From NCBI RefSeq assembly GCF_014252455.1, contig NZ_CP060245.1:198190-262189 (forward strand): a stretch of DNA of 64,000 nt. The letters run 5' to 3'. Positions 1 through 64,000 of the stretch are shown here, piece by piece. Source of the DNA: Blattabacterium cuenoti. Lineage in GTDB: Bacteria; Bacteroidota; Bacteroidia; Flavobacteriales; Blattabacteriaceae. The position numbers were made by a program, and so were the translations under genes. How positions within the stretch are numbered: the first letter of the stretch is position 1; every line of letters begins with the position of its first letter. The notes beneath the pieces are model-generated. The model saw nothing but the letters and a program-made list of their open reading frames with translations. It was not told where the DNA came from and searched no databases.

Positions 1-2418
1 TTTTTGAATAGATAAAAAAAACCTTTCTGATCCTACAAAAAAAGTAACTAATTTACTATCTTTAGGTTCTGTTAAAAGATGAATAATTTTAGATAAATTT
101 GCTAATTTTATAATAACAGAGCAATATTCTTTTTCTTTTTTCATAGAGTATAAAACTAAACTTTTTTTATAAGAAAAATTCATTTTATTTCTTATAAAAC
201 GAATTTTAGATATAATTTTAGTAGCTCTTTCAAAAGACAATAATATATCTTTATTAAAAGATTTTCTCTTAGGCCAAGAAGAAATTATTAATGCCTCTTT
301 TTTAGTTCTTTTTTTCAAAAGATGCCAAATTTCTTCTGATATAAAAGGCATATAAGGATGAATTAATTTTAATAATAATTCAAACCACTTAATTGTTTGA
401 AAATATACTATTTCTGAAATTAATTGACCTATAATAGGTTTAATAATTTCAAGATACCAGGAACAAAAATCATCCCAAATTAACTTATATAAAATTATCA
501 ATGATTCATCAAATTTATATTTTTTAAATTTTTTATCAAAAATTTCTAAAACATAATAAAAACGATTTTTAAACCATTTCAATACTATCTTATCTGATTC
601 AGATAAATATTTTGACTTTTTTTCAAAACTCCAACTTCTAATCAAACGAAAAGCATTCCATATTTTATTAGTAAAATTTCTTCCTTGTAAACATATATTT
701 TCTTTAAATTGAAAATCCTTTCCTAAACTAGATCTTAACATAATTCCTATTCTAACAGAATCAGCTCCATATTTTTTAATTAAATTAATAATATTAGGAG
801 AATTATTTAAAGATTTAGATATTTTTTGATGTTTATAATCTCTTAAAATTCCTGTAAAATAAACATTTTTAAATGGTCTTTTTTTTTGAAAAAAAAATCC
901 AGCCATAATCATACGTGCTATCCAAAAAAATAAGATATCTGATCCTGTTACTAAATCTATAGTAGGATAATAATAAGTAATTTCATTATTGTTAGGACAA
1001 TTAATTCCATTAAAAGCAGATATAGGTAATATCCATGAAGAAAACCAAGTATCTAAAACATCTGAATCTTTCCAAAGATTATTTAAATTTGGGTTATTAC
1101 TTTTTATTTTTGCTTTTTTTAAAGCTTCTTCTAAATTTTCAGCAACTACAAAATCATAAATTCCTTTGCCATAATAATAAACAGGAATACGATGCCCCCA
1201 CCATAATTGTCTAGAAATATTCCAATCTCTAATATTGTCCATCCACTGAAAATAACTTTTTTTAAATTTACTAGGATAAAATTTAATTTTTCCATTTTTT
1301 ACTGAATCTATAGCTTGAATGGCTATTTTTTTCATTTTTAAAAACCATTGAAGAGATAATTTTTGTTCTATGATCGATTGAGTTCTTTCAGAAAATCCTA
1401 TTTTTTGATTAAAATTTTCTACATAAACAATTAATCCTAATGAATCTAATTCTTTAATTATTTTTTTTCTTACTTCGAAACGATCCATTCCTTTATAATG
1501 AAGCCCATTTTCATTTATAGTCGCATCTTCATTAAAAATATCAATAATATCTAAATGATATTTATCCGCAATTTTTTTATCATTTATATCATGAGCTGGA
1601 GTAATTTTTAAACAACCTGTTCCAAAATGAGGATCAACATATGAATCTTGAATAATAGGAATAATTCTATTAATAATGGGAACTATAACTTTTTTTCCTT
1701 TTAAATAAAAGAAACGTATATCATCTGGATGAAAAACAACAGCAGTATCTCCAAATATTGTTTCAGGACGTGTAGTTGCAATAGTTACAAAATTTTTTTC
1801 TCCTTGTATTGGATATTTAATATAATAAAGTTTTGAAAAAATTTCTTTATATATTACTTCTTCATCAGAAATAGTAGTTTTTGCTTTTGTATCCCAATTT
1901 ACAACATGATACCTTCTATAGATATATCCTTTTTCATATAAAAATATAAAAATTTTTTTAATAGATTTAGATATTTTTTTATCCATTGTAAATTGAACAC
2001 GATTCCAATCACAAGAACAACCCAATTGTTTTAATTGATTTAAAATAATATTTTGATATTTTTTAGACCAAGATAAAACATAAGATAAAAACTTTTCTCT
2101 TCCTATATTTATTTTAAATAAACCTTTTTTTTTTAATTTATTTACTACTTTTGCTTCTGTAGCAATAGAAGCATGATCTGTACCTGGAATCCAACAGGAA
2201 TTATATCCATTCATTCTAGCATATCTAATCAATATATCCTGTATCGTATTATTTAACATATGTCCTATATGTAATTTTCCAGTAATATTTGGAGGTGGCA
2301 TTATAATAGTATAAGAACGTCTTTTATCTGGATAAGAAGAAAAATAATTTCCCTTCATCCAATAATGATATATTTTTTTTTCTACAAATTTTGGATCATA
2401 CTTAATTGAGATATCCAT
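1..2418 (-). CDS. valS: Valine--tRNA ligase (3' end cut by window edge)
   Basis: Class I aminoacyl-tRNA synthetase that charges tRNA-Val in the cytoplasm. The frame is open from the ATG at 2418 to the left edge, giving 806 residues. The family normally has about 870-880 residues in Bacteroidetes, so only the C-terminal coiled-coil arm is missing. The HIGH motif (LHIGHML) is at residues 49-55, preceded by PPPNITGK. The second ATP-binding motif reads KISKS at about residues 532-536, a usual variant of KMSKS. The tract GTDHASIATEAKV in the catalytic domain is typical of ValS. The divergent folA begins 31 bases away, so the two probably share a short promoter region. Confidence 0.97.
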   Translation of the reverse strand, partial: MDISIKYDPKFVEKKIYHYWMKGNYFSSYPDKRRSYTIIMPPPNITGKLHIGHMLNNTIQDILIRYARMNGYNSCWIPGTDHASIATEAKVVNKLKKKGLFKINIGREKFLSYVLSWSKKYQNIILNQLKQLGCSCDWNRVQFTMDKKISKSIKKIFIFLYEKGYIYRRYHVVNWDTKAKTTISDEEVIYKEIFSKLYYIKYPIQGEKNFVTIATTRPETIFGDTAVVFHPDDIRFFYLKGKKVIVPIINRIIPIIQDSYVDPHFGTGCLKITPAHDINDKKIADKYHLDIIDIFNEDATINENGLHYKGMDRFEVRKKIIKELDSLGLIVYVENFNQKIGFSERTQSIIEQKLSLQWFLKMKKIAIQAIDSVKNGKIKFYPSKFKKSYFQWMDNIRDWNISRQLWWGHRIPVYYYGKGIYDFVVAENLEEALKKAKIKSNNPNLNNLWKDSDVLDTWFSSWILPISAFNGINCPNNNEITYYYPTIDLVTGSDILFFWIARMIMAGFFFQKKRPFKNVYFTGILRDYKHQKISKSLNNSPNIINLIKKYGADSVRIGIMLRSSLGKDFQFKENICLQGRNFTNKIWNAFRLIRSWSFEKKSKYLSESDKIVLKWFKNRFYYVLEIFDKKFKKYKFDESLIILYKLIWDDFCSWYLEIIKPIIGQLISEIVYFQTIKWFELLLKLIHPYMPFISEEIWHLLKKRTKKEALIISSWPKRKSFNKDILLSFERATKIISKIRFIRNKMNFSYKKSLVLYSMKKEKEYCSVIIKLANLSKIIHLLTEPKDSKLVTFFVGSERFFLSIQK

Positions 2419-2449
2419 ATATTTAAAAATATAAAAATTATATTATATT

Positions 2450-2971
2450 ATGAAAATTATATTTATTTCGGCTATTTCTAATAATGGGTATATAGGAAAA
2501 AATAATCAATTAATGTGGCATTTACCTAATGATTTAAAACGTTTCAAAAAAATGACTATAGGAGAATCTGTACTTATGGGGAGAAAAACTTTTGAATCCA
2601 TTGGAAAAATACTTCCATATAGAAAAAATATTATTTTAACAAATAAAAAAAAAACATATTTTTCTTTTTTAAAAGAAAATGAAAAAAATTTTAAAATTAT
2701 TTCTTCTGTAAAAGAGATAAAAAATTTTAATTATAAAAAAATATTTATTATAGGTGGAGAAAAAACATATACTTCTATTTTAAATAAAGCTCATATACTA
2801 GAATTAACTATTGTACATAAAAAATTTTACGGAGATGCAAAATTTCCAAAGTTTAATATTAAAAATTGGAAAAAAATATATGAATACTTTTATAAAAAAG
2901 ATAAAAATCATTTATATAATTACAGTTTTATCCGATATGAAAGAAAAAATTTATCATTATCTTCTATCTAA
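2450..2971 (+). CDS. folA: Dihydrofolate reductase
   Basis: Reduces dihydrofolate to tetrahydrofolate with NADPH, supplying the folate pool also used by FolD and MetF in this window. The 173 residues match the usual family length. Visible signatures are the N-terminal strand with the Met20-loop region (NNGYIGKNNQLMWHLPNDL), the catalytic acid in LPNDLKRFK, the cofactor-binding MGRKTFESIG, and the late IIGGEKTY glycine motif. The gene is convergent with the DUF151 gene, and their 3' ends overlap by 15 bases. There is no obvious terminator between them. Confidence 0.95.
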   Translation: MKIIFISAISNNGYIGKNNQLMWHLPNDLKRFKKMTIGESVLMGRKTFESIGKILPYRKNIILTNKKKTYFSFLKENEKNFKIISSVKEIKNFNYKKIFIIGGEKTYTSILNKAHILELTIVHKKFYGDAKFPKFNIKNWKKIYEYFYKKDKNHLYNYSFIRYERKNLSLSSI

Positions 2972-3571
2972 TTCTTTTTTTATACGTGCAGCAAGCTCAT
3001 AACATTCATTTACTACAGCATGATTTAATAATGTATTGAGATCTTTTTCTGTCATTTTTTCTAAATTTTTAGGAGTATTTTTTTTTTGAAAAAAAGGAAT
3101 ATAATTTTCTATAATTAATTCCTCTTTATTATTTTTTTCATATTCTTTAGAATATCCATTTTCAAAATCAATTCCAGCTTTATCAAATATTTCTTTAGTA
3201 GTATAAATAGGAGATTTAAATCTTACTGCTAAAGCAACTGCATCTGATGTTTTTGCATCTATTTTATGTTCTTTATTTTTCCCTTCAACTAAAATATATG
3301 AAAAAAATATTCCATTTACTAATTTATAAATGACAACGTATTTTAATTTAATATGAAATACTTTAGCTAAAGTTAAAAACAAATCATGTGTAAAAAATCT
3401 AGATGTATCTTTTTTTCCTAAAGCAGAAGCAATCGATTGAGCTTGTAAACTTTCTATAATAATAGGAAGTTTAATTTTTCCATATTCTTCTTCCAATAAT
3501 AAAACATATATCCCAGATTGTATTTGACTTAAGGATATTCCACGGATAGCTAATCTGATAAGTTTTTCCAT
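2957..3571 (-). CDS. Bifunctional nuclease family protein (DUF151) with UvrB/UvrC motif
   Basis: 204 residues. The first about 135 residues form a DUF151 (bifunctional nuclease, BFN) domain, recognised from the pattern LPIIIESLQAQSIA, the region THDLF, and DAKTSDAVALAVRFKSPIY. The last about 35 residues resemble the short UvrB/UvrC interaction motif (LNTLLNHAVVNECYELAARI), a fusion common in Bacteroidetes. DUF151 proteins have been reported to cleave DNA and RNA, but the role here is unknown. The start at 3571 sits 20 bases after a TATATTTG promoter-like box (3592-3599). Its 3' end overlaps folA by 15 bases. Confidence 0.85.
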   Translation of the reverse strand: MEKLIRLAIRGISLSQIQSGIYVLLLEEEYGKIKLPIIIESLQAQSIASALGKKDTSRFFTHDLFLTLAKVFHIKLKYVVIYKLVNGIFFSYILVEGKNKEHKIDAKTSDAVALAVRFKSPIYTTKEIFDKAGIDFENGYSKEYEKNNKEELIIENYIPFFQKKNTPKNLEKMTEKDLNTLLNHAVVNECYELAARIKKELDRR

Positions 3572-3591
3572 ATAAATCTTACTATTATCTT

Positions 3592-3599
3592 CAAATATA
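3592..3599 (-). promoter_or_regulatory. Candidate Bacteroidetes -7 promoter box for the DUF151 gene
   Basis: Read on the minus strand the site is TATATTTG, matching the Bacteroidetes primary-sigma -7 consensus TAnnTTTG. It lies 20 bases upstream of the start codon at 3571, giving a short leader. No clear TTTG is seen at -33, so the assignment rests on the -7 box alone. Confidence 0.35.
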
Positions 3600-3756
3600 C
3601 TACTTTTGAAAGTAAATTTGGAGATTTGAAACTTTCAACTTTATTCAAAAAGGACATATATCATTCTTTATAAGATCTTTATAAAGATTGTTATTGTAAT
3701 AATTTTTTTTATATATTTAATTTTATAAATATAACTATTTTAAAATTTTTATTATT

Positions 3757-4413
3757 ATGAATACTTCTATTATTAGATTTTTAGTAACTAGCATCTTTCT
3801 ATCATTAGGCGTTTTTATAATATCTTGTAACGATGAGGAACATGAAATAACTTCTTCTGCGGAAGATTATGGATTTAACAATATCGATCCATCAAATCCA
3901 GATCTTACTTTTTATAATACTCACCCACCATCTACCATTACAACAACTTATTTTCCACCCCCAGCTCCTCATACTCATAATGATAATAATAATTCTACTC
4001 CAAAAATTCCTGCTAATATTAATCCCGGAGAATTATCTCAAAAAATAAAAGATATAGCGTTAAAAATAGAAATTTTAGAAAAAGAAAATGATTTTCATCA
4101 AAATGAATATGAAAAAATGGTGATGATTCAGAAAAAAATAGTAAAAGAAGTAAAAAGAAGAAGAATAGTCTTTAGATCTAAACCGTATAATTCTCCAGAA
4201 CAATTTAAAGCTCAAAAAGAATTGGAAGATCAAAAAAAATTAGGAAAAGAAAAATTAAAAATACTTAGAGAAAAAAATCTTTTTCTAAATTCCCTAATTA
4301 CATCTATAACAGAGGCTAAAAATGAAGAACTTGCTCTTAAAAGAATGCAAGAAAATTTTCAAAAACAAAATCAATTAAATAATAATAACAACGATCAAAA
4401 AACAAATAATTAA
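3757..4413 (+). CDS. Predicted lipoprotein with C-terminal coiled coil, function unknown
   Basis: I do not recognise the family. The 218-residue product begins with a hydrophobic signal segment ending in a lipobox-like FIISCN (Cys at residue 24), so it should be lipid-anchored after type II signal-peptide cleavage. Residues about 30-85 are rich in Pro, Thr, Ser, Asn and His and look disordered. From about residue 90 to the end the protein is highly charged (Lys/Glu) with heptad-like spacing, suggesting a long coiled coil, then an Asn-rich tail. It could be a periplasmic or outer-membrane structural lipoprotein; that is inference from composition only. A strong terminator follows at 4432. Confidence 0.75.
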   Translation: MNTSIIRFLVTSIFLSLGVFIISCNDEEHEITSSAEDYGFNNIDPSNPDLTFYNTHPPSTITTTYFPPPAPHTHNDNNNSTPKIPANINPGELSQKIKDIALKIEILEKENDFHQNEYEKMVMIQKKIVKEVKRRRIVFRSKPYNSPEQFKAQKELEDQKKLGKEKLKILREKNLFLNSLITSITEAKNEELALKRMQENFQKQNQLNNNNNDQKTNN

Positions 4414-4431
4414 TTGATTCATTTATAACGT

Positions 4432-4471
4432 AACGGAAAAGAAAAATATTTTTCTTTTCCGTTGTTTTTTT
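4432..4471 (+). terminator. Rho-independent terminator after the lipoprotein gene
   Basis: A perfect 15-base inverted repeat (4432-4446 against 4449-4463, arm AACGGAAAAGAAAAA) is followed by a T-run at 4465-4471. It lies 18 bases after the lipoprotein stop and 23 bases before pdhB, so it should separate the two transcripts. Confidence 0.8.
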
Positions 4472-4493
4472 CATAAATGAAAAAATATAATAT

Positions 4494-5480
4494 ATGATGA
4501 AAAAAATGACTTTTCGTGAAGTTATAGCAGAAGCTATGAGTGAAGAAATGAGAAGAGATGATTCAATATTTCTTATGGGGGAAGAAGTGGCTCAATATAA
4601 TGGAGCTTATAAAGCTTCTAAAGGTATGTTAGAGGAATTTGGACCAAAAAGAATTATTGATACACCTATTTCTGAATTAGGTTTTTCTGGAATAGGAATT
4701 GGTTCTGCTATGAATGGATGTCGTCCAATAATTGAATTTATGACATTTAATTTTTCTTTAATAGCAATGGATCAAATTATTAATAATGCAGCAAAAATAC
4801 GTTATATGAGTGGAGGTCAATGGGATATTCCTATTGTTTTTAGAGGTCCTACTGGATTTGCTGGACAATTAGGTGCGACTCATTCTCAATCTTTTGAAAG
4901 TTGGTATGCAAGTTGTCCTGGATTAAAAGTAGTTATTCCATGTAATCCATATGATGCTAAAGGACTTTTAAAATCAGCGATAAGAGATAATAATCCCGTT
5001 ATTTTTATGGAATCTGAACAAATGTATGGAGATAAAATGATGATACCAGAAGAAGAATATACTCTTCCTATTGGAAAAGCAGATATTAAAAAAAAAGGAA
5101 AAGATATTAGTTTAGTATCTTTTGGAAAAATTATGAAAATGGCATTAAATATAGCTAAAAAATTAGATAAAGAAAATATAAGTGTAGAAGTAATAGATAT
5201 TCAAACTATTCGTCCCTTAGATTACGAATCTATATTATTTTCAGTGAAAAAAACTAATCGTTTAGTAATTTTAGAAGAATCATGGCCTTTTTCTTCTATC
5301 TCCTCTGAAATTTCATTTTTTATACAAAAAAAAGCTTTTGATTATTTAGATGCGCCTATTAATAGAATTACTCTTCTTGATACTCCTGCACCATATGCTT
5401 CAAATTTAATTAAGGATTGGTTTCCTAATGAAAAAAAAGTAATTAATGCTATTAAAGAGACGTTATATATGGGCGTTTAA
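4494..5480 (+). CDS. pdhB: Pyruvate dehydrogenase E1 component, beta subunit
   Basis: Beta subunit of the thiamine-diphosphate E1 enzyme that decarboxylates pyruvate and passes the acetyl group to lipoyl-E2, making acetyl-CoA. The 328 residues match the family length. Diagnostic stretches are LMGEEVAQYNGAYKASKG near residue 27, RIIDTPISELGFSGIGIG near 54, GATHSQSFE near 129, and the C-terminal transketolase-type domain (VIDIQTIRPLD). The partner pdhA is not in the window; a separate location for pdhB is common in Flavobacteriia. Three Met codons lie close together at 4494, 4497 and 4506; 4497 fits homologues best. It is convergent with metF, overlapping by 4 bases. Confidence 0.95.
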   Translation: MMKKMTFREVIAEAMSEEMRRDDSIFLMGEEVAQYNGAYKASKGMLEEFGPKRIIDTPISELGFSGIGIGSAMNGCRPIIEFMTFNFSLIAMDQIINNAAKIRYMSGGQWDIPIVFRGPTGFAGQLGATHSQSFESWYASCPGLKVVIPCNPYDAKGLLKSAIRDNNPVIFMESEQMYGDKMMIPEEEYTLPIGKADIKKKGKDISLVSFGKIMKMALNIAKKLDKENISVEVIDIQTIRPLDYESILFSVKKTNRLVILEESWPFSSISSEISFFIQKKAFDYLDAPINRITLLDTPAPYASNLIKDWFPNEKKVINAIKETLYMGV

Positions 5481-6436
5481 TAAATAGCTTGAACTATTTG
5501 ATAAATATTTTCTGGTTTATCCATTGTATAATAATGAATGATTTTCACTCCAGCATCTTTTAATTCTTTAGATTGTTGTATTGCCCATTCTATTCCGATT
5601 TGAGAAACCATTTTTTTATTTTTTGCTTTTTCAATTTTTTTAACTAATTGATTAGGAATATTTAAATAAAAACGAGTAGGAAGACTTTTTAATTGTTTTT
5701 TAGAAGAAATAGGTTTAATTCCAGGTATTATAGGAACAAAAATTCCTTTTAATCTACATTTTTTTACAAAAGTAAAATATTTTTTATTATCAAAAAACAT
5801 TTGAGTAACAATATAGTTCGCTCCTGCTTCTACTTTTTTTTTTAAAAAAAACAAATCTCTTTCCATATTAGGAGATTCTAAATGTTTTTCTGGATATCCA
5901 GCTATTCCAATACAAAAATTAAATAATGTAGATTTTTTTTGTTCTAAAGTATTATCAAGATATTTTCCCATATTCAAATTTTGTACTTGATGGACTAATT
6001 CTACTGCATATTTATGTCCATTTTTTTTTGCAAAAAAATCATTTTCATATTTTAGAGGATCACCTCTAAGAATTAATACATTATCTATTCCTAAAAAATT
6101 TAAATCTATTAAAGCATTTTCCGTCATTTTTTTATTAAATCCTCCACAAATAAGATGTGGAACAGCATCTATTCCATATTTATTCATAATAGCTGAACAA
6201 ATACCAACAGTTCCTGGACGTCTTGAAATCGTTTTTCTTTGTAAAAGACCATTTTCTTTTTCTACATAAATAAATTCCTCACGATGATATGTCACATCGA
6301 TAAAAGGAGGATTAAATTCTATTAAAGGATCTAAAATAGAAAAAATATCTTTAATCTCACGACCTCTTAAAGGAGGTAAAATTTCAAAAGAAAATAAAGT
6401 TTTTTTTGATTGATTGATATGCTCCGTTACTTTCAT
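5477..6436 (-). CDS. metF: Methylenetetrahydrofolate reductase
   Basis: Flavoenzyme that reduces 5,10-methylene-THF to 5-methyl-THF for methionine synthesis. The product has 319 residues, near the bacterial length of about 300-320. The beginning FSFEILPPLRG carries the conserved Glu of the FE(I/F)xPP motif. DVTYH, LILRGDPL and NYIVTQMFFD, the signature around the folate and FAD sites, follow in order. It lies 5 bases downstream of serS on the same strand, so the two are probably co-transcribed. Confidence 0.95.
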   Translation of the reverse strand: MKVTEHINQSKKTLFSFEILPPLRGREIKDIFSILDPLIEFNPPFIDVTYHREEFIYVEKENGLLQRKTISRRPGTVGICSAIMNKYGIDAVPHLICGGFNKKMTENALIDLNFLGIDNVLILRGDPLKYENDFFAKKNGHKYAVELVHQVQNLNMGKYLDNTLEQKKSTLFNFCIGIAGYPEKHLESPNMERDLFFLKKKVEAGANYIVTQMFFDNKKYFTFVKKCRLKGIFVPIIPGIKPISSKKQLKSLPTRFYLNIPNQLVKKIEKAKNKKMVSQIGIEWAIQQSKELKDAGVKIIHYYTMDKPENIYQIVQAIY

Positions 6437-6441
6437 ATTTT

Positions 6442-7716
6442 TTATTGAATATTATCAAATCCTGTATAAGGCACCAAAACTTTAGGAATATTTATTTGAT
6501 TATCCGTTTGATGATTTTCTAATAAAACAGCCATAATTCTTGGTAAAGCTAAAGAACTTCCATTGAGTGTATGACATAATTCCATTTTACCTGTAATATT
6601 TTTATATTTTAGATTTAATCTATTAGATTGAAAATTAGTACAATTAGAAATAGAACTTACTTCTAACCATTTTTTTTGTACCATAGAATAAACTTCAAAA
6701 TCATAAGTAATGGAAGATGAAAATCCTAAATTTTTTCCTCCTAAACGAATTATTCGAAAAGGTAATTTTAAAGATTTTAAAATGTTTTTAACATGTAAAA
6801 TCATTTCATTTAAATAATAATCGGATGTATCAGAAGTGGTTATTTGAATAATCTCTACTTTTTCAAATTGATGTAATCTATTTAATCCTCTTACTTTAGA
6901 TCCATAAGATCCCGCTTCTCTTCTAAAACAAGAAGTATAAGTAGTCGCTTTTATAGGTAAATCTTTATAAGATAATTGATGATCTCTATAACAATTCATA
7001 AGAGGAATTTCTCCTGTTGGAATAAGATAAAAATTATCTTTTTCTATTATATACATTTGATCTTCTTTATCTGGAATTTGTCCTGTAGAATATCCAGAAT
7101 TTTCATTTATTATATAAGGTAAACTATACTCTATATATGAAGAACTTATATTTTTATCTAAAAAATATTGAATTAAACTTCTTTGTAATTTTGCTCCTTT
7201 CCCCATATAAACAGAAAAACCTGAACCACATATTTTTGTTCCTAAATATAAATCAAATAAATGAAATTTTTTAGCTAATTCCCAATGATAAAGAGCTTTT
7301 TTTAGTTTTTTTAAATGGAGACATCCTTCTTGAAAAAGAATTTCATTTTTTTCTGTTTCTTTTTTTACTTTTTCATCAGGTATATTAGGAATTTGATCTA
7401 ATTTTTTTTTTAAATTTAAAATAATTTCTTTAAGATAAAAATTAATATTTTTTTTTTCTTTTTTTAAATAAAAAGAAATTTTTTTTAAAGAATTAATTTT
7501 TAAAATTTCATTTTTATCTTTTTTCAAAAAAAAACTAATTTTTTTAGATATGGTATTTTCTTTTTCTAAAATTTTATTTAAACTATATTGTAATTTATTT
7601 TTTTTTTTATATAAAATTAAAATTTCATCTATTAGATAAATTTTTTTAAAATTTCTTTTTTTTAATCCTAATAAAATTTTTTTTTTATTTTTACTTATGT
7701 AAGATACTTGAAGCAT
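6442..7716 (-). CDS. serS: Serine--tRNA ligase
   Basis: Class II synthetase charging tRNA-Ser. The 424 residues match the family. Residues 1-110 form the tRNA-binding antiparallel coiled-coil arm, here extremely Lys/Ile/Asn-rich and coded by many A-runs. The catalytic core shows the TGEIPLMN stretch, class II motif 2 (SCFRREAGSYG...GLNRLHQFEKVE) and motif 3 (LCHTLNGSSLALPRIMAVLLEN). metF follows after 5 bases. The divergent rsmA starts 56 bases from the serS start. Confidence 0.96.
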   Translation of the reverse strand: MLQVSYISKNKKKILLGLKKRNFKKIYLIDEILILYKKKNKLQYSLNKILEKENTISKKISFFLKKDKNEILKINSLKKISFYLKKEKKNINFYLKEIILNLKKKLDQIPNIPDEKVKKETEKNEILFQEGCLHLKKLKKALYHWELAKKFHLFDLYLGTKICGSGFSVYMGKGAKLQRSLIQYFLDKNISSSYIEYSLPYIINENSGYSTGQIPDKEDQMYIIEKDNFYLIPTGEIPLMNCYRDHQLSYKDLPIKATTYTSCFRREAGSYGSKVRGLNRLHQFEKVEIIQITTSDTSDYYLNEMILHVKNILKSLKLPFRIIRLGGKNLGFSSSITYDFEVYSMVQKKWLEVSSISNCTNFQSNRLNLKYKNITGKMELCHTLNGSSLALPRIMAVLLENHQTDNQINIPKVLVPYTGFDNIQ

Positions 7717-7772
7717 AAAATAGCATATTGTTATGTATAATAATATCCAAATAATATATTACATTTTATAAT

Positions 7773-8537
7773 ATGCGACAATTTTTTTTTAAAAAAAAAT
7801 TTGATCAATATTTTTTAAAAGATAAAAATATAGCTCAAAAAATAGTAAAATGTCTTTCTTTACAAAATTATAATACAATAGTTGAAATAGGACCTGGTTT
7901 AGGTATTTTAACTCGTTATTTATTAAATTCATGTAAGAAAGTATTTTTAATAGAAATTGATGAAAAATTAATTTTTTTTCTAAAAAATCATTTTTCTATT
8001 TCTAATAAATATATTATTAATAAAAATTTTTTAAAATGGAATCCTGAAGAAATTCATCTTAATAATTTTGCTTTAATTGGAAATTTTCCTTATAGTATTT
8101 CTTCTAAAATATTATTTCATATTATAAAATATCATCAATATATCCCAGAATGTATTGGAATGTTTCAAAAAGAAGTAGCAGAACGTCTTATATCTAAAAA
8201 AAATAAAAAAAATTATGGAATTTTATCTGTTTTAATACAAACCTTTTATGATATAAAATATCTTTTTACTGTAAAAAAAAATGTATTTATTCCTATTCCA
8301 AATGTAAAATCAGCAGTTATTTCTTTAAAAAGAAAAAAAATTATTTGTAATAAAGATCTTTTATTGAAATGTGTAAAAATGGCTTTTAATCAAAGAAGAA
8401 AAATATTAAAAAATTCTTTAAAAAATTTTAAAAATATTACAAATTTTTTAGATATTCCTTTTTTAAATAAAAGAGCAGAACAATTATCTGTTAAAGAATT
8501 TTTTCAATTAACTCAAGAAATAGAAATTAGAAAATGA
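7773..8537 (+). CDS. rsmA: 16S rRNA adenine(1518/1519)-N6-dimethyltransferase
   Basis: KsgA/RsmA dimethylates two adjacent adenines in the 3' hairpin of 16S rRNA, a late step in 30S assembly. The 254 residues show the N-terminal KKKFDQYFLKD, a variant of the family's GQNFL start, then the SAM-binding motif I VEIGPGLGILTRYL, the acidic LIEIDEK, and motif IV as GNFPYSIS (usually NLPY). The C-terminal part has FNQRRKILKNSL, typical of the family. The stop overlaps the folD start by 4 bases (ATGA), indicating translational coupling. Confidence 0.95.
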   Translation: MRQFFFKKKFDQYFLKDKNIAQKIVKCLSLQNYNTIVEIGPGLGILTRYLLNSCKKVFLIEIDEKLIFFLKNHFSISNKYIINKNFLKWNPEEIHLNNFALIGNFPYSISSKILFHIIKYHQYIPECIGMFQKEVAERLISKKNKKNYGILSVLIQTFYDIKYLFTVKKNVFIPIPNVKSAVISLKRKKIICNKDLLLKCVKMAFNQRRKILKNSLKNFKNITNFLDIPFLNKRAEQLSVKEFFQLTQEIEIRK

Positions 8538-9409
8538 CAAAATTATTAAATGGAAATAAATTAGCAATTGAAATAAGAAAAGAAATTGCTAAAATAATAG
8601 ATATAAGTATAAAAAAAAAAAAAAAACCTCTTCCTCATCTAGGAATTATTTTATCTGGGACTAATAGTTCTAGTATTACATATGTAAATAGCAAAATACA
8701 AGAATGTAAAAATATAGGAATATTATATTCTTTAATTCATTTACCTGAAAATACTACAGAAAATAAATTAATTGAAGAAATTGAAAAAATGAATCAAAAT
8801 CCACTTATAGATGGGTTTATTGTTCAATTACCTCTTCAAAAATATATTAATACGGATAATATTATTTTATCAATTAATCCTAAAAAAGATGTAGACGGTT
8901 TTCATCCAGAAAATTTTGGAAAAATGTCTTTAAATATGAAAGCATTTTATCCTGCTACAGCTTTAGGAATATTAACTATTCTAAAAAAATATAAAATAAA
9001 AATATCTGGGAAACATACTGTCGTAATAGGAAGAAGTCGTATAGTAGGTAGACCAATTAGTATTTTAATGAGTAGAAAAAATACTATTATAGGTAATAGT
9101 ACAGTAACGCTTACTCATAAAAATACTAAAAATATAGATTTTTATACAAAAAAAGCGGATATTATTATTACAGCAGTGGGAATCCCATATTTTTTAACAG
9201 GAAAAATGATTAAAAAAGGAGCTATTATTATCGATGTCGGTATTACAAAAATAAAAAAAGGAAAAAAATTTTTTTTAAAAGGTGACGTAGATTTTAATAG
9301 TGTTTATGGAAAAGCTTCTTATATTACTCCTGTTCCAGGTGGAATAGGCCCTATGACCAGGATTATGCTTATAAAGAATACAGTAATAGCTGCATTAAAT
9401 AGAATTTAA
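8534..9409 (+). CDS. folD: Bifunctional methylenetetrahydrofolate dehydrogenase/cyclohydrolase
   Basis: Interconverts 5,10-methylene-THF and 10-formyl-THF. The 291 residues match the family. The catalytic lysine is in TYVNSKIQECKNIGI (about residues 50-64). DGFIVQLPLQ, KDVDGFHPEN and TPVPGGIGPMTR are family signatures; VVIGRSRIVGRPIS is the NADP-binding loop. The coding region contains an in-frame run of 16 A at 8611-8626 (encoding Lys residues), a slippage-prone site that has kept its frame. It starts inside the rsmA stop (4-base overlap). Confidence 0.96.
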   Translation: MTKLLNGNKLAIEIRKEIAKIIDISIKKKKKPLPHLGIILSGTNSSSITYVNSKIQECKNIGILYSLIHLPENTTENKLIEEIEKMNQNPLIDGFIVQLPLQKYINTDNIILSINPKKDVDGFHPENFGKMSLNMKAFYPATALGILTILKKYKIKISGKHTVVIGRSRIVGRPISILMSRKNTIIGNSTVTLTHKNTKNIDFYTKKADIIITAVGIPYFLTGKMIKKGAIIIDVGITKIKKGKKFFLKGDVDFNSVYGKASYITPVPGGIGPMTRIMLIKNTVIAALNRI

Positions 9410-9754
9410 TAATGAAAAATATTTTTTTTCATTATTATGTAAGCATATTTTATTCCTTTTTAAGGATGCAATGTAATAATAAGATGCCATTTTAAACTCC
9501 TGAAAGTTTCCCAATAAATATATTATTTATTGAATAATAATTATTATAAAAAAAACCTTAAATAAATTCAAAATAATTATTTGTTAATAATAACAATTTA
9601 TTGATATAAAAAAAATAAAATATATTTTATTATTGCAATCATAATGTAACATTCTGGTAAAAAAAATGCAAAAAATAATTACTGATATTAATAATTAATT
9701 TAATTAAATGTAAAATTTTTCTTCATATTCATAAAATATTAAATTTTACTTAAA
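9410..9754. other. 345-bp gap between convergent folD and hisIE; nothing recognised
   Basis: The gap lies between the 3' ends of two convergent genes. It is very AT-rich, with a slightly less AT-rich patch at 9443-9512. Weak hairpins are present (9411-9433; 9454-9466; 9513-9531, the last pure A/T), possibly bidirectional terminators, but none has a clear T-run. On the minus strand 9398-9526 is open for 43 codons, with an ATG at 9490 that would give 31 residues. I recognise no family in it. It could be a decayed gene, as in the two other large gaps of this window. Confidence 0.4.
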
Positions 9755-10363
9755 TTAGTGTGATTTTGATAAATTTCTTTTTTCTAAAATATTTATAACA
9801 TCTTGAATACTAAATCCTTTAATATATAAAAGAATTAAATAATGAAATAATAAATCTGCAGATTCATTTAAAAATAATGTTTTATTATCATCTTTAGATT
9901 CAATAATAGTTTCTATAGTTTCTTCTCCTAATTTTTGAGATATTTTATTAATTCCTTGTTGAAATAATTTAAAAATATAAGATTTATCATCTTTTTGATA
10001 AATTCTATTAGAAATTATATTTTCTAAAAAAAATAAAAAATTAATTTTATTTATTTCTTTCCAACAAGTATCTGTTCCATAATGACAAATTGGTCCTGTA
10101 GGTTTTGCTTTAATTAATAAAGAATCTTTATCACAATCAATTAAAATTTCTTCAATTAAAAGATAATTTTTACTAAACTCCCCTTTTGTCCACAATCTTT
10201 TTTTAGATCTACTATAAAAAGTTACTTTTTTTTCATTAATACTTTTTTTATATGCATCTTGATTCATATAGCCTAACATTAATACTTTATGTGTTTTATA
10301 ATCTTGAATAATAACGGGAATTAACCCTTTATGAAAATTAATTTTTTTTGGATAATCCTTCAT
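9755..10363 (-). CDS. hisIE: Bifunctional phosphoribosyl-AMP cyclohydrolase / phosphoribosyl-ATP pyrophosphatase
   Basis: Catalyses histidine steps 2 and 3. The 202 residues carry HisI first (about 1-105), with MLGYMNQDAY, the KGEFSKN region, DCDKDSLL and a C-terminal zinc-site Cys in PTGPICHYGTDTCW. The HisE domain (about 110-202) has the helical signature KLGEETIETIIESK and ESADLLFHYLILL. It is the last gene of the his operon, 8 bases after hisF, and no strong terminator is evident downstream. Confidence 0.96.
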   Translation of the reverse strand: MKDYPKKINFHKGLIPVIIQDYKTHKVLMLGYMNQDAYKKSINEKKVTFYSRSKKRLWTKGEFSKNYLLIEEILIDCDKDSLLIKAKPTGPICHYGTDTCWKEINKINFLFFLENIISNRIYQKDDKSYIFKLFQQGINKISQKLGEETIETIIESKDDNKTLFLNESADLLFHYLILLYIKGFSIQDVINILEKRNLSKSH

Positions 10364-10371
10364 GTGTTAAT

Positions 10372-11133
10372 TTATTTATTAATTCTTACAGGAATATTAT
10401 GATGATTTAAATAATTTTTTAATTCTGGAATATTAATCTCTTTATAATGAAAAATACTAGCCGCTAAAGCTGCATCTGCTTTCCCTTTTTTAAAAACTTG
10501 ATAAAAATCTTTTAATTTTCCAGCACCACCTGAAGCAATAATAGGAATAGAAATACTTTCAGAAATTATTTTTGTTATATCTAAAGCAAATCCATTTTTT
10601 GTCCCATCATGATTCATTGACGTTAATAATATTTCTCCTACACCTCTATTTACTCCTTCCTTCGCCCAATTTAAGGTTTTTTTCCTAGTAGGAATTCTTC
10701 CTCCATTTAAATATACCCACCATTCATTATTTTCATATTTAGTATCAATCGCTAAAACAATACATTGACTTCCAAATCTATTAGATAACAGATCTAAAAT
10801 TTTTGGTTTTTTAAAAGCTTCTGTATTTATAGATATTTTATCTGCTCCTGAATTTAATAATAATTCTACGTCTTGTTCATCTTTTATTCCTCCACCTACT
10901 GTAAAAGGAATATTAATATAACGAGAAATTTTTTTTACTAAATTTTTCAACGTTTTACGTTTTTCATACGTTGCTGTAATATCTAAAAAAATTAATTCAT
11001 CTGCACCTTGGTTAGTATACCACCTACCTAATTGAATTGGATCTCCAGCGTCTTTTAAAAATTTAAAATTTACTCCTTTTACAGTTCTATTATTTTTAAT
11101 ATCCAAACAAGGAATAATACGTTTAACTAACAT
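10372..11133 (-). CDS. hisF: Imidazole glycerol phosphate synthase, cyclase subunit
   Basis: TIM-barrel subunit that joins with HisH to convert PRFAR plus ammonia into IGP and AICAR. The 253 residues match the family. Catalytic Asp residues are visible in [10 protein letters not shown] (near residue 11) and in VLAIDTKY (near residue 130). The phosphate-binding turns IPFTVGGGI and [10 protein letters not shown] are both present. It lies 7 bases after hisA and 8 bases before hisIE in the his operon. Confidence 0.97.
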
Positions 11134-11140
11134 AAATTAA

Positions 11141-11884
11141 TCATTTATTAATTTTATTATTTTTTTTTATCCAATTTCTAAGTTCTACCAAAGATATTTG
11201 ATTTTCATAAATAGCTTTTCCTATAATAACTCCATAGCAACCTAAATATTTTAATTTATCAATATCCTCTATATTTGTTACTCCTCCACTTGCAATTAAC
11301 TTCATATTGGGAAATTTTTTGATTATTTTTTTGTATAAAGAAAATGATGGACCAGAAAGTATTCCATCTTTAGATATATCTGTACAAAAAAATTTTTTTA
11401 TTCCATGACTATTTTTTTCTTTTAAAAAATTCCAAAAAGAAATTTTATTATATAATTTAGTCCAACCATTCATAGCTAATTGATTATTTTTAATATCTAC
11501 TCCAAGAAGAATTTTATCTACTCCATAAATATGAATCCATTTTTTTAAAATAAATGGATTTTTTATTGCGATACTTCCAATAGTCGCTATACTCCCTCCA
11601 CTTTCAAAAACAATACGAATATCTTCATCTGTATGAATTCCACCTCCAAAGTCAATGATTAAATTTGTATTCTTTGCTATTTTTTCTAAAATATTCCAAT
11701 GTATAACTTTTCCATTTTTAGCTCCATCTAAATCTACTAAATGAAGTCTTGATATTTCATAATTTTCTAATAATAAAGCTACATCTAATGGATCATTATT
11801 ATAAATTGTTATTTTTTTATAATCCCCTTGTATTAGACGAACACATTTTCCATCTATAATATCTATCGCTGCAATAATATTCAT
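11141..11884 (-). CDS. hisA: ProFAR isomerase (HisA)
   Basis: Amadori isomerase opening the phosphoribosyl ring of ProFAR (histidine step 4). The 247-residue TIM barrel is paralogous to HisF. It has the N-terminal catalytic Asp in IAAIDIIDGKCVRLIQGDY, the phosphate loops DFGGGIHTDED and IASGGVTNIEDI, and the second catalytic Asp in TDISKDG. It is spaced 9 bases after hisH and 7 bases before hisF. Confidence 0.97.
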   Translation of the reverse strand: MNIIAAIDIIDGKCVRLIQGDYKKITIYNNDPLDVALLLENYEISRLHLVDLDGAKNGKVIHWNILEKIAKNTNLIIDFGGGIHTDEDIRIVFESGGSIATIGSIAIKNPFILKKWIHIYGVDKILLGVDIKNNQLAMNGWTKLYNKISFWNFLKEKNSHGIKKFFCTDISKDGILSGPSFSLYKKIIKKFPNMKLIASGGVTNIEDIDKLKYLGCYGVIIGKAIYENQISLVELRNWIKKNNKINK

Positions 11885-11893
11885 TTTATTTTA

Positions 11894-12484
11894 TTATAAT
11901 CTAATAAAATTTTCTAATATTTTATGTCCTATAAAAGAAGATTTTTCAGGATGAAATTGTACAGCATAAAAATTATTTTTTTGAATAGCTGCACTATAAG
12001 AAATAATATAATCTGTTTTAGCTATTGTCTCCTTTCCTAAAGGAGCGTAATAACTATGTACAAAATATTGATAACTGTTATCTGGGATATTTTTAAATAA
12101 AGGCCCTTGTAATTGATAAATAGTATTCCAACCGATTTGAGGAATTTTTTCATTTTTATTTTTTGATTTAAATTTTTTTACATATAAATCAAAAATACCA
12201 ATACAGGAGGTACTACTTTCTTCTGAAAATTTACATAGTAATTGCATTCCTAAACATATCCCTAATACAGGTTTTTTTGTTTTAGAAATAAAAATATCCA
12301 ATTTTTTTTTTTTTAAATATTGCATAGCAAAATTTGCTTCTCCAACTCCAGGTAAAATAATTTTTTCTGCATTATTAATAGATTCTAATGAATCTGTTAC
12401 TATAGCTTTTACTCCTAATCTTTCTAAAGAAAAAAGAACAGATTGTACATTTCCAGCAGGATATTTTATAATAATAGTTTTCAT
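11894..12484 (-). CDS. hisH: Imidazole glycerol phosphate synthase, glutaminase subunit
   Basis: Class I glutamine amidotransferase that feeds ammonia to HisF. I chose the ATG at 12484 (MKTIIIKYPAGNVQSV), giving 196 residues, the usual size; an upstream in-frame ATG at 12568 would extend into hisB without family resemblance. The oxyanion region and nucleophile are in VLGICLGMQLL, and the catalytic His and Glu are in YAVQFHPEKSS near the C terminus. It begins 7 bases after the hisB stop. Confidence 0.95.
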   Translation of the reverse strand: MKTIIIKYPAGNVQSVLFSLERLGVKAIVTDSLESINNAEKIILPGVGEANFAMQYLKKKKLDIFISKTKKPVLGICLGMQLLCKFSEESSTSCIGIFDLYVKKFKSKNKNEKIPQIGWNTIYQLQGPLFKNIPDNSYQYFVHSYYAPLGKETIAKTDYIISYSAAIQKNNFYAVQFHPEKSSFIGHKILENFIRL

Positions 12485-12491
12485 ATTGTTT

Positions 12492-13667
12492 TTATAATAA
12501 TAGTCCTTTAGAACTAGGTAATTTATTAGTTTTATTTTTTTGTATTGACATTCTAAGAGCTCTAGCAAAAGCCTTAAAAATAGATTCTATTTTATGATGA
12601 TCATTTTTACCTATAGAATGAATATATAGATTACATTGTGCATGATCTGAAAAAGATTTAAAAAAATGAAAAAACATATCTGTAGGAACGTTCCCTATTT
12701 TTTCTCTAAAAAATTTCACTTTCCAAGATAAAAAACTTCTTCCTCCAAGATCTAAAACGACTGTAGATAAACAATCATCCATAGGAATAGAAAAAAAACC
12801 ATATCGTTCTATTCCTCTTTTATCTTTTATAGAATTATGAATAATAGTTCCTAAAGAAATACCCGTATCTTCTATAGTATGATGTTCATCTACATGAAGA
12901 TCTCCTTTTGCATAAATATTCATATTTATTAAACTATGAAAAGCCATTTGTTCTAATAAATGATCTAAAAAACCTAATCCTGTTTTTATATTAGATTTAC
13001 CTTCTCCATCCAATTGTATACTAATTTTTATATCTGTTTCTAATGTAGTTCTTCTATATTTTATATGATTTTTTTTTTTTAAAAATTTATAAATTGTTTC
13101 CCAATTATCCGTTTTTAATGCTACAATTTTATTTAAAATATCTTTATCTAAAGATAACTTTTTTTCAAATAATTTATGACAATAAATAAGGGGATCATTA
13201 ATCCATATAGCCTTACACCCTAAATTTTTAGAAAGTAAAATATCTGTAAATCTATCTCCAATAACAAAAGATTTTTTAAGATTATAATCGTAATGAAAAT
13301 AATTTTTAAGCATTTCTATTCCAGGTTTCCTAGTCGATGAATTTTCTTCTGGATACGTTTTATCTATATGAACAGCAAAAAAATGAATTCCTTCTGTTTT
13401 TAATACTTTTAATATGTGATTATGTATTGGCCAAAATTTTTTTTCAGGAAACTTATCCGTTCCTAATCCATCTTGATTAGTTACCATAACTAAAATATAA
13501 TTCAGTTCTTTGACTATTTTTTTTAAAAAATATATCACATTTGGATAAAAATTTACTTTTTCAATAGTATCAATTTGATAAGTAGGCGGGACTTCTTTTA
13601 TTATAGTTCCATCTCTATCAATAAATAATATTTTTTTCACACCTCCTCTTATTTTATTTTGAAACAT
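12492..13667 (-). CDS. hisB: Bifunctional histidinol-phosphatase / imidazoleglycerol-phosphate dehydratase
   Basis: Fusion protein for histidine steps 6 and 8. The N-terminal HAD phosphatase (about 1-165) has the nucleophile motif FIDRDGTII and the later VIGDRFTDI. The C-terminal dehydratase (about 200-391) has FLDHLLEQMAFHS, the metal-binding DEHHTIEDTG, HFFKSFSDHA and KNDHHKIESIFKAFARAL. The start is ambiguous: ATG at 13667 or a GTG eight codons later next to an AGAGGAGGT run, which is a stronger purine-rich sequence than elsewhere in this window. The 5' end overlaps hisC by 19 bases if the ATG is used. Confidence 0.95.
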   Translation of the reverse strand: MFQNKIRGGVKKILFIDRDGTIIKEVPPTYQIDTIEKVNFYPNVIYFLKKIVKELNYILVMVTNQDGLGTDKFPEKKFWPIHNHILKVLKTEGIHFFAVHIDKTYPEENSSTRKPGIEMLKNYFHYDYNLKKSFVIGDRFTDILLSKNLGCKAIWINDPLIYCHKLFEKKLSLDKDILNKIVALKTDNWETIYKFLKKKNHIKYRRTTLETDIKISIQLDGEGKSNIKTGLGFLDHLLEQMAFHSLINMNIYAKGDLHVDEHHTIEDTGISLGTIIHNSIKDKRGIERYGFFSIPMDDCLSTVVLDLGGRSFLSWKVKFFREKIGNVPTDMFFHFFKSFSDHAQCNLYIHSIGKNDHHKIESIFKAFARALRMSIQKNKTNKLPSSKGLLL

Positions 13668-14758
13668 TTTTTAGAGTATTTTTTAATTTTATTAATTAAA
13701 TATTGATTTTCTTCATGAGTCCCTACAGTAATTCTTAAACATTTATTGCATAAAATAATTTTTGTACGATCTCTAACAATAATATTTTTTTCTACTAAAT
13801 ATTTATAAAGATTGGTTGAAGAACAAGTGACTTTCACTAATAAAAAATTTGAAGAACTAGGATAAATTTTATGTATAATAGATATTTCATTTAATGAATC
13901 TTCCATATATTTTCTTTCTGAAAGAATATTTTTTAAATGATAAAAAAATAAATCTTTATTTTCAAGTGCTTTAATAGCAATTTTTTGTGCAATTTGACTA
14001 ATATTATAAGGATATTTGACTTTATTCATCCATTTAATAATAGATTCAGATGTAATAGCGATCCCTATTCTTAATCCTGCTAATCCCCAAGATTTAGAAA
14101 GTGTTTGAAGAATAATTAAATTAGGATAATTATCTATTTCTGTAGAAAAAGATTTTTTATCGGAAAAATCAATATAAGCTTCATCTAATACCACAATTCC
14201 TGTTTTAAATTCTTTAATAATAGATTGAATATCTTTTCTCTTTAAATCATTTCCAGTAGGATTATTAGGAGAACAAATAAAAATAATACGACTATATGGA
14301 TTAATAACTTGTTTAATTTTTTTTAAATTTAATTGATATTCTTCTTTTGTAAGAAAAACTTTGACAATATCTACTCCATGAATTTTTCCACTTACTTCAT
14401 ACATACCATATGTAGGTGGTAAAATAATAGAATGATCAATTGTTGGACGTGAAAAAATACGATAAATTAAATCAATAATCTCATCACTTCCATTTCCTAA
14501 AAAAATTTTAGATTCAGAAATATTTTTTACTTCAGATATTTTTTTTTTTAATTTTTTTTGTAACGGATCTGGATATCTATTATATGAATTGTAAAAAGAT
14601 AAAGGAGCTCCAAAAGAATTTTCATTAGCATCTAAAAAAATGGATTTATTATTTTTATTATATTCTTCTCTAGCAGAAAGATAAGGTTCTATGTGGAGGA
14701 TATTTGTTCTAATTAATGAATTTAAATTAAAATTTGAAATTATTTTATTATGATTCAT
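13649..14758 (-). CDS. hisC: Histidinol-phosphate aminotransferase
   Basis: PLP enzyme transaminating imidazole-acetol phosphate (histidine step 7). About 369 residues from the chosen ATG at 14758; another in-frame ATG at 14773 would overlap hisD by 11 bases. The fold-type I signatures are visible: EPYLSAREEY near the N terminus, LGNGSDEIIDLI, CSPNNPTGN, VLDEAYIDFS, and the PLP-lysine region QTLSKSWGLAGLRIG. The C-terminal RITVGTHEEN includes the substrate-binding Arg. Confidence 0.96.
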   Translation of the reverse strand: MNHNKIISNFNLNSLIRTNILHIEPYLSAREEYNKNNKSIFLDANENSFGAPLSFYNSYNRYPDPLQKKLKKKISEVKNISESKIFLGNGSDEIIDLIYRIFSRPTIDHSIILPPTYGMYEVSGKIHGVDIVKVFLTKEEYQLNLKKIKQVINPYSRIIFICSPNNPTGNDLKRKDIQSIIKEFKTGIVVLDEAYIDFSDKKSFSTEIDNYPNLIILQTLSKSWGLAGLRIGIAITSESIIKWMNKVKYPYNISQIAQKIAIKALENKDLFFYHLKNILSERKYMEDSLNEISIIHKIYPSSSNFLLVKVTCSSTNLYKYLVEKNIIVRDRTKIILCNKCLRITVGTHEENQYLINKIKKYSKKCFKIK

Positions 14759-14762
14759 GCAT

Positions 14763-16061
14763 TTATTCTTCATTTATTAATCTAATATTAATGGATTTTT
14801 GATGCGCAATTAATCCTTCTTCTAAAGATAAAACATTCACACATTTGGATAAATTTCGCAATCCTTTTTTAGAAATTTTTTGAAAAGTTATTTTTTTTAT
14901 AAAACTATCTACAGATATTCCACTATAATATTTAGCATAACCATCTGTCGGTAGTACATGATTGGTTCCAGAAGCATAATCACCAATACTAATTGGAGAA
15001 TAATTTCCTAAAAATACAGATCCAGAATTTTTTATTTTATCACTCCAATAATAAGCATTATTACAATTTATAATAAGATGTTCTGGAGCAATTTTATTAA
15101 TAAAATGAACTCCTTCTTCTAAGGAAGAAAAAATAATTATTTTACTTTTTTCTAAAGATTTTTTTATAATTTCTTTTCTATTAGAAATATTGATTAATTG
15201 TTTTTTTAATTCATTTTTTACTTTTTTTGTCCAAGATTCATTAATAGAAACTAAAAGGATATAACTTTCTGGATCATGTTCTGATTGAGAAAGTAAATCA
15301 GACGCTACATATTTTGGATTAGCGGTATCATCCGCTAATATAACTATTTCTGAAGGTCCAGCAGGGATATCTATTGAAACTACTCCATTTTTAAATACAT
15401 TTTTTTTAGCTATTGTTACATAAGAATTTCCAGGTCCAAATATTTTATATACAGAAGGAATACTTTCTGTTCCATAAGCCATAGCTGCAATAGCCTGAGC
15501 ACCTCCGACTTTATATATTTTTTTAATTCCTACATATTGTGCCGTATATAAAATAGCTGGATGAATATCTCCATTTTTATTTGGAGGAGTACATAAAATT
15601 ATATTTTTACATCCTGCTAATTTACTTGGAATCCCTAACATTAATACAGTAGAAAATAAGGGATATATCCCCCCTGGGATATATAACCCTATTTTTTCTA
15701 TAGGAACTGATCTTCTCCAACAAATTACTCCTGGAGAAATTTCTATTTTAGATTCTTTATGTATTTGTTTTTTATGAAAAAATTTTATATTATTATAAGC
15801 TATTTGAATAGCTTCTTTTAAAGAATTTGATATTTTATTACTTGCTTGAATAATTTCTTCTTTCGTTACTTGAAAATATTTAATATGACAATTATCATAT
15901 TTTTTAGTATAGGTTTTTAAGGATAAATCTCCATATATTTTTACATTATTTATAATAGAGATTACTACATCATTTAGTTTATCAATATCTTTTTTTACAG
16001 ATCTTTTTGAAAGATATTTCCATATTTTAAATGGGGGATGAATATACATTTGAATATTCAT
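14763..16061 (-). CDS. hisD: Histidinol dehydrogenase
   Basis: Zinc- and NAD-dependent enzyme for the last two oxidations to histidine. I chose ATG 16061 (MNIQMYIHPP), 432 residues, as usual for the family; the longer frame to 16154 runs inside hisG and lacks resemblance. Signatures include IGLYIPGGIYPLFSTVLM, GGAQAIAAMAYG, FGPGNSYVTIAK, the catalytic-region IDIPAGPSEIVILAD and LLSQSEHDPES, plus the base-pair residues in IAPEHLII. It begins 14 bases after the hisG stop. Confidence 0.96.
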   Translation of the reverse strand: MNIQMYIHPPFKIWKYLSKRSVKKDIDKLNDVVISIINNVKIYGDLSLKTYTKKYDNCHIKYFQVTKEEIIQASNKISNSLKEAIQIAYNNIKFFHKKQIHKESKIEISPGVICWRRSVPIEKIGLYIPGGIYPLFSTVLMLGIPSKLAGCKNIILCTPPNKNGDIHPAILYTAQYVGIKKIYKVGGAQAIAAMAYGTESIPSVYKIFGPGNSYVTIAKKNVFKNGVVSIDIPAGPSEIVILADDTANPKYVASDLLSQSEHDPESYILLVSINESWTKKVKNELKKQLINISNRKEIIKKSLEKSKIIIFSSLEEGVHFINKIAPEHLIINCNNAYYWSDKIKNSGSVFLGNYSPISIGDYASGTNHVLPTDGYAKYYSGISVDSFIKKITFQKISKKGLRNLSKCVNVLSLEEGLIAHQKSINIRLINEE

Positions 16062-16075
16062 AATATTTTTTTTTA

Positions 16076-16936
16076 TTAAAGTATAATTTTTTCTATTGGT
16101 AATACTAAGATATCTTCTGCGCCAAGTGCTTTTAAATTTTCTATAATTCCCCAAAAATCATTTTCATTTACTACAGAATGGACAGAACTACATTTTGAAT
16201 TTTCTAATGGAAGAACTACTGGACTTTTAATTCCAGGAAGATAAGATATAATTTTGTCTAATCTTTTATTAGAAACATTTAAAAGAATATATTTATTATT
16301 TTTAGCTTTTTTGACAGCTCTAATTCTAAATAATAATTTTTCCATAATGGTTTCTTGATAAGACAATAAATAAAGGTTAGAAGCTAAAATAGCTTCAGAT
16401 TGAAGAATTGTCTCAACTTCTTTTAATCCATTCATAAATAATGTAGATCCACTACTTACTAAATCACAAATACAATCAGCTAAACCTATTCCAGGTGCAA
16501 TTTCTACAGCTCCAGATATTTCATGAATATCTGCTTTTATATATTTTTTTTTAAAAAATTCTTTTACTAAAAATGGATAACTAGTCGCAATACGTTTTCC
16601 ATTTAAATCATTTATATCATGATATCTTAAAGATTTAGGAACTGCTATAGATAAACGACATTTACCAAAACCAAGAGTTTCTTTAATTTTTATTTTTTTT
16701 CTTTTTTCTAAAAGAACATTTTTTCCTACAATTCCTATATCTGCGACTCCATCTTCTAAATATTGAGGAATATCATCATCTCGTAAAAAAAGTATTTCTA
16801 ACGGAAAATTTAAAGCTGTCGTTTTTAATTTATCTATTCCAATATTTACTTCAATACTGCAATCTTTTAGTAATTTTATAGAGTCTTCATAAAGACGTCC
16901 TGATTTTTGAATAGCTATTTTAAGTTTATTATCCAT
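16076..16936 (-). CDS. hisG: ATP phosphoribosyltransferase (long form)
   Basis: First enzyme of histidine synthesis, condensing ATP and PRPP. The ATG at 16936 (MDNKLKIAIQKSGRL) gives 286 residues, the long HisG form. It has the catalytic domains with DDIPQYLEDGVADIGIVG and the PRPP loop around ADCICDLVSSGSTL, followed by a C-terminal regulatory domain of about 75 residues (VVLPLENSKCSSVHSVV). Retention of that domain suggests histidine feedback could still operate; this is inference. It is the first gene of the his operon, preceded by a hairpin with a U-tract 5 bases from the start codon. Confidence 0.96.
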   Translation of the reverse strand: MDNKLKIAIQKSGRLYEDSIKLLKDCSIEVNIGIDKLKTTALNFPLEILFLRDDDIPQYLEDGVADIGIVGKNVLLEKRKKIKIKETLGFGKCRLSIAVPKSLRYHDINDLNGKRIATSYPFLVKEFFKKKYIKADIHEISGAVEIAPGIGLADCICDLVSSGSTLFMNGLKEVETILQSEAILASNLYLLSYQETIMEKLLFRIRAVKKAKNNKYILLNVSNKRLDKIISYLPGIKSPVVLPLENSKCSSVHSVVNENDFWGIIENLKALGAEDILVLPIEKIIL

Positions 16937-16941
16937 ATAGG

Positions 16942-16983
16942 AAAAAAATAACAAAAGCTTACTAATTTATTTTGTAAGCTTTT
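16942..16983 (-). promoter_or_regulatory. Terminator-like hairpin in the his operon leader (candidate attenuator)
   Basis: On the minus strand a perfect 10-bp stem (arms AAAAGCTTAC at 16974-16983 and GTAAGCTTTT at 16953-16962, 11-base loop) is followed by G-TTA-TTTTTTT ending 5 bases before the hisG ATG. The upstream neighbour xth is on the other strand, so this is not the terminator of a preceding gene. No leader peptide with His codons is visible. It could attenuate the operon, or merely shape the 5' end of the mRNA. Confidence 0.55.
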
Positions 16984-17029
16984 TATCTGTATTAACTAAT
17001 CTTTATTAACTATAATTAATGAATTAAAG

Positions 17030-17037
17030 CAAAGATA
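17030..17037 (-). promoter_or_regulatory. Candidate -7 promoter box for the his operon
   Basis: TATCTTTG on the minus strand matches TAnnTTTG. A start about 7 bases downstream would give a leader of about 87 nt before hisG that contains the hairpin at 16953-16983. No TTTG is found at the -33 distance, so support is from the -7 box only. Confidence 0.35.
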
Positions 17038-17111
17038 AAAAACTATTTTGAATATTATTAATCCTTTTTAAAACTCTATTTTTTCCTTATTTTGTATAAA
17101 AAACTTTTTTT

Positions 17112-17888
17112 ATGAAAATTGTTAGTTATAATATTAATGGAATTCGATCTGTCATAAAGAAAGGTTTTTCTAATTGGATTGAAATATTTCAACCAGATAT
17201 ATTATGTTTACAAGAAATAAAAGCTCTTAAAGAACAAATAAAAACTAATATTTTTGATAATTTAGGATATAATCATTATTGGTTCTCTGCAAAAAAAAAA
17301 GGATATAGTGGAGTAGCTATTTTATGTAAAGAAAAACCGAAAAATATAGAATATGGAATAGGAATAGATTCTATAGACCAAGAAGGACGAGTTATTCGTA
17401 TAGATTTTAAAAAAATATCCGTAATAAATATTTATATTCCTTCAGGAAATAATAATAAAAAAGATCGATTAAATTTTAAATTTTTTTTTATGAAAAATTT
17501 CTTTTTTTATATAAAAAAAATAAAAAAAAAATTAAATAATCTTATTATTTGTGGAGATTACAATATTTGTTATAAGAGAATAGATATTTATGATCCTATT
17601 AAATATCAAGAAATATCTGGATTCTTACCAGAAGAAAGGAAATGGTTAGGGACTTTTTTACAAAAATTAGATTTTATAGATAGCTTTAGAATATATATAA
17701 AAGATGGAAAAAATTATAGTTGGTGGAATTATCGTTATAATGCAAAAATAAATAATCATGGTTGGAGGATTGATTATGTTATGGTAAGTAAATCTTTAAA
17801 AAATAAAATGATTAAAGCCTATTTGTTACCAAAAGTAGGATATTCTGATCATTGTCCAATGGTATTAGAAATTGAAAAAATGACCTGA
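17112..17888 (+). CDS. xth: Exodeoxyribonuclease III (AP endonuclease)
   Basis: Repairs abasic sites and 3'-blocked ends in DNA. The 258 residues match the ExoIII/Xth family: metal-binding Asn in SYNINGIRS, the catalytic Glu in LCLQEIKA, the GDYNI(C) motif near residue 150, the motif WWNYR, and the C-terminal GWRIDYVMVS and GYSDHCPMV with the catalytic His. The stop (17886-17888) lies inside the antisense of the tRNA-Lys gene, overlapping it by 8 bases. It is divergent from hisG. Confidence 0.95.
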   Translation: MKIVSYNINGIRSVIKKGFSNWIEIFQPDILCLQEIKALKEQIKTNIFDNLGYNHYWFSAKKKGYSGVAILCKEKPKNIEYGIGIDSIDQEGRVIRIDFKKISVINIYIPSGNNNKKDRLNFKFFFMKNFFFYIKKIKKKLNNLIICGDYNICYKRIDIYDPIKYQEISGFLPEERKWLGTFLQKLDFIDSFRIYIKDGKNYSWWNYRYNAKINNHGWRIDYVMVSKSLKNKMIKAYLLPKVGYSDHCPMVLEIEKMT

Positions 17889-17953
17889 CTGGGATTCGAA
17901 CCCAGGACCCTTACATTAAAAGTGTAATGCTCTACCAGCTGAGCTATCAGGTC
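17881..17953 (-). tRNA. tRNA-Lys (anticodon UUU)
   Basis: The minus strand folds into a standard cloverleaf. The acceptor pairs GACCTGA with TCAGGTC. The D arm reads AGCTCAGCTGGTAGAGC. The anticodon stem TTACA/TGTAA holds loop CTTTTAA, with anticodon TTT. The T arm contains GGTTCGAATCC. The discriminator A is at 17881, and CCA is not encoded. The 3' end overlaps the xth stop region by 8 bases on the opposite strand. Confidence 0.97.
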
Positions 17954-17975
17954 TTCATCATATAGAATAAAACAA

Positions 17976-17983
17976 CAAATATA
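17976..17983 (-). promoter_or_regulatory. Candidate -7 promoter box for tRNA-Lys
   Basis: TATATTTG on the minus strand fits TAnnTTTG and lies 23 bases upstream of the mature tRNA 5' end. It is only 11 bases from the aroK start on the other strand, so the tRNA promoter and aroK translation start are nearly superimposed. Confidence 0.4.
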
Positions 17984-17993
17984 CTATATTAAT

Positions 17994-18505
17994 ATGAAAA
18001 TTATTTTAATTGGATATATGGGATGTGGAAAAACAACTATAGGAAAAATTTTATCTAAAAAAATTAAATGGAATTTTTATGATTTAGATGAAATACTCGT
18101 AAAAAATCAAAAAAGTTCTATTTTGGATATTTTTAAAAAAAAAGGAGAAAAGTCTTTTAGAAAAATAGAACATTTTATTCTTAAAAAAATTTTAAAAAAA
18201 AAAAAAAATATATTTTATCTGTAGGAGGGGGAACACCTTGTTATCAAGGTAACATGAATTTATTAAATAAAGTATCTAAAACTTTTTATCTACACACAAA
18301 TATTTATACTTTATATAAAAGATTATCTACAGAAAAAAAAAAAAGACCATTAATAGCTCATTTATCCAAAAAAAAATTATTTAAATTTATTATGAGACAT
18401 TTATCAGAAAGAATCTTTTTTTATGAAAAATCTTTTAAAAAAATTAATATAAATGGAAAATCAGAAAATGATATAGTTCAAGAAATTATAAAATTTATTT
18501 TATGA
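17994..18505 (+). CDS. aroK: Shikimate kinase, frame broken in a 15-A tract
   Basis: Phosphorylates shikimate in the route to chorismate, which feeds the trp operon and aroA here. The gene is read in two frames. The first (from 17994, stop at 18224) has the Walker A motif GYMGCGKTTIGK, DLDE and FRKIE. The second carries SVGGGTPC, the substrate-binding glycine loop, then the lid region (KRLSTEKKKRPL) and the C-terminal helices to 18505. The join lies in 15 consecutive A at 18194-18208. Adding one A to the RNA, or removing two, restores about 170 residues, the normal length. No motif is lost, so it may still work through transcriptional slippage; otherwise it is a very young pseudogene. tilS overlaps its stop by 4 bases. 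Confidence 0.85.
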
Positions 18506-19848
18506 TCAAAAAATTGTCATCATCGTATGATTGTTTTTTTTTAGATAAAATTCTTAAAAGTTTTTCTATTAAAAATAAAAAAATTTGTATTGCTGTAAGC
18601 GGAGGAGTAGATAGTATGGTCCTTCTGAATTTATTTCTTCATCTTCCTATAAAAAAGTTGGGAGTAGCTCATTGTAATTTTAATTTACGAAAAAAAGAAT
18701 CTAATAAAGATGAATTATTTATAAAAAAATTTTGTTTTGAAAAAAAAATAGAATGTCATATTAAACGTTTTGATACTTTTAATTATTCTAAAAAATATAA
18801 ATTATCTATACAAATGTCTGCTAGAAAACTTAGATATGATTGGTTTAAAGAATTATTAAAAAATTATTCTTATGAATACCTAGCTTTAGGACATCATTTA
18901 AATGATTCTATAGAAACTTTTTTTCTTAATCTAATAAGAGGGACAGGAATTAAAGGATTATTAGGAATAACTAAAAAAAATGGAAAATTTATTCGACCTC
19001 TTTATTCTTTTACTAAAAAAGAAATTTTAAATTATGCTAATTTTAATAAAATTAAATGGAGAATAGACAAGAGTAATCAAGAAAATAAATATTTAAGAAA
19101 TAAAATTCGTTTAGTTATATCTAATATCTCATCTTACATCCATAATGGATTTAAAAAAAGTATAAAATTACTTCATAAAGAAAATTATTTAATAGAAAAA
19201 AATATTATTAATATATATAAAAAAATTACAATAGAAAAAAAATATTATCCTTTTTTTTTTTGGAAAATAGAATATAAAAAAATAAAAAATTTAGAACCAT
19301 TATCTTTATATTTATTTAAATTATTTTTTCCATATGGATTTAATAATATAAAAAATTTAAAAAATTTTTTTAATGCACAATCTGGAAAACAATTAATTTC
19401 AAAAAATTATCGTATTATTAATAATAGGAATCATTGGATTGTAATAAAAAAAAATCAATTATTTAAAAATAAAAAAAAAATTTATATTATTCCTAATATT
19501 AAATTTAATACTATTTCATTGCCTATTAATATTAAATTTTTTTTTAATATAAAAAAAGAAAATATAGAAAATAGTATAAATATGTCATTGATAGATTTTA
19601 ATAAAATTCAATTTCCTTTACAATTAAGAACTTGGAAAAAAGGAGATTTTTTTTTCCCTTTAAATATGAAAGGGAAAAAAAAACTAAGTAAATATTATAA
19701 AGAAAAAAAATTTTCTTTATTAGAAAAAGAACAAACTTGGTTATTAATAAATGGAAATGGATATATTATTTTTGTTATAGGATATCGTTTAGATAATCGA
19801 TTTAAAGTGACAAAAAATACTAAAAAAATATTAGGAATAAAAATATAA
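18502..19848 (+). CDS. tilS: tRNA(Ile)-lysidine synthase
   Basis: ATP-dependent enzyme that converts C34 of tRNA-Ile(CAU) to lysidine, so that AUA codons can be read; this is essential in an AT-rich genome. The 448 residues begin with the PP-loop ICIAVSGGVDSMVLL (about residues 28-42) and contain LALGHHLNDSIETFFLNLIRG. The C-terminal substrate-binding region has LRTWKKGDFFFPL, GKKKLSKYYKEKK and the end domain IGYRLDNRFKV. It is translationally coupled to aroK (ATGA overlap). Confidence 0.95.
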   Translation: MIKKLSSSYDCFFLDKILKSFSIKNKKICIAVSGGVDSMVLLNLFLHLPIKKLGVAHCNFNLRKKESNKDELFIKKFCFEKKIECHIKRFDTFNYSKKYKLSIQMSARKLRYDWFKELLKNYSYEYLALGHHLNDSIETFFLNLIRGTGIKGLLGITKKNGKFIRPLYSFTKKEILNYANFNKIKWRIDKSNQENKYLRNKIRLVISNISSYIHNGFKKSIKLLHKENYLIEKNIINIYKKITIEKKYYPFFFWKIEYKKIKNLEPLSLYLFKLFFPYGFNNIKNLKNFFNAQSGKQLISKNYRIINNRNHWIVIKKNQLFKNKKKIYIIPNIKFNTISLPINIKFFFNIKKENIENSINMSLIDFNKIQFPLQLRTWKKGDFFFPLNMKGKKKLSKYYKEKKFSLLEKEQTWLLINGNGYIIFVIGYRLDNRFKVTKNTKKILGIKI

Positions 19849-19903
19849 TTCATTAATTATCCTTAAGTTTTATAAAAAATTTTTTTTATATTTTAATTTA
19901 TAT

Positions 19904-20971
19904 ATGATGAAAATACATAATTTTAATGCAGGCCCTTCTATTTTACCTAAACAAGTAATTCAACAATCAGCTAAATCTGTCATTAATTACAATAAAACTG
20001 GATTATCTTTACTTGAAATTTCTCATAGAAGTAATCATTTTATAGAAATAATAGAAAAAACAACATCTTTAGTAAAACGTGTCATGAATTTAAATGAGGA
20101 ATATTCAATTTTATTTCTTCAAGGAGGTGCTACATTACAATTTACCATGGTACCATATAATTTAATGAAAAATAAAGCTGCTTATTTAGATACAGGAATA
20201 TGGGCAAATAAAGCTATTAAAGAAGCAAAAAACTTTGGAAAAGTAAAAATTCTTTTTTCAGGTAAAGAAAACAATTATTCATTTATATCTAAAAATTATA
20301 AAATTCCAAATCAAGTTGATTATTTTCATTGTACTTCTAATAATACTATTGTTGGAACACAAATGAATTTTTTTCCTAAAACATCTATTCCTATAGTTTG
20401 TGATATGTCTTCTGATATTTTTAGTAGAAAATTAAATTTTTGTCAATTTAGTTTAATTTATGCTTCTGCACAAAAAAATGTTAGTTCTGCAGGAATGACG
20501 ATTGTGATAATTAAAAAAAAAATTTTAGATAAAATAAAAAAAAAAATACCATCTTACTTAGATTATAAAATTCATATAAAAAATAATAGTATTTTAAATA
20601 CTCCAAATGTTTTTTCTATTTATACTTCTATGTTAACTTTAGAATGGATAGAAAAAAAAGGAGGACTTTCTATTTTAGAAATAGAAAATAAAAAAAAATC
20701 TCAATTATTATATGAAGAAATAGATCGTAATAACTTTTTTGAAAATAAAATTCAAAAAAAAGATCGTTCAAATATGAATGTTACCTTTTTTTTAAAAAAA
20801 AAATATTTAGAAAATGAATTTAATAATATGTGTAAAAAAGAAAATATAGTGGGATTAAAAGGACATAGATCATTCGGTGGATATCGTGCTAGTATATATA
20901 ATGCCCTACCATTAGAAAGTGTTCAATTTTTAATTGAAAAAATGAAAAAATTTGAAAAAAAATTTTCATAA
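19904..20971 (+). CDS. serC: Phosphoserine aminotransferase
   Basis: PLP enzyme converting 3-phosphohydroxypyruvate to phosphoserine. The 355 residues match the family. The N terminus HNFNAGPSILP is diagnostic. LFLQGGATLQFTMVP binds the cofactor phosphate. The PLP lysine is in YASAQKNVSSAGMT, and the C-terminal GLKGHRSFGGYRASIYNA is also conserved. A second Met at 19907 is an alternative start. The next gene starts 7 bases after the stop. Confidence 0.96.
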   Translation: MMKIHNFNAGPSILPKQVIQQSAKSVINYNKTGLSLLEISHRSNHFIEIIEKTTSLVKRVMNLNEEYSILFLQGGATLQFTMVPYNLMKNKAAYLDTGIWANKAIKEAKNFGKVKILFSGKENNYSFISKNYKIPNQVDYFHCTSNNTIVGTQMNFFPKTSIPIVCDMSSDIFSRKLNFCQFSLIYASAQKNVSSAGMTIVIIKKKILDKIKKKIPSYLDYKIHIKNNSILNTPNVFSIYTSMLTLEWIEKKGGLSILEIENKKKSQLLYEEIDRNNFFENKIQKKDRSNMNVTFFLKKKYLENEFNNMCKKENIVGLKGHRSFGGYRASIYNALPLESVQFLIEKMKKFEKKFS

Positions 20972-20978
20972 TAAAATA

Positions 20979-21638
20979 ATGAATCAAATTCAACATCGTT
21001 TTTTTTCTATAAAAAAAAATATTCCTAAACATATCACAATTGTCGTTGTAACTAAAAATCAAACTATTTCTTCTATAGAAAAATTATATGAAATAGGACA
21101 TAGAGACTTTGGGGAAAATTATGTACAAGAAATTATTAAAAAATATAAAAAATTGCCAAAGGATATTCGTTGGCATATGATAGGAAACATTCAAAGTAAT
21201 AAATTAAAATATATCGCTCCTTTTATTTACTTAATTCATAGTATTCAAAAAATTAAACATATTCAAATTCTTAATAAAGAAGCTATTAAATATAATCGGA
21301 AAATACATTGTCTTTTACAAATAAAAATTTGTAATGAAAAAAATAAATCTGGAATTACAAAAAAAAATGCAGATGAAATATTAGAAAATAAAAATTATCA
21401 AAATATGACAAATGTAAAAATATTAGGATTAATGGGGATGGCTTCTTTATCTGTAAAAAAAGATATTAAAAAAATACATAATGAATTTAATTATTTAAAT
21501 AAAACATATAATCAATATAAAAAAAAATATCACCATTATATTCTTTCTATGGGAATGAGTAGAGATTATGATATAGCTTTAGATTATGGAACTACGACCA
21601 TTCGATTAGGAACTTCTATTTTTGGAATAAAAAATTAA
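20979..21638 (+). CDS. YggS/PLPBP-family PLP homeostasis protein
   Basis: Single-domain alanine-racemase-like barrel proteins of this family bind PLP and affect vitamin B6 and amino-acid balance, without clear catalysis. From the ATG at 20979 the protein has 219 residues; an in-frame ATG at 20952 would overlap serC by 20 bases. The PLP lysine is in VVVTKNQTI, followed by GENYVQE, WHMIGNIQSNK, the IHSIQ strand, LGLMGMASL and the phosphate-binding SMGMSRDYDIAL. It ends one base from the trpA stop on the opposite strand. Confidence 0.92.
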   Translation: MNQIQHRFFSIKKNIPKHITIVVVTKNQTISSIEKLYEIGHRDFGENYVQEIIKKYKKLPKDIRWHMIGNIQSNKLKYIAPFIYLIHSIQKIKHIQILNKEAIKYNRKIHCLLQIKICNEKNKSGITKKNADEILENKNYQNMTNVKILGLMGMASLSVKKDIKKIHNEFNYLNKTYNQYKKKYHHYILSMGMSRDYDIALDYGTTTIRLGTSIFGIKN

Positions 21639-21639
21639 A

Positions 21640-22410
21640 TTATAATATAATAGAATTTATATATTTTATAATACATTTTTTTAATGTTTTTTCATTTAAA
21701 GATTGAATAAATGAACTACCAATAATTCCTCCATTCGCATATTGACATGCTAATTCAAAAGTTTTTTTATCTCTAATTCCAAAACCAATTAATTTAGGAA
21801 TACGTAAAGATAATTTTTGTATTTTTTTAAAAAATAATATTTGTTCTTTTCCAAAGAATATATTTTTTCCTGTTACAGAATTAGAAGATACTAAATATAA
21901 AAAACCATCTGTTATTTTACTTAATTGTAAAATTCTATTTTTATCAGTTTTTGGAGTAATTAAAAAAATCATAGATAATAAATATTTTTTAAATATTTTT
22001 TTATATTTTTTTATAAAAATAGAAACCGGCATATCTGGAAATATCAATCCGGATACACCTATTTTTTTACATTTTTTTAAAAATTTTTCCTCTCCAAATT
22101 TATAAAATTGATTATAATATCCCATAATAATTATTGGTTTTTTTATTTTATTTTTAATTTTTTTTATTATTAAAAATAATAAAGTAATATTCATTCCATT
22201 TTTTAATGAAATTTGATTACTATTTTGAATAACTATTCCATCAGCTAAAGGATCCGAATAAGGAAGTCCGATTTCTATCAAATCTACATAAGGATGATCT
22301 TGCAAAGATAAAAGTATTTTTTCTATACTATCTATAGTAGGATATCCTGCTGTAAAATATATACATAATATATTTTTTTTTATATTAAATAATGTATGTA
22401 TTTTATTCAT
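21640..22410 (-). CDS. trpA: Tryptophan synthase alpha chain
   Basis: Cleaves indole-glycerol phosphate and channels indole to TrpB. The 256 residues match the family. The catalytic Glu and Asp are in the motif LIEIGLPYSDPLADG. LIFPDMPVS and the phosphate loop IGFGIRDKKT, then GGIIGSSF, also fit. It is the last gene of the trp operon and overlaps trpB by 8 bases. Confidence 0.96.
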   Translation of the reverse strand: MNKIHTLFNIKKNILCIYFTAGYPTIDSIEKILLSLQDHPYVDLIEIGLPYSDPLADGIVIQNSNQISLKNGMNITLLFLIIKKIKNKIKKPIIIMGYYNQFYKFGEEKFLKKCKKIGVSGLIFPDMPVSIFIKKYKKIFKKYLLSMIFLITPKTDKNRILQLSKITDGFLYLVSSNSVTGKNIFFGKEQILFFKKIQKLSLRIPKLIGFGIRDKKTFELACQYANGGIIGSSFIQSLNEKTLKKCIIKYINSIIL

Positions 22411-23584
22411 AAGAAATAAATTTTTGATAAACGTCCATATCCTTATCTCCTCTACCTGATAAATTTAAAATTACGATATCATCTCTATTAAATATTATTT
22501 TTTTTAATGCAACTAATGCATGAGCACTTTCTAATGCAGGAATAATTCCTTCAGATCGTATTAATTCAATTCCAGATTTTATTGCTTCTTCATCTGTAGC
22601 ATGTAAAAAATTGACACGTTTTTTTAAAAATAAATTAGCATGCATAGGGCCTATTCCTGGATAATCTAATCCAGCAGATATAGAATATGCAGGAAGTACT
22701 TGACCATCTTTATCTTGTAAAAGAAGAGTTTTGCTACCATGTAAAATCCCTTTAGAACCACAATAAGTAGTAGCTGCTGTTTTTTTTGTATGAACACCTA
22801 AACCTGCAGCTTCTACTGCTATTAAATTAACTAATTTTTTATCTAAAAAATGATAAAAAGCACCAGCAGCATTACTTCCTCCTCCTATACAAGCAATTAC
22901 ATAATTAGGAAAATGACGCCCTTCTTTTTTTTTTAATTGTATTTTAATTTCTTCACTAATAATAGATTGGAAATCAGCAACCATTTGAGGATATGGATGT
23001 GGACCAACAGTCGAGCCTATTAAATAATAACTTTCTGGATTATTTATCCAATAACGAATAGCGTCATTTACTGCATCTTTTAATGTTTGTTCTCCATTTA
23101 TCACAGGCATAACTTGAGCTCCAAGAGATTTCATTTTTATTACATTAGATAATTGACGATTCATATCTTTTTTTCCCATAAAAATAATACATTTTAAATT
23201 CATTAAAGCGCAAATAGTAGAAGTAGCGACTCCATGTTGTCCAGCACCTGTTTCTGCAATAATTGTTTTTTTACCTAATTTTTTAGCTAATAATGTTTGA
23301 CCTATAGTATTATTAATTTTATGTGATCCTGTATGGTTTAAATCTTCTCTTTTTAAATAAATTTTAGCTTTATATTTTTCTGAATATTTTTTACAAAAAA
23401 ATAAAGGAGTAGGTCTTCCTGCATAATTTTGTAAAATATCTTTAAATTTTTTTTTAAAAATAGAGGTCTGTATAATTTTTTTATAATTACATTGTAATTC
23501 TTTTATATTATTATATAACATTTCAGGAATAAATGTTCCTCCAAATTCATTATAATATCCATTTTTATCTACAAAAAATTTCAT
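22403..23584 (-). CDS. trpB: Tryptophan synthase beta chain
   Basis: PLP enzyme joining indole and serine. The 393 residues match the family. GRPTPLFFCKKYSEK is at the N terminus. The PLP lysine is in HTGSHKINNTIGQ, with AETGAGQHGVATS, the cofactor-phosphate loop CIGGGSNAAG, and the C-terminal NLSGRGDKD. It overlaps trpF by 4 bases (ATGA) and trpA by 8 bases, giving tight coupling. Confidence 0.97.
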   Translation of the reverse strand: MKFFVDKNGYYNEFGGTFIPEMLYNNIKELQCNYKKIIQTSIFKKKFKDILQNYAGRPTPLFFCKKYSEKYKAKIYLKREDLNHTGSHKINNTIGQTLLAKKLGKKTIIAETGAGQHGVATSTICALMNLKCIIFMGKKDMNRQLSNVIKMKSLGAQVMPVINGEQTLKDAVNDAIRYWINNPESYYLIGSTVGPHPYPQMVADFQSIISEEIKIQLKKKEGRHFPNYVIACIGGGSNAAGAFYHFLDKKLVNLIAVEAAGLGVHTKKTAATTYCGSKGILHGSKTLLLQDKDGQVLPAYSISAGLDYPGIGPMHANLFLKKRVNFLHATDEEAIKSGIELIRSEGIIPALESAHALVALKKIIFNRDDIVILNLSGRGDKDMDVYQKFISYE

Positions 23585-24213
23585 AATTTTCTTATTTTTT
23601 TGATAAAAATATTTATATTTTTATTATTTTTTTTTCCTGGTAAAATTTCAAATTTACTATTAATATCAATTCCAAACATTTTAGAATGAGAATAAAAAAA
23701 AGTTTTAATTTTATCAATATCTTCTATTCCAATTCCTCCACTTAAAAAAAATGGAGTATCCCAATGATATTCATATAATTTATCCCAATTAAATTTTTTT
23801 CCACTTCCTCCAAAAATTGTAGTTTTAGTATCAAATAGAAAATAATTACATAAATTAAGATAATCCTTAATTTCTTTAAAAGAAAAACCATTATCAATTC
23901 TAAAAGATTTAATTAATTTTAATCCTTTTTTTATAAGATTTTCACAATAAAAGGGACTTTCCGTTCCATGTAATTGAATAAAATCTAATTTTTGTTTTTT
24001 ACTAATTTTTAATATATTTTCTTTTGATTCATTAACAAAAACACCAGTTTTAAATATTTTTTTTGGAATTTTTGGAAGTAAAAAATCATAACCTACAAAT
24101 CTTGGGGAATGAGGATAAAAAATAAAACCTATAAAATCAGGAAATAAATTAGAAATATTTTTAATATGAAATTTCATTCCACATATTTTGATTTTTAATA
24201 ATTTTAATTTCAT
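23581..24213 (-). CDS. trpF: Phosphoribosylanthranilate isomerase
   Basis: Tryptophan step 3. The 210-residue TIM barrel has the catalytic Cys in KIKICGMK, then FIFYPHSPRF, LDFIQLHGTES, FLFDTKTTIFGGSGKKF and FFLSGGIGIEDI. The catalytic Asp is in LFDTKT. It stands as a separate gene, not fused to trpC. It starts 17 bases after trpC and overlaps trpB by 4 bases. Confidence 0.95.
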   Translation of the reverse strand: MKLKLLKIKICGMKFHIKNISNLFPDFIGFIFYPHSPRFVGYDFLLPKIPKKIFKTGVFVNESKENILKISKKQKLDFIQLHGTESPFYCENLIKKGLKLIKSFRIDNGFSFKEIKDYLNLCNYFLFDTKTTIFGGSGKKFNWDKLYEYHWDTPFFLSGGIGIEDIDKIKTFFYSHSKMFGIDINSKFEILPGKKNNKNINIFIKKIRKL

Positions 24214-24230
24214 CTTTTAATTGAAAAATT

Positions 24231-25025
24231 TTAAACATTATAATTTTTTAATATATTAATCATATTTTTACAACTATTTCCAGGATTTTTAGTATTCATA
24301 AAATTAGTTCCAATTAAAAAACCTTTAAATCCTTTTTTTCGTAAATACAATATTTTTTTAGGATTAGAAATTCCACTTTCTGCTATTTTTATATAATGAT
24401 TAGGAATTTTTTTTGATAATTTTAAACAATTATTAGTATTAACAATAAAATTTCGTAAATTTCTATTATTAATTCCTATTATATTTGATGAATCATCAAA
24501 TAATTTATCAATTTCTTTTTCACTATGAATTTCTATAATAACTTCTAAATCTAAATTTTTAGCCAAAATAGAAAAATTTTTTATTTCTTTTTTAGAAAGA
24601 ATTTCTGTTATTAATAAAATAACATCTGCTCCTAAAGATTTAGATTCTATAATTTGATATTCATTAATAATAAAATCTTTTCTTAATAATGGTAAAGAAA
24701 CTATTGAATGAGTATTTGACAAATATTGATCTTTTCCATCAAAAAAATAATTATCCGTTATAATAGATATTCCACAAGCTCCAGCTTTTTCATAATCTTT
24801 AACTACTTTTTGATAAGAAACTGTTGTATTAATTATTCCTACAGAAGGAGATTTACGCTTAAATTCTGCAATAATTCCAGTTTTACTTTTTTTAAGATTT
24901 TTAATTAAAGAACGACCTTTTTTTTTAAAAAAAATTCTTTTTTCTAATTTAGAAATAGGAAAATATTCCTTTTTTTTAGAAATTTCTTTTTTTTTTATAT
25001 AAATAATTTTATCAAGAATATTCAT
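24231..25025 (-). CDS. trpC: Indole-3-glycerol phosphate synthase
   Basis: Ring-closing step 4 of tryptophan synthesis. The 264 residues show the catalytic Lys and Glu region IIAEFKRKSPSVG, GISIITDNYFF, PLLRKDFIINEYQI, VIIEIHSEKE, IIGINNRNLRNF and IAESGISNP. It overlaps trpD by 4 bases and is followed by trpF after 17 bases. Confidence 0.96.
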   Translation of the reverse strand: MNILDKIIYIKKKEISKKKEYFPISKLEKRIFFKKKGRSLIKNLKKSKTGIIAEFKRKSPSVGIINTTVSYQKVVKDYEKAGACGISIITDNYFFDGKDQYLSNTHSIVSLPLLRKDFIINEYQIIESKSLGADVILLITEILSKKEIKNFSILAKNLDLEVIIEIHSEKEIDKLFDDSSNIIGINNRNLRNFIVNTNNCLKLSKKIPNHYIKIAESGISNPKKILYLRKKGFKGFLIGTNFMNTKNPGNSCKNMINILKNYNV

Positions 25026-26017
25026 AAACTTAATAAATTTTTTAAAATATTTTTTGCTTTTCCACTTTTTAAAGAATATTTTGCTTTATCATAATTAGTT
25101 TCAATGGTATCTGTATTTAATAAACATAAAGCAAATGTAGCATTTATTAATGCTACTTCATTTTGGGCAAAAGTTCCTTCTCCAGATAAAATATTTATTA
25201 ATATTCGTGTATTTTCTTCTGTATTTTTTCCTCCTTTTAATTCTTTAGGATTAATTTTTTTTTTACCTAATTCTTCTACAGAATAGAATCTTTCTTCTTT
25301 TGAAGTATAACATTTTATATCACTCGTTAATGTTATTTCATCATAACCATCTAAACTATGAATAATTGCATAATTTTTATTAGTATTTTGATATATGTAA
25401 GAATACATTCTAGCTAATTCTAAATTATTTACACCTAATAATTGATTTCTTGGATTACATGGATTAAGTAATGGACCTAATGTATTAAAAATAGTTCTAA
25501 AACCTAATTCTTTTCTTTCGTCAGAAATAATATCTAAAACAGGATGAAATATCGGGGCATGTAAATAACAAAAACCTACTGTTTCTAATTGTTTTCTTAA
25601 ATTTTCTTCTTTATTTGTAAATGTATATCCTAAATTTTTTAAAATATTAGAAGATCCTGTTTGAGAAGAAAAACCAAAACTTCCATGTTTAATTACTTTT
25701 TCTCCGGTACCAGCTACTATAAAACAAGCTATAGTTGAAATATTAAAAGTATTTTTTCCATCTCCACCTGTTCCTACTATATCAATAGCATTAAATTCCG
25801 TTAAATTTATTGGAATACATAAATCCATAAAAGCTTGTTTAAACCCCTTAATTTCCTCTAAAGAAGGTTTTCTAAAATTATACATCATTGCCATGACTAT
25901 AGCTTGAGTTGGATTTATTTTTCCTTTATATAAATCTATTAAAAGATTTTTTGCTTCTTTTTTTGTAAGTATTTTTTCTTCTAAAAATAAAGAATGAAGG
26001 ATATTGTTCATAATCAT
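25022..26017 (-). CDS. trpD: Anthranilate phosphoribosyltransferase
   Basis: Transfers the phosphoribosyl group of PRPP to anthranilate. The 331 residues match the family. The PRPP-binding glycine loop is IVGTGGDGKNTFNIST (about residue 79), then KHGSFGFSSQTGSSNIL, FRTIFNTLGPLLNP and GYDEITLTS. It starts 1 base after the trpG stop; a second Met at 26011 is an alternative start. It is not fused to trpG. Confidence 0.97.
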   Translation of the reverse strand: MIMNNILHSLFLEEKILTKKEAKNLLIDLYKGKINPTQAIVMAMMYNFRKPSLEEIKGFKQAFMDLCIPINLTEFNAIDIVGTGGDGKNTFNISTIACFIVAGTGEKVIKHGSFGFSSQTGSSNILKNLGYTFTNKEENLRKQLETVGFCYLHAPIFHPVLDIISDERKELGFRTIFNTLGPLLNPCNPRNQLLGVNNLELARMYSYIYQNTNKNYAIIHSLDGYDEITLTSDIKCYTSKEERFYSVEELGKKKINPKELKGGKNTEENTRILINILSGEGTFAQNEVALINATFALCLLNTDTIETNYDKAKYSLKSGKAKNILKNLLSL

Positions 26018-26018
26018 T

Positions 26019-26591
26019 TTATATTTTCAACCAATTTTCTATAATTTTTTCTCCATATGGAGTTAAAATAGATTCTGGATGAAATTGTACTCCACGTACA
26101 TCATAAAATTTATGACGTAATGCCATAATTTCTCCTTTTTCTCCAATGGCCGTAATTTTTAAATTTTTAGGAAAATGATTGGGAGATATAATCCAGGAAT
26201 GATAACGTCCAACTTGTATTTTTTTTGGTATTTTTTTAAAAATTGATTCTTTTGAATCTACAATTTTTATTAAACTAGCTATTCCATGATATACATTTTT
26301 AGTATTTAAAAGAGTAGCACCAAAGACTTCCCCTATAGCTTGTTGACCTAAACAAACTCCTAAAATACTTTTAGTAGATGCATATTTTTTTACTAAAGGT
26401 TTTAAAATATGAGCTTCATCAGGAATTCCAGGTCCTGGAGAAAGAATAATTTTATTATATTTTTCAATATCAGAAAGTTTAATTACATTATTTCTATAAA
26501 CTTGTATAGTATTTTTAGTTAATTTTTTTACAATATGAACAAGATTATATGTGAAAGAATCATAATTATCTAATATTAATATTTTATTCAT
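26019..26591 (-). CDS. trpG: Anthranilate synthase, glutamine amidotransferase subunit
   Basis: Supplies ammonia to TrpE. The 190 residues have NYDSFTYNLVH at the N terminus, the loop LSPGPGIPDEA, the nucleophile Cys in LGVCLGQQAIGE, and the His-Glu pair in VQFHPESILTPYG. It sits 6 bases after trpE and 1 base before trpD. Confidence 0.97.
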   Translation of the reverse strand: MNKILILDNYDSFTYNLVHIVKKLTKNTIQVYRNNVIKLSDIEKYNKIILSPGPGIPDEAHILKPLVKKYASTKSILGVCLGQQAIGEVFGATLLNTKNVYHGIASLIKIVDSKESIFKKIPKKIQVGRYHSWIISPNHFPKNLKITAIGEKGEIMALRHKFYDVRGVQFHPESILTPYGEKIIENWLKI

Positions 26592-26597
26592 ATAATT

Positions 26598-28016
26598 TTA
26601 AAATATAATATTTTTAGCTAATTCTATTGCTTTATTTAAAGCCATCAATTTATTATTAACTTCTTCTAATTCTTTTTTTTCTTTAGAATCTGCAACAATT
26701 CCTGCACCAGCTTGAAAAAAAAGTATATTGTTTTTGCTTACAAAAGAACGTATAATAATAGCTGTATGAAGATAATTATTTTCTAATCCAAAAAAACCAA
26801 TAGCCCCTCCATATACTCCTCTATGTTGATTTTCTATTTTATCTATTAATTCCATTGCTTTATATTTTGGAGCTCCGGAAAGAGTACCTGCAGGAAAAGT
26901 ATCTCCAAATACTTTAATAAGAGATATATTATTTTCTAATTTTCCAGATACCTTAGAAACCATATGTAATACATGTGAAAATTTTTGTATATTTCTAAAA
27001 TATTCTACTTTTACATTAGATGAATTTTTACTTAAATCATTTCTGGCTAAATCTACTAACATTACATGTTCTGCATTTTCTTTTTTATTACTCAATAATT
27101 TTTTAGATAATTTTTGATCTTGATTTTTTTTATTTACTGATCTTCGTATAGTACCTGCTATTGGATTAAGATAGGCTATTTTATTATGAATAATTAATTG
27201 TGCTTCTGGAGAAGATCCAAATAATTTATAATTTCCATAATCAAAATAAAATAAATAAGGAGATGGATTAATAAATCGTAACGCTCTATATACATTAAAT
27301 TCATCTCCTTGAAATTTTTGTTTATATTGACGGGATAAAACTATTTGAAAAACATCTCCACGTAAACAAGCTTGAATCCCTTTATATACCATTTTTTTAT
27401 ATTCATCATTAGTAACATTAGACGAACGTGTCCCAATATATTTAAAAGGAAAAAAATAGAAATTTTTTCTTTTAATAAGTTCCATTAATTGATCTATAGT
27501 AAATGTTTTTTTTAAATTAGAAAATTTATGTTCAATTAAATACATTTTATTACAAAAAGTATGAAAAATAATTAAATTACCATAAAAACCTAATCTAATT
27601 TTTGGTAAAGAATAAGGAATTTTTACAATAGCGTTAAATTTAATATTTTCAAAATATTGAATACTATCATAAGAGATATATCCATAAAAACCAGAATAAA
27701 ATATTGAAGAATTTATATTGATAAATTTTTTAAAAAAATCATTAATTAAAATTTGAATATCTAATTTATCTTTAATAAAAATATGTTGATGTACTCCATT
27801 TGGATATGATATCCGTACAATATTTTTATCCAAAATCAGTTCTGAAACTTTGTTTATACAAATGATAGAATAATTTTTTTTTAGAATAGGATCATTAGAC
27901 ATTTCTAATAATAAAGTATTTGTAAAATGATCTCTTAATCTTAAATATAATTCTATGGGGGTTGTATTATCAGCCAAAATTTTTTTCTGTATAGTTCTAA
28001 AATTAAATTTGAACAT
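26598..28016 (-). CDS. trpE: Anthranilate synthase component I
   Basis: Makes anthranilate from chorismate. The 472 residues include the chorismate-binding core: DVFQIVLSRQYKQKF, FINPSPYLFYFDYG, SSPEAQL, NPIAGTIRRS, ENAEHVMLVDLARND, TFPAGTLSGAPKYKAMELID and GAIGFFG. The N-terminal tryptophan-binding element, usually LLES, reads LLLEMS at residues 35-40, with Met where the feedback Ser is expected. It is the first gene of the trp operon and is preceded by a hairpin with a U-tract. Confidence 0.97.
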   Translation of the reverse strand: MFKFNFRTIQKKILADNTTPIELYLRLRDHFTNTLLLEMSNDPILKKNYSIICINKVSELILDKNIVRISYPNGVHQHIFIKDKLDIQILINDFFKKFININSSIFYSGFYGYISYDSIQYFENIKFNAIVKIPYSLPKIRLGFYGNLIIFHTFCNKMYLIEHKFSNLKKTFTIDQLMELIKRKNFYFFPFKYIGTRSSNVTNDEYKKMVYKGIQACLRGDVFQIVLSRQYKQKFQGDEFNVYRALRFINPSPYLFYFDYGNYKLFGSSPEAQLIIHNKIAYLNPIAGTIRRSVNKKNQDQKLSKKLLSNKKENAEHVMLVDLARNDLSKNSSNVKVEYFRNIQKFSHVLHMVSKVSGKLENNISLIKVFGDTFPAGTLSGAPKYKAMELIDKIENQHRGVYGGAIGFFGLENNYLHTAIIIRSFVSKNNILFFQAGAGIVADSKEKKELEEVNNKLMALNKAIELAKNIIF

Positions 28017-28044
28017 AATTTATGGCATTTTATTTGAAAATATG

Positions 28045-28073
28045 AAAAAAAGGCCGTCATTAAGACAAGCCTT
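28045..28073 (-). promoter_or_regulatory. Terminator-like hairpin in the trp operon leader (candidate attenuator)
   Basis: On the minus strand AAGGC-TT-GTC-TTAAT-GAC-G-GCCTT forms an outer 5-bp and an inner 3-bp stem, followed immediately by a T-run (28045-28051). It stands 28 bases before the trpE ATG and downstream of a good promoter match, and the gene upstream is divergent. No leader peptide with Trp codons is present. A role in attenuation is inference. Confidence 0.6.
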
Positions 28074-28110
28074 ATAATATATATAAAAATTTTTTTGGTA
28101 AAAAAAATTT

Positions 28111-28138
28111 CAAATTTACATCTAATTTGTACAACAAA
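28111..28138 (-). promoter_or_regulatory. Candidate trp operon promoter, Bacteroidetes type
   Basis: On the minus strand TTTG (28135-28138) and TAAATTTG (28111-28118) are separated by 16 bases, resembling the Bacteroidetes -33 TTTG / -7 TAnnTTTG pair, whose usual spacing is nearer 19. The predicted start near 28104 gives an 88-nt leader containing the hairpin. Confidence 0.5.
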
Positions 28139-28202
28139 GGTACAATAATTTTTTTTATATCTCTATGAATAGAGTAAATAGAGTAATTTATAATTTATAT
28201 GT

Positions 28203-29942
28203 ATGAAAATATTTATTTTCTTGCTTTGTTTTTTTGGATTTTTTTATGTGACTTATTCTATAGAAATAAAAAATATAGATACAAAAAATATTGTAACAGA
28301 TATTTATCATCCGATATATCAAGATTATCAATATTGGACAGAATATCATAAAAAAAAACAAATTTTGGATACTAAATCTCTTTCTATAAAGAAATATGAT
28401 TTTTTAAAAAAAGATAATATTAATTTAAAAAAGGAATTATTAATTTATGATATAGAAAAATTATGTTTGTCTTTTTATAAAAAAAATAACCGGATAAATG
28501 ATGTTTTTTTTTCTCGTAAACATATACGATATTTTGATGTAAAAACACCAATATCAGAAATTTTTTATATTCATGATATTTTTAATAAAAAAATATTAGG
28601 TGGTTTATTTACTCATAGTCCTAATAAAAATATTAATTATTCTATAGAATATAAAAATGTTTTTTTTGATAAAAAATTTAATAATCATTTTTTAATAACT
28701 TTTAATCAATGGAAAGAAAATTCATATTATAAATTATGGGGGCATTATTTAAAAAATAATTTATGTAATTATACAAATAATGTTAATTCTTTTTTAGATA
28801 AAAAAAATATTAATCATGAAAGATTATATATTAGTTTTATAAAAAAAATTATTCCAACATATCATCATGATGATAAAAAATCTATTTTTTTTCGAAATTA
28901 CATAGAGTATACAAAATATTTTACCAATTCATTAGAAAAAATAAACGAATTAAAGAATTATCAAAAAAATTTATTTTTTTATAAAAATTATAATTCTTTA
29001 ATTTTTAAAAAAAAGAAAAAATATAATATAGAGGTAGGTTTTTTATATGAAAAAATATATTCTCAATTTTTTTATAATGATTTTTTTCATAAAAAAAAAT
29101 TTAATAATCAAACGTATAATAAAAAAATAAATGTTTTTACTATAGTTACCAAAATCCATGATATTTTTAATAAAAAAATAAATTTTAATTTTTATAAAAA
29201 ATGGATTTTAGATAATAAATTAAGATCTACTCCTTTACAAATAAATTTTCAATTAGATACTAATTTATATTCTAACTTACATTTTTTAACTAAAATTTTA
29301 ATAAAAAAAAATATTTATTCTAATTTTACAAATTTTTTAATTTTTAATAAAAATGGAAATTTTTATAATAATACAATTAATAATTTATTAAATTTTAAAT
29401 CTATCAATTTTTCTTTTTTTTCAGAAAAAAAATTAAATATTTCTTTCAAAACATCTAAAATTAATAATATTAATTTTTTTACTACAAATAATAAATTATT
29501 GAATTGGAATTATATAAATTTATGGAACTTAAAAATAAAAAATACTAATTATATAAATAATTTTCAATTTAATAATATAATTTTATTACAAAAACAATCT
29601 TCTGATAATTTAATTTTTTATATTCCATCTTTTTTTTATAAAAGTACAATTTCTTATAAAAAAACTTATTTTGATAAATCTTTATTAATAAAAACAGGGT
29701 GTTCAATTAATTATTTAAATCAATTTTTTTCTAAAAATTTTTCTTATCCTTTTGATTTATTTTCAAATAATGAATATTATGGAAATCATTTTTTAAAAAA
29801 AACGTTTATAAATTATTTTTTGAATTTTAAAATATTTAGAACTAATTTTTATACAAGTATACAAAATATACATTTTAATAAACCTTTTTTTCATCAAGAT
29901 ATTTTTATTCGTCTGGGTTTATTTTGGAATATTTTTACATAA
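28203..29942 (+). CDS. Putative porin (Porin_10-like outer-membrane beta barrel)
   Basis: 579 residues with an N-terminal signal peptide (hydrophobic residues 2-17, likely cleavage after residue 19). The early region YFDVKTPISEIFYI, followed by GGLFTHSPNKNINYSIEYKN, resembles the start of the Bacteroidetes 'putative porin' family (Porin_10), where a TP-x-T/S-E-x-x-Y stretch leads into the first barrel strands. The rest alternates aromatic and polar residues as barrel strands do, but is very rich in Asn, Lys, Phe and Tyr. The last residues RLGLFWNIFT suggest a closing strand. It would allow solute passage through the outer membrane; the substrate is unknown. The gene is divergent from trpE. 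Confidence 0.65.
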   Translation: MKIFIFLLCFFGFFYVTYSIEIKNIDTKNIVTDIYHPIYQDYQYWTEYHKKKQILDTKSLSIKKYDFLKKDNINLKKELLIYDIEKLCLSFYKKNNRINDVFFSRKHIRYFDVKTPISEIFYIHDIFNKKILGGLFTHSPNKNINYSIEYKNVFFDKKFNNHFLITFNQWKENSYYKLWGHYLKNNLCNYTNNVNSFLDKKNINHERLYISFIKKIIPTYHHDDKKSIFFRNYIEYTKYFTNSLEKINELKNYQKNLFFYKNYNSLIFKKKKKYNIEVGFLYEKIYSQFFYNDFFHKKKFNNQTYNKKINVFTIVTKIHDIFNKKINFNFYKKWILDNKLRSTPLQINFQLDTNLYSNLHFLTKILIKKNIYSNFTNFLIFNKNGNFYNNTINNLLNFKSINFSFFSEKKLNISFKTSKINNINFFTTNNKLLNWNYINLWNLKIKNTNYINNFQFNNIILLQKQSSDNLIFYIPSFFYKSTISYKKTYFDKSLLIKTGCSINYLNQFFSKNFSYPFDLFSNNEYYGNHFLKKTFINYFLNFKIFRTNFYTSIQNIHFNKPFFHQDIFIRLGLFWNIFT

Positions 29943-29978
29943 AAAACCGTAATTTTATGTTATTATTCACAATTTATA

Positions 29979-30374
29979 TTGAAAATGAATCCTAATAATT
30001 TAAAATATAGTAAAAATCATGAATGGATACAATTAGATAATAATAATCATGAACTAGCCTATATTGGAATTAGTTTTTTTGCTAAAAATGAATTAGGTGA
30101 TATAATATATCTAGATATAGATTCTACTATTATAGGAAAAAAAATAAAAGAAGGGAATTTATTTGGAAGTATAGAAACTGTTAAAAGTGTTTCAGATTTA
30201 TTTATGCCTGTTTCAGGAATTATACTTAAAATTAATCAAAATTTATTATCTAAACCAGAAAAAATAAAACAAAATAATGAAGAATGGTTATTAAAAATTA
30301 CAGTTTTAGATAAAAAAGAATATGATCAATTAATGTCTTTATCTCAATATAAAAAATATCTAGAAAATAAATAA
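29979..30374 (+). CDS. gcvH: Glycine cleavage system H protein
   Basis: Lipoyl carrier that shuttles the aminomethyl group between GcvP, GcvT and lipoamide dehydrogenase. The 131 residues match the family. KNHEWIQLDN is at the N terminus. GDIIYLDID is followed by the lipoylation site in GSIETVKSVSDL, with the Lys near residue 70. The other gcv genes are not in this window. It is located 32 bases before ccoI. Confidence 0.96.
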   Translation: MKMNPNNLKYSKNHEWIQLDNNNHELAYIGISFFAKNELGDIIYLDIDSTIIGKKIKEGNLFGSIETVKSVSDLFMPVSGIILKINQNLLSKPEKIKQNNEEWLLKITVLDKKEYDQLMSLSQYKKYLENK

Positions 30375-30406
30375 TAAAAAAAATCAATCAGATTTAAAAA
30401 TTTATT

Positions 30407-32632
30407 ATGAAAATACATGAAAATTTTAATTTTCTAGATCATGAAAAAATTGCAGAAAAAATCATAGACTATAAATATAAAAACATTACTATTGTTCGTT
30501 TTTTAATTCCTTCAATTTATTGCAGTTATTGTATTTTTATTTTAGAAAATTTATCTAATTATAATAAACATATTTTTGAATCTACGGTTGATTTCTCTAA
30601 TAAAAAAGTAAGAATTACATTTAATAATAAAAATTTAAAATTAAGTAATTTAGCTAAATTTTTAGAAAAAATTGGTTATCCTCCTTCTATTAATTTTAAA
30701 AATATAAAAAAAAATACACAAATAAATATTAATAGAAAATTAATAGGAAAATTAGCAATTTCTTTTTTTTGTTTTGGAAATATAATGCTTTTATCTATTC
30801 CAGAATATATAGGAGCTTCAAAAGAAGATATATGGTTTTTTGAACATAAAAATTTTTTTCATTATTTAATGTTAATTCTTGCTTGTCCTGTAGTTATTTT
30901 TTCTTTTATAGATCATATAAAATATGCTTTTTTAGGTTTAAAAAAAAATATTTTCAACATGGATATTCCTATTTCAATTGGAATATTTGTTCTTTTTTTA
31001 TGGAGTTGTTATGAAATTTTTTTTGATTTAGGTTCTGGTTATTTTGATAGTCTTACCGGGTTTTCATTTTTTTTACTTATTAGTAGGATACTAAAAATTT
31101 ATACTCATAATAAAATACTTTCTTTTGATAATAAAGATTATAAATCTTTTTATCCTATTTATATATCAAAAATTAATGATAATAAAGAAGAAGAAAAAAT
31201 ATTACTTTCTTCTTTAAAAAAAGGTGATTGTATTATCATTAAAAATGAAGAAATTATTCCTGCAGATTCTATTTTAATAAAAGGGAGAGCCTTATTAGAT
31301 AATAGTTTTATTACAGGAGAATCTTATTTAAAAAGAATAAAAATAGGAGAGCATATTTATGCCGGATCTAAACAAAAAGGAGAAGCTATTTATTTAAAAA
31401 TTATTAAAAATATAGATCAAAGTTATTTAAGTTTTTTATGGAATCATAAAAAATTTAAAAAAAAAGAATTATTTCATTTATATTCTATATCAAATAAATT
31501 GAGTCAATATTTTACTCCTATTATATTAATAATTTCTATAATTACAGGAATTTATTGGTCTTTTTTTAATTTTAATAAAGTATTTCAAACAACTTTTTCT
31601 GTTTTAATTATTACTTGTCCTTGTGCTTTAGTACTTTCAACTCCATTAATATTTGGAAATATAATAAGATTTTTTTCTAAAAAAGGGTTTTATGTAAAAG
31701 ATATCTTTACTATGGAACGAATTTCTAATATAAATACTATCATTTTTGATAAAACAGGGACTCTTACAGATACAAATAAAGAAAAAATTTTTTTTATAGG
31801 AAAAATTCTAAATTTTAAAGATAAAAAAATAATTGTTTCTTTATTAAGACATTCTAATCATCCTTTAAGTAAACGTATATTAAAAGAATTATCTATTAAT
31901 GAATATTATTCTATAAATCATTTTAAAGAAAAAATAGGAAAAGGAATACAAGGCGTTATTAATAAAAATATTAATATAAAAATTGGATCACCTCAATATA
32001 TAGGTATTAAAGATTTTAAAAAAAAAGAAACAACAGTAGCTATTTCTATAAATAATAAATTAATTGGTTATTTTATTTTTAGAAATTTTTATCGAAAAGG
32101 AATTAAAGGAATATTTAAAAATTTAATAAAATATAAAATTATTATTCTTTCAGGAGATCATAATGAATTAGAAAAAAAATATTTAAAATCTATTTTACCA
32201 AGGTATAGTAAAATTTTTTTTAATCAAAAACCAGAAGATAAACTAAATTATATAAAAAAAATCCAAAAAAATGGAGAAAAAGTAATGATGATTGGTGATG
32301 GAATTAATGATTCTTCTGCATTAAATCAAAGTGAAGTAGGTGTAGCTATATCAGATAATATTAATAGTTTTTTTCCAAATTGTGATGCTTTTCTTCAATC
32401 TAATTCTTTGAATAAAATTTTTTTATTTTTAAAAATATCCAAAATATCTTATAAATTAGTAATTATTAATTTTATCATTAGTTTATTTTATAATTTTATT
32501 GGAATTCTATTTGCCATTAATGGTTATTTAAACCCTTTTATAACAGCTATTTTAATGCCTTTAAGTTCTTTCTCAGTTATTTTATTTTCTATTTTATCTA
32601 CTTGGATGATTTCAAGAAGATTTTTATCTTAG
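30407..32632 (+). CDS. ccoI: Copper-type P-type ATPase of the cbb3 cluster (CcoI-like)
   Basis: Heavy-metal P1B ATPase expected to move copper for cbb3 oxidase assembly. Of 741 residues, the first about 90 form a metal-binding domain with CSYC at 39-42. Eight membrane helices are plausible. The ion-path motif CPC is at about 404-406 (TCPCALVLSTP), the phosphorylated Asp at about 448 (DKTGTLT), the HP motif in SNHPLSK, and the hinge near 630 (GDGINDSSALNQSEVGVAI). It opens the cluster ccoI-S-NO-Q-P-H, which supports the CcoI role over general copper efflux. Confidence 0.9.
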   Translation: MKIHENFNFLDHEKIAEKIIDYKYKNITIVRFLIPSIYCSYCIFILENLSNYNKHIFESTVDFSNKKVRITFNNKNLKLSNLAKFLEKIGYPPSINFKNIKKNTQININRKLIGKLAISFFCFGNIMLLSIPEYIGASKEDIWFFEHKNFFHYLMLILACPVVIFSFIDHIKYAFLGLKKNIFNMDIPISIGIFVLFLWSCYEIFFDLGSGYFDSLTGFSFFLLISRILKIYTHNKILSFDNKDYKSFYPIYISKINDNKEEEKILLSSLKKGDCIIIKNEEIIPADSILIKGRALLDNSFITGESYLKRIKIGEHIYAGSKQKGEAIYLKIIKNIDQSYLSFLWNHKKFKKKELFHLYSISNKLSQYFTPIILIISIITGIYWSFFNFNKVFQTTFSVLIITCPCALVLSTPLIFGNIIRFFSKKGFYVKDIFTMERISNINTIIFDKTGTLTDTNKEKIFFIGKILNFKDKKIIVSLLRHSNHPLSKRILKELSINEYYSINHFKEKIGKGIQGVINKNINIKIGSPQYIGIKDFKKKETTVAISINNKLIGYFIFRNFYRKGIKGIFKNLIKYKIIILSGDHNELEKKYLKSILPRYSKIFFNQKPEDKLNYIKKIQKNGEKVMMIGDGINDSSALNQSEVGVAISDNINSFFPNCDAFLQSNSLNKIFLFLKISKISYKLVIINFIISLFYNFIGILFAINGYLNPFITAILMPLSSFSVILFSILSTWMISRRFLS

Positions 32633-32656
32633 ATTTTTTTATTAAAAAACTATTTT

Positions 32657-32812
32657 ATGGATATAATAATCATTATGATATTATCTAGTATTTCTTTAGG
32701 GTGTATTTTTTTGATAATTTTTTTAATTAGTCTTTATTATGGTCAATTTGATGATTATGAATCCCCTAAAATTAGAATTTTAATAGAGGATAAAAAGAAA
32801 ACAATTGAATAA
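32657..32812 (+). CDS. ccoS: cbb3-type oxidase assembly protein CcoS
   Basis: Short gene of 51 residues between ccoI and ccoNO. One N-terminal membrane helix (residues about 3-28) is followed by YYGQFDDYESPKIRIL. This matches CcoS, where a WSxxxGQFDD-like segment follows the helix and the sequence then mentions P-x-R. CcoS is needed to insert cofactors into the oxidase. Start ATG 32657 lies 24 bases after ccoI, and the stop is 18 bases before ccoNO. Confidence 0.88.
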   Translation: MDIIIIMILSSISLGCIFLIIFLISLYYGQFDDYESPKIRILIEDKKKTIE

Positions 32813-32830
32813 TAATTTTTTTATATTTTT

Positions 32831-35020
32831 ATGAAAATAGAAACATATTATTACAATAATAAAATTGTAAAAGCTTTTCTTTATGCTACACTTTTTTGGG
32901 CTATTATTAGTTTTTTAGCTGGGTTATTAATAGCTATTTTATTATTTTATCCTGACTTGCCTGATTTTTTATTAGGGAGTAATTTAAAAAATTCTAAAGG
33001 AATAATGGGGTTTGGTCGTTGGAGAATGTTACATACAAATACTGCTATATTTGCTTTTGTAGGAAATATTATTTTTACAGGATCTTACTATTCTTTACAA
33101 CGTTTATTAAAAACAAGAATTTTTAGTGATTTTTTAAGTTGGATCCATTTTTGGGGATGGCAAATTTTTATTTTTTCTACTTGGATTACTTTTTTATTAG
33201 GAATCAATACAAGTAAAGAATATTCAGAACATGAATGGCCTATTGATATATTCATTTTTGTTATTTGGCTTATTTATGGAATAAATATGATTGGAAGTAT
33301 TTTTAAAAGAAAAATTCAACATTTATATGTAAGTATCTGGTTTTTTTTAGGAACATGGGTGGCTGTAGCTATGTTACATTTATTTAATAATCTTGAATTA
33401 CCTATTGATCTTTTATCTTTTAAAAGTTATTCTATATATGCTGGGGTTCAAGATGCTTTAATGCAATGGTGGTATGGACATAATGCCGTCGCTTTTATAT
33501 TAACTACGCCTATATTGGGCTTAATGTATTATTTTGTTCCAAAAGCTTCTAATCAACCTATTTTTTCTTATAAACTTTCCATTATCCATTTTTGGTCTTT
33601 AATATTTATATATATATGGGCAGGGCCACATCATTTAATGTATACATCTCTTCCTAATTGGGCTCAAATATTAGGAACTATTTTTTCTATTATGTTAATT
33701 GCCCCTTCTTGGGGGGGGATGATTAATGGATTACTTACTTTAAGAGGAGATTGGGGAAAAGTTCAAAAAGATCCTATTTTAAAATTTTTTGTTGTTAGTC
33801 TTGTAAGTTATGGAATGGCTACTTTTGAGGGGCCTATGTTAGCTACTAAAACTTTAAATTCTATTGGACATTTTACAGATTGGGTGATTGCTCATGTACA
33901 TTTGGGAACTTTAGGTTGGAATGGCTTTATGGCTTTTGGTATCATGTATTGGTTAACACAAAAATTATGGAATACTAAATTATATTCTATAAAATTAGCT
34001 AATTTTCATTTTTGGATAGGAATAGTTGGAATTATATTTTATATTTTTCCTTTATATTTTGGATCTATTTTACAATCAGGAATGTGGAAAAAATTTAATC
34101 CAGATGGAACATTAACTTATAAAAATTTTTTAGATACGGTTTTATCAATTATTCCATTTTATAAAATAAGATTTATTGGTGGGATGATTTATTTTTTAGG
34201 TTTTATCCTTATGATTTATAATATTTATAAAACTATTAAAAAAGGACAATTTATTGATAATGAGGCATTTATTTCTCCTATAATATATAAAAACATAATA
34301 GAAAAAAATGAAAAATTTCATAATTGGTTAGAAAAAAAACCAATACAATTAACTATATTTGCTTTTATAGCAGTAGCAATTGGAGGTATTATAGAGATCA
34401 TTCCCACTTTAGTAATAAAATCTAATATACCTACTATTCATAATATTAAACCTTATAAAGCTCTTGAATTAGAAGGAAGAGATCTTTTTGTTAGAGAAGG
34501 ATGTAATGCTTGTCATAGTGCACAAGTTCGTCCTTTTAGAGATGAAATTGTTCGTTATGGAGAATATTCTAAAGCTGGAGAATTTATATATGATCATCCA
34601 TTTCTTTGGGGATCTAAACGTACAGGTCCAGACTTAGCTAGAGAAGGAGGGAAAAATCCTAATTCATGGCATTTTAATCATATGTATAATCCTCGTTCTA
34701 CTTCTCCTGGATCTATTATGCCAAGATATCCTTGGTTAATTTATAATAAATTAGATCGATCTAATACAGAAAAAAAAATTCAAGCTATGATAAAATTAGG
34801 AGTTCCATATACTTTAGAATATTTACAACAAATTAATAAAGATATGGATCAACAAGCTAATAAAATTGTTTCAGAAATTTATAATGAATGTCCTAGGTTA
34901 CAATTAGAAATCATTGAACAGAAGAAAAAAGAAAAAAATAAATTTATTCCTTTAGAAAAAAGAGAGATTATTGCACTAATAGCTTATTTACAACGTTTAG
35001 GAATAGATATTAAATCATAA
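32831..35020 (+). CDS. ccoNO: cbb3 cytochrome c oxidase, fused subunits I and II (CcoN-CcoO)
   Basis: Terminal oxidase core of high oxygen affinity. Residues 1 to about 490 are CcoN: a 12-helix haem-copper subunit with WRMLHTNTAIFAF, AMLHLFNN, WWYGHNAVAFILTTP (copper and haem ligands), WAGPHHLMYTSLPNW and DWVIAHVHLGTLGWNG. Residues about 500-729 are CcoO: one anchor helix, then the single c-haem site EGCNACHSAQVRPF near 558, GPDLAREGG and IMPRYPWL with the distal Met. The fusion is usual in Bacteroidetes. It carries electrons from cytochromes to oxygen at the inner membrane. Confidence 0.96.
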   Translation: MKIETYYYNNKIVKAFLYATLFWAIISFLAGLLIAILLFYPDLPDFLLGSNLKNSKGIMGFGRWRMLHTNTAIFAFVGNIIFTGSYYSLQRLLKTRIFSDFLSWIHFWGWQIFIFSTWITFLLGINTSKEYSEHEWPIDIFIFVIWLIYGINMIGSIFKRKIQHLYVSIWFFLGTWVAVAMLHLFNNLELPIDLLSFKSYSIYAGVQDALMQWWYGHNAVAFILTTPILGLMYYFVPKASNQPIFSYKLSIIHFWSLIFIYIWAGPHHLMYTSLPNWAQILGTIFSIMLIAPSWGGMINGLLTLRGDWGKVQKDPILKFFVVSLVSYGMATFEGPMLATKTLNSIGHFTDWVIAHVHLGTLGWNGFMAFGIMYWLTQKLWNTKLYSIKLANFHFWIGIVGIIFYIFPLYFGSILQSGMWKKFNPDGTLTYKNFLDTVLSIIPFYKIRFIGGMIYFLGFILMIYNIYKTIKKGQFIDNEAFISPIIYKNIIEKNEKFHNWLEKKPIQLTIFAFIAVAIGGIIEIIPTLVIKSNIPTIHNIKPYKALELEGRDLFVREGCNACHSAQVRPFRDEIVRYGEYSKAGEFIYDHPFLWGSKRTGPDLAREGGKNPNSWHFNHMYNPRSTSPGSIMPRYPWLIYNKLDRSNTEKKIQAMIKLGVPYTLEYLQQINKDMDQQANKIVSEIYNECPRLQLEIIEQKKKEKNKFIPLEKREIIALIAYLQRLGIDIKS

Positions 35021-35030
35021 TAAAATAATA

Positions 35031-35195
35031 ATGACTTTTAAACAATATTTTATGACAGAAACATATATTGGAATATTTCAATCTATTATGTTAATTTTAT
35101 TTTTTTTATCTTTTTTTTTTATTTTATTTTTTGTTTGTTTAAAACCAAAAAAATATTATAAAAATATTAGTACTATTCCTTTAGAAAAAAAATAA
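35031..35195 (+). CDS. ccoQ: CcoQ-like small subunit of cbb3 oxidase
   Basis: A 54-residue frame (ATG 35031, TAA 35193) lies 10 bases after ccoNO and 11 bases before ccoP. It has one hydrophobic segment (residues about 14-37) and a C-terminal basic tail with PKKYYKN. Position and topology fit CcoQ, which stabilises the complex. Sequence conservation in CcoQ is low, so the name rests mainly on context. Confidence 0.75.
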   Translation: MTFKQYFMTETYIGIFQSIMLILFFLSFFFILFFVCLKPKKYYKNISTIPLEKK

Positions 35196-35206
35196 AATAG
35201 ATATTA

Positions 35207-36088
35207 ATGAGATCAAAAATTCCTTATTTTATTATGATTCCTTCTATTTTATCTGTTATAATATTTATATTTTATATTTTTTTAGGAATAGAAAATAGAT
35301 CATATATTATTCATCCAATAACAATATTTTTTTTAATTATTATAACAATATTATTGTTCATCTTAGATTCTATTAATAATCTAATTTATCGTAAAAAATT
35401 ACAATTTCTTACAAAAGAAAAAAGAAAAAAAATTATTGAAGAAAATGAAGGAAATTATTTTTATATATTTTATAAATTTTTATTTCATGATACAAAAAAA
35501 ATGAATCAAAATGTAAAAAAAATAGATCATGGATTTGACGGAATTATAGAATTAGATAATAAATTACCAATGTGGTGGATTCATTTATTTTATTTAACAA
35601 TTATTTTTTCTGGAATTTATTTTTTTTCCTATTTATTAACAGATTTTTCTGATCCTTATAAAGAATATATTTTTGATTATCAAAATCAATTAAAAAAAAT
35701 TGAAATTTTTGAAAAAAATACTCCACAAGTTACCCTAATAAATGCTGAATTTAAAAAAGAATTTGTAAAAAATGGAAAAACGCTTTTTGAAGAAAATTGT
35801 GCTACTTGTCATCAATCTGATGGAAGCGGGAATATAGGACCTAATTTAACAGATAATTATTGGATAAATATTACAGAAAAAGATTTATTTAAAAATATAT
35901 TTTCTATTATATGGAATGGTAGTGTAAATAATCCTACTATGCGTGCTTTTGGTAAATCTGGAGAAATAAAAGGAAATGATATTCAAAAAATTTCAAGTTA
36001 TGTTTATTTTATTAATACAAAATTAAAAAAACCCATAAAAAATAAAGCACCTCAAGGGAAAAAAATAATTAATTGGAATAAAATATGA
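35207..36088 (+). CDS. ccoP: cbb3 oxidase subunit III (CcoP), one visible haem site
   Basis: Membrane-anchored c-type cytochrome that feeds electrons to the oxidase. Of 293 residues, two helices lie near 7-30 and 35-55, then the CcoP N-terminal domain segment DHGFDGIIELDNKLPMWWIHLFYL, read here in two parts, precedes another helix. The cytochrome domain has ENCATCHQSDGSG near 198 and GPNLTDNYW. Only one CXXCH is present, whereas proteobacterial CcoP has two. This may be normal for the group or a reduction; I cannot tell from one sequence. Confidence 0.92.
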   Translation: MRSKIPYFIMIPSILSVIIFIFYIFLGIENRSYIIHPITIFFLIIITILLFILDSINNLIYRKKLQFLTKEKRKKIIEENEGNYFYIFYKFLFHDTKKMNQNVKKIDHGFDGIIELDNKLPMWWIHLFYLTIIFSGIYFFSYLLTDFSDPYKEYIFDYQNQLKKIEIFEKNTPQVTLINAEFKKEFVKNGKTLFEENCATCHQSDGSGNIGPNLTDNYWINITEKDLFKNIFSIIWNGSVNNPTMRAFGKSGEIKGNDIQKISSYVYFINTKLKKPIKNKAPQGKKIINWNKI

Positions 36089-36124
36089 ATTTTATATTTT
36101 TTTTAAAATTTTTAAGTTTAAATT

Positions 36125-36580
36125 ATGAAAATAAAATTTAACTGGGGAACAGGAATTATATTATCTTTAGTTATTTTTATAAATTTTATTATTTATATAA
36201 CTTTTTTTTTCCCTCATGTAGGTAGTCAACTAGTATCAGATAGGTATTATGAAGAAGAAATAAAATATCAAAATATTATTAATGAGAAAAAAAATGTATT
36301 AAAACTTCCTCAAAAAATTAAAATATTCATATTATCTTCTGGAATTAAAATAATATTTCCACAAATTTTAGATAAAATGTATGGTTTTTTTACTTTATTA
36401 CGTTTTTCATCTAAAGATTTAGATGTTATAAAACCTTTTAAAATTTTAAAATATTCAAAAAAAATATTATTTATTCCTAAAAAATTTTTAAAAAAAGGAA
36501 ATTATAAACTGATAATTAGATGGAATTCTAATAAAAAAAAATATTTCTTTGAAAAGGATTTATTTTGGATGTCATCATAA
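36125..36580 (+). CDS. ccoH: FixH/CcoH family cbb3 assembly protein
   Basis: 151 residues. One N-terminal helix (about residues 8-30, WGTGIILSLVIFINFIIY) is followed by the FixH-typical segment LVSDRYYEEEIKYQ and a beta-rich periplasmic domain with ILSSGIKIIFP and YKLIIRWNS. FixH/CcoH proteins help assemble the cbb3 oxidase. It ends the cluster, 36 bases after ccoP. Confidence 0.88.
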   Translation: MKIKFNWGTGIILSLVIFINFIIYITFFFPHVGSQLVSDRYYEEEIKYQNIINEKKNVLKLPQKIKIFILSSGIKIIFPQILDKMYGFFTLLRFSSKDLDVIKPFKILKYSKKILFIPKKFLKKGNYKLIIRWNSNKKKYFFEKDLFWMSS

Positions 36581-36645
36581 TGAATGTTTACTGATTAATT
36601 TTTTTTAAAAAAACATTTTTACAATTATTATTAATATTCAGTATC

Positions 36646-38925
36646 ATGAGAAAAAAAATAAATAATTTTAGAGAAGAATCTTTAAATTATCATAGTCAAT
36701 TTCCTTCTGGAAAAATACAAATATCTCCAACAAAAAAATATAATAGTCAAAGAGATTTATCTTTAGCGTATTCTCCAGGAGTTGCAGAACCTTGTAAGGA
36801 AATCGCACGTTTTTCTCAAGAAGTATATAAATATACTTCTAAAGGGAATCTTGTCGCGGTAATTACCAATGGTAGTTCAGTTTTAGGATTAGGTAATATT
36901 GGCGCTTTAGCCTCTAAACCTGTCATGGAAGGAAAAGCACTTTTATTTAAAATATTTTCTGGAATTGATGTTTTTGATATAGAAATTAATGAATCTGATC
37001 CAAAAAAATTTATAGAAGTGGTAAAAGCTATTTCTCCAACTTTTGGAGGAATTAATTTAGAAGACATAAAAGCTCCAGAAGCGTTTGAAATAGAAAAAAG
37101 ATTAAAAAAAGAATTAAATATTCCAGTTATGCATGATGATCAACATGGGACTGCTATTATTTCAGGAGCCGCATTACTTAATGCTATAACTTATGTAAAA
37201 AAAAATATTAAAAATATAAAAATGGTAGTAAATGGAGCTGGAGCTGCGGCAATTTCTTGTACAAGAATTTATAAACAACTTGGAGTTTCCACTGAAAATA
37301 TTTTAATGTTTGATAGTAAAGGATTATTACATAATTCACGAAAAGATTTAAATACAGAAAAAAAAGAATTTGCAGTAAATACTTCTTCTATTCTAAATTT
37401 AGAAGAAGCTATTAAAAATACAGATGTTTTTATAGGATTATCCATTGGCGGAATATTAAAACCAAAAATGTTAAAAAGTATGGCAAAAAATCCTATTGTA
37501 TTTGCTATGGCTAATCCTGATCCTGAAATTGATTATAACTTAGCTATAAAAATACGTCCTGATGTTATTATAGCTACAGGAAGAAGTGATTATCCTAATC
37601 AAGTAAATAATGTATTAGGTTTTCCTTATATTTTTAGAGGAGCATTAGATGTTCATGCCAATATTATTAATGATGAAATGAAATTAGCGGCTATTTATGC
37701 TATAGCTTCTCTAGCCAAAGAACCTGTTCCAGAACAAGTAAATATTGTTTATAATAAAAAAAATATTTCTTTTGGAAAAGAATATATTATTCCTAAACCT
37801 TTTGATAATCGATTAATTACTCGTGTCTCTCCTGCTGTAGCTAAAGCAGCTATGGATACTGGAGTAGCAAAAAATCCTATTTTAGATTGGAAAAAATATA
37901 AAGAAAAATTATTAGATAGAATGGGGTATGAAAGTAAAATTTTGAGAATGATTCAAAATAGAGCACGTACAAATCCTAAAAAAATAGTTTTTTGTAATGG
38001 AGAAGAATATAATGTTTTAAAATCTGTTCAAATTCTACAAGAAGAAGGAATTATTTATAAACCAATTGTTCTAGGTAAAAAAAATAGGATAAAATATTTA
38101 ATTAGTGAAAATAATTTAGATATAAAAATACAAATTATAGATCCTGAACAAGAAGAAAATAAAAAAAAAATAGAACATTATGCTAAAATTCTTTGGAAAA
38201 GAAGAAATAGAAAAGGAATAACTCAATATGATGCAAAAATTCGTTTACGTACTAATGATCATTTCGGAGCTATGATGGTCGATCAAGGAGAAGTAGATGC
38301 AGTTATAACAGGATATTCCAAAAATTTTTCATTAAGTTTACAGCCTCTTTTAGAAGTTATAGGTAGAGCTCCTTCTATTCAAAAAACAGCTGGAATGATA
38401 ATTTTATTAACAAAACGTGGGCCTTTATTTCTTGCTGATACTTCCATAAGTACTAATCCTACTAGTGAAGAATTAGCTAAAATTGCTTTAATAACGGCGC
38501 ATGTAGTAAAAAAATTTGACATAGAACCACATATAGCAATGTTATCTTTTCAAAATTTTTCATCTAATTCTAAAACTTCTTATAAAGTATCACAAACAGT
38601 AGCTTTTTTACATAAGAAATATCCAAATCTTATAGTAGATGGAGAATTACAACCTGATTTTGCTTTAAATGAATTTTTATTAGCGAGTAAATTCCCTTTT
38701 TCAAAATTAGTTAAAAAAAAAGCAAATATTTTTATATTTCCAAATTTAGAATCAGGAAATTTAACTTATAAATTTATTAGAGGGTTAGGAAATATTCAAA
38801 CTATAGGTCCTGTTATATTAGGAATGAAAAAACCGGCACACGTAATGCAAATGCAATCTAGCATAGAAGAAATTATAAATTTATCCACTATAGCTGTGAT
38901 AGATGCACAAATTAGAAAAAATTAA
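36646..38925 (+). CDS. maeB: NADP-dependent malic enzyme with phosphotransacetylase-like domain
   Basis: Oxidatively decarboxylates malate to pyruvate, supplying NADPH and substrate for the Pdh complex. Of 759 residues, 1 to about 425 are the malic enzyme: LAYSPGVAEPC, the metal-site INLEDIKAPEAFEIE, MHDDQHGTAII, the nucleotide fold VVNGAGAAAISC and FAMANPDPEI. Residues about 430-759 resemble phosphate acetyltransferase (DHFGAMMVDQGEVDAVITG, VDGELQPDFAL), usually regulatory in MaeB. It is convergent with murI, overlapping by 4 bases. Confidence 0.96.
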   Translation: MRKKINNFREESLNYHSQFPSGKIQISPTKKYNSQRDLSLAYSPGVAEPCKEIARFSQEVYKYTSKGNLVAVITNGSSVLGLGNIGALASKPVMEGKALLFKIFSGIDVFDIEINESDPKKFIEVVKAISPTFGGINLEDIKAPEAFEIEKRLKKELNIPVMHDDQHGTAIISGAALLNAITYVKKNIKNIKMVVNGAGAAAISCTRIYKQLGVSTENILMFDSKGLLHNSRKDLNTEKKEFAVNTSSILNLEEAIKNTDVFIGLSIGGILKPKMLKSMAKNPIVFAMANPDPEIDYNLAIKIRPDVIIATGRSDYPNQVNNVLGFPYIFRGALDVHANIINDEMKLAAIYAIASLAKEPVPEQVNIVYNKKNISFGKEYIIPKPFDNRLITRVSPAVAKAAMDTGVAKNPILDWKKYKEKLLDRMGYESKILRMIQNRARTNPKKIVFCNGEEYNVLKSVQILQEEGIIYKPIVLGKKNRIKYLISENNLDIKIQIIDPEQEENKKKIEHYAKILWKRRNRKGITQYDAKIRLRTNDHFGAMMVDQGEVDAVITGYSKNFSLSLQPLLEVIGRAPSIQKTAGMIILLTKRGPLFLADTSISTNPTSEELAKIALITAHVVKKFDIEPHIAMLSFQNFSSNSKTSYKVSQTVAFLHKKYPNLIVDGELQPDFALNEFLLASKFPFSKLVKKKANIFIFPNLESGNLTYKFIRGLGNIQTIGPVILGMKKPAHVMQMQSSIEEIINLSTIAVIDAQIRKN

Positions 38926-39728
38926 AAAAATATTTTTTCCAATAAAATATTTGTTCCAAACAAATTTTTAATTTTTTTTTGAAAAAATGTAGATCTAGAA
39001 CTAGATGTATAAAAAATGGAGGTATTTTTTTTTTTAGGATGAATACATAATAAATTATTTTTATGTAATATTCTTTGTATATATTGTACTACTATTTTTT
39101 GTATATCAATTAAATAAACTTTCCCCCTATAAAAATTATTTATTTCTTTTTTTAAAAATAAATAATGAGTACAAGCTAATAATAATGTATCTATTGATGG
39201 TAAATGATTTAAATAATTTTTAATAATAGAATGAATTTTTTTTTTTTCAAATCCATTTTCTATAATTGGAGCTAATAATGGTGTTTCTTTTGTAAAAATA
39301 TCTAAATGAGGACAATATTTTTTTATTTTTTTTTGAAAAAAATTTGAACGGATAGTAGCAGATGTAGCTATAATTCCTATTCTTTTAGAATAAAAAAAAA
39401 CTTCATTAGTTATTATAGGATCTATAATATTCAATATTAATATTTTTTTATAAAATTCTTTTTGAAGAATATACAACGCATTGGATACTATAGAGTTACA
39501 AGCTATGACTATTGCTTTACATTTTTTTTTATAAAGAAAAGTAATTATTTTTCTAGAATTATTTATAATAAAATCTTGAGATTTATCTCCATAAGGCATA
39601 TTTTTAGTATCTCCAAAATAAATAATACATTCATTAGGCATATAATTTTTAATTTTTTTAGCTATTAAAAGTCCTCCTATTCCAGAATCTAATATTCCTA
39701 TTGGAGAAAATGTACTCGTTGTTATCAT
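38922..39728 (-). CDS. murI: Glutamate racemase
   Basis: Makes D-glutamate for peptidoglycan, the substrate of MurD in this window. The 268 residues show PIGILDSGIGGLLIA at the N terminus, YFGDTKNMPYG, the first catalytic Cys in AIVIACNSIVSNA and the second in LLLACTHYLFL. Both cysteines are kept, so the enzyme should be active. It is convergent with maeB. Confidence 0.95.
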   Translation of the reverse strand: MITTSTFSPIGILDSGIGGLLIAKKIKNYMPNECIIYFGDTKNMPYGDKSQDFIINNSRKIITFLYKKKCKAIVIACNSIVSNALYILQKEFYKKILILNIIDPIITNEVFFYSKRIGIIATSATIRSNFFQKKIKKYCPHLDIFTKETPLLAPIIENGFEKKKIHSIIKNYLNHLPSIDTLLLACTHYLFLKKEINNFYRGKVYLIDIQKIVVQYIQRILHKNNLLCIHPKKKNTSIFYTSSSRSTFFQKKIKNLFGTNILLEKIFF

Positions 39729-39805
39729 ATAATAAAAACAAGAAATAAATACATAAATAATTTATAAAAATCAATTTTTTTATATTGAAATTAAGGATGA
39801 AATAA

Positions 39806-40045
39806 TTAATTTTTTACAAAATTTTTTCTTAATTTATTTTTTAATCTTTTAGCTTTATTCATATGTATAATATGTTTTTTAACTAATTTATCAATCATAG
39901 ATATAACCTGAGAATATTGATACTTTTTTTCATTTTTAATGAATTTTTTGATAGCAGTTCTTGTACTTTTATATACATATTTATTTCTTATACGTCTAGT
40001 ATAATTTTGTCTAATTCTCTTTAAAGACGATGAATGATTTGCCAT
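39806..40045 (-). CDS. rpsT: 30S ribosomal protein S20
   Basis: Primary 16S rRNA-binding protein. The start at 40045 gives 79 residues beginning MANHSSSLKRIRQN, as in the family; the frame upstream runs through the tRNA gene and is not real. The protein is highly basic and helical (RTAIKKF, DKLVKKHIIHMNKAKRLKNKL). It is 26 bases downstream of tRNA-Glu on the same strand, so the tRNA and mRNA are probably made as one transcript and processed. Confidence 0.96.
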   Translation of the reverse strand: MANHSSSLKRIRQNYTRRIRNKYVYKSTRTAIKKFIKNEKKYQYSQVISMIDKLVKKHIIHMNKAKRLKNKLRKNFVKN

Positions 40046-40071
40046 AAAAAAATAATATAATCTTTTTTGTA

Positions 40072-40143
40072 TAGCCCATAGGGGAATCGAACCCCTCTTT
40101 CCAGGATGAAAACCTGATGTCCTAACCAATAGACGAATGGGCC
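40072..40143 (-). tRNA. tRNA-Glu (anticodon UUC)
   Basis: Minus-strand cloverleaf. Acceptor GGCCCAT pairs with ATGGGCT, including one G-U pair. The D arm region is TCTATTGGTTAGGA. The anticodon stem TCAGG/CCTGG holds loop TTTTCAT with anticodon TTC. The T arm is AGGGGTTCGATTCCCCT. The discriminator A is at 40072, and CCA is not encoded. Confidence 0.97.
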
Positions 40144-40167
40144 TTTTATCAAAAGCATTAATAAGTA

Positions 40168-40198
40168 CAAATTTAATTTTTTTTGTATTTAATACAAG
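40168..40198 (-). promoter_or_regulatory. Candidate promoter of tRNA-Glu and rpsT
   Basis: On the minus strand CTTG (40195-40198) and TAAATTTG (40168-40175) are separated by 19 bases, close to the Bacteroidetes consensus TTTG-N19-TAnnTTTG. The predicted start lies about 18 bases upstream of the tRNA 5' end. The -33 side overlaps a small TTGTATT/AATACAA hairpin. Confidence 0.5.
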
Positions 40199-40243
40199 TA
40201 TTTTTCTTATTTTTGATTATCCGTATTTATTTTTAGTATTTTT

Positions 40244-40665
40244 TTATAAATTTATTTTATATTTTCTATTTTATTCTTTGTCTATTATATGTAGATAAAA
40301 TCATACAAATTTTTTTTAAAAAAAATATATTTTCACACCATATTTATATGGTTTAAATCCTATGGGATATATTGTTCAGCTTTTATTAAAATGTTTTTTC
40401 TTGAATTACACGTAAATACTAAAGTTAAAAAAGGTTTTTTTGTTTACAAACACAAATAAAGGCGATATATTTTTATACAGTACATTATAAATAGACAAAA
40501 AATTAATTATGTAGGAATGGGGATTGATATCAACGATTAAAAATAATATATCTTTGTATTTTAAAAATACTACTTATATACAATGGATTTTATTTTTTTT
40601 ATAAAAATGAAATAAAAAATATTGGATTGGAATCATAGATTTATTCCAGCTATAAGAATTCTTTA
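40244..40665 (-). pseudogene. queA: Decayed queA (tRNA ribosyltransferase-isomerase) remnant
   Basis: The 522-bp gap after aroA holds no intact gene. One minus-strand frame (first base of codons at 40531 and every third base) keeps a series of QueA-like fragments in the right order despite at least five stops: DINPHSYIIN (cf. ETPIPKYIKR), YNVLYKNIS (cf. YQTIYAKNxGS), NFSIYV-stop-F (cf. ITLHVGLGTF), GFKPYKYGVKIYF (cf. LKPYEGWTNKFIF), and HIIDKE-stop-NRKYKINL (cf. the C-terminal AIKNKYKFFSYGD). The N-terminal half is gone. queA commonly follows aroA in Flavobacteriia, which fits. QueA makes epoxyqueuosine from preQ1 in tRNA. Motif comparisons are from memory, not from alignment. Confidence 0.65.
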
Positions 40666-41916
40666 TTATTCGTAATAATTAATTTCAAAACCTAAATATT
40701 TTAAATCATTCCAAAACAAAGGATATGATTTTTCTACAACATTTGGATCTTCTATTTGAATAGATTGAGACAATCCAAATGTAGAAAAAGCCATCGCCAT
40801 TCTATGGTCTTGATAAGTTTTTATTCTTATGAAAGAATTGCTCTTTTTTTTAAAAAAATTAGTAATTCTTAAACAAGAATTAGTAATGCTTATTTTAACA
40901 CCTAATTTAAATAATTCATTTTTTAATGCTTTTAATCGATCTGTTTCTTTAATTTTTAAAGTTTCTAAACCTTTTAAATAACATTTTAGTTTAAGAGCCG
41001 CACAAGTAACTACAATAGTTTGCGCTAAATCTGGATTTTTATTTAAATTTAAATGAATAAATTTTTTAGGAATAAAATTTAATATTTTCCTTAAAATTAT
41101 TTTTTTTTTATCAAAAATGGTATATATTCCAAAATATTTTTTATATATATCAGATACTTTTTTGTCTCCTTGTAAACTTTCCTTATTATAAGAACTTAAA
41201 GTTATATTTATTTTTTTTGAAATACTAGCCATTGAATAATAGTAAGATGCGGAACTCCAATCTGATTCTATGGTAAATATTTTTTTTCCTTTTTTTTTAC
41301 CTGGATAAATATGAATGATCATATCATCATTCCAAGTAACTTTAATTCCCGCAAGAGTTAATAAATGAAAAGTCATTTTTATATATGGAAGAGAAGTTAT
41401 GTCTTCTTTTAAATTTATTTTTAAACCCATTTGAAATGTACTGGCAATTAACATCAAAGAACTAATATATTGACTACTAATTTGAGCGTTTATATCTATT
41501 TCTCCACCTAAAATATTTTTTCCAATAATTTTTATTGGTGGATATCCTATTTTTTCTAAATAAATAATTTTCGCTCCTAATTTATTTAAAGCATCTACAA
41601 GAACGAATATAGGTCTTTCTTTCATTCTATTTGATCCTGTTAAAATTACTTCTTTTCCTTGTTGTATAGATAAATAGGAAGTTAAAAAACGCATAGCAGT
41701 TCCAGCATGATGAATATTTAATATATTTGAAGTACTATTTAAATTTTTTTTTAAAATTTTTGTATCCTCACAATTAGAAATATTTTTAATATGAATATCA
41801 TCTGTATAAATTTTTTTTAAAATTAAAAGACGGTTAGAAATACTTTTAGATCCAGTTATATTAATAGATCCAGATAAAAAATTATTTTTTTTAGAAATTT
41901 TAATATAAGAACACAT
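40666..41916 (-). CDS. aroA: 3-phosphoshikimate 1-carboxyvinyltransferase (EPSP synthase)
   Basis: Joins PEP and shikimate 3-phosphate, two steps after AroK. The 416 residues are slightly short for the family but keep GSKSISNRLLIL, the HAGTAMRFLTSYL loop, TGSNRMKERPI, SSQYISSLML, ESDWSSASYYY, LKIKETDRLKAL and YQDHRMAMAF. It is preceded by the MazG-like gene (1 base) and followed by the queA remnant. Confidence 0.95.
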   Translation of the reverse strand: MCSYIKISKKNNFLSGSINITGSKSISNRLLILKKIYTDDIHIKNISNCEDTKILKKNLNSTSNILNIHHAGTAMRFLTSYLSIQQGKEVILTGSNRMKERPIFVLVDALNKLGAKIIYLEKIGYPPIKIIGKNILGGEIDINAQISSQYISSLMLIASTFQMGLKINLKEDITSLPYIKMTFHLLTLAGIKVTWNDDMIIHIYPGKKKGKKIFTIESDWSSASYYYSMASISKKINITLSSYNKESLQGDKKVSDIYKKYFGIYTIFDKKKIILRKILNFIPKKFIHLNLNKNPDLAQTIVVTCAALKLKCYLKGLETLKIKETDRLKALKNELFKLGVKISITNSCLRITNFFKKKSNSFIRIKTYQDHRMAMAFSTFGLSQSIQIEDPNVVEKSYPLFWNDLKYLGFEINYYE

Positions 41917-41917
41917 T

Positions 41918-42292
41918 TTATTTTAATTTTTCATTTTCATGGTGTCTTTGATGATCTCTGATTGTCTTTTTTTTTAATTTTTTCATAAAATATTCTTCTA
42001 AATTAATTCCAGTTTGATTAGATAAACAAATTAAAATAAATAAGACATCAGCTAATTCTTCTCCAAGAGATTCTTTTTTTTTTGAATTTTTTTTTGAAAT
42101 TTGTTCTCCATAATTTCTAGCAATAATTCTAGATACTTCTCCTACTTCTTCAGATAAAAGAATAGTATTCGTTAAAATATTAAAATAACGTACTCCATGA
42201 TGGACTATCCAATTATGTACAATATTTTGTAAATTTTTTATTTTCAATTTATTGATTATTTTTTTTTTTAAATAAATGATTAACATGATCAA
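41918..42292 (-). CDS. MazG-like nucleotide pyrophosphohydrolase
   Basis: Small all-alpha NTP pyrophosphohydrolase of the MazG family, likely for house-cleaning of nucleotides; the substrate is unknown. Metal ligands are seen in LLSEEVGEVSRIIAR (ExxE) and GEELADVLFILI (ExxD). NIVHNWIVHHGVRYFNILTN is typical for the Bacteroidetes members. The ATG at 42292 would overlap the transketolase gene by 44 bases. A TTG at 42247, directly after that gene's stop, gives a 109-residue protein whose N terminus fits homologues better. Confidence 0.85.
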   Translation of the reverse strand: MIMLIIYLKKKIINKLKIKNLQNIVHNWIVHHGVRYFNILTNTILLSEEVGEVSRIIARNYGEQISKKNSKKKESLGEELADVLFILICLSNQTGINLEEYFMKKLKKKTIRDHQRHHENEKLK

Positions 42293-43217
42293 TTATAGAA
42301 TTACGATCAATTTTATATTTTTTTAATAAGTCCATAGGTTTTCCACTTTCTCCAAAACTATCATTAACAGCGACTAAACTTTGAGAGATATCCATTCTTT
42401 TAGTGGTAATCATTCTTGCTATACTTTCTCCTAATCCGCCAAAATAATTATGTTCTTCTGCAGTAACAATACATTTTGTTTTGTCAATAGAATTTAAAAT
42501 AGTTTCTTCATCTAATGGTTTAATCGTATGGACATTAATTACTTCACAAGTAATTCCTGTTTGTTGATACAATATTCTAGAGGCTTCTAATGATTCCCAT
42601 ACTAAATGTCCTGTACTAACTATAGTAACATCTTTACCTTTCGTTAAGGTAATAGCTTTTCCAATTTCAAATATTTTATTTTTATCCGTAAAATTAGCTA
42701 CAGAAGGTCTTCCAAAACGTAAATAAACAGGTCCAAAATATTCAGATATAGCAATTGTAGCTGCATAAGTTTGATTATAATCACAAGTATTAATTACTGT
42801 CATTCCTGGTAACATTTTCATCATTCCAATATCTTCCAAACTTTGATGTGTCGCTCCATCTTCACCTAAAGTTAATCCAGAATGAGATGCGCATATTTTA
42901 ACATTTTTATAAGAATAAGCAATAGATTGACGTATTTGATCATATACACGAGATGTAGCAAAATTAGCAAATGTTCCAGCAAAAGGAATATAATTTCCAA
43001 TACTTAATCCAGCAGCTATACTCATCATATTCGCTTCTGCAATTCCTATTTGAAAAAATCTGTTAGGAAATTCTTTAGAAAATTGATTCATAAATAAAGA
43101 ACTAGTAAGATCAGCACATAAAGCTACAATTTTATTATTTTTTTTTCCTAAAAAGGATAAAGCCTTTCCAAATCCAGCTCTAGTTTCTAAATTACCTTTA
43201 TTTTCATAAATTTTCAT
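42249..43217 (-). CDS. Transketolase, C-terminal subunit
   Basis: Second half of a split transketolase (322 residues): the pyrimidine-binding and C-terminal domains. It has TRAGFGKALSF, the catalytic-side IGIAEANMMSIAAGL, PFAGTFANFA, HSGLTLGEDGATHQSLED and CIVTAEEHNYFGGLGE. It works with the N-terminal subunit encoded 15 bases upstream, in the non-oxidative pentose phosphate pathway, which provides the erythrose 4-phosphate and ribose 5-phosphate needed for aro, trp and his synthesis. Confidence 0.94.
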   Translation of the reverse strand: MKIYENKGNLETRAGFGKALSFLGKKNNKIVALCADLTSSLFMNQFSKEFPNRFFQIGIAEANMMSIAAGLSIGNYIPFAGTFANFATSRVYDQIRQSIAYSYKNVKICASHSGLTLGEDGATHQSLEDIGMMKMLPGMTVINTCDYNQTYAATIAISEYFGPVYLRFGRPSVANFTDKNKIFEIGKAITLTKGKDVTIVSTGHLVWESLEASRILYQQTGITCEVINVHTIKPLDEETILNSIDKTKCIVTAEEHNYFGGLGESIARMITTKRMDISQSLVAVNDSFGESGKPMDLLKKYKIDRNSIIDHVNHLFKKKNNQ

Positions 43218-43232
43218 AATATTTATTTTATA

Positions 43233-44096
43233 TTATATTGGATAATCCCCTAAAGTTTCAGGAAGTTGAGATAATGCTTTTTTTAATTCTTCTTTATTAG
43301 GAGATTTTCCATGCCATAGATTATTACCTTCCATAAAATCTACTCCATATCCCATTTTAGTATAAAGAATAATTAAAACAGGCTTTCCTTTTCTAGTTTC
43401 TTGTTTTGCTTTTTTTAAAATGTTAATAACTTTTTTTATATTATTTCCTTCAAATTCTTCTAAAACTTTCCAATCAAAAGATTGGAATTTTTTTTTTAAA
43501 TCCCCAAGAGGAAGTACTTCATCTGTCGTTCCATCGATTTGTTGTCTATTGTAATCTACAGTTGCGATATAATTATCTATATGTTTCCCTCCAGCATATA
43601 AAACTGCTTCCCATATTTGTCCTTCATTTAATTCTCCATCTCCATGTAAACTATAAATGAGACTCAAATTATCTTTATCTAACTTTTTAGATATAGCTGC
43701 ACCAATTGAGATAGACATTCCTTGTCCTAATGATCCTGATGAAATTCTAATTCCTGGAATATTTTTATGTATAGAAGGATGTCCTTGTAAACGAGAATTA
43801 ATTTTTCTAAAAGTAGACAATTCTTTAATTGAAAAAAAACCAGAACGAGCTAATATACTATAATAAACTGGAGATATATGTCCATTAGATAGAAAAAAAA
43901 TATCTTCATTTTTTCCATTCATAGTAAAATTTTTTGGATCATAATGCATAATTTCTTTATATAAAGCTACAAAATATTCTGTACATCCTAAGGATCCCCC
44001 TGGATGTCCAGAATTTGCGTTATTTACCATACGTAATATATCTCTTCTCACTTGAGAACATAAATCTTTTAAATAACGTTCACGTCGTACATTCAT
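43233..44096 (-). CDS. Transketolase, N-terminal subunit
   Basis: First half of the split transketolase (287 residues), holding the thiamine pyrophosphate-binding domain. NNANSGHPGGSLGCTE, SGSLGQGMSISIG and the GDGELNEGQIWEAV motif with a distal Asn (DYNRQQIDG) bind the cofactor and metal. The split arrangement occurs in many Bacteroidetes. The two genes are adjacent and probably co-translated. Confidence 0.94.
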   Translation of the reverse strand: MNVRRERYLKDLCSQVRRDILRMVNNANSGHPGGSLGCTEYFVALYKEIMHYDPKNFTMNGKNEDIFFLSNGHISPVYYSILARSGFFSIKELSTFRKINSRLQGHPSIHKNIPGIRISSGSLGQGMSISIGAAISKKLDKDNLSLIYSLHGDGELNEGQIWEAVLYAGGKHIDNYIATVDYNRQQIDGTTDEVLPLGDLKKKFQSFDWKVLEEFEGNNIKKVINILKKAKQETRKGKPVLIILYTKMGYGVDFMEGNNLWHGKSPNKEELKKALSQLPETLGDYPI

Positions 44097-44150
44097 ATTG
44101 TTATTTTATTTGGAATATTGATTCATAAGAAATAAAATGAAAGTATTTTT

Positions 44151-44176
44151 AAATAAAAATTAATTAATTTTTATTT
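44151..44176. repeat. 26-bp perfect palindrome between tktA-like gene and smpB
   Basis: The arms AAATAAAAATTAA and TTAATTTTTATTT are exact reverse complements with no spacer. It lies in the 122-bp divergent gap, upstream of the smpB promoter box. It is made of A and T only, so chance or a cruciform/terminator role is as likely as an operator. Confidence 0.5.
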
Positions 44177-44182
44177 TTTCAT

Positions 44183-44210
44183 ATTATTTTTGCACAAAAA
44201 CAAAAATAAT
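44183..44210 (+). promoter_or_regulatory. Hairpin and -7 box just upstream of smpB
   Basis: A 10-bp perfect hairpin (ATTATTTTTG / CAAAAATAAT, 8-base loop) ends 8 bases before the smpB ATG. Its left arm contains TATTTTTG (44185-44192), a match to the -7 consensus TAnnTTTG. The start would then lie around 44199, so only the right arm would be in the RNA; the hairpin is more likely a DNA-level feature or coincidence. Confidence 0.35.
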
Positions 44211-44218
44211 AATTAATT

Positions 44219-44656
44219 ATGAGTATTTTAAACAGAAAGGCTAGATTTCAATATCATTTTTTAGAAAATTATATAGCTGGAATTCAATTGTTTGGGCCTG
44301 AGGTAAAATCTATTAGACAAAATAAAGTAAATATAACAGAAAGTTACTGTCAAATAAAAAATGGAGAATTATATTCTATTAATATGTATATAGCTGAATA
44401 TCAAAATAATAAATTTTTAAATTCTAAAAATAGAAGAGAAAGAAAATTATTATTAACCAAAAAAGAATTAATAAAAATTGAAAAAAAATTAAAAATACCT
44501 GGATTAACAATTATTCCTATTAAATTATTTTTCAGTAAAAAAGGATATGTAAAAGTAAAAATTTGTTTAGCAAAAGGGAAAACAATATATGATAAACGTG
44601 AATATATACGAAAAAGAGATTTTCGAAGAGAAGATAAAAGAGAAAATAATATATAA
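44219..44656 (+). CDS. smpB: SsrA-binding protein
   Basis: Binds tmRNA and brings it to stalled ribosomes. The 145 residues match the family: NRKARFQYHFLENYIAGI, GPEVKSIRQNKVNITESYC, the IAEYQ strand, the RERKLLLTKKE segment, VKICLAKGKTIYDKRE and the basic tail. The tmRNA gene itself is not in the window. This rescue system may matter where A-tract slippage produces non-stop messages. Confidence 0.95.
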   Translation: MSILNRKARFQYHFLENYIAGIQLFGPEVKSIRQNKVNITESYCQIKNGELYSINMYIAEYQNNKFLNSKNRRERKLLLTKKELIKIEKKLKIPGLTIIPIKLFFSKKGYVKVKICLAKGKTIYDKREYIRKRDFRREDKRENNI

Positions 44657-44700
44657 AATATATTATATTTGTTTATTATGTTCAAAGAAATTATAGTTTT

Positions 44701-45828
44701 ATGAAAAACGTCAATTTTTTTATTATTACTTTATTTACTTTATTTTCATCTGTTGTATATTCTCAATATTATAAAAAAAAATGGTCTATTAGAATAAGAG
44801 CTCATGATATTAATTATTATCCCACTAATGATCCATTCAAAGATTTTTTTCATCAAACCAATAATAATATTAATCCTTTTTTTTCGGATGTGGAATTAGA
44901 ATTTAATCTAAATAAACATTTAGGGGTATATTTAAATCCTTCATTAGGAATGGTGGATAATTCTAGATGGACATTAAAAGATAATTTTTTTCTAAAATTA
45001 GATCATGGAGTTAATTTTTATTTATTTCCAAAATATTGGTTAGATCCATACCTAAAATTAGGTGGTGGATATCATAAATTTAATTATAAAAATAAAATAT
45101 TAAAACTTACAGGATTAAATTTTTTTAAATTAGAAAAAAAAAATTTTTTTCTCTTAGATGGTGGATTAGGAATGAATGTTTGGATTGTTCCTAATTTTGG
45201 GATCAATATTCAAAGTAATTATAATCATATTGTAACTTCTTTAAAAAATTTAGATGCACAAGATTATTTGAATTTTTGGCAACATACTTTAGGTGTTATT
45301 TTTCGTTTTAATATAAAAAAAACTAAAAATTTATTTAAAAAACCAAAAAAAATAACAGAAATATATCCAAAAAATTATTCTTTTCCATCAGAAAAAACAT
45401 GGGAAAAAAATAAAAATGAAAAAAATAAAAAAGAAAAAGAGGATTTCGATAATGATGGAATTGTCGATAAAGAAGATTTATGTCCAGATAAATTTGGAAA
45501 AAAAGAAAACAATGGATGTCCTAATATAGTGGTAGTATTTCCTCCTATTTTATTTAACGTAGGAAAATTTACATTATCTTCAATATCTTTAGAAATTATT
45601 AATAAAATTTCTGAAATTATGATCAAAAAAATCCCTTATGCTAAATTTTATATAACTGGATATACAGATTATCATGGAAAATCCTCTTATAATAAAATTT
45701 TATCTATAAGAAGAGCACAGACTGTATTTAAAGCTTTAGTTTCCAAAGGAGTAGATCCTTATAGAATGGAAATTCGAGGGGGTAAAAAAAATCAAAAAAG
45801 ATTTGTGAAAATAACAATAAAAAAATAA
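44701..45828 (+). CDS. OmpA-family outer-membrane protein
   Basis: 375 residues: a signal peptide (hydrophobic 5-20, cleavage likely before QYY), then about 180 residues of beta-barrel type with GGGYHKF and LDGGLGMNVW. A thrombospondin type 3-like calcium repeat follows (DFDNDGIVDKEDLCPD, about residues 250-265), then a C-terminal OmpA peptidoglycan-binding domain with ITGYTDYHGKSSYNKILSIRRAQ and VFKALVSKGV. It should tie the outer membrane to the DAP-type wall made by the mur cluster. A terminator follows. Confidence 0.9.
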   Translation: MKNVNFFIITLFTLFSSVVYSQYYKKKWSIRIRAHDINYYPTNDPFKDFFHQTNNNINPFFSDVELEFNLNKHLGVYLNPSLGMVDNSRWTLKDNFFLKLDHGVNFYLFPKYWLDPYLKLGGGYHKFNYKNKILKLTGLNFFKLEKKNFFLLDGGLGMNVWIVPNFGINIQSNYNHIVTSLKNLDAQDYLNFWQHTLGVIFRFNIKKTKNLFKKPKKITEIYPKNYSFPSEKTWEKNKNEKNKKEKEDFDNDGIVDKEDLCPDKFGKKENNGCPNIVVVFPPILFNVGKFTLSSISLEIINKISEIMIKKIPYAKFYITGYTDYHGKSSYNKILSIRRAQTVFKALVSKGVDPYRMEIRGGKKNQKRFVKITIKK

Positions 45829-45838
45829 TAATTTATTA

Positions 45839-45873
45839 AAAATAAATCTCTTAATTGAGGTTTATTTTTTTTT
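45839..45873 (+). terminator. Rho-independent terminator after the OmpA-like gene
   Basis: The stem AAATAAATCTC / GAGGTTTATTT (one T-G wobble, 6-base loop TTAATT) runs into a 9-base T-run at 45865-45873. It overlaps the last codons of the convergent tatC gene. Confidence 0.7.
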
Positions 45874-46674
45874 ATAAAAAAAAGAAATATAAATACTCAA
45901 TTGATAAAGTATCACTAAAGGAATTAAAACGACTATAGTACTAAAAATATCACCTGGAGTAATAGCAGAAGAAATAATAAATATTATTAAAAAAGCATGT
46001 TTTCTATATTTTTTTAAAACAGTAGAAGATATTAATTCTATTTTAGTCAAAAAATATATAACAATAGGAAAAAGAAAAGTAATTCCCATAGATAATATAG
46101 AATTTATAATTAAAGATAAATAATCCGATAAATCAAATATATTTATTGGAATTGTACTGATTCTAAAGGTAGACCCAAAATGAATTAAAAATGGACATAA
46201 AATAAAATAACCAAAAAAAATTCCCGATATAAATAAAAAAGTAGCCATTATAATAATACCTCTAGTATATTTTCTTTCTTTTTGAGAAAGAGCTGGTTTA
46301 ATAAATTTCCAAAATTCATAAAATATATAAGGAAAAGATAAAATTAATCCTCCTATAAAACAGGTCCATATATATATATTAAATTGTCCAAATATTTTTC
46401 TATTTTGTAATTCTAAATTTTTTGAAAAAAAATAAATAGAATAAGTTGGATTACAATTTTTTTGAAAAAAAAAAAATTTTATTTTAGAAAAAATACGATA
46501 AGTAATAAAATCCGTCTTTGCTGGTCCAAAAATAATATAATCAAAGAGTATATATTTATTATTCATTAAAATAATTGTAAGAATTATAATCGCACATAAA
46601 CTATGAATTAGATGTTTTCTTAATTCTTCAATATGTTCCCAAAAAGGCATTACTTTTTTTTTATCTTTACTCAT
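45862..46674 (-). CDS. tatC: Sec-independent protein translocase TatC
   Basis: Membrane receptor of the twin-arginine pathway. The 270 residues have the N-terminal MPFWEHIEELRKHLIHS, the conserved cytoplasmic stretch with the catalytic Glu-type motif, then FPYIFYEFWKFIKPALSQKER, read here in parts, and about six hydrophobic helices. IISSAITPGDIFSTIVVLIPL near the end is typical. Inserted low-complexity sequence (residues about 60-85) contains long A-runs. TatA is not in the window. Confidence 0.94.
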   Translation of the reverse strand: MSKDKKKVMPFWEHIEELRKHLIHSLCAIIILTIILMNNKYILFDYIIFGPAKTDFITYRIFSKIKFFFFQKNCNPTYSIYFFSKNLELQNRKIFGQFNIYIWTCFIGGLILSFPYIFYEFWKFIKPALSQKERKYTRGIIIMATFLFISGIFFGYFILCPFLIHFGSTFRISTIPINIFDLSDYLSLIINSILSMGITFLFPIVIYFLTKIELISSTVLKKYRKHAFLIIFIISSAITPGDIFSTIVVLIPLVILYQLSIYISFFYKKK

Positions 46675-46708
46675 AAAATGATTCTATTAATATCAAATAT
46701 TTAAATTA

Positions 46709-47731
46709 ATGAAATGCGGAATAATTGGACTTCCAAATATAGGAAAATCAACTTTTTTTAATCTTATTTCTAATTCTAAAGTTTTATCAGAAAATTTTCC
46801 TTTTTGTACCATAGAACCTAATTATGGATGGACAAAAATTCCTGATCAAAGATTATATGAACTCAAAAACCTTATTCATACAATAAAAATTGTTCCATCA
46901 GAAATAAAAATTGTAGATATCGCTGGATTAATTAAAGGGTCACATAAAGGAAATGGTTTAGGAAATAAATTTTTATCTCATATTCGTGAAACAAATGTTA
47001 TTATTCATATGATACGTTGTTTTAAAGATATAAATGTTATTCATGTAGAAAATAACATAAATCCTATTAGAGATAAAGAAATTATAGATATAGAATTACA
47101 ATTAAAAGATTTAGAAACTATAGAAAAAAAAATCGAAAAAATAAAAAAAAAAAATTATAAAAATATTTTATATACGTTACAAAACGTATATGATTTTCTG
47201 AAAAAAGGTAAAAATATTAGAATGTTCCCATTCAAAAATAATGAAAAAATATACATAGAAGATTTACATTTATTAACTATAAAACCTGTACTTTATGTAT
47301 GTAATTTAAATGAAAAAGAAGAGTATGATAATGAAAAGATACAACATTTAAAAAAAATAATACAGCTGGAAAAATCTACTATAGTAATGGTTTCTTTAAA
47401 AAAAAAAAATACAAAAAATTTTTATCAATATGGTATTGATAAAATTATAAAAGAAGCATATAAATTATTACATTTACAATGTTTTTTTACTATAGGAAAA
47501 AAAGAAATACGTTCTTGGTCTATCCCTAATACTTATACAGCATATCAAGCTTCTTCTATTATTCATTCAGATTTAAAAAAAGGATTTATTTGTGCAGAAA
47601 TAATTCATTACCATGATTTTATTAAATATGGATCAGAAAAAAAAGCAAAACAAGCAGGAAAAAAATTTGTAGTAGGAAAAAATTATCTCATTAAAGATGG
47701 AGATATTATCCATTTTAAATTTAATACATAA
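46709..47731 (+). CDS. ychF: Redox-regulated ATPase YchF (Obg-like)
   Basis: P-loop protein of the OLA1/YchF family, associated with ribosomes; its exact function is unsettled. The 340 residues are somewhat shorter than the usual about 363. Walker A GLPNIGKSTFFNLIS, FCTIEPNYG, the Walker B IVDIAGLIKG, the switch GNKFLSHIRE and the TGS-domain end (IRSWSIPNTYTAYQASSIIHSD, read in parts, and VGKNYLIKDGDIIHFKF) are visible. It is convergent with the M42 peptidase gene and overlaps it by 11 bases. Confidence 0.94.
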   Translation: MKCGIIGLPNIGKSTFFNLISNSKVLSENFPFCTIEPNYGWTKIPDQRLYELKNLIHTIKIVPSEIKIVDIAGLIKGSHKGNGLGNKFLSHIRETNVIIHMIRCFKDINVIHVENNINPIRDKEIIDIELQLKDLETIEKKIEKIKKKNYKNILYTLQNVYDFLKKGKNIRMFPFKNNEKIYIEDLHLLTIKPVLYVCNLNEKEEYDNEKIQHLKKIIQLEKSTIVMVSLKKKNTKNFYQYGIDKIIKEAYKLLHLQCFFTIGKKEIRSWSIPNTYTAYQASSIIHSDLKKGFICAEIIHYHDFIKYGSEKKAKQAGKKFVVGKNYLIKDGDIIHFKFNT

Positions 47732-48818
47732 AAAATTTTTCTATAGATAAATTAATTCCTTTTAAGGTTTCAAAAATTAATTGTATAGTTTTTTCTACAT
47801 CTTCTTTATGAACCATTTCTACTGTTGTATGCATATATCTAAGTGGAATTGAGATTAAAGCAGATGTTACTCCTTTATTGGAATAAGCAAAAGCATCGGT
47901 ATCAGTCCCTGTATATCTAGATGAAACTAAACGTTGAAAAGAAAGTTGTTGTTTTTGAGCTGTATGAATAATATATTCTCTAATATTTTTTTTTATAGAA
48001 GGAGCATATACTATAACAGGTCCTAACCCACATTTAATATCTCCTTGTATTTTTTTATCCATCATAGGCGTAGAAGTATCATGTGTCACATCCGTAACAA
48101 TAGCTATATGTGGATTGATTATTTTAGAAATTACTTGCGCTCCTCTTAATCCTACTTCTTCTTGAACAGAATTTACCACATATAAACCATATTTTAAATT
48201 TAATTTCTGTTCTTTTATCATTTTTGTTACTTCTGCAATTATAAAACCTCCTATTTTATTATCTAATGATCTACATACAAAATAATTTTTGTTTAAAATC
48301 AAAAAATCATCTGGATAAGTAACAAAACAACCTACATGTACTCCTATTTTTTCTACTTCTTTTCTATTTTTTCCACCAATATCTATAAATATATTATCTA
48401 TATTTGGATTTTTTTCCTCTGAAATTTTTCTTGTATGAATAGCTGGCCACCCAAATACTCCATGTACTAAACCATTTTCTGTATGAATTACTACTTTTTT
48501 TGATGGAGCTATTTGATGATCTGATCCTCCATTACGAGATACATAAATCATTCCATTTTCTGTAATATAATTTACATACCAAGAAACTTCATCTACATGA
48601 GCTTCAATAATTAATTTATATGGAGAATTATTAGGATTTATAATCCCTACTACTGTTCCATATAAATCTGTTTCTGTTTTTTCTACATAATAATTAATGT
48701 AATTTTTCCATATTTTTTGTCCTTCACTCTCCTCTCCAGTAGGAGAAAAACTATTTAAATAATTTTTCAGAAATTTTATAGATTTTTCATTGATTAAATA
48801 AACATTTTTATTTTTCAT
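47721..48818 (-). CDS. M42-family metallo-aminopeptidase
   Basis: Two-metal exopeptidase of the M42 family (glutamyl aminopeptidase/FrvX-like), likely recycling peptides in the cytoplasm. The 365 residues carry metal ligands in IIEAHVDEVSW, CRSLDNKIGGFII, the catalytic Glu pair in VNSVQEEVGLRGAQ, VTDVTHDTSTP and the C-terminal IPLRYMHTTVEMVHKEDVE. It lies 6 bases after dapF on the same strand. The precise substrate is not evident. Confidence 0.9.
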   Translation of the reverse strand: MKNKNVYLINEKSIKFLKNYLNSFSPTGEESEGQKIWKNYINYYVEKTETDLYGTVVGIINPNNSPYKLIIEAHVDEVSWYVNYITENGMIYVSRNGGSDHQIAPSKKVVIHTENGLVHGVFGWPAIHTRKISEEKNPNIDNIFIDIGGKNRKEVEKIGVHVGCFVTYPDDFLILNKNYFVCRSLDNKIGGFIIAEVTKMIKEQKLNLKYGLYVVNSVQEEVGLRGAQVISKIINPHIAIVTDVTHDTSTPMMDKKIQGDIKCGLGPVIVYAPSIKKNIREYIIHTAQKQQLSFQRLVSSRYTGTDTDAFAYSNKGVTSALISIPLRYMHTTVEMVHKEDVEKTIQLIFETLKGINLSIEKFFMY

Positions 48819-48824
48819 AATTTT

Positions 48825-49604
48825 TTAAATATTTATCCATCCTTCAAATATTAATTTTGTGGATCCAGTTAAATAAATTTTTTGATATGTATTTTTTTCT
48901 TTTTTAAAAGATACCCATAATTTTCCTCCTAAAGTATATACTAATACTTGTTGATCTTTATATATTTTTTTTAATTCATACGAAGCAATAACAGATGCAG
49001 TAACTCCTGTCCCACAGGATAAAGTTTCATTTTCTACCCCTCTTTCATAAGTACGAACTTTCAGTATATTTTTCCCAATTAATTCTACAAAATTAACATT
49101 TACTCCTTTTTTTAATCGAATTTCTCTCCCTTTTTTTTGTACATCTATTTTTTTTATATTATCTACAAAAATAACATTGTGTGGAGATCCTGTATTTAAA
49201 TAAATATGTTGAGAACATAATTTTATCATATTTTTTTTTATATCAATCATTTTAATAGAAACTAAACCTTTATTTTGTATATACCCATAATGATTTCCAT
49301 CTATAGCTCTAAAATAAATTTTATTATTTTTTGTAATACCTAATTTTTTTGAAAAAGAAATAGCACATCTTCCTCCATTTCCACACATAGAACTTTCCTT
49401 CCCGTCAGAATTATAATACTTCATATAAAAATCCTTATTAGGGTCATTTTGAATTAAAATAATTCCATCTGCTCCAATTCCAAAATGTCGATTACATAAT
49501 CTTTTAAAACAAGAAAAATTTACTTTTGTAAGTTTTTTTTCTCTATTATCTATCATAATAAAATCATTCCCTGTTCCTTGATACTTTAAAAAATCTATTT
49601 TCAT
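48825..49604 (-). CDS. dapF: Diaminopimelate epimerase
   Basis: Converts LL- to meso-diaminopimelate, the precursor of lysine and the residue added by MurE. The 259 residues have YQGTGNDFIMIDNR at the N terminus, the first catalytic Cys in GKESSMCGNGGRC and the second in TLSCGTGVTASVIAS, and TGSPHNVIF. Both cysteines are kept. The presence of meso-DAP agrees with the MurE signature downstream in the window. Confidence 0.96.
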   Translation of the reverse strand: MKIDFLKYQGTGNDFIMIDNREKKLTKVNFSCFKRLCNRHFGIGADGIILIQNDPNKDFYMKYYNSDGKESSMCGNGGRCAISFSKKLGITKNNKIYFRAIDGNHYGYIQNKGLVSIKMIDIKKNMIKLCSQHIYLNTGSPHNVIFVDNIKKIDVQKKGREIRLKKGVNVNFVELIGKNILKVRTYERGVENETLSCGTGVTASVIASYELKKIYKDQQVLVYTLGGKLWVSFKKEKNTYQKIYLTGSTKLIFEGWINI

Positions 49605-49707
49605 ATTATTTATGAAGTAAATCTTTTTTTATTTGAAGAAAAAATTTTTTAACTATGTAAGTTACACTTCATATTTATATATTTGTGTGGTAAATATATT
49701 CATAAAT

Positions 49708-51216
49708 ATGAAGAGAATAGTTTTTTATATTTTACTTAGTAGTATGATGAGTTCAGTTATAACTATTGCTGCATACAAAAAATATAATAAAGAAGAATCT
49801 CTATTATTTCCACCATATAATAATAATGAAAAAAATAAATGGACTCCTTCTACTTCCTCATTAGTCAGTTCTGCTGGATTACCTGATTTTACTAGAGTAG
49901 TAGAAAAAACAATTCATGCGGTAGTAAATGTAAAAAATTATTCTAATAAATATCATAATAAATTAAATTTTGATCCATTTGATTTTTTCTTTGGATTCCC
50001 TGATGATTTTGGAGAAAAAGGAAAAATTCCTCAAAATAATAATGATCTTCCTGGACTTCATGGATCAGGTGTAATTATATCTCCAGATGGATATATAGTT
50101 ACTAATAATCATGTTATTAAAGATGCAGATAAAATAGAAATTACTCTTAATGATCAAAGAACATATAGAGCAAAATTAATAGGAACAGATACTAGTACAG
50201 ATATTGCATTATTAAAAATTAATGAAAAAAATTTACCATTTATTTATTTTTCTGATTCCAATAAAGTACAAGTAGGAGAATGGGTTTTAGCTATAGGAAA
50301 TCCTTTTGATTTAAATTCAACGGTTACTGCAGGTATTATTAGTGCTAAAAATAGAAATTTAGGAATATTAAGAGGGGAAACTCAAACAGCTATAGAATCT
50401 TTTTTTCAAACAGATGCAGCTGTAAATCCTGGAAATAGTGGTGGGGCTTTAGTAAATACAAATGGAGAATTAATTGGAATTAATACAGCTATTTCTTCAA
50501 ATTCTGGAAATTTTATAGGATATAGTTTTGCTGCTCCTTCCAATTTAGTAGGAAAAGTTGTTCAAGATATAAAAAAATATGGAACTGTACAACGTGCGTA
50601 TTTAGGAGTTAGAGGAATGGATCTTACTAAGGGAGAATATTTAAAATATTATAATAATGAAACACATCAAAATATAAAACCACAACAGGGTTTTTTAATT
50701 GGAGAAGTTTTTGAAAAAAGTGGTGCTTATGATGCAGGTATTAAAAAAGGAGATATTATTAAAAGTATAAATGGAAAATTAATTCAAAATGTAGCGGATT
50801 TATCTTTTATTGTAGGGACTAAACATCCAGGAGATAAAGTTACAGTTAATATTTTAAGAAATAAAAATATAAAAATTTTTAACGTTATTTTAAAAAATTC
50901 AAAAGGAAAAACAAAAATTATAAAAAAAGAAAAAATTACTATATCTGAATTATTAGGAGCTACTTTTGAATCTTTAGGAAAAAATATTAAAAAAAAATTT
51001 GGAATTGATTATGGAATTCTAATATTAGAAATAAGAACCGGGAGATTAAGTTATATAGGGATGGAAGAAGGTGATATTATTTTATCTATCAATGGTATAA
51101 AAATGAGGAGCCCTAATGATGTAGAATCTGTATTAAAAGGATATTCCGGAGATGTAACGATAAAATATTTTAAACCAAATGGTCAAATTTATATATCTGG
51201 ATTTGAAATGAATTAA
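49708..51216 (+). CDS. htrA: Do-family periplasmic serine protease (HtrA/DegP)
   Basis: Envelope quality-control protease. I chose ATG 49708 (MKRIVFYILL), giving 502 residues with an N-terminal hydrophobic signal/anchor; the 25 codons upstream do not look like a signal. The catalytic triad is His135 (TNNHVI), Asp165 (TDIALLK) and Ser244 (NPGNSGGAL). Two PDZ domains follow, about residues 285-390 (AYLGVRGMDL, AGIKKGDIIKSINGK) and 405-500 (IGMEEGDIILSINGIK). It is convergent with the permease gene, overlapping by 4 bases. Confidence 0.95.
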   Translation: MKRIVFYILLSSMMSSVITIAAYKKYNKEESLLFPPYNNNEKNKWTPSTSSLVSSAGLPDFTRVVEKTIHAVVNVKNYSNKYHNKLNFDPFDFFFGFPDDFGEKGKIPQNNNDLPGLHGSGVIISPDGYIVTNNHVIKDADKIEITLNDQRTYRAKLIGTDTSTDIALLKINEKNLPFIYFSDSNKVQVGEWVLAIGNPFDLNSTVTAGIISAKNRNLGILRGETQTAIESFFQTDAAVNPGNSGGALVNTNGELIGINTAISSNSGNFIGYSFAAPSNLVGKVVQDIKKYGTVQRAYLGVRGMDLTKGEYLKYYNNETHQNIKPQQGFLIGEVFEKSGAYDAGIKKGDIIKSINGKLIQNVADLSFIVGTKHPGDKVTVNILRNKNIKIFNVILKNSKGKTKIIKKEKITISELLGATFESLGKNIKKKFGIDYGILILEIRTGRLSYIGMEEGDIILSINGIKMRSPNDVESVLKGYSGDVTIKYFKPNGQIYISGFEMN

Positions 51217-52301
51217 TGATAATTTTTTTTACTCCAAAAAAAAATAGTAATGATTCCAAAAATAATATTTGGAAGCCAAATAGATAAATAAGAAGGAATA
51301 TAATTTTTTGTAGAATATATTTTTGATAATTCTATGCAAAAAATATATAAAAAAGATAAAAATAAACCAATTATTAAATGATTTTCTATTTTATTACTAT
51401 TTAATGATATGATAGATAATCCTAAAATAGTAAATATAAAAGTAGAAAAAGGAAAACTTGTTCTTTGATAATATTCATTTAAAAACATATTTATGTTTTT
51501 ATTTCCTCTTTTTTTTTCTATTTTAATAAATTTTTTTAATTCATTAATAGTCATTGTTTCCGCAATATATTCTTCTGGTAAAAGTTCTTTTGGTGTTATA
51601 TAAAAATTTTTTATAAGATAAAATCCTTTGGAAAAAATATCTTTATTTTTTTTTATATGTATTTCACTATAATTATGTAATATATATACATGATATTTTT
51701 TATTCCAAAAAATATTTTTAGCTTTAATTAGATATATTAGTTTTTTTCCATGAAATTTTTGATAGACACATTCTTTACCTATATTTTTTTTTCTTGAAAA
51801 ATTTTGAATAAATAAATATTCATTTTTTGAAATTTGAGCACTGATATTTTGATTATTTTCATATATTTTTTTATATTTTGAATTTAATAAATATTGATAA
51901 TGAAATTTATTTTTTTTTTTATTAGCTATAGGTAATAAATAATAATTAATCATTAAAGCTCCTATTCCTATAATAAAAGCTGAAATAAAATAAGGGTAGG
52001 TAATTCTTTTAAAACTAATTCCACTTACTAAAAGAGCTGTTATTTCTGAATTCTTATTCAATTGTGATGTAACAAAAATAATAGATAAAAAAACAGAAAT
52101 AGGAGAAAAAGTATTAGCTAACCATATTGCAAAATATGGATAATATCTTATTAAAGCTTCTTTGATAGATCCTTGATTATTTTCTAATCTATGTATCCGT
52201 TGAGAAAGGTCTATAACTACAGATAGTATTTGTAATCCTATGGTTATAAAAAAAAAAGTTACAATTATTTTAATAATAATATAACGATCAAGTATTTTCA
52301 T
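51213..52301 (-). CDS. LptF/LptG-family permease (YjgP/YjgQ)
   Basis: Membrane subunit of the lipopolysaccharide exporter family. Of 362 residues, three N-terminal helices (about 10-35, 55-80, 100-122) and three near the C terminus (about 280-355) flank a periplasmic beta-rich domain. LDRYIIIKIIVTFF, FSPISVFLSIIFVTSQL and the ELTALL-like region NSEITALLVSGISFKR are family traits. Whether this is LptF or LptG cannot be settled. In Bacteroidetes this gene commonly lies just downstream of tgt, and here the tgt remnant ends 24 bases upstream. Confidence 0.88.
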   Translation of the reverse strand: MKILDRYIIIKIIVTFFFITIGLQILSVVIDLSQRIHRLENNQGSIKEALIRYYPYFAIWLANTFSPISVFLSIIFVTSQLNKNSEITALLVSGISFKRITYPYFISAFIIGIGALMINYYLLPIANKKKNKFHYQYLLNSKYKKIYENNQNISAQISKNEYLFIQNFSRKKNIGKECVYQKFHGKKLIYLIKAKNIFWNKKYHVYILHNYSEIHIKKNKDIFSKGFYLIKNFYITPKELLPEEYIAETMTINELKKFIKIEKKRGNKNINMFLNEYYQRTSFPFSTFIFTILGLSIISLNSNKIENHLIIGLFLSFLYIFCIELSKIYSTKNYIPSYLSIWLPNIIFGIITIFFWSKKNYH

Positions 52302-52325
52302 TTATTTATAAACGTTTAAAATTTG

Positions 52326-52665
52326 TTAAGATAAATTTTCTCTATAAAGATATCTGATATAAGATTTATTATAAAATTGATCGACATAAGAATAACCTAA
52401 CTCATCTAAACAAACAAGATGAATCTTTTTCCCATTTATTTAATTCATCAATATGGTTATATTTTATCATTATAATAATTTTGTAAATTTTTCACTATCG
52501 GTTCAAATATATAGTTAGTCATAAACTAATGCAGTCCTCTTGTATGAGATAGGATTTTCATTACAGGACTAAAATATAAATTTCCAATAATAATCATCTT
52601 ATGTCCCATGATCAGTTTCTATAACTCCTACTCTTGCATACGGTTTTTATTAAATTAAATTTCAT
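52326..52665 (-). pseudogene. tgt: Decayed tgt (queuine/preQ1 tRNA-ribosyltransferase) remnant
   Basis: Only about 340 bp of an expected about 1.1 kb remain, in shifting frames. MKFNLIKT (52665-52642) matches the family N terminus. RVGVIETDHGT follows in another frame (52634-52602; cf. ARAGxxxTDHG), then IF-SPV after one more base shift (cf. IFMPV). Near the 3' end KWEKDSSC and then DELGYSYVDQFYNKSYIRYL, ending ENLS-stop at 52326, match the Tgt stretch with SYVD, YSKAY and RHL. The large middle with the catalytic Asp residues is deleted. Tgt inserts preQ1 into tRNA position 34. Comparisons are from memory of the family. Confidence 0.75.
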
Positions 52666-52746
52666 TTAATAAAAAATCTTACATAATAGGATATCAACGA
52701 AATTGACTAATTTCGCAAGAAAAAATAAATAATTTTTTTTCAAAAA

Positions 52747-53664
52747 ATGAATTTTATAGAACATTCAAAAATATATCATTATCCGGTCCTTTTAAAAGAA
52801 AGTATAGAAAATCTAATTACAGATAGAAATGGTATTTATGTTGATGTTACATTTGGTGGAGGAGGACATTCTTCTGCTATTTTAAAAAAATTAGAAAAAA
52901 AAGCTATTTTAATAGCTTTAGACCAAGATAAAGAATCCATTAAAAATAATTTAATAAAAGATAAGCGTTTTTATTTATTACATAAAAATTTTATACATAT
53001 AAGAAGTATTTTAAAAAAATATAATATAGAAAAAGTTTCTGGTATATTAGCTGATTTAGGTTTATCTTCTTATCAAATTTATAATTATAAAAGAGGTTTT
53101 TCTCATAAATTTAACTGTACTTTAGATATGAGAATGAATCAAAAAATTCCTATTTCTGCTTTACAAATTATTAATCAATATTCTAAAAAAAAATTATTTC
53201 ATATATTTTATAAATATGGCGAATTTAAAAATGCTATTCAAATTGCTGAAAAAATTTTAAAAAAAAGAGAAAAAAAACCTATCATTACTACATGGGATTT
53301 AATGAATATTTTTTTTTTAAAAAAACTTTCTTTTAAAAAAAAGAAAAAATTTTTATCTAGACTTTTTCAGTCTATACGAATAGAAGTTAATAATGAAATT
53401 AATAATTTAAAAAATTTTTTATTAGAATCTTCTAAAATTATCCTCCCAGGAGGTAGAATTGCTATTATTTCATATCATTCTATAGAAGATAGAATTACCA
53501 AATTTTTTTTTAAAAAAGGGGTATTTAAAAATCAAGAAATTCCCCGTTGTTATTCTATTCCATTTAAAATGATTCATAAAAAAGTTATTAAACCAACGAT
53601 TCAAGAAATTAAAATTAATCCAAAATCTAGAAGTGCTCGGTTAAGAATTGCGGAAAAATTATAA
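52747..53664 (+). CDS. rsmH: 16S rRNA (cytosine1402-N4)-methyltransferase
   Basis: RsmH (MraW) methylates C1402 in the decoding centre and is usually near the start of the dcw cluster. The 305 residues show YHYPVLLKESIENL, the SAM motif VDVTFGGGGHSSAIL, LIALDQDKE, GILADLGLSSYQIYN, RGFSHKFNCTLDMRM and IAIISYHSIEDR. mraZ, commonly the first gene of the cluster, is absent; the upstream gap holds the tgt remnant instead. Confidence 0.96.
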   Translation: MNFIEHSKIYHYPVLLKESIENLITDRNGIYVDVTFGGGGHSSAILKKLEKKAILIALDQDKESIKNNLIKDKRFYLLHKNFIHIRSILKKYNIEKVSGILADLGLSSYQIYNYKRGFSHKFNCTLDMRMNQKIPISALQIINQYSKKKLFHIFYKYGEFKNAIQIAEKILKKREKKPIITTWDLMNIFFLKKLSFKKKKKFLSRLFQSIRIEVNNEINNLKNFLLESSKIILPGGRIAIISYHSIEDRITKFFFKKGVFKNQEIPRCYSIPFKMIHKKVIKPTIQEIKINPKSRSARLRIAEKL

Positions 53665-53689
53665 TATCAATCAGAAATTCAATTTTAAA

Positions 53690-54007
53690 ATGAAAACGAA
53701 TCTTTATATTAAAGACATTCTAAAAGGTAAATTTTTAGTAAAAAAAAATGCCTATAGTAGTTGGAAGTTTATTGTTTTTATTACTGTACTATCTTTAATG
53801 AGCATTACTAGTTCACATATGATGGATATAAAAATTAGAAATATTACAAAAATTAATGAAGAAATAAAAGAATTGAAATCTGAATATGCAAATATTCATA
53901 GTCAATTTTTACAAATGCAATTAGAATCGTTTTTAAAAAAAAAATTATTAAATATTAATGGATTAAAAGATTTAGAAGATCCTCCATATGAATTAATTTT
54001 AAAATAA
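53690..54007 (+). CDS. ftsL: FtsL-like cell division protein
   Basis: Small bitopic membrane protein expected to bridge FtsQ and FtsW/FtsI at the septum. ATG 53690 gives 105 residues and avoids overlap with rsmH; an upstream ATG at 53648 is less likely. One membrane helix (about residues 27-45) is followed by a leucine-zipper-like coiled coil with IRNITKINEEIKELKSEYAN. The fold and its place between rsmH and ftsI give the name; the sequence itself is poorly conserved. Confidence 0.8.
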   Translation: MKTNLYIKDILKGKFLVKKNAYSSWKFIVFITVLSLMSITSSHMMDIKIRNITKINEEIKELKSEYANIHSQFLQMQLESFLKKKLLNINGLKDLEDPPYELILK

Positions 54008-54030
54008 AAAAAGATGGAGTAAAAAATAAA

Positions 54031-56004
54031 ATGAAACGAAAAAGATATATTTTATTATATAAATCTTATTTAATTGGTTTTTTGTTTTTTTTTATTGCAA
54101 TATTAATTATTTTTAATTTATTTCATATTCAAAATTATTCAGAAAAATATAAAAAATCTATTATAGAAAAAACCATTAGAACTAATTTAATAAAAGCTAA
54201 AAGAGGAAATATTTATGCTGCAGATAATAGTATTTTAGCTATGTCTATTATGAGATATGATATTCATATTGATTTTAGATCTATATCAGAAAAATTATTT
54301 AAAAACAATATTTTTTATTTATGTAATTCGTTGGAATATTTATTTAAAAAACCAAAATATTTTTTTTATAAAAAATTTCAATATGAAAAAAAAAAGGGAA
54401 ATAGATATTTTTTATTAGCAAAAAATTTAGATTATCCACATTTAAAAAAATTACGTAATCTTCCCATTTTTAATAAAGGACAAATACGGGGTGGTTTTAT
54501 TGTAGAAAAAAAAATATGTAGAATTCATCTATTAGAAAATATTGGAAAAAGAACATTAGGATATGATGATCATAGAGGAAAAGCTGGCTTAGAAGGAGCA
54601 TTTAGTAAATATCTTACAGGAAAAGATGGAAAACGTTTAGAACAACGTATCAGTTCTAAAATATGGAAAACATTAAAAAATGAAATTTATCCAGAAGATG
54701 GAAAAGATGTTTATTCTACAATAGATATCTATATACAAGATATAGCTTATAATGCCTTACTTAAAAAATTATCTATTTCACATGCAGATCACGGATGTGT
54801 TATTATAATGGAGGTAAAAAGTGGAGAAATTACGGCTATGATAAATTTAGAAAAAACTAAAAAAAATACTTATGAAGATTTAAGAAATTTTTCTGTATGG
54901 GAAGGGAGTGAACCTGGATCTACTTTTAAAACAATGGCAATTCTTGCCGCATTAGAAGATAAAAAAATAGACATAGATATGATTGTCAATACAAAAGATG
55001 GAGTTTTAAACTTAAAAGGAAAAAAAATACGAGATAATCATTATGGAGGATATGGAGAAATAAATCCTAAACAGATTTTAGAACTTTCTTCTAATGTTGG
55101 AATAGCAAAAATTATTTATGATAATTATAAAGAAAATCCAAAAAAATTTATAGAACATTTATGTAAATGGAAATTAGATAAAAAAATAGGAATAGATATT
55201 CCAGGAGAAAGTAGACCTTTTATTCCTAAACCTGGAAAAAAAAATTGGAGCAGTATTACACTCCCATGGATGACTTTTGGATATAATATAAAACTCACTC
55301 CTTTACAAATTCTTACTTTTTATAATGCTATTGCTAACAAAGGAAAAATGATTAAACCTATTTTTATTAGAGAAATTAAATTACATGGAAAAATTATCAA
55401 AAAATATACTACTCCTATGGTCATGAATCCTTCTATATCTGATGCAGAATCTTTAAAAAAAATTCAAAATATGTTAGAAGGTGTTGTTAAAAATGGAACA
55501 GCAAAAAAATATTATCATTCAAAATATCCTTATGCAGGAAAAACTGGAACTACACAGTTAGATTATTGGAAAAAAGGTAAACCTATCTCTTATAATAGTT
55601 CTTTTGTCGGATATTTTCCTGCTAATAATCCAAAATATTCTTGTATTGTTGTTATTTCAAAACCAGAAAAAGGATATTACGGAATAGAAGTAGCCGTTCC
55701 AGTTTTTGATAAAATAGCTAGAGCCATATATCCAAAAATAGGAAAAAAAAATTTTTATAATAAAAAAAAAAAAAATATTGATTTTTTAAAAAAAATTAAA
55801 GAATATCAATACAAAAATTATTTTTTTTATAAAAAAACCATGCCGAATCTTATTTCTATTCCTGGAAAAGAAATTATTCCTTTATTAGAAAATGAAGGCT
55901 ACAATATAAAATATCAAGGTATAGGAAAAGTGATTACTCAGTCTGTTCCCCCAGGAAATCAATTGAAAAAAAATCAAAAAATTTTTTTGAAATTAGAAGA
56001 ATGA
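54031..56004 (+). CDS. ftsI: Division-specific penicillin-binding protein (FtsI/PBP3-like) with PASTA domain
   Basis: Septal peptidoglycan transpeptidase. Of 657 residues, an N-terminal anchor helix (about 11-30) is followed by the PBP dimerisation domain (AKRGNIYAADNSILA). The transpeptidase has catalytic Ser297 in PGSTFK, SSN at 353-355 and KTGT at 504-507. A C-terminal PASTA domain (about 605-657: MPNLISIPGKEIIPLLENEG, ITQSVPPGNQL) closes the protein. A 14-A run at 55762-55775 lies in the linker, in frame. The stop overlaps murE by 4 bases. Confidence 0.95.
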   Translation: MKRKRYILLYKSYLIGFLFFFIAILIIFNLFHIQNYSEKYKKSIIEKTIRTNLIKAKRGNIYAADNSILAMSIMRYDIHIDFRSISEKLFKNNIFYLCNSLEYLFKKPKYFFYKKFQYEKKKGNRYFLLAKNLDYPHLKKLRNLPIFNKGQIRGGFIVEKKICRIHLLENIGKRTLGYDDHRGKAGLEGAFSKYLTGKDGKRLEQRISSKIWKTLKNEIYPEDGKDVYSTIDIYIQDIAYNALLKKLSISHADHGCVIIMEVKSGEITAMINLEKTKKNTYEDLRNFSVWEGSEPGSTFKTMAILAALEDKKIDIDMIVNTKDGVLNLKGKKIRDNHYGGYGEINPKQILELSSNVGIAKIIYDNYKENPKKFIEHLCKWKLDKKIGIDIPGESRPFIPKPGKKNWSSITLPWMTFGYNIKLTPLQILTFYNAIANKGKMIKPIFIREIKLHGKIIKKYTTPMVMNPSISDAESLKKIQNMLEGVVKNGTAKKYYHSKYPYAGKTGTTQLDYWKKGKPISYNSSFVGYFPANNPKYSCIVVISKPEKGYYGIEVAVPVFDKIARAIYPKIGKKNFYNKKKKNIDFLKKIKEYQYKNYFFYKKTMPNLISIPGKEIIPLLENEGYNIKYQGIGKVITQSVPPGNQLKKNQKIFLKLEE

Positions 56005-57476
56005 AAAAATTATTAAAATATACTTTAAAAAAAGTCCCTATATTAAAAATAATAGGTGAAAATACTGAAAAATATATAGAAGGGATATCAATACATTCTA
56101 AATATGTCCGAAAAAATATGATTTTTGTAGCTTGTAAAGGAAAAATAAAAAATGGACATCAATTTATTATAGAATCTATAGTAAAAGGAGCTAATACTAT
56201 TATTTGTGAAATACTTCCCCCTATTATATATTCAAATATAACCTATATACTTGTAAAAAAAACCATAGAAGCTTTAGGATTGATTTCTTCTAATTTTTAT
56301 GATCATCCTACAAAAAAAATAAAATTAGTAGGAATTACAGGTACAAATGGAAAAACATCTGTAGCCAGTATACTTCATAAATTATTTTATAAAATGGGAG
56401 AAAAAACTATTCTAATTTCTACTATAGGTATTCAAATTATGTCGAATAAATTTATTAATCTATATAATACTACTCCAAATATAGTAGAAATTAATAAATA
56501 TTTAAATTTATCGATAAAAAAAGGATGTAAATATGCATTTATGGAAGTTAGTTCGCATGGAATTCATCAAAAAAGAATTTTTGGGTTATTTTTTACAGGA
56601 GGAGTATTTACTAATATTACACATGATCATTTAGATTATCATCAATCTTTTGATAATTATCTCTATATTAAAAGATCTTTTTTTAAAAATTTTTTATCTA
56701 AAAAAGCTTTTGCATTAATTAATTCAGATGATAAAAATTCAAAAAAAATTATAAAAAATAGTTTAGCTAAAACTTATTTTTATGGAATTCAAAAAAAAGC
56801 AAATTTTAGTATTAAAATTTTGAAAAAAAATTTACATGGAACTAAATTATTATTGAATGGCCATCAGTTTTTTACTTTTTTAATAGGAGAATTTAATGTG
56901 TATAATTTATTAGCTAGTTATGTAACAGCTAAATTATTGGGTAAAAAAGAATCTGAAATATTAAAAATAATCAATACAATAAAACCTATCAAAGGACGTT
57001 TTGAAAAATTTTTTTCTTATTCTGGAATTCGTATTATTGTAGATTACGCACATAATCCAAATGGAATAAAAACTGTTTTAAATACCATTAAAGAAATAAA
57101 AAAAAAAGAAGAAAGATTAATTTGTGTGATAGGTTGTGGAGGTAATAGAGATATCAAAAAACGTTCTTTAATGGGAAAAATTGTTTATGAAATATGTGAT
57201 ATATCTATTTTTACATCAGATAATCCTAGAGAAGAAAATCCTGAAAAAATATTAATAGATATGAAAAATTTTATATCATCTATTCATAAAGAGACTATCA
57301 AAATAATTTTAAATAGAAAAAAAGCCATTCAAACCGCTATTAAAATAGCAAAAAAAAAAGATATTATTCTTATAGCAGGAAAAGGACATGAAAATTATCA
57401 AGAAATTAAAGGAATACGTTATCCTTTTGACGATATGAAAATTGTTAAAGCTTTATTAAAAAAAACTATTTATTGA
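56001..57476 (+). CDS. murE: UDP-MurNAc-L-Ala-D-Glu:meso-DAP ligase
   Basis: Adds the third residue of the peptidoglycan stem. The 491 residues show the ATP loop VGITGTNGKTSVASIL, TTPNIVEI, FMEVSSHGIHQKRI, THDHLDYHQSFDNY, DYAHNPNGIKTVL and TSDNPREENPEKI. The DNPR motif indicates meso-diaminopimelate rather than lysine, in agreement with dapF. AGKGHENYQEI is near the C terminus. Start overlaps the ftsI stop. Confidence 0.96.
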   Translation: MKKLLKYTLKKVPILKIIGENTEKYIEGISIHSKYVRKNMIFVACKGKIKNGHQFIIESIVKGANTIICEILPPIIYSNITYILVKKTIEALGLISSNFYDHPTKKIKLVGITGTNGKTSVASILHKLFYKMGEKTILISTIGIQIMSNKFINLYNTTPNIVEINKYLNLSIKKGCKYAFMEVSSHGIHQKRIFGLFFTGGVFTNITHDHLDYHQSFDNYLYIKRSFFKNFLSKKAFALINSDDKNSKKIIKNSLAKTYFYGIQKKANFSIKILKKNLHGTKLLLNGHQFFTFLIGEFNVYNLLASYVTAKLLGKKESEILKIINTIKPIKGRFEKFFSYSGIRIIVDYAHNPNGIKTVLNTIKEIKKKEERLICVIGCGGNRDIKKRSLMGKIVYEICDISIFTSDNPREENPEKILIDMKNFISSIHKETIKIILNRKKAIQTAIKIAKKKDIILIAGKGHENYQEIKGIRYPFDDMKIVKALLKKTIY

Positions 57477-57492
57477 AAATCATCAAATAGGT

Positions 57493-58683
57493 ATGATAAT
57501 TATTCCTATTTTTTTTCAATATTTTTTTCCTTATTTAATTAATTCTCTTTTTGTTAGAGCTATAATCTCTTTTATTTTATCCATTGGTATAGCTTTGTTT
57601 TTGAATAAAAAAATGATATTTTGGAATGATAAAAAAAAACATATAAGAGAACATATCCGAGATATTGGAATTATAGGACAAAAAGAAAAAGAAGGGACTC
57701 CTACAATGGGAGGAATTATTATTATCATTTCTGCATTAATTCCTACAGTAATTTTTTCTATTTTTAATATATATATAATTATCCTGATTATAACTACATT
57801 ATGGATGGGATTAATTGGATTTATAGATGATTATATTAAAATAAAATATCATAAAAATGGACTTAGTGTATTTGGGAAAATATTAGGTCAAATAATTTTA
57901 GGAATTTTTATCGGAACGACCATGTCTTTTCATAAAAAAATTTTTCCAATTAAAGAATTATCTCATCATGAATATGCAAAAAAACATTTCTACAAAAAAG
58001 AAGATAGATTTAAAACTACTCTTCCGATTTTTAGTAAAAAAAAGGAATTTAATTACACATATATTTTAAGTTGGTATAATAAACAATGGAAAAAATATGT
58101 TTGGATAATTTTTATTCCTATAGTAGTTATTATTATTATATCCGTATCCAATGGCGCCAATTTAACTGATGGAATAGATGGTTTAACCGCTGGAATTTCT
58201 TCTATAATTTTCGTTACTTTATCTATATTTACCTTTCTTTCTAGTAAAAAAATTTATTCTGATTATTTTCATTGTATCTATATTCCTAATATAGGAGAAA
58301 TACTTATATTTTCTTTTTCGTTTTTAGGATCTTTAATTGGGTTTCTTTGGTATAATATTTATCCAGCAAAAATTTTTATGGGAGATACTGGAAGTTTAAC
58401 GATAGGAAGTGTCATATCAGTTATATCCATAATACTTAAAAAAGAATTAATTATTCCTATTTTATGTGGTATTTTTTTAATAGAAAATTTATCAGTTATA
58501 GTCCAAGTATGGTATTTTAAATATTCTAAAAAAAAATATGGAATAGGAAAAAGAATTTTTCTTATGGCTCCTTTACATCATCATTTTCAAATGATAGGGT
58601 ATCATGAAAATAAAATATTTAATTTTTTTTTCATTCTACAAATGATTCTTTCTATAGTAGTTTTTATTTTAATAATTATATGA
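57493..58683 (+). CDS. mraY: Phospho-MurNAc-pentapeptide transferase (lipid I synthase)
   Basis: Integral membrane enzyme transferring the MurNAc-pentapeptide to undecaprenyl phosphate. The 396 residues (E. coli 360) have about ten helices. KEGTPTMGGIIIIIS is near residue 60, GFIDDYIKIKYHKNGL near 110 and SNGANLTDGIDGLTAG near 220; IFMGDTGSLTIG and PLHHHFQMIGYHENKI lie towards the C terminus. An extra loop at about 155-195 (KELSHHEYAKKHF) accounts for the greater length and occurs in other Bacteroidetes. murD overlaps the stop by 4 bases. Confidence 0.97.
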   Translation: MIIIPIFFQYFFPYLINSLFVRAIISFILSIGIALFLNKKMIFWNDKKKHIREHIRDIGIIGQKEKEGTPTMGGIIIIISALIPTVIFSIFNIYIIILIITTLWMGLIGFIDDYIKIKYHKNGLSVFGKILGQIILGIFIGTTMSFHKKIFPIKELSHHEYAKKHFYKKEDRFKTTLPIFSKKKEFNYTYILSWYNKQWKKYVWIIFIPIVVIIIISVSNGANLTDGIDGLTAGISSIIFVTLSIFTFLSSKKIYSDYFHCIYIPNIGEILIFSFSFLGSLIGFLWYNIYPAKIFMGDTGSLTIGSVISVISIILKKELIIPILCGIFLIENLSVIVQVWYFKYSKKKYGIGKRIFLMAPLHHHFQMIGYHENKIFNFFFILQMILSIVVFILIII

Positions 58684-60053
58684 AAAAAAATTTAATAGTT
58701 ATATTAGGTGGAGGAGAAAGTGGAGTAGGAGCTGCTTTATTAGCTAAAAAAATGGGGTTAAATATATTTGTATCCGATTCTGGTATTATTTTACAAAGGA
58801 ATAAAAGAATTTTAATAGAAAATAGAATTCCTTTTGAAGAAAAGGGACATACAAACAGTTTAATTTTTAAAGCTAAAAAAGTAATAAAAAGTCCTGGTAT
58901 TTCTAGAAATAACTCATTAATAAAAAAAATAAATTTATTTGGAATACCAATAATTTCTGAATTAGAATTTGGAAAAACTTATCTTAATAATTCTTATATC
59001 ATTAGTATTACAGGAAGTAATGGAAAGACGACCACTACTTCCATAGTTTATAAAATACTAAAAAAAGCAGGTCTTCATGTAGGAATAGCAGGAAATATTG
59101 GACGTAGTTTTTCCAAAGAAGTTTTGAAAAAAAAAGATATTTATGTATTAGAAATTAGTAGTTTTCAACTAGATGATTGTTTAAAATTTCGTTCCAATAT
59201 TTCCGTATTATTAAATATTCAAAGAGATCATTTGAATAGATATAATAATATTGAAGATTATACTTATTCTAAATTTAAAATTGCTATTCATAAAAATAAA
59301 GAAGATATTTTAATTTATAATCATGATGATCCTATCATTAGAAAAGGATTGAAAAAATATCAAATAGGATCCAATAATTGTATCCCTTTTTCTATTAATG
59401 AAGAATTATATATAGGAGCTTATATAAAGTATAATAATATATTTATTCGTCATAAAGGACATCAAGAAATATGTTTTTTAAATATAGAAAAAATACCTTT
59501 AAAAGGAGATCATAATATTTATAATATATTAGCGTCTGTCCTGATCTCCGAAATATTAAATATTAATAAAAAATTTATTAAACAGACTTTATTATATTTT
59601 CCAATTTTAGAACATCGTATGGAAAAAGTATTAAATATAAATGGAGTAGAATTTATTAATGATTCTAAAGCTACTAATGTGAATGCCGTTTTTTATGCAT
59701 TAAAAAGTTTAAGTTCTCCTATTATATGGATTGCTGGAGGTAAAGATAAAGGAAATGATTATAGAGAGATTTTTTACTTAGTTAAAAAAAAAGTAAAAGC
59801 TATTATTTTTTTAGGAAAAAAAAATAAAAAATTTATTAATTGTTTTCAAAATATTATTTCTATTATTAGAGAAACAGAAAATATTAAAAAAGCTGTTCGT
59901 ATGGCATATATATTATCTATTCCTGGAGATAATATTCTTTTTTCTCCTTCCGGTTCTAGTTTTGATCTTTTTAAAGATTATAAAGAAAGAGGTATGAAAT
60001 TTAAAAAAGAAGTAAGAAAGCTTTTCTATGAAAAAAATAGATATTTTTTTTAA
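58680..60053 (+). CDS. murD: UDP-MurNAc-L-alanine:D-glutamate ligase
   Basis: Adds D-Glu supplied by MurI. The 457 residues show VILGGGESGVGAALLAKK, KSPGISRNN, the ATP loop ITGSNGKTTTTSIVY, AGNIGRSF, LEISSFQLDDC, NIQRDHLNRYN, FINDSKATNVNAV and LFSPSGSSFDLFKDY. The gene overlaps mraY by 4 bases and ftsW by 26 bases. Confidence 0.96.
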   Translation: MKKNLIVILGGGESGVGAALLAKKMGLNIFVSDSGIILQRNKRILIENRIPFEEKGHTNSLIFKAKKVIKSPGISRNNSLIKKINLFGIPIISELEFGKTYLNNSYIISITGSNGKTTTTSIVYKILKKAGLHVGIAGNIGRSFSKEVLKKKDIYVLEISSFQLDDCLKFRSNISVLLNIQRDHLNRYNNIEDYTYSKFKIAIHKNKEDILIYNHDDPIIRKGLKKYQIGSNNCIPFSINEELYIGAYIKYNNIFIRHKGHQEICFLNIEKIPLKGDHNIYNILASVLISEILNINKKFIKQTLLYFPILEHRMEKVLNINGVEFINDSKATNVNAVFYALKSLSSPIIWIAGGKDKGNDYREIFYLVKKKVKAIIFLGKKNKKFINCFQNIISIIRETENIKKAVRMAYILSIPGDNILFSPSGSSFDLFKDYKERGMKFKKEVRKLFYEKNRYFF

Positions 60054-61185
60054 AAAATATATCAAAGGAGATAGATATTTATGGGCATTTATTAGTTTAT
60101 TAGCATTATTTTCTTTTTTACCAGTTTATTCTGCAAGTACAAATTTAGTTACTACATATGGAGGGAATAATACCGTTTTTAGTTATTTATTCAAACATAC
60201 TATTTTTTTAATAATTGGTTTTTGTATCCTTTTTTTTACTCAGTTTATAGATTATAAATATTTTTATCGGTTGTCTATATTTTCAATTCCCATAATATTC
60301 ATTTTGCTAATTTTTACAATTTTACAGGGTAAAACATTCAATGGGGTAAATGCTTCTCGTTGGTTACATATTCCCATTATTAATATATCTTTTCAAACTT
60401 CTAGTATTGCTGGATTAGTTCTTTTTATTTACTGTTCTAAATTTTTATCTAAAAAAAAGAAAGAACGTCTGAATTTTATTCAGACGTTCTTTCCCTTAAT
60501 TTTTCCTATATTTTTTATTATTGGATTAATATTCCCATCTAATGGATCTACCGCAATTATTGTTTTTATTTCTGTTTTAATTATTCTTTTTATAGGAGGG
60601 TATCCATTTATAGGAGTAATAGGTATATTATTGATGGGGATATTATCTGCAGGAATATATATTTATTATGTAATACAATGGAGTGAAAAAAATCCCATGA
60701 GTAATAGAGTTTATACATGGAAAAGTCGTATAGAAAATTTTTTATATAATGACTCTGAAGAAACTTATCAAATGAAACAATCTAAAACTGCTATTGTATT
60801 AGGAAATACATTTGGTCGTGGACCTGGGAAAAGTGTTTTAAAGGCTTTCCTTCCACAATCTTCTTCAGATTTTATTTATGCTATTATTATAGAAGAATAT
60901 GGATCTATTGGTGGAGTTATACTTTTATTTATTTATCTTCTTATTTTACTTAGAATTATGATTATTGCTACTAAAGTACAAAATTATTTTTGTACTTTAT
61001 TGGTCCTTTCTGTTGGTTTACCTATTATTAATCAAGCACTTATTCATATGGGGATTGCTGTTGGTTTATTTCCTGTAACAGGACAAACTTTACCACTTAT
61101 TAGCGCTGGAGGTACTTCTATGTGGGTTACTTTTTTTAGTTTTGGAATAATATTAAGTGTAAGTAGAATGATTTATGATTCATAA
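60028..61185 (+). CDS. ftsW: Septal peptidoglycan polymerase FtsW (SEDS family)
   Basis: Polytopic SEDS glycosyltransferase partnered with FtsI. The 385 residues form about ten helices. SASTNLVTTYGG is near 36, NGVNASRWLHIP near 106, and the later QSKTAIVLGNTFGRGPGKS, LPQSSSDFIYAIIIEEYG and GQTLPLISAGGTSMW are family hallmarks. A loop after the fourth helix (KKKERLNFIQTFFP, about residues 145-158) is encoded by a perfect 16-bp inverted repeat. The start overlaps murD by 26 bases. Confidence 0.95.
   Translation: MKKIDIFFKKYIKGDRYLWAFISLLALFSFLPVYSASTNLVTTYGGNNTVFSYLFKHTIFLIIGFCILFFTQFIDYKYFYRLSIFSIPIIFILLIFTILQGKTFNGVNASRWLHIPIINISFQTSSIAGLVLFIYCSKFLSKKKKERLNFIQTFFPLIFPIFFIIGLIFPSNGSTAIIVFISVLIILFIGGYPFIGVIGILLMGILSAGIYIYYVIQWSEKNPMSNRVYTWKSRIENFLYNDSEETYQMKQSKTAIVLGNTFGRGPGKSVLKAFLPQSSSDFIYAIIIEEYGSIGGVILLFIYLLILLRIMIIATKVQNYFCTLLVLSVGLPIINQALIHMGIAVGLFPVTGQTLPLISAGGTSMWVTFFSFGIILSVSRMIYDS
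60459..60493. repeat. Perfect 16-bp hairpin inside the ftsW coding region
   Basis: The arm GAAAGAACGTCTGAAT (60459-60474) is exactly repeated in reverse complement at 60478-60493, with loop TTT. It includes codons CTG, CAG and ACG, which are uncommon in this AT-rich sequence. No T-run follows, so it is not a terminator. Confidence 0.9.
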
Positions 61186-61187
61186 TT

Positions 61188-62297
61188 ATGAAGAATAATT
61201 CAATAAAAAAAATAATTATTAGTAGTGGAGGAACTGGAGGTCATATTTATCCAGGGATAGCTATAGCTGATAAACTTAAAAAAAATATTCCAACAGTAGA
61301 TATTTTATTTATTGGATCTAAAAAACACATGGAAATGCAAGAAATTCCTAAATTTGGATATAAAATTGAAAAAATTTGTATTTCAGGTGGAAAAAATAAA
61401 TTTTTTTCTATAAAAGTATTGATTTTATTAATAGAATTGATCTATAGTTTTTTTTTAGTTAAAAAAATTATAAAAAAATTTTCTCCAGATATAGTTATTG
61501 GAACGGGGGGTTTCGTGAGTTTTCCAACTATATATGCTGCTAAAAAAAAAAAAATACCGATTCTCCTTCAAGAACAAAATTCTTTTCCTGGATGGACTAA
61601 TAGAAAATTTTCTCATTATGCTAAAAAAATTTGTATTGCTTATGAAGAAGCAAAAAAATATTTTCCAAAAGAAAAAACGATAGTAACTGGAAATCCAGTA
61701 AGATATGAAATTATAAAAAAAAAGAATAGTAAAGAAAAAGCTTGTATTCATTTAGGATTAAAAATAGATAGACCTATTATTTTATCTATAGGAGGAAGTC
61801 AAGGATCTAATAGTATCAATAATGCTTGGATGAAAGGATTAAAAAAATTAATAGATTTAGATATACAACTCATTTTACAAGTAGGAAAAATAGATATTCA
61901 TACAATTGCAAAAAATAGGTTTTCCCATCATAAAAATTTTATTTTCATGGAATTTATTGAAGATATTTCCATGTGTTATGCAGCAGCAGATATCATTGTA
62001 TCTAGAGCTGGTGCTTTAACTATATCAGAAGTCTGTTTAATAGGAAAACCTTCTATATTAATTCCTTTTCCTTGGTCTTCTGATGATCATCAAAATAAAA
62101 ATGCTAAAATTTTGGAGGAAAAAGAGGCCGCTTTAATAATTAAAAATGAGGAAATAGAAAAAAAATTAGTAGATTCTACTATCAAACTACTTAATGATTC
62201 TATAAAAAAAAAAAAAATGAGTAAAAATATTTTACAATTAGGAAAACCTGAAGCAACAAACGATATTGTTAAAGAAATTTTACAAATTATTTTATGA
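61188..62297 (+). CDS. murG: UDP-GlcNAc:lipid I N-acetylglucosaminyltransferase
   Basis: Makes lipid II at the inner face of the membrane. The 369 residues show the first glycine loop SSGGTGGHIYPGIAIAD, VIGTGGFVSFPTIYAA, LLQEQNSFPGWTNRKFS, TGNPVRYEI, SIGGSQGSNSINNAW, SRAGALTISEV and PFPWSSDDHQNKNAKIL. In-frame A-runs of 13 (61542-61554) and 14 (62204-62217) are possible slippage sites. It overlaps murC by 4 bases. Confidence 0.96.
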   Translation: MKNNSIKKIIISSGGTGGHIYPGIAIADKLKKNIPTVDILFIGSKKHMEMQEIPKFGYKIEKICISGGKNKFFSIKVLILLIELIYSFFLVKKIIKKFSPDIVIGTGGFVSFPTIYAAKKKKIPILLQEQNSFPGWTNRKFSHYAKKICIAYEEAKKYFPKEKTIVTGNPVRYEIIKKKNSKEKACIHLGLKIDRPIILSIGGSQGSNSINNAWMKGLKKLIDLDIQLILQVGKIDIHTIAKNRFSHHKNFIFMEFIEDISMCYAAADIIVSRAGALTISEVCLIGKPSILIPFPWSSDDHQNKNAKILEEKEAALIIKNEEIEKKLVDSTIKLLNDSIKKKKMSKNILQLGKPEATNDIVKEILQIIL

Positions 62298-63682
62298 ATT
62301 TTAAAAAAATTGAGGCTTTATACTTTATAGGAATAGGAGGGATCGGGATGAGTTCATTAGCCATATATTTTCATTCTATGGGTAAAAAAGTTTATGGATA
62401 TGATAGATATAGAACACTTTTAACATATAAATTAGAACAAAAAGGAATTTTCATTCATTATCATGATAATATCAATCTTTTACCTAAATGGATCCATTCT
62501 ACTAAATGCTTAATTATTTATACCCCAGCAATTCAAACAGAAAATAATAAACAATGGAATTTTATAAAAAAATATGGAAAAAATATCAAAAAACGTTCTC
62601 AAGTATTAGGTTTAATTACAAAAAATAAAATTTGTATAGCTATAGGAGGAACACATGGTAAAACAACTACTTGTACTTTATTAGGCCATATATTATATAG
62701 TACTGGAAAAAAATTTACCGCTTTTTTAGGGGGAATATCTGAAAATTATCAATCTAATATTATTTTAAATGGAACGGATTTTTTTTTGGTAGAAGCAGAC
62801 GAATTTGACCAATCTTTTTTATATTTATCTCCAAATATAGCATGTATTACGTCTTTAGATCAAGATCATATAGATACTTATCCTAAAAAAGAAACCTTGA
62901 TTCAGGCATATGTCAAATTTTCCCATAAAATCAAAAATCCTTATAAAAAAATTTTTCTTTGTAAAGAAGAATCTTTTCCATATAATATTAAAAACGCTAT
63001 ATATTATTCTATAGGAAAAAATGTAGATAAAGATAATTATTATTCGAATCATCTTACTATAAAAGAAGATCAATGGTATTTTGATTTTCATACTCCAAAA
63101 GAAACATGGAAATCTTTACCATTACCTATTCCAGGAAAACATAATTTAAAAAATGTAACAGCTGCATTAGCTATATCTGATTATTTAAAAATTAATCATG
63201 AAGATATTAGAAAATCCTTATTTTTATTTAAAGGGATTAAAAGAAGATATTCTATCCATTATAAATCTAAAAAAAAAATATATATAGATGATTATGCTCA
63301 TCATCCTACAGAAATTAACGCACTAATTAGTACACTTAGAAAGTGTTACCCATATAAAAAAATATTAGGTATTTTTCAACCACATTTATTTAGTAGAACC
63401 AAATTTTTTGAAAAAAATTTTGCAAAAAGTTTAGAAAAATTAGACCTTTTAATTTTATTAGATATTTATCCAGCTAGAGAATTACCTATTGATGGAATTA
63501 GTTCTCATTATTTATTAGATAAAATCAAAATGAATTATCAAAATAAAGAAGTATCTACTATCGAAAAAGTTTTAGAAAAGATTGAAAAAAAAAAATTTGA
63601 TATTATACTTACAATAGGTGCGGGTAATATTGATTCTTTAATTATTCCAATAAAAAAATGGTTATATAAAAAATATGGATAA
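62294..63682 (+). CDS. murC: UDP-MurNAc:L-alanine ligase
   Basis: First amino-acid addition to UDP-MurNAc. The 462 residues show YFIGIGGIGMSSLAIYF, the GYDRY loop, YTPAIQTEN, the ATP loop AIGGTHGKTTTCTLLGH, VEADEFDQSFLYL, DQDHIDTYPKK, GKHNLKNVTAALA, YIDDYAHHPTEINAL and FQPHLFSRTKFF. The start overlaps murG by 4 bases. ftsQ follows after 4 bases. Confidence 0.96.
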   Translation: MNFKKIEALYFIGIGGIGMSSLAIYFHSMGKKVYGYDRYRTLLTYKLEQKGIFIHYHDNINLLPKWIHSTKCLIIYTPAIQTENNKQWNFIKKYGKNIKKRSQVLGLITKNKICIAIGGTHGKTTTCTLLGHILYSTGKKFTAFLGGISENYQSNIILNGTDFFLVEADEFDQSFLYLSPNIACITSLDQDHIDTYPKKETLIQAYVKFSHKIKNPYKKIFLCKEESFPYNIKNAIYYSIGKNVDKDNYYSNHLTIKEDQWYFDFHTPKETWKSLPLPIPGKHNLKNVTAALAISDYLKINHEDIRKSLFLFKGIKRRYSIHYKSKKKIYIDDYAHHPTEINALISTLRKCYPYKKILGIFQPHLFSRTKFFEKNFAKSLEKLDLLILLDIYPARELPIDGISSHYLLDKIKMNYQNKEVSTIEKVLEKIEKKKFDIILTIGAGNIDSLIIPIKKWLYKKYG

Positions 63683-63686
63683 ATAA

Positions 63687-64000
63687 ATGAGAAAAAAAAA
63701 AAAAATCTTTATCCTTATTTTAATATTATATATAATTTTTATGATATTTTTATTTTCTTTTTCTAAAAAAATACATAAAAAAAGAAGTTTAAAAAAGTTA
63801 AATATAATTATTCATCCATTATCAAATGATCGTTTTATCAATGAAATGATTATTAAAAATATTCTATTTTCTAGAATAGAAAAAATTGAAAAAAAAATAG
63901 GTCAATTATGTATATTAAAAATGGAAAAAAAATTAAATAATTACCCTTTTATAAAAAAAGCTGAAGTATTTTTTAGTGTAGATGGAACTCTAAATATTAA
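63687..64000 (+). CDS. ftsQ: Cell division protein FtsQ (3' end cut by window edge)
   Basis: From ATG 63687 the frame is open to the right edge (104 codons). A short basic N terminus with an in-frame run of 14 A (63692-63705) precedes one membrane helix (about residues 7-26). The periplasmic part contains LNIIIHPLSNDRFINE, MEKKLNNYPFIKKAEVFFS and DGTLNI, resembling Bacteroidetes FtsQ, in which a POTRA-like domain precedes a PFVKxAEV segment. Position after murC supports the name. Confidence 0.88.
   Translation, partial: MRKKKKIFILILILYIIFMIFLFSFSKKIHKKRSLKKLNIIIHPLSNDRFINEMIIKNILFSRIEKIEKKIGQLCILKMEKKLNNYPFIKKAEVFFSVDGTLNI

Follow-up and report, generated by a model that had tools for sequence, protein, structure and literature searches.

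The gap of 445 bp between the start codon of an LptF/LptG-type permease gene (52301, minus strand) and the start of rsmH (52747, plus strand) raises the question of whether this short, A+T-rich stretch flanked by divergent genes is simply intergenic or is what remains of a gene and, if so, what became of the pathway to which that gene belonged. It lies in the 64-kb window (the whole stretch of Blattabacterium DNA that was analysed), which is part of a genome of 608,467 bp assembled as one contig, with no plasmid; this genome is referred to here as G000 and other Blattabacterium genomes as G006, G060 and so on. Both flanking genes are intact. The permease gene (51213–52301, minus strand, 362 aa) matches TIGR04408 (LptG) at 141 bits, which is under the cut-off of 240, and its placing is by synteny, the corresponding gene lying downstream of tgt in relatives. 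Its divergent neighbour rsmH (52747–53664, plus strand, 305 aa), encoding the 16S rRNA m4C1402 methyltransferase, scores 281 bits against TIGR00006 (cut-off 154). A search with this RsmH gave B. cuenoti EUPOLsin and ESCALves as the nearest named records, in keeping with the genus Blattabacterium. The original prediction was that the gap is not empty and retains, on the minus strand, the remains of tgt, the gene for the tRNA-guanine transglycosylase (Tgt) of the queuosine pathway, in which QueA acts after Tgt.

The gap was searched with nhmmer using a nucleotide profile of tgt built on 29 intact copies from the same genus, and this bore the prediction out. Three blocks were found, 52665–52604 aligning with model positions 1–73 (E = 1.4e-7), 52594–52493 with 160–274 (E = 9.2e-7) and 52440–52321 with 880–1001 (E = 9.7e-17), all on the minus strand, collinear and in gene order; over the rest of the 64-kb window the next best match to the profile had an E-value of just 0.49. 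Listed from the strongest down, the blocks reach 53, 23 and 20 bits, while in 1000 dinucleotide shuffles the gap never exceeded 0 bits, so that by both E-values and shuffles the similarity to functional tgt is significant, and the profile match that had been proposed as a check was obtained. On translation of the minus strand of the gap MKFNLIKT, RVGVIETDHGT and (N)LYFSPV appear in three different frames, while DELGYSYVDQFYNKSYIRYL shares its frame with RVGVIETDHGT.

Pairwise alignment with intact tgt genes of the genus, together with the nhmmer and shuffle results, places the relic at 52306–52665 (minus strand), with about 30% of the gene left. The predicted extent of 52326–52665 was thus right at its upper end and too short at its lower end, as the relic reaches 52306 with the last codons and the stop. 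Codons 1–8 (MKFNLIKT, 52643–52665) match G030 tgt with 96% identity over 23 bp, and codons 14–24 (ARVGVIETDHG, 52606–52637; 75–86% identity) are put out of frame by an 11-bp deletion. The next block, at 52461–52594, covers about codons 55–103 (nhmmer E = 9.2e-7; 71% identity by blastn to G030 and G007), begins with ILGNTYHLYFQPG and ends in a degraded version of the DSGGFQ motif that carries the catalytic Asp. The N-terminal fragments in three frames had been correctly recognized, but the third, read as IF-SPV and equated with the IFMPV motif near codon 31, was misassigned: nhmmer and pairwise alignment replace it with the ILGNTYHLYFQPG (YFQPG) block from about codon 55. The near-C-terminal block, including DELGYSYVDQFYNKSYIRYL, is present as foreseen and corresponds to about codons 293–336 (KWEKDFSCLDE..YVD..YSKSYVRHL, 52320–52445; nhmmer E = 9.7e-17; 72–78% identity), with a 4-bp insertion and a 6-bp deletion. 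Finally, 52306–52317 (AAACGTTTATAA) is identical at 12 of 12 bases to G014 and G007 and corresponds to the 3′-terminal codons of tgt with their stop, a match that is weak when taken alone (E = 0.05) and is supported by its being in the right position. The block map and alignments therefore indicate that the relic keeps the gene's own start and stop. The amount deleted, put at about two thirds, is close to the roughly 70% found; however, there is no one missing middle but several separate deletions, of 11 bp, about 80–90 bp (codons ~25–54), ~570 bp (codons ~103–293) and ~110 bp near the 3′ end. With ~70% deleted and the rest frameshifted the open reading frame of tgt has gone, and the blocks lie in different frames with several stops, so that coding capacity has been lost.

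No functional copy was seen elsewhere. PF01702 found no match in the 608-kb genome, the same search having detected TGT in all 14 control genomes, so that the intact tgt without synteny to relatives that might have spoken against the prediction was looked for and is not visible. Parts of the analysed genomes are masked with N, and these masked stretches and the missing plasmid leave a small chance of a relocated tgt. The position of the relic is orthologous, its permease and rsmH neighbours being those of intact tgt in relatives. That the similarity is due to chance, or that the gap holds an unrelated regulatory or RNA element, as its composition, its shortness and its place between divergent genes might suggest, has a negligible probability given the E-values and order of the blocks, the shuffles, the synteny with intact tgt and an Rfam search of the gap in which no family came close to its threshold. 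We are virtually certain that the gap is a dead tgt gene.

The same locus was compared in the other 48 Blattabacterium genomes, and the relic does sit where the gene belongs, as had been proposed: uninterrupted tgt lies between the permease and rsmH in 39 of them. The single 1-nt deletion in a T-run that splits tgt of G009 (L069) was not counted as a loss, since the gene is otherwise intact and under normal constraint; it is possible that this is a slippage-rescued gene or an assembly error. G012 has a full-length tgt with many stops, and in the remaining seven genomes (G006, G060, G024, G016, G025, G063 and G028) no tgt match of the PF01702 type was found. Faint relics are present in G006 and G060, and at the locus in G024, G016, G025, G063 and G028 none could be detected. 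Stages of decay can thus be seen side by side: G012 still has the full length, though with stops, G006 and G060 have been reduced to short remnants, and in G024 and G028 nothing is detectable. Permease and rsmH matches lie 1189–1265 bp apart in intact genomes in which the permease was found, compared with 446 bp here, 557 bp in G006, 422 bp in G024 and 167 bp in G028. G006 and G060 have lesions in common (an identical change of GGA to the stop TAA, loss of the start codon and a large deletion) and inherited their dead tgt from a common ancestor. On a genus tree (FastTree, nine marker proteins, with some weak nodes) tgt has been lost independently at least seven times, a count that holds when nodes of support below 0.9 are collapsed. 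The loss in G000 that had been called recent is confirmed as a loss but not as recent, as it falls somewhere on that genome's own fairly long branch.

The assertion that in Bacteroidetes the gene upstream of this permease is commonly tgt also held among the outgroup genomes searched, tgt adjoining the permease in 19 of the 20 tgt-bearing genomes of the order. In these rsmH lies elsewhere, its junction with tgt being seen in the genus only, and tgt–permease is therefore the older pair. In relatives tgt and the permease gene are arranged head to tail with a few bases between them, and what is left of tgt in the gap (window positions 52302–52746) may for this reason persist as a leader and promoter for the permease mRNA. 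Independently of tgt, the LptG-like permease gene is frameshifted in G013 (L073) and G031 (L091) and was not found beside rsmH in G016, G019, G025, G033 and G036 (L076, L079, L085, L093 and L096). Tgt of the E. coli type carries a zinc-binding CxCxxC motif. At this position all intact tgt genes of the genus, and the Flavobacteriales outgroups in which the frame was read, have for example DENGTSYVDSTYSKAYVRHL, so that CxCxxC appears from the sequences to have been replaced in the genus and in those outgroups.

Taken alone, the loss of tgt is ordinary endosymbiont genome decay. In the G000 lineage Tgt was lost by frameshifts and several deletions, after which ~30% of the gene remained between permease and rsmH. 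No enzyme can be made from this relic, and G000 therefore presumably leaves G34 unmodified in the four GUN tRNAs. The order of the queuosine pathway and its salvage routes have been summarized (PMC11130926), and the remainder of the pathway was sought in the genomes of the genus. QueC gave weak partial PP-loop-like matches only, such as are also obtained with other PP-loop enzymes; for QueF and Vut_1/YhhQ there was no match above the cut-off, and QueG and QueH were found in none of the 49 genomes. Neither a complete queuosine pathway (QueC, QueF, QueG or QueH) nor the precursor transporter YhhQ/Vut_1 was therefore seen; among QueC, QueF, QueG, QueH, YhhQ, Tgt and QueA the visible pathway in the 49 genomes consists of Tgt and QueA, and neither a known source of preQ1 nor a known transporter for it is seen. 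As the genus has no convincing QueC or QueF, Tgt probably depended on imported precursor preQ1, and a failing supply of this precursor, or a weak benefit from the modification, would account for the repeated losses of tgt.

Loss of Tgt did not, however, release the rest of the pathway, as queA is retained under selection. In G000 queA lies outside the window (G000:C1:348745–349776; L101:8740–9780) and is intact, encoding a protein of 347 aa that matches the curated family TIGR00113 over its full length (residues 1–347; 390 bits, cut-off 267) and can be aligned from one end to the other with 1vky, a solved structure of QueA. What is missing is the visible tgt whose product would supply its substrate, preQ1-tRNA. 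Across the genus queA was found in 47 of 49 genomes. Its apparent absence from G008 and G028 was withdrawn since most of the expected region is N-masked in both, and thus no true absence is known; the shortened match in G025 was likewise put down to masking, and the exact tandem copies in four genomes (L105, L134, L136 and L139), with a 2001-bp period and unrelated breakpoints, are probably a data artefact. The gene is present in six independent tgt-less lineages, namely G000, G006/G060/G012, G024, G016, G063 and G025 (partly masked). Selection was assessed with a codon model in which branch lengths were fixed from a one-ratio fit. The overall omega for queA is 0.063, so that QueA is more constrained than Tgt across the genus (about 0.14), and omega in all tgt-defective lineages together (G009 included) is 0.059 as against 0.064 elsewhere, a non-significant difference. 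At the 191 QueA columns that are invariant in the 39 tgt-bearing genomes the tgt-less genomes differ at 1–4, compared with 0–4 in leave-one-out controls. The motif SVAAPTAGLHF (columns 180–188), also invariant in those 39, is changed in two independent tgt-less lineages (A182S in G006 and G025, L188F in G006 and G060, S180A in G025; queA loci of G006, G060 and G025, L140, L102 and L115; tgt loci, L066, L173 and L085), and R67K is found in G006 and G016. The changes are few, but they possibly point to altered activity.

We know of QueA solely as an enzyme acting on the product of Tgt. An intact QueA under purifying selection in genomes without tgt most likely acts there independently of Tgt, and that it has such a function in Blattabacterium, on another tRNA or small-molecule substrate or in a non-catalytic role, would explain its retention; we would put this at about an even chance. 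This reading requires that no bacterial-type Tgt comes from masked DNA, absent plasmids or the host. It is unlikely that Tgt has not been lost at all, an intact copy lying on a plasmid or in masked DNA or being supplied by the host, with QueA keeping its usual substrate. Retention and constraint of queA would be expected on such an account, there are masked stretches in the analysed genomes, and plasmids of about 4 kb are known from some Blattabacterium (PMC6039017). Nevertheless, the assemblies of G006, G060 and G012 include a second contig and yet have no functional tgt, and the same explanation must apply in six independent lineages. Furthermore, the eukaryotic tRNA-guanine transglycosylase inserts queuine itself, so that supply by the host would make QueA needless.

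The other alternative to a Tgt-independent role, that QueA has been useless since the death of tgt and has merely had too little time to decay, is disfavoured, and we regard it as very unlikely. It could draw on the G000 branch of queA, where omega is 0.085, slightly above the background, although this branch partly predates the loss, the difference from background is effectively none (2dlnL 0.8) and omega = 1 is rejected (2dlnL 41). Against it are the queA tips of G006 and G060, which, given the tgt lesions common to these genomes, evolved wholly without tgt: here omega is 0.030, and the test against omega = 1 rejects neutrality (2dlnL 80). In the pairwise comparison of G006 with G060 queA has a dN/dS of 0.051, the lowest among the genes compared. 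The other tgt-less tips give 0.042–0.070, and the same test does detect decay in the positive control, the dead tgt of G012 (0.52 versus 0.136, 2dlnL 29). As a pseudogene the relic is one more loss of tRNA modification in an insect symbiont, but a clean one with its stages of decay visible in relatives. A constrained QueA in tgt-less lineages is not explained by the textbook linear queuosine pathway, and with the upstream enzyme repeatedly lost and the downstream one strongly selected a second role for QueA is directly testable.

In the accessible papers that were searched, no report was found of tgt loss in Blattabacterium or of QueA being kept without Tgt. The closest counterpart of the relic is the intact Blattabacterium tgt (TGT, PF01702). 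The two agree in their sequence blocks and strand, in their location between the permease gene and rsmH and in their start and stop, and the relic differs in having about 70% deleted, frameshifts and no open reading frame. Both queA and tgt belong to a minimal translation apparatus proposed on the basis of symbiont genomes (PMC9035817). A Coxiella-like tick symbiont has tgt and queA pseudogenes (PMC4494066); as there, the tRNA-guanine transglycosylase gene decays in a reduced symbiont genome, but whereas queA decayed along with tgt in that organism it is intact and constrained in Blattabacterium. Uzinura diaspidicola, also a flavobacterial insect symbiont, has kept queA in a genome extremely reduced to 263 kb (PMC3971599, table 2), a likeness that concerns queA. 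In Blochmannia queA has undergone convergent erosion (PMC3017870), and here too a gene of the queuosine pathway has been lost repeatedly and independently among insect symbionts, with the difference that Blochmannia erodes queA while Blattabacterium erodes tgt and keeps queA.
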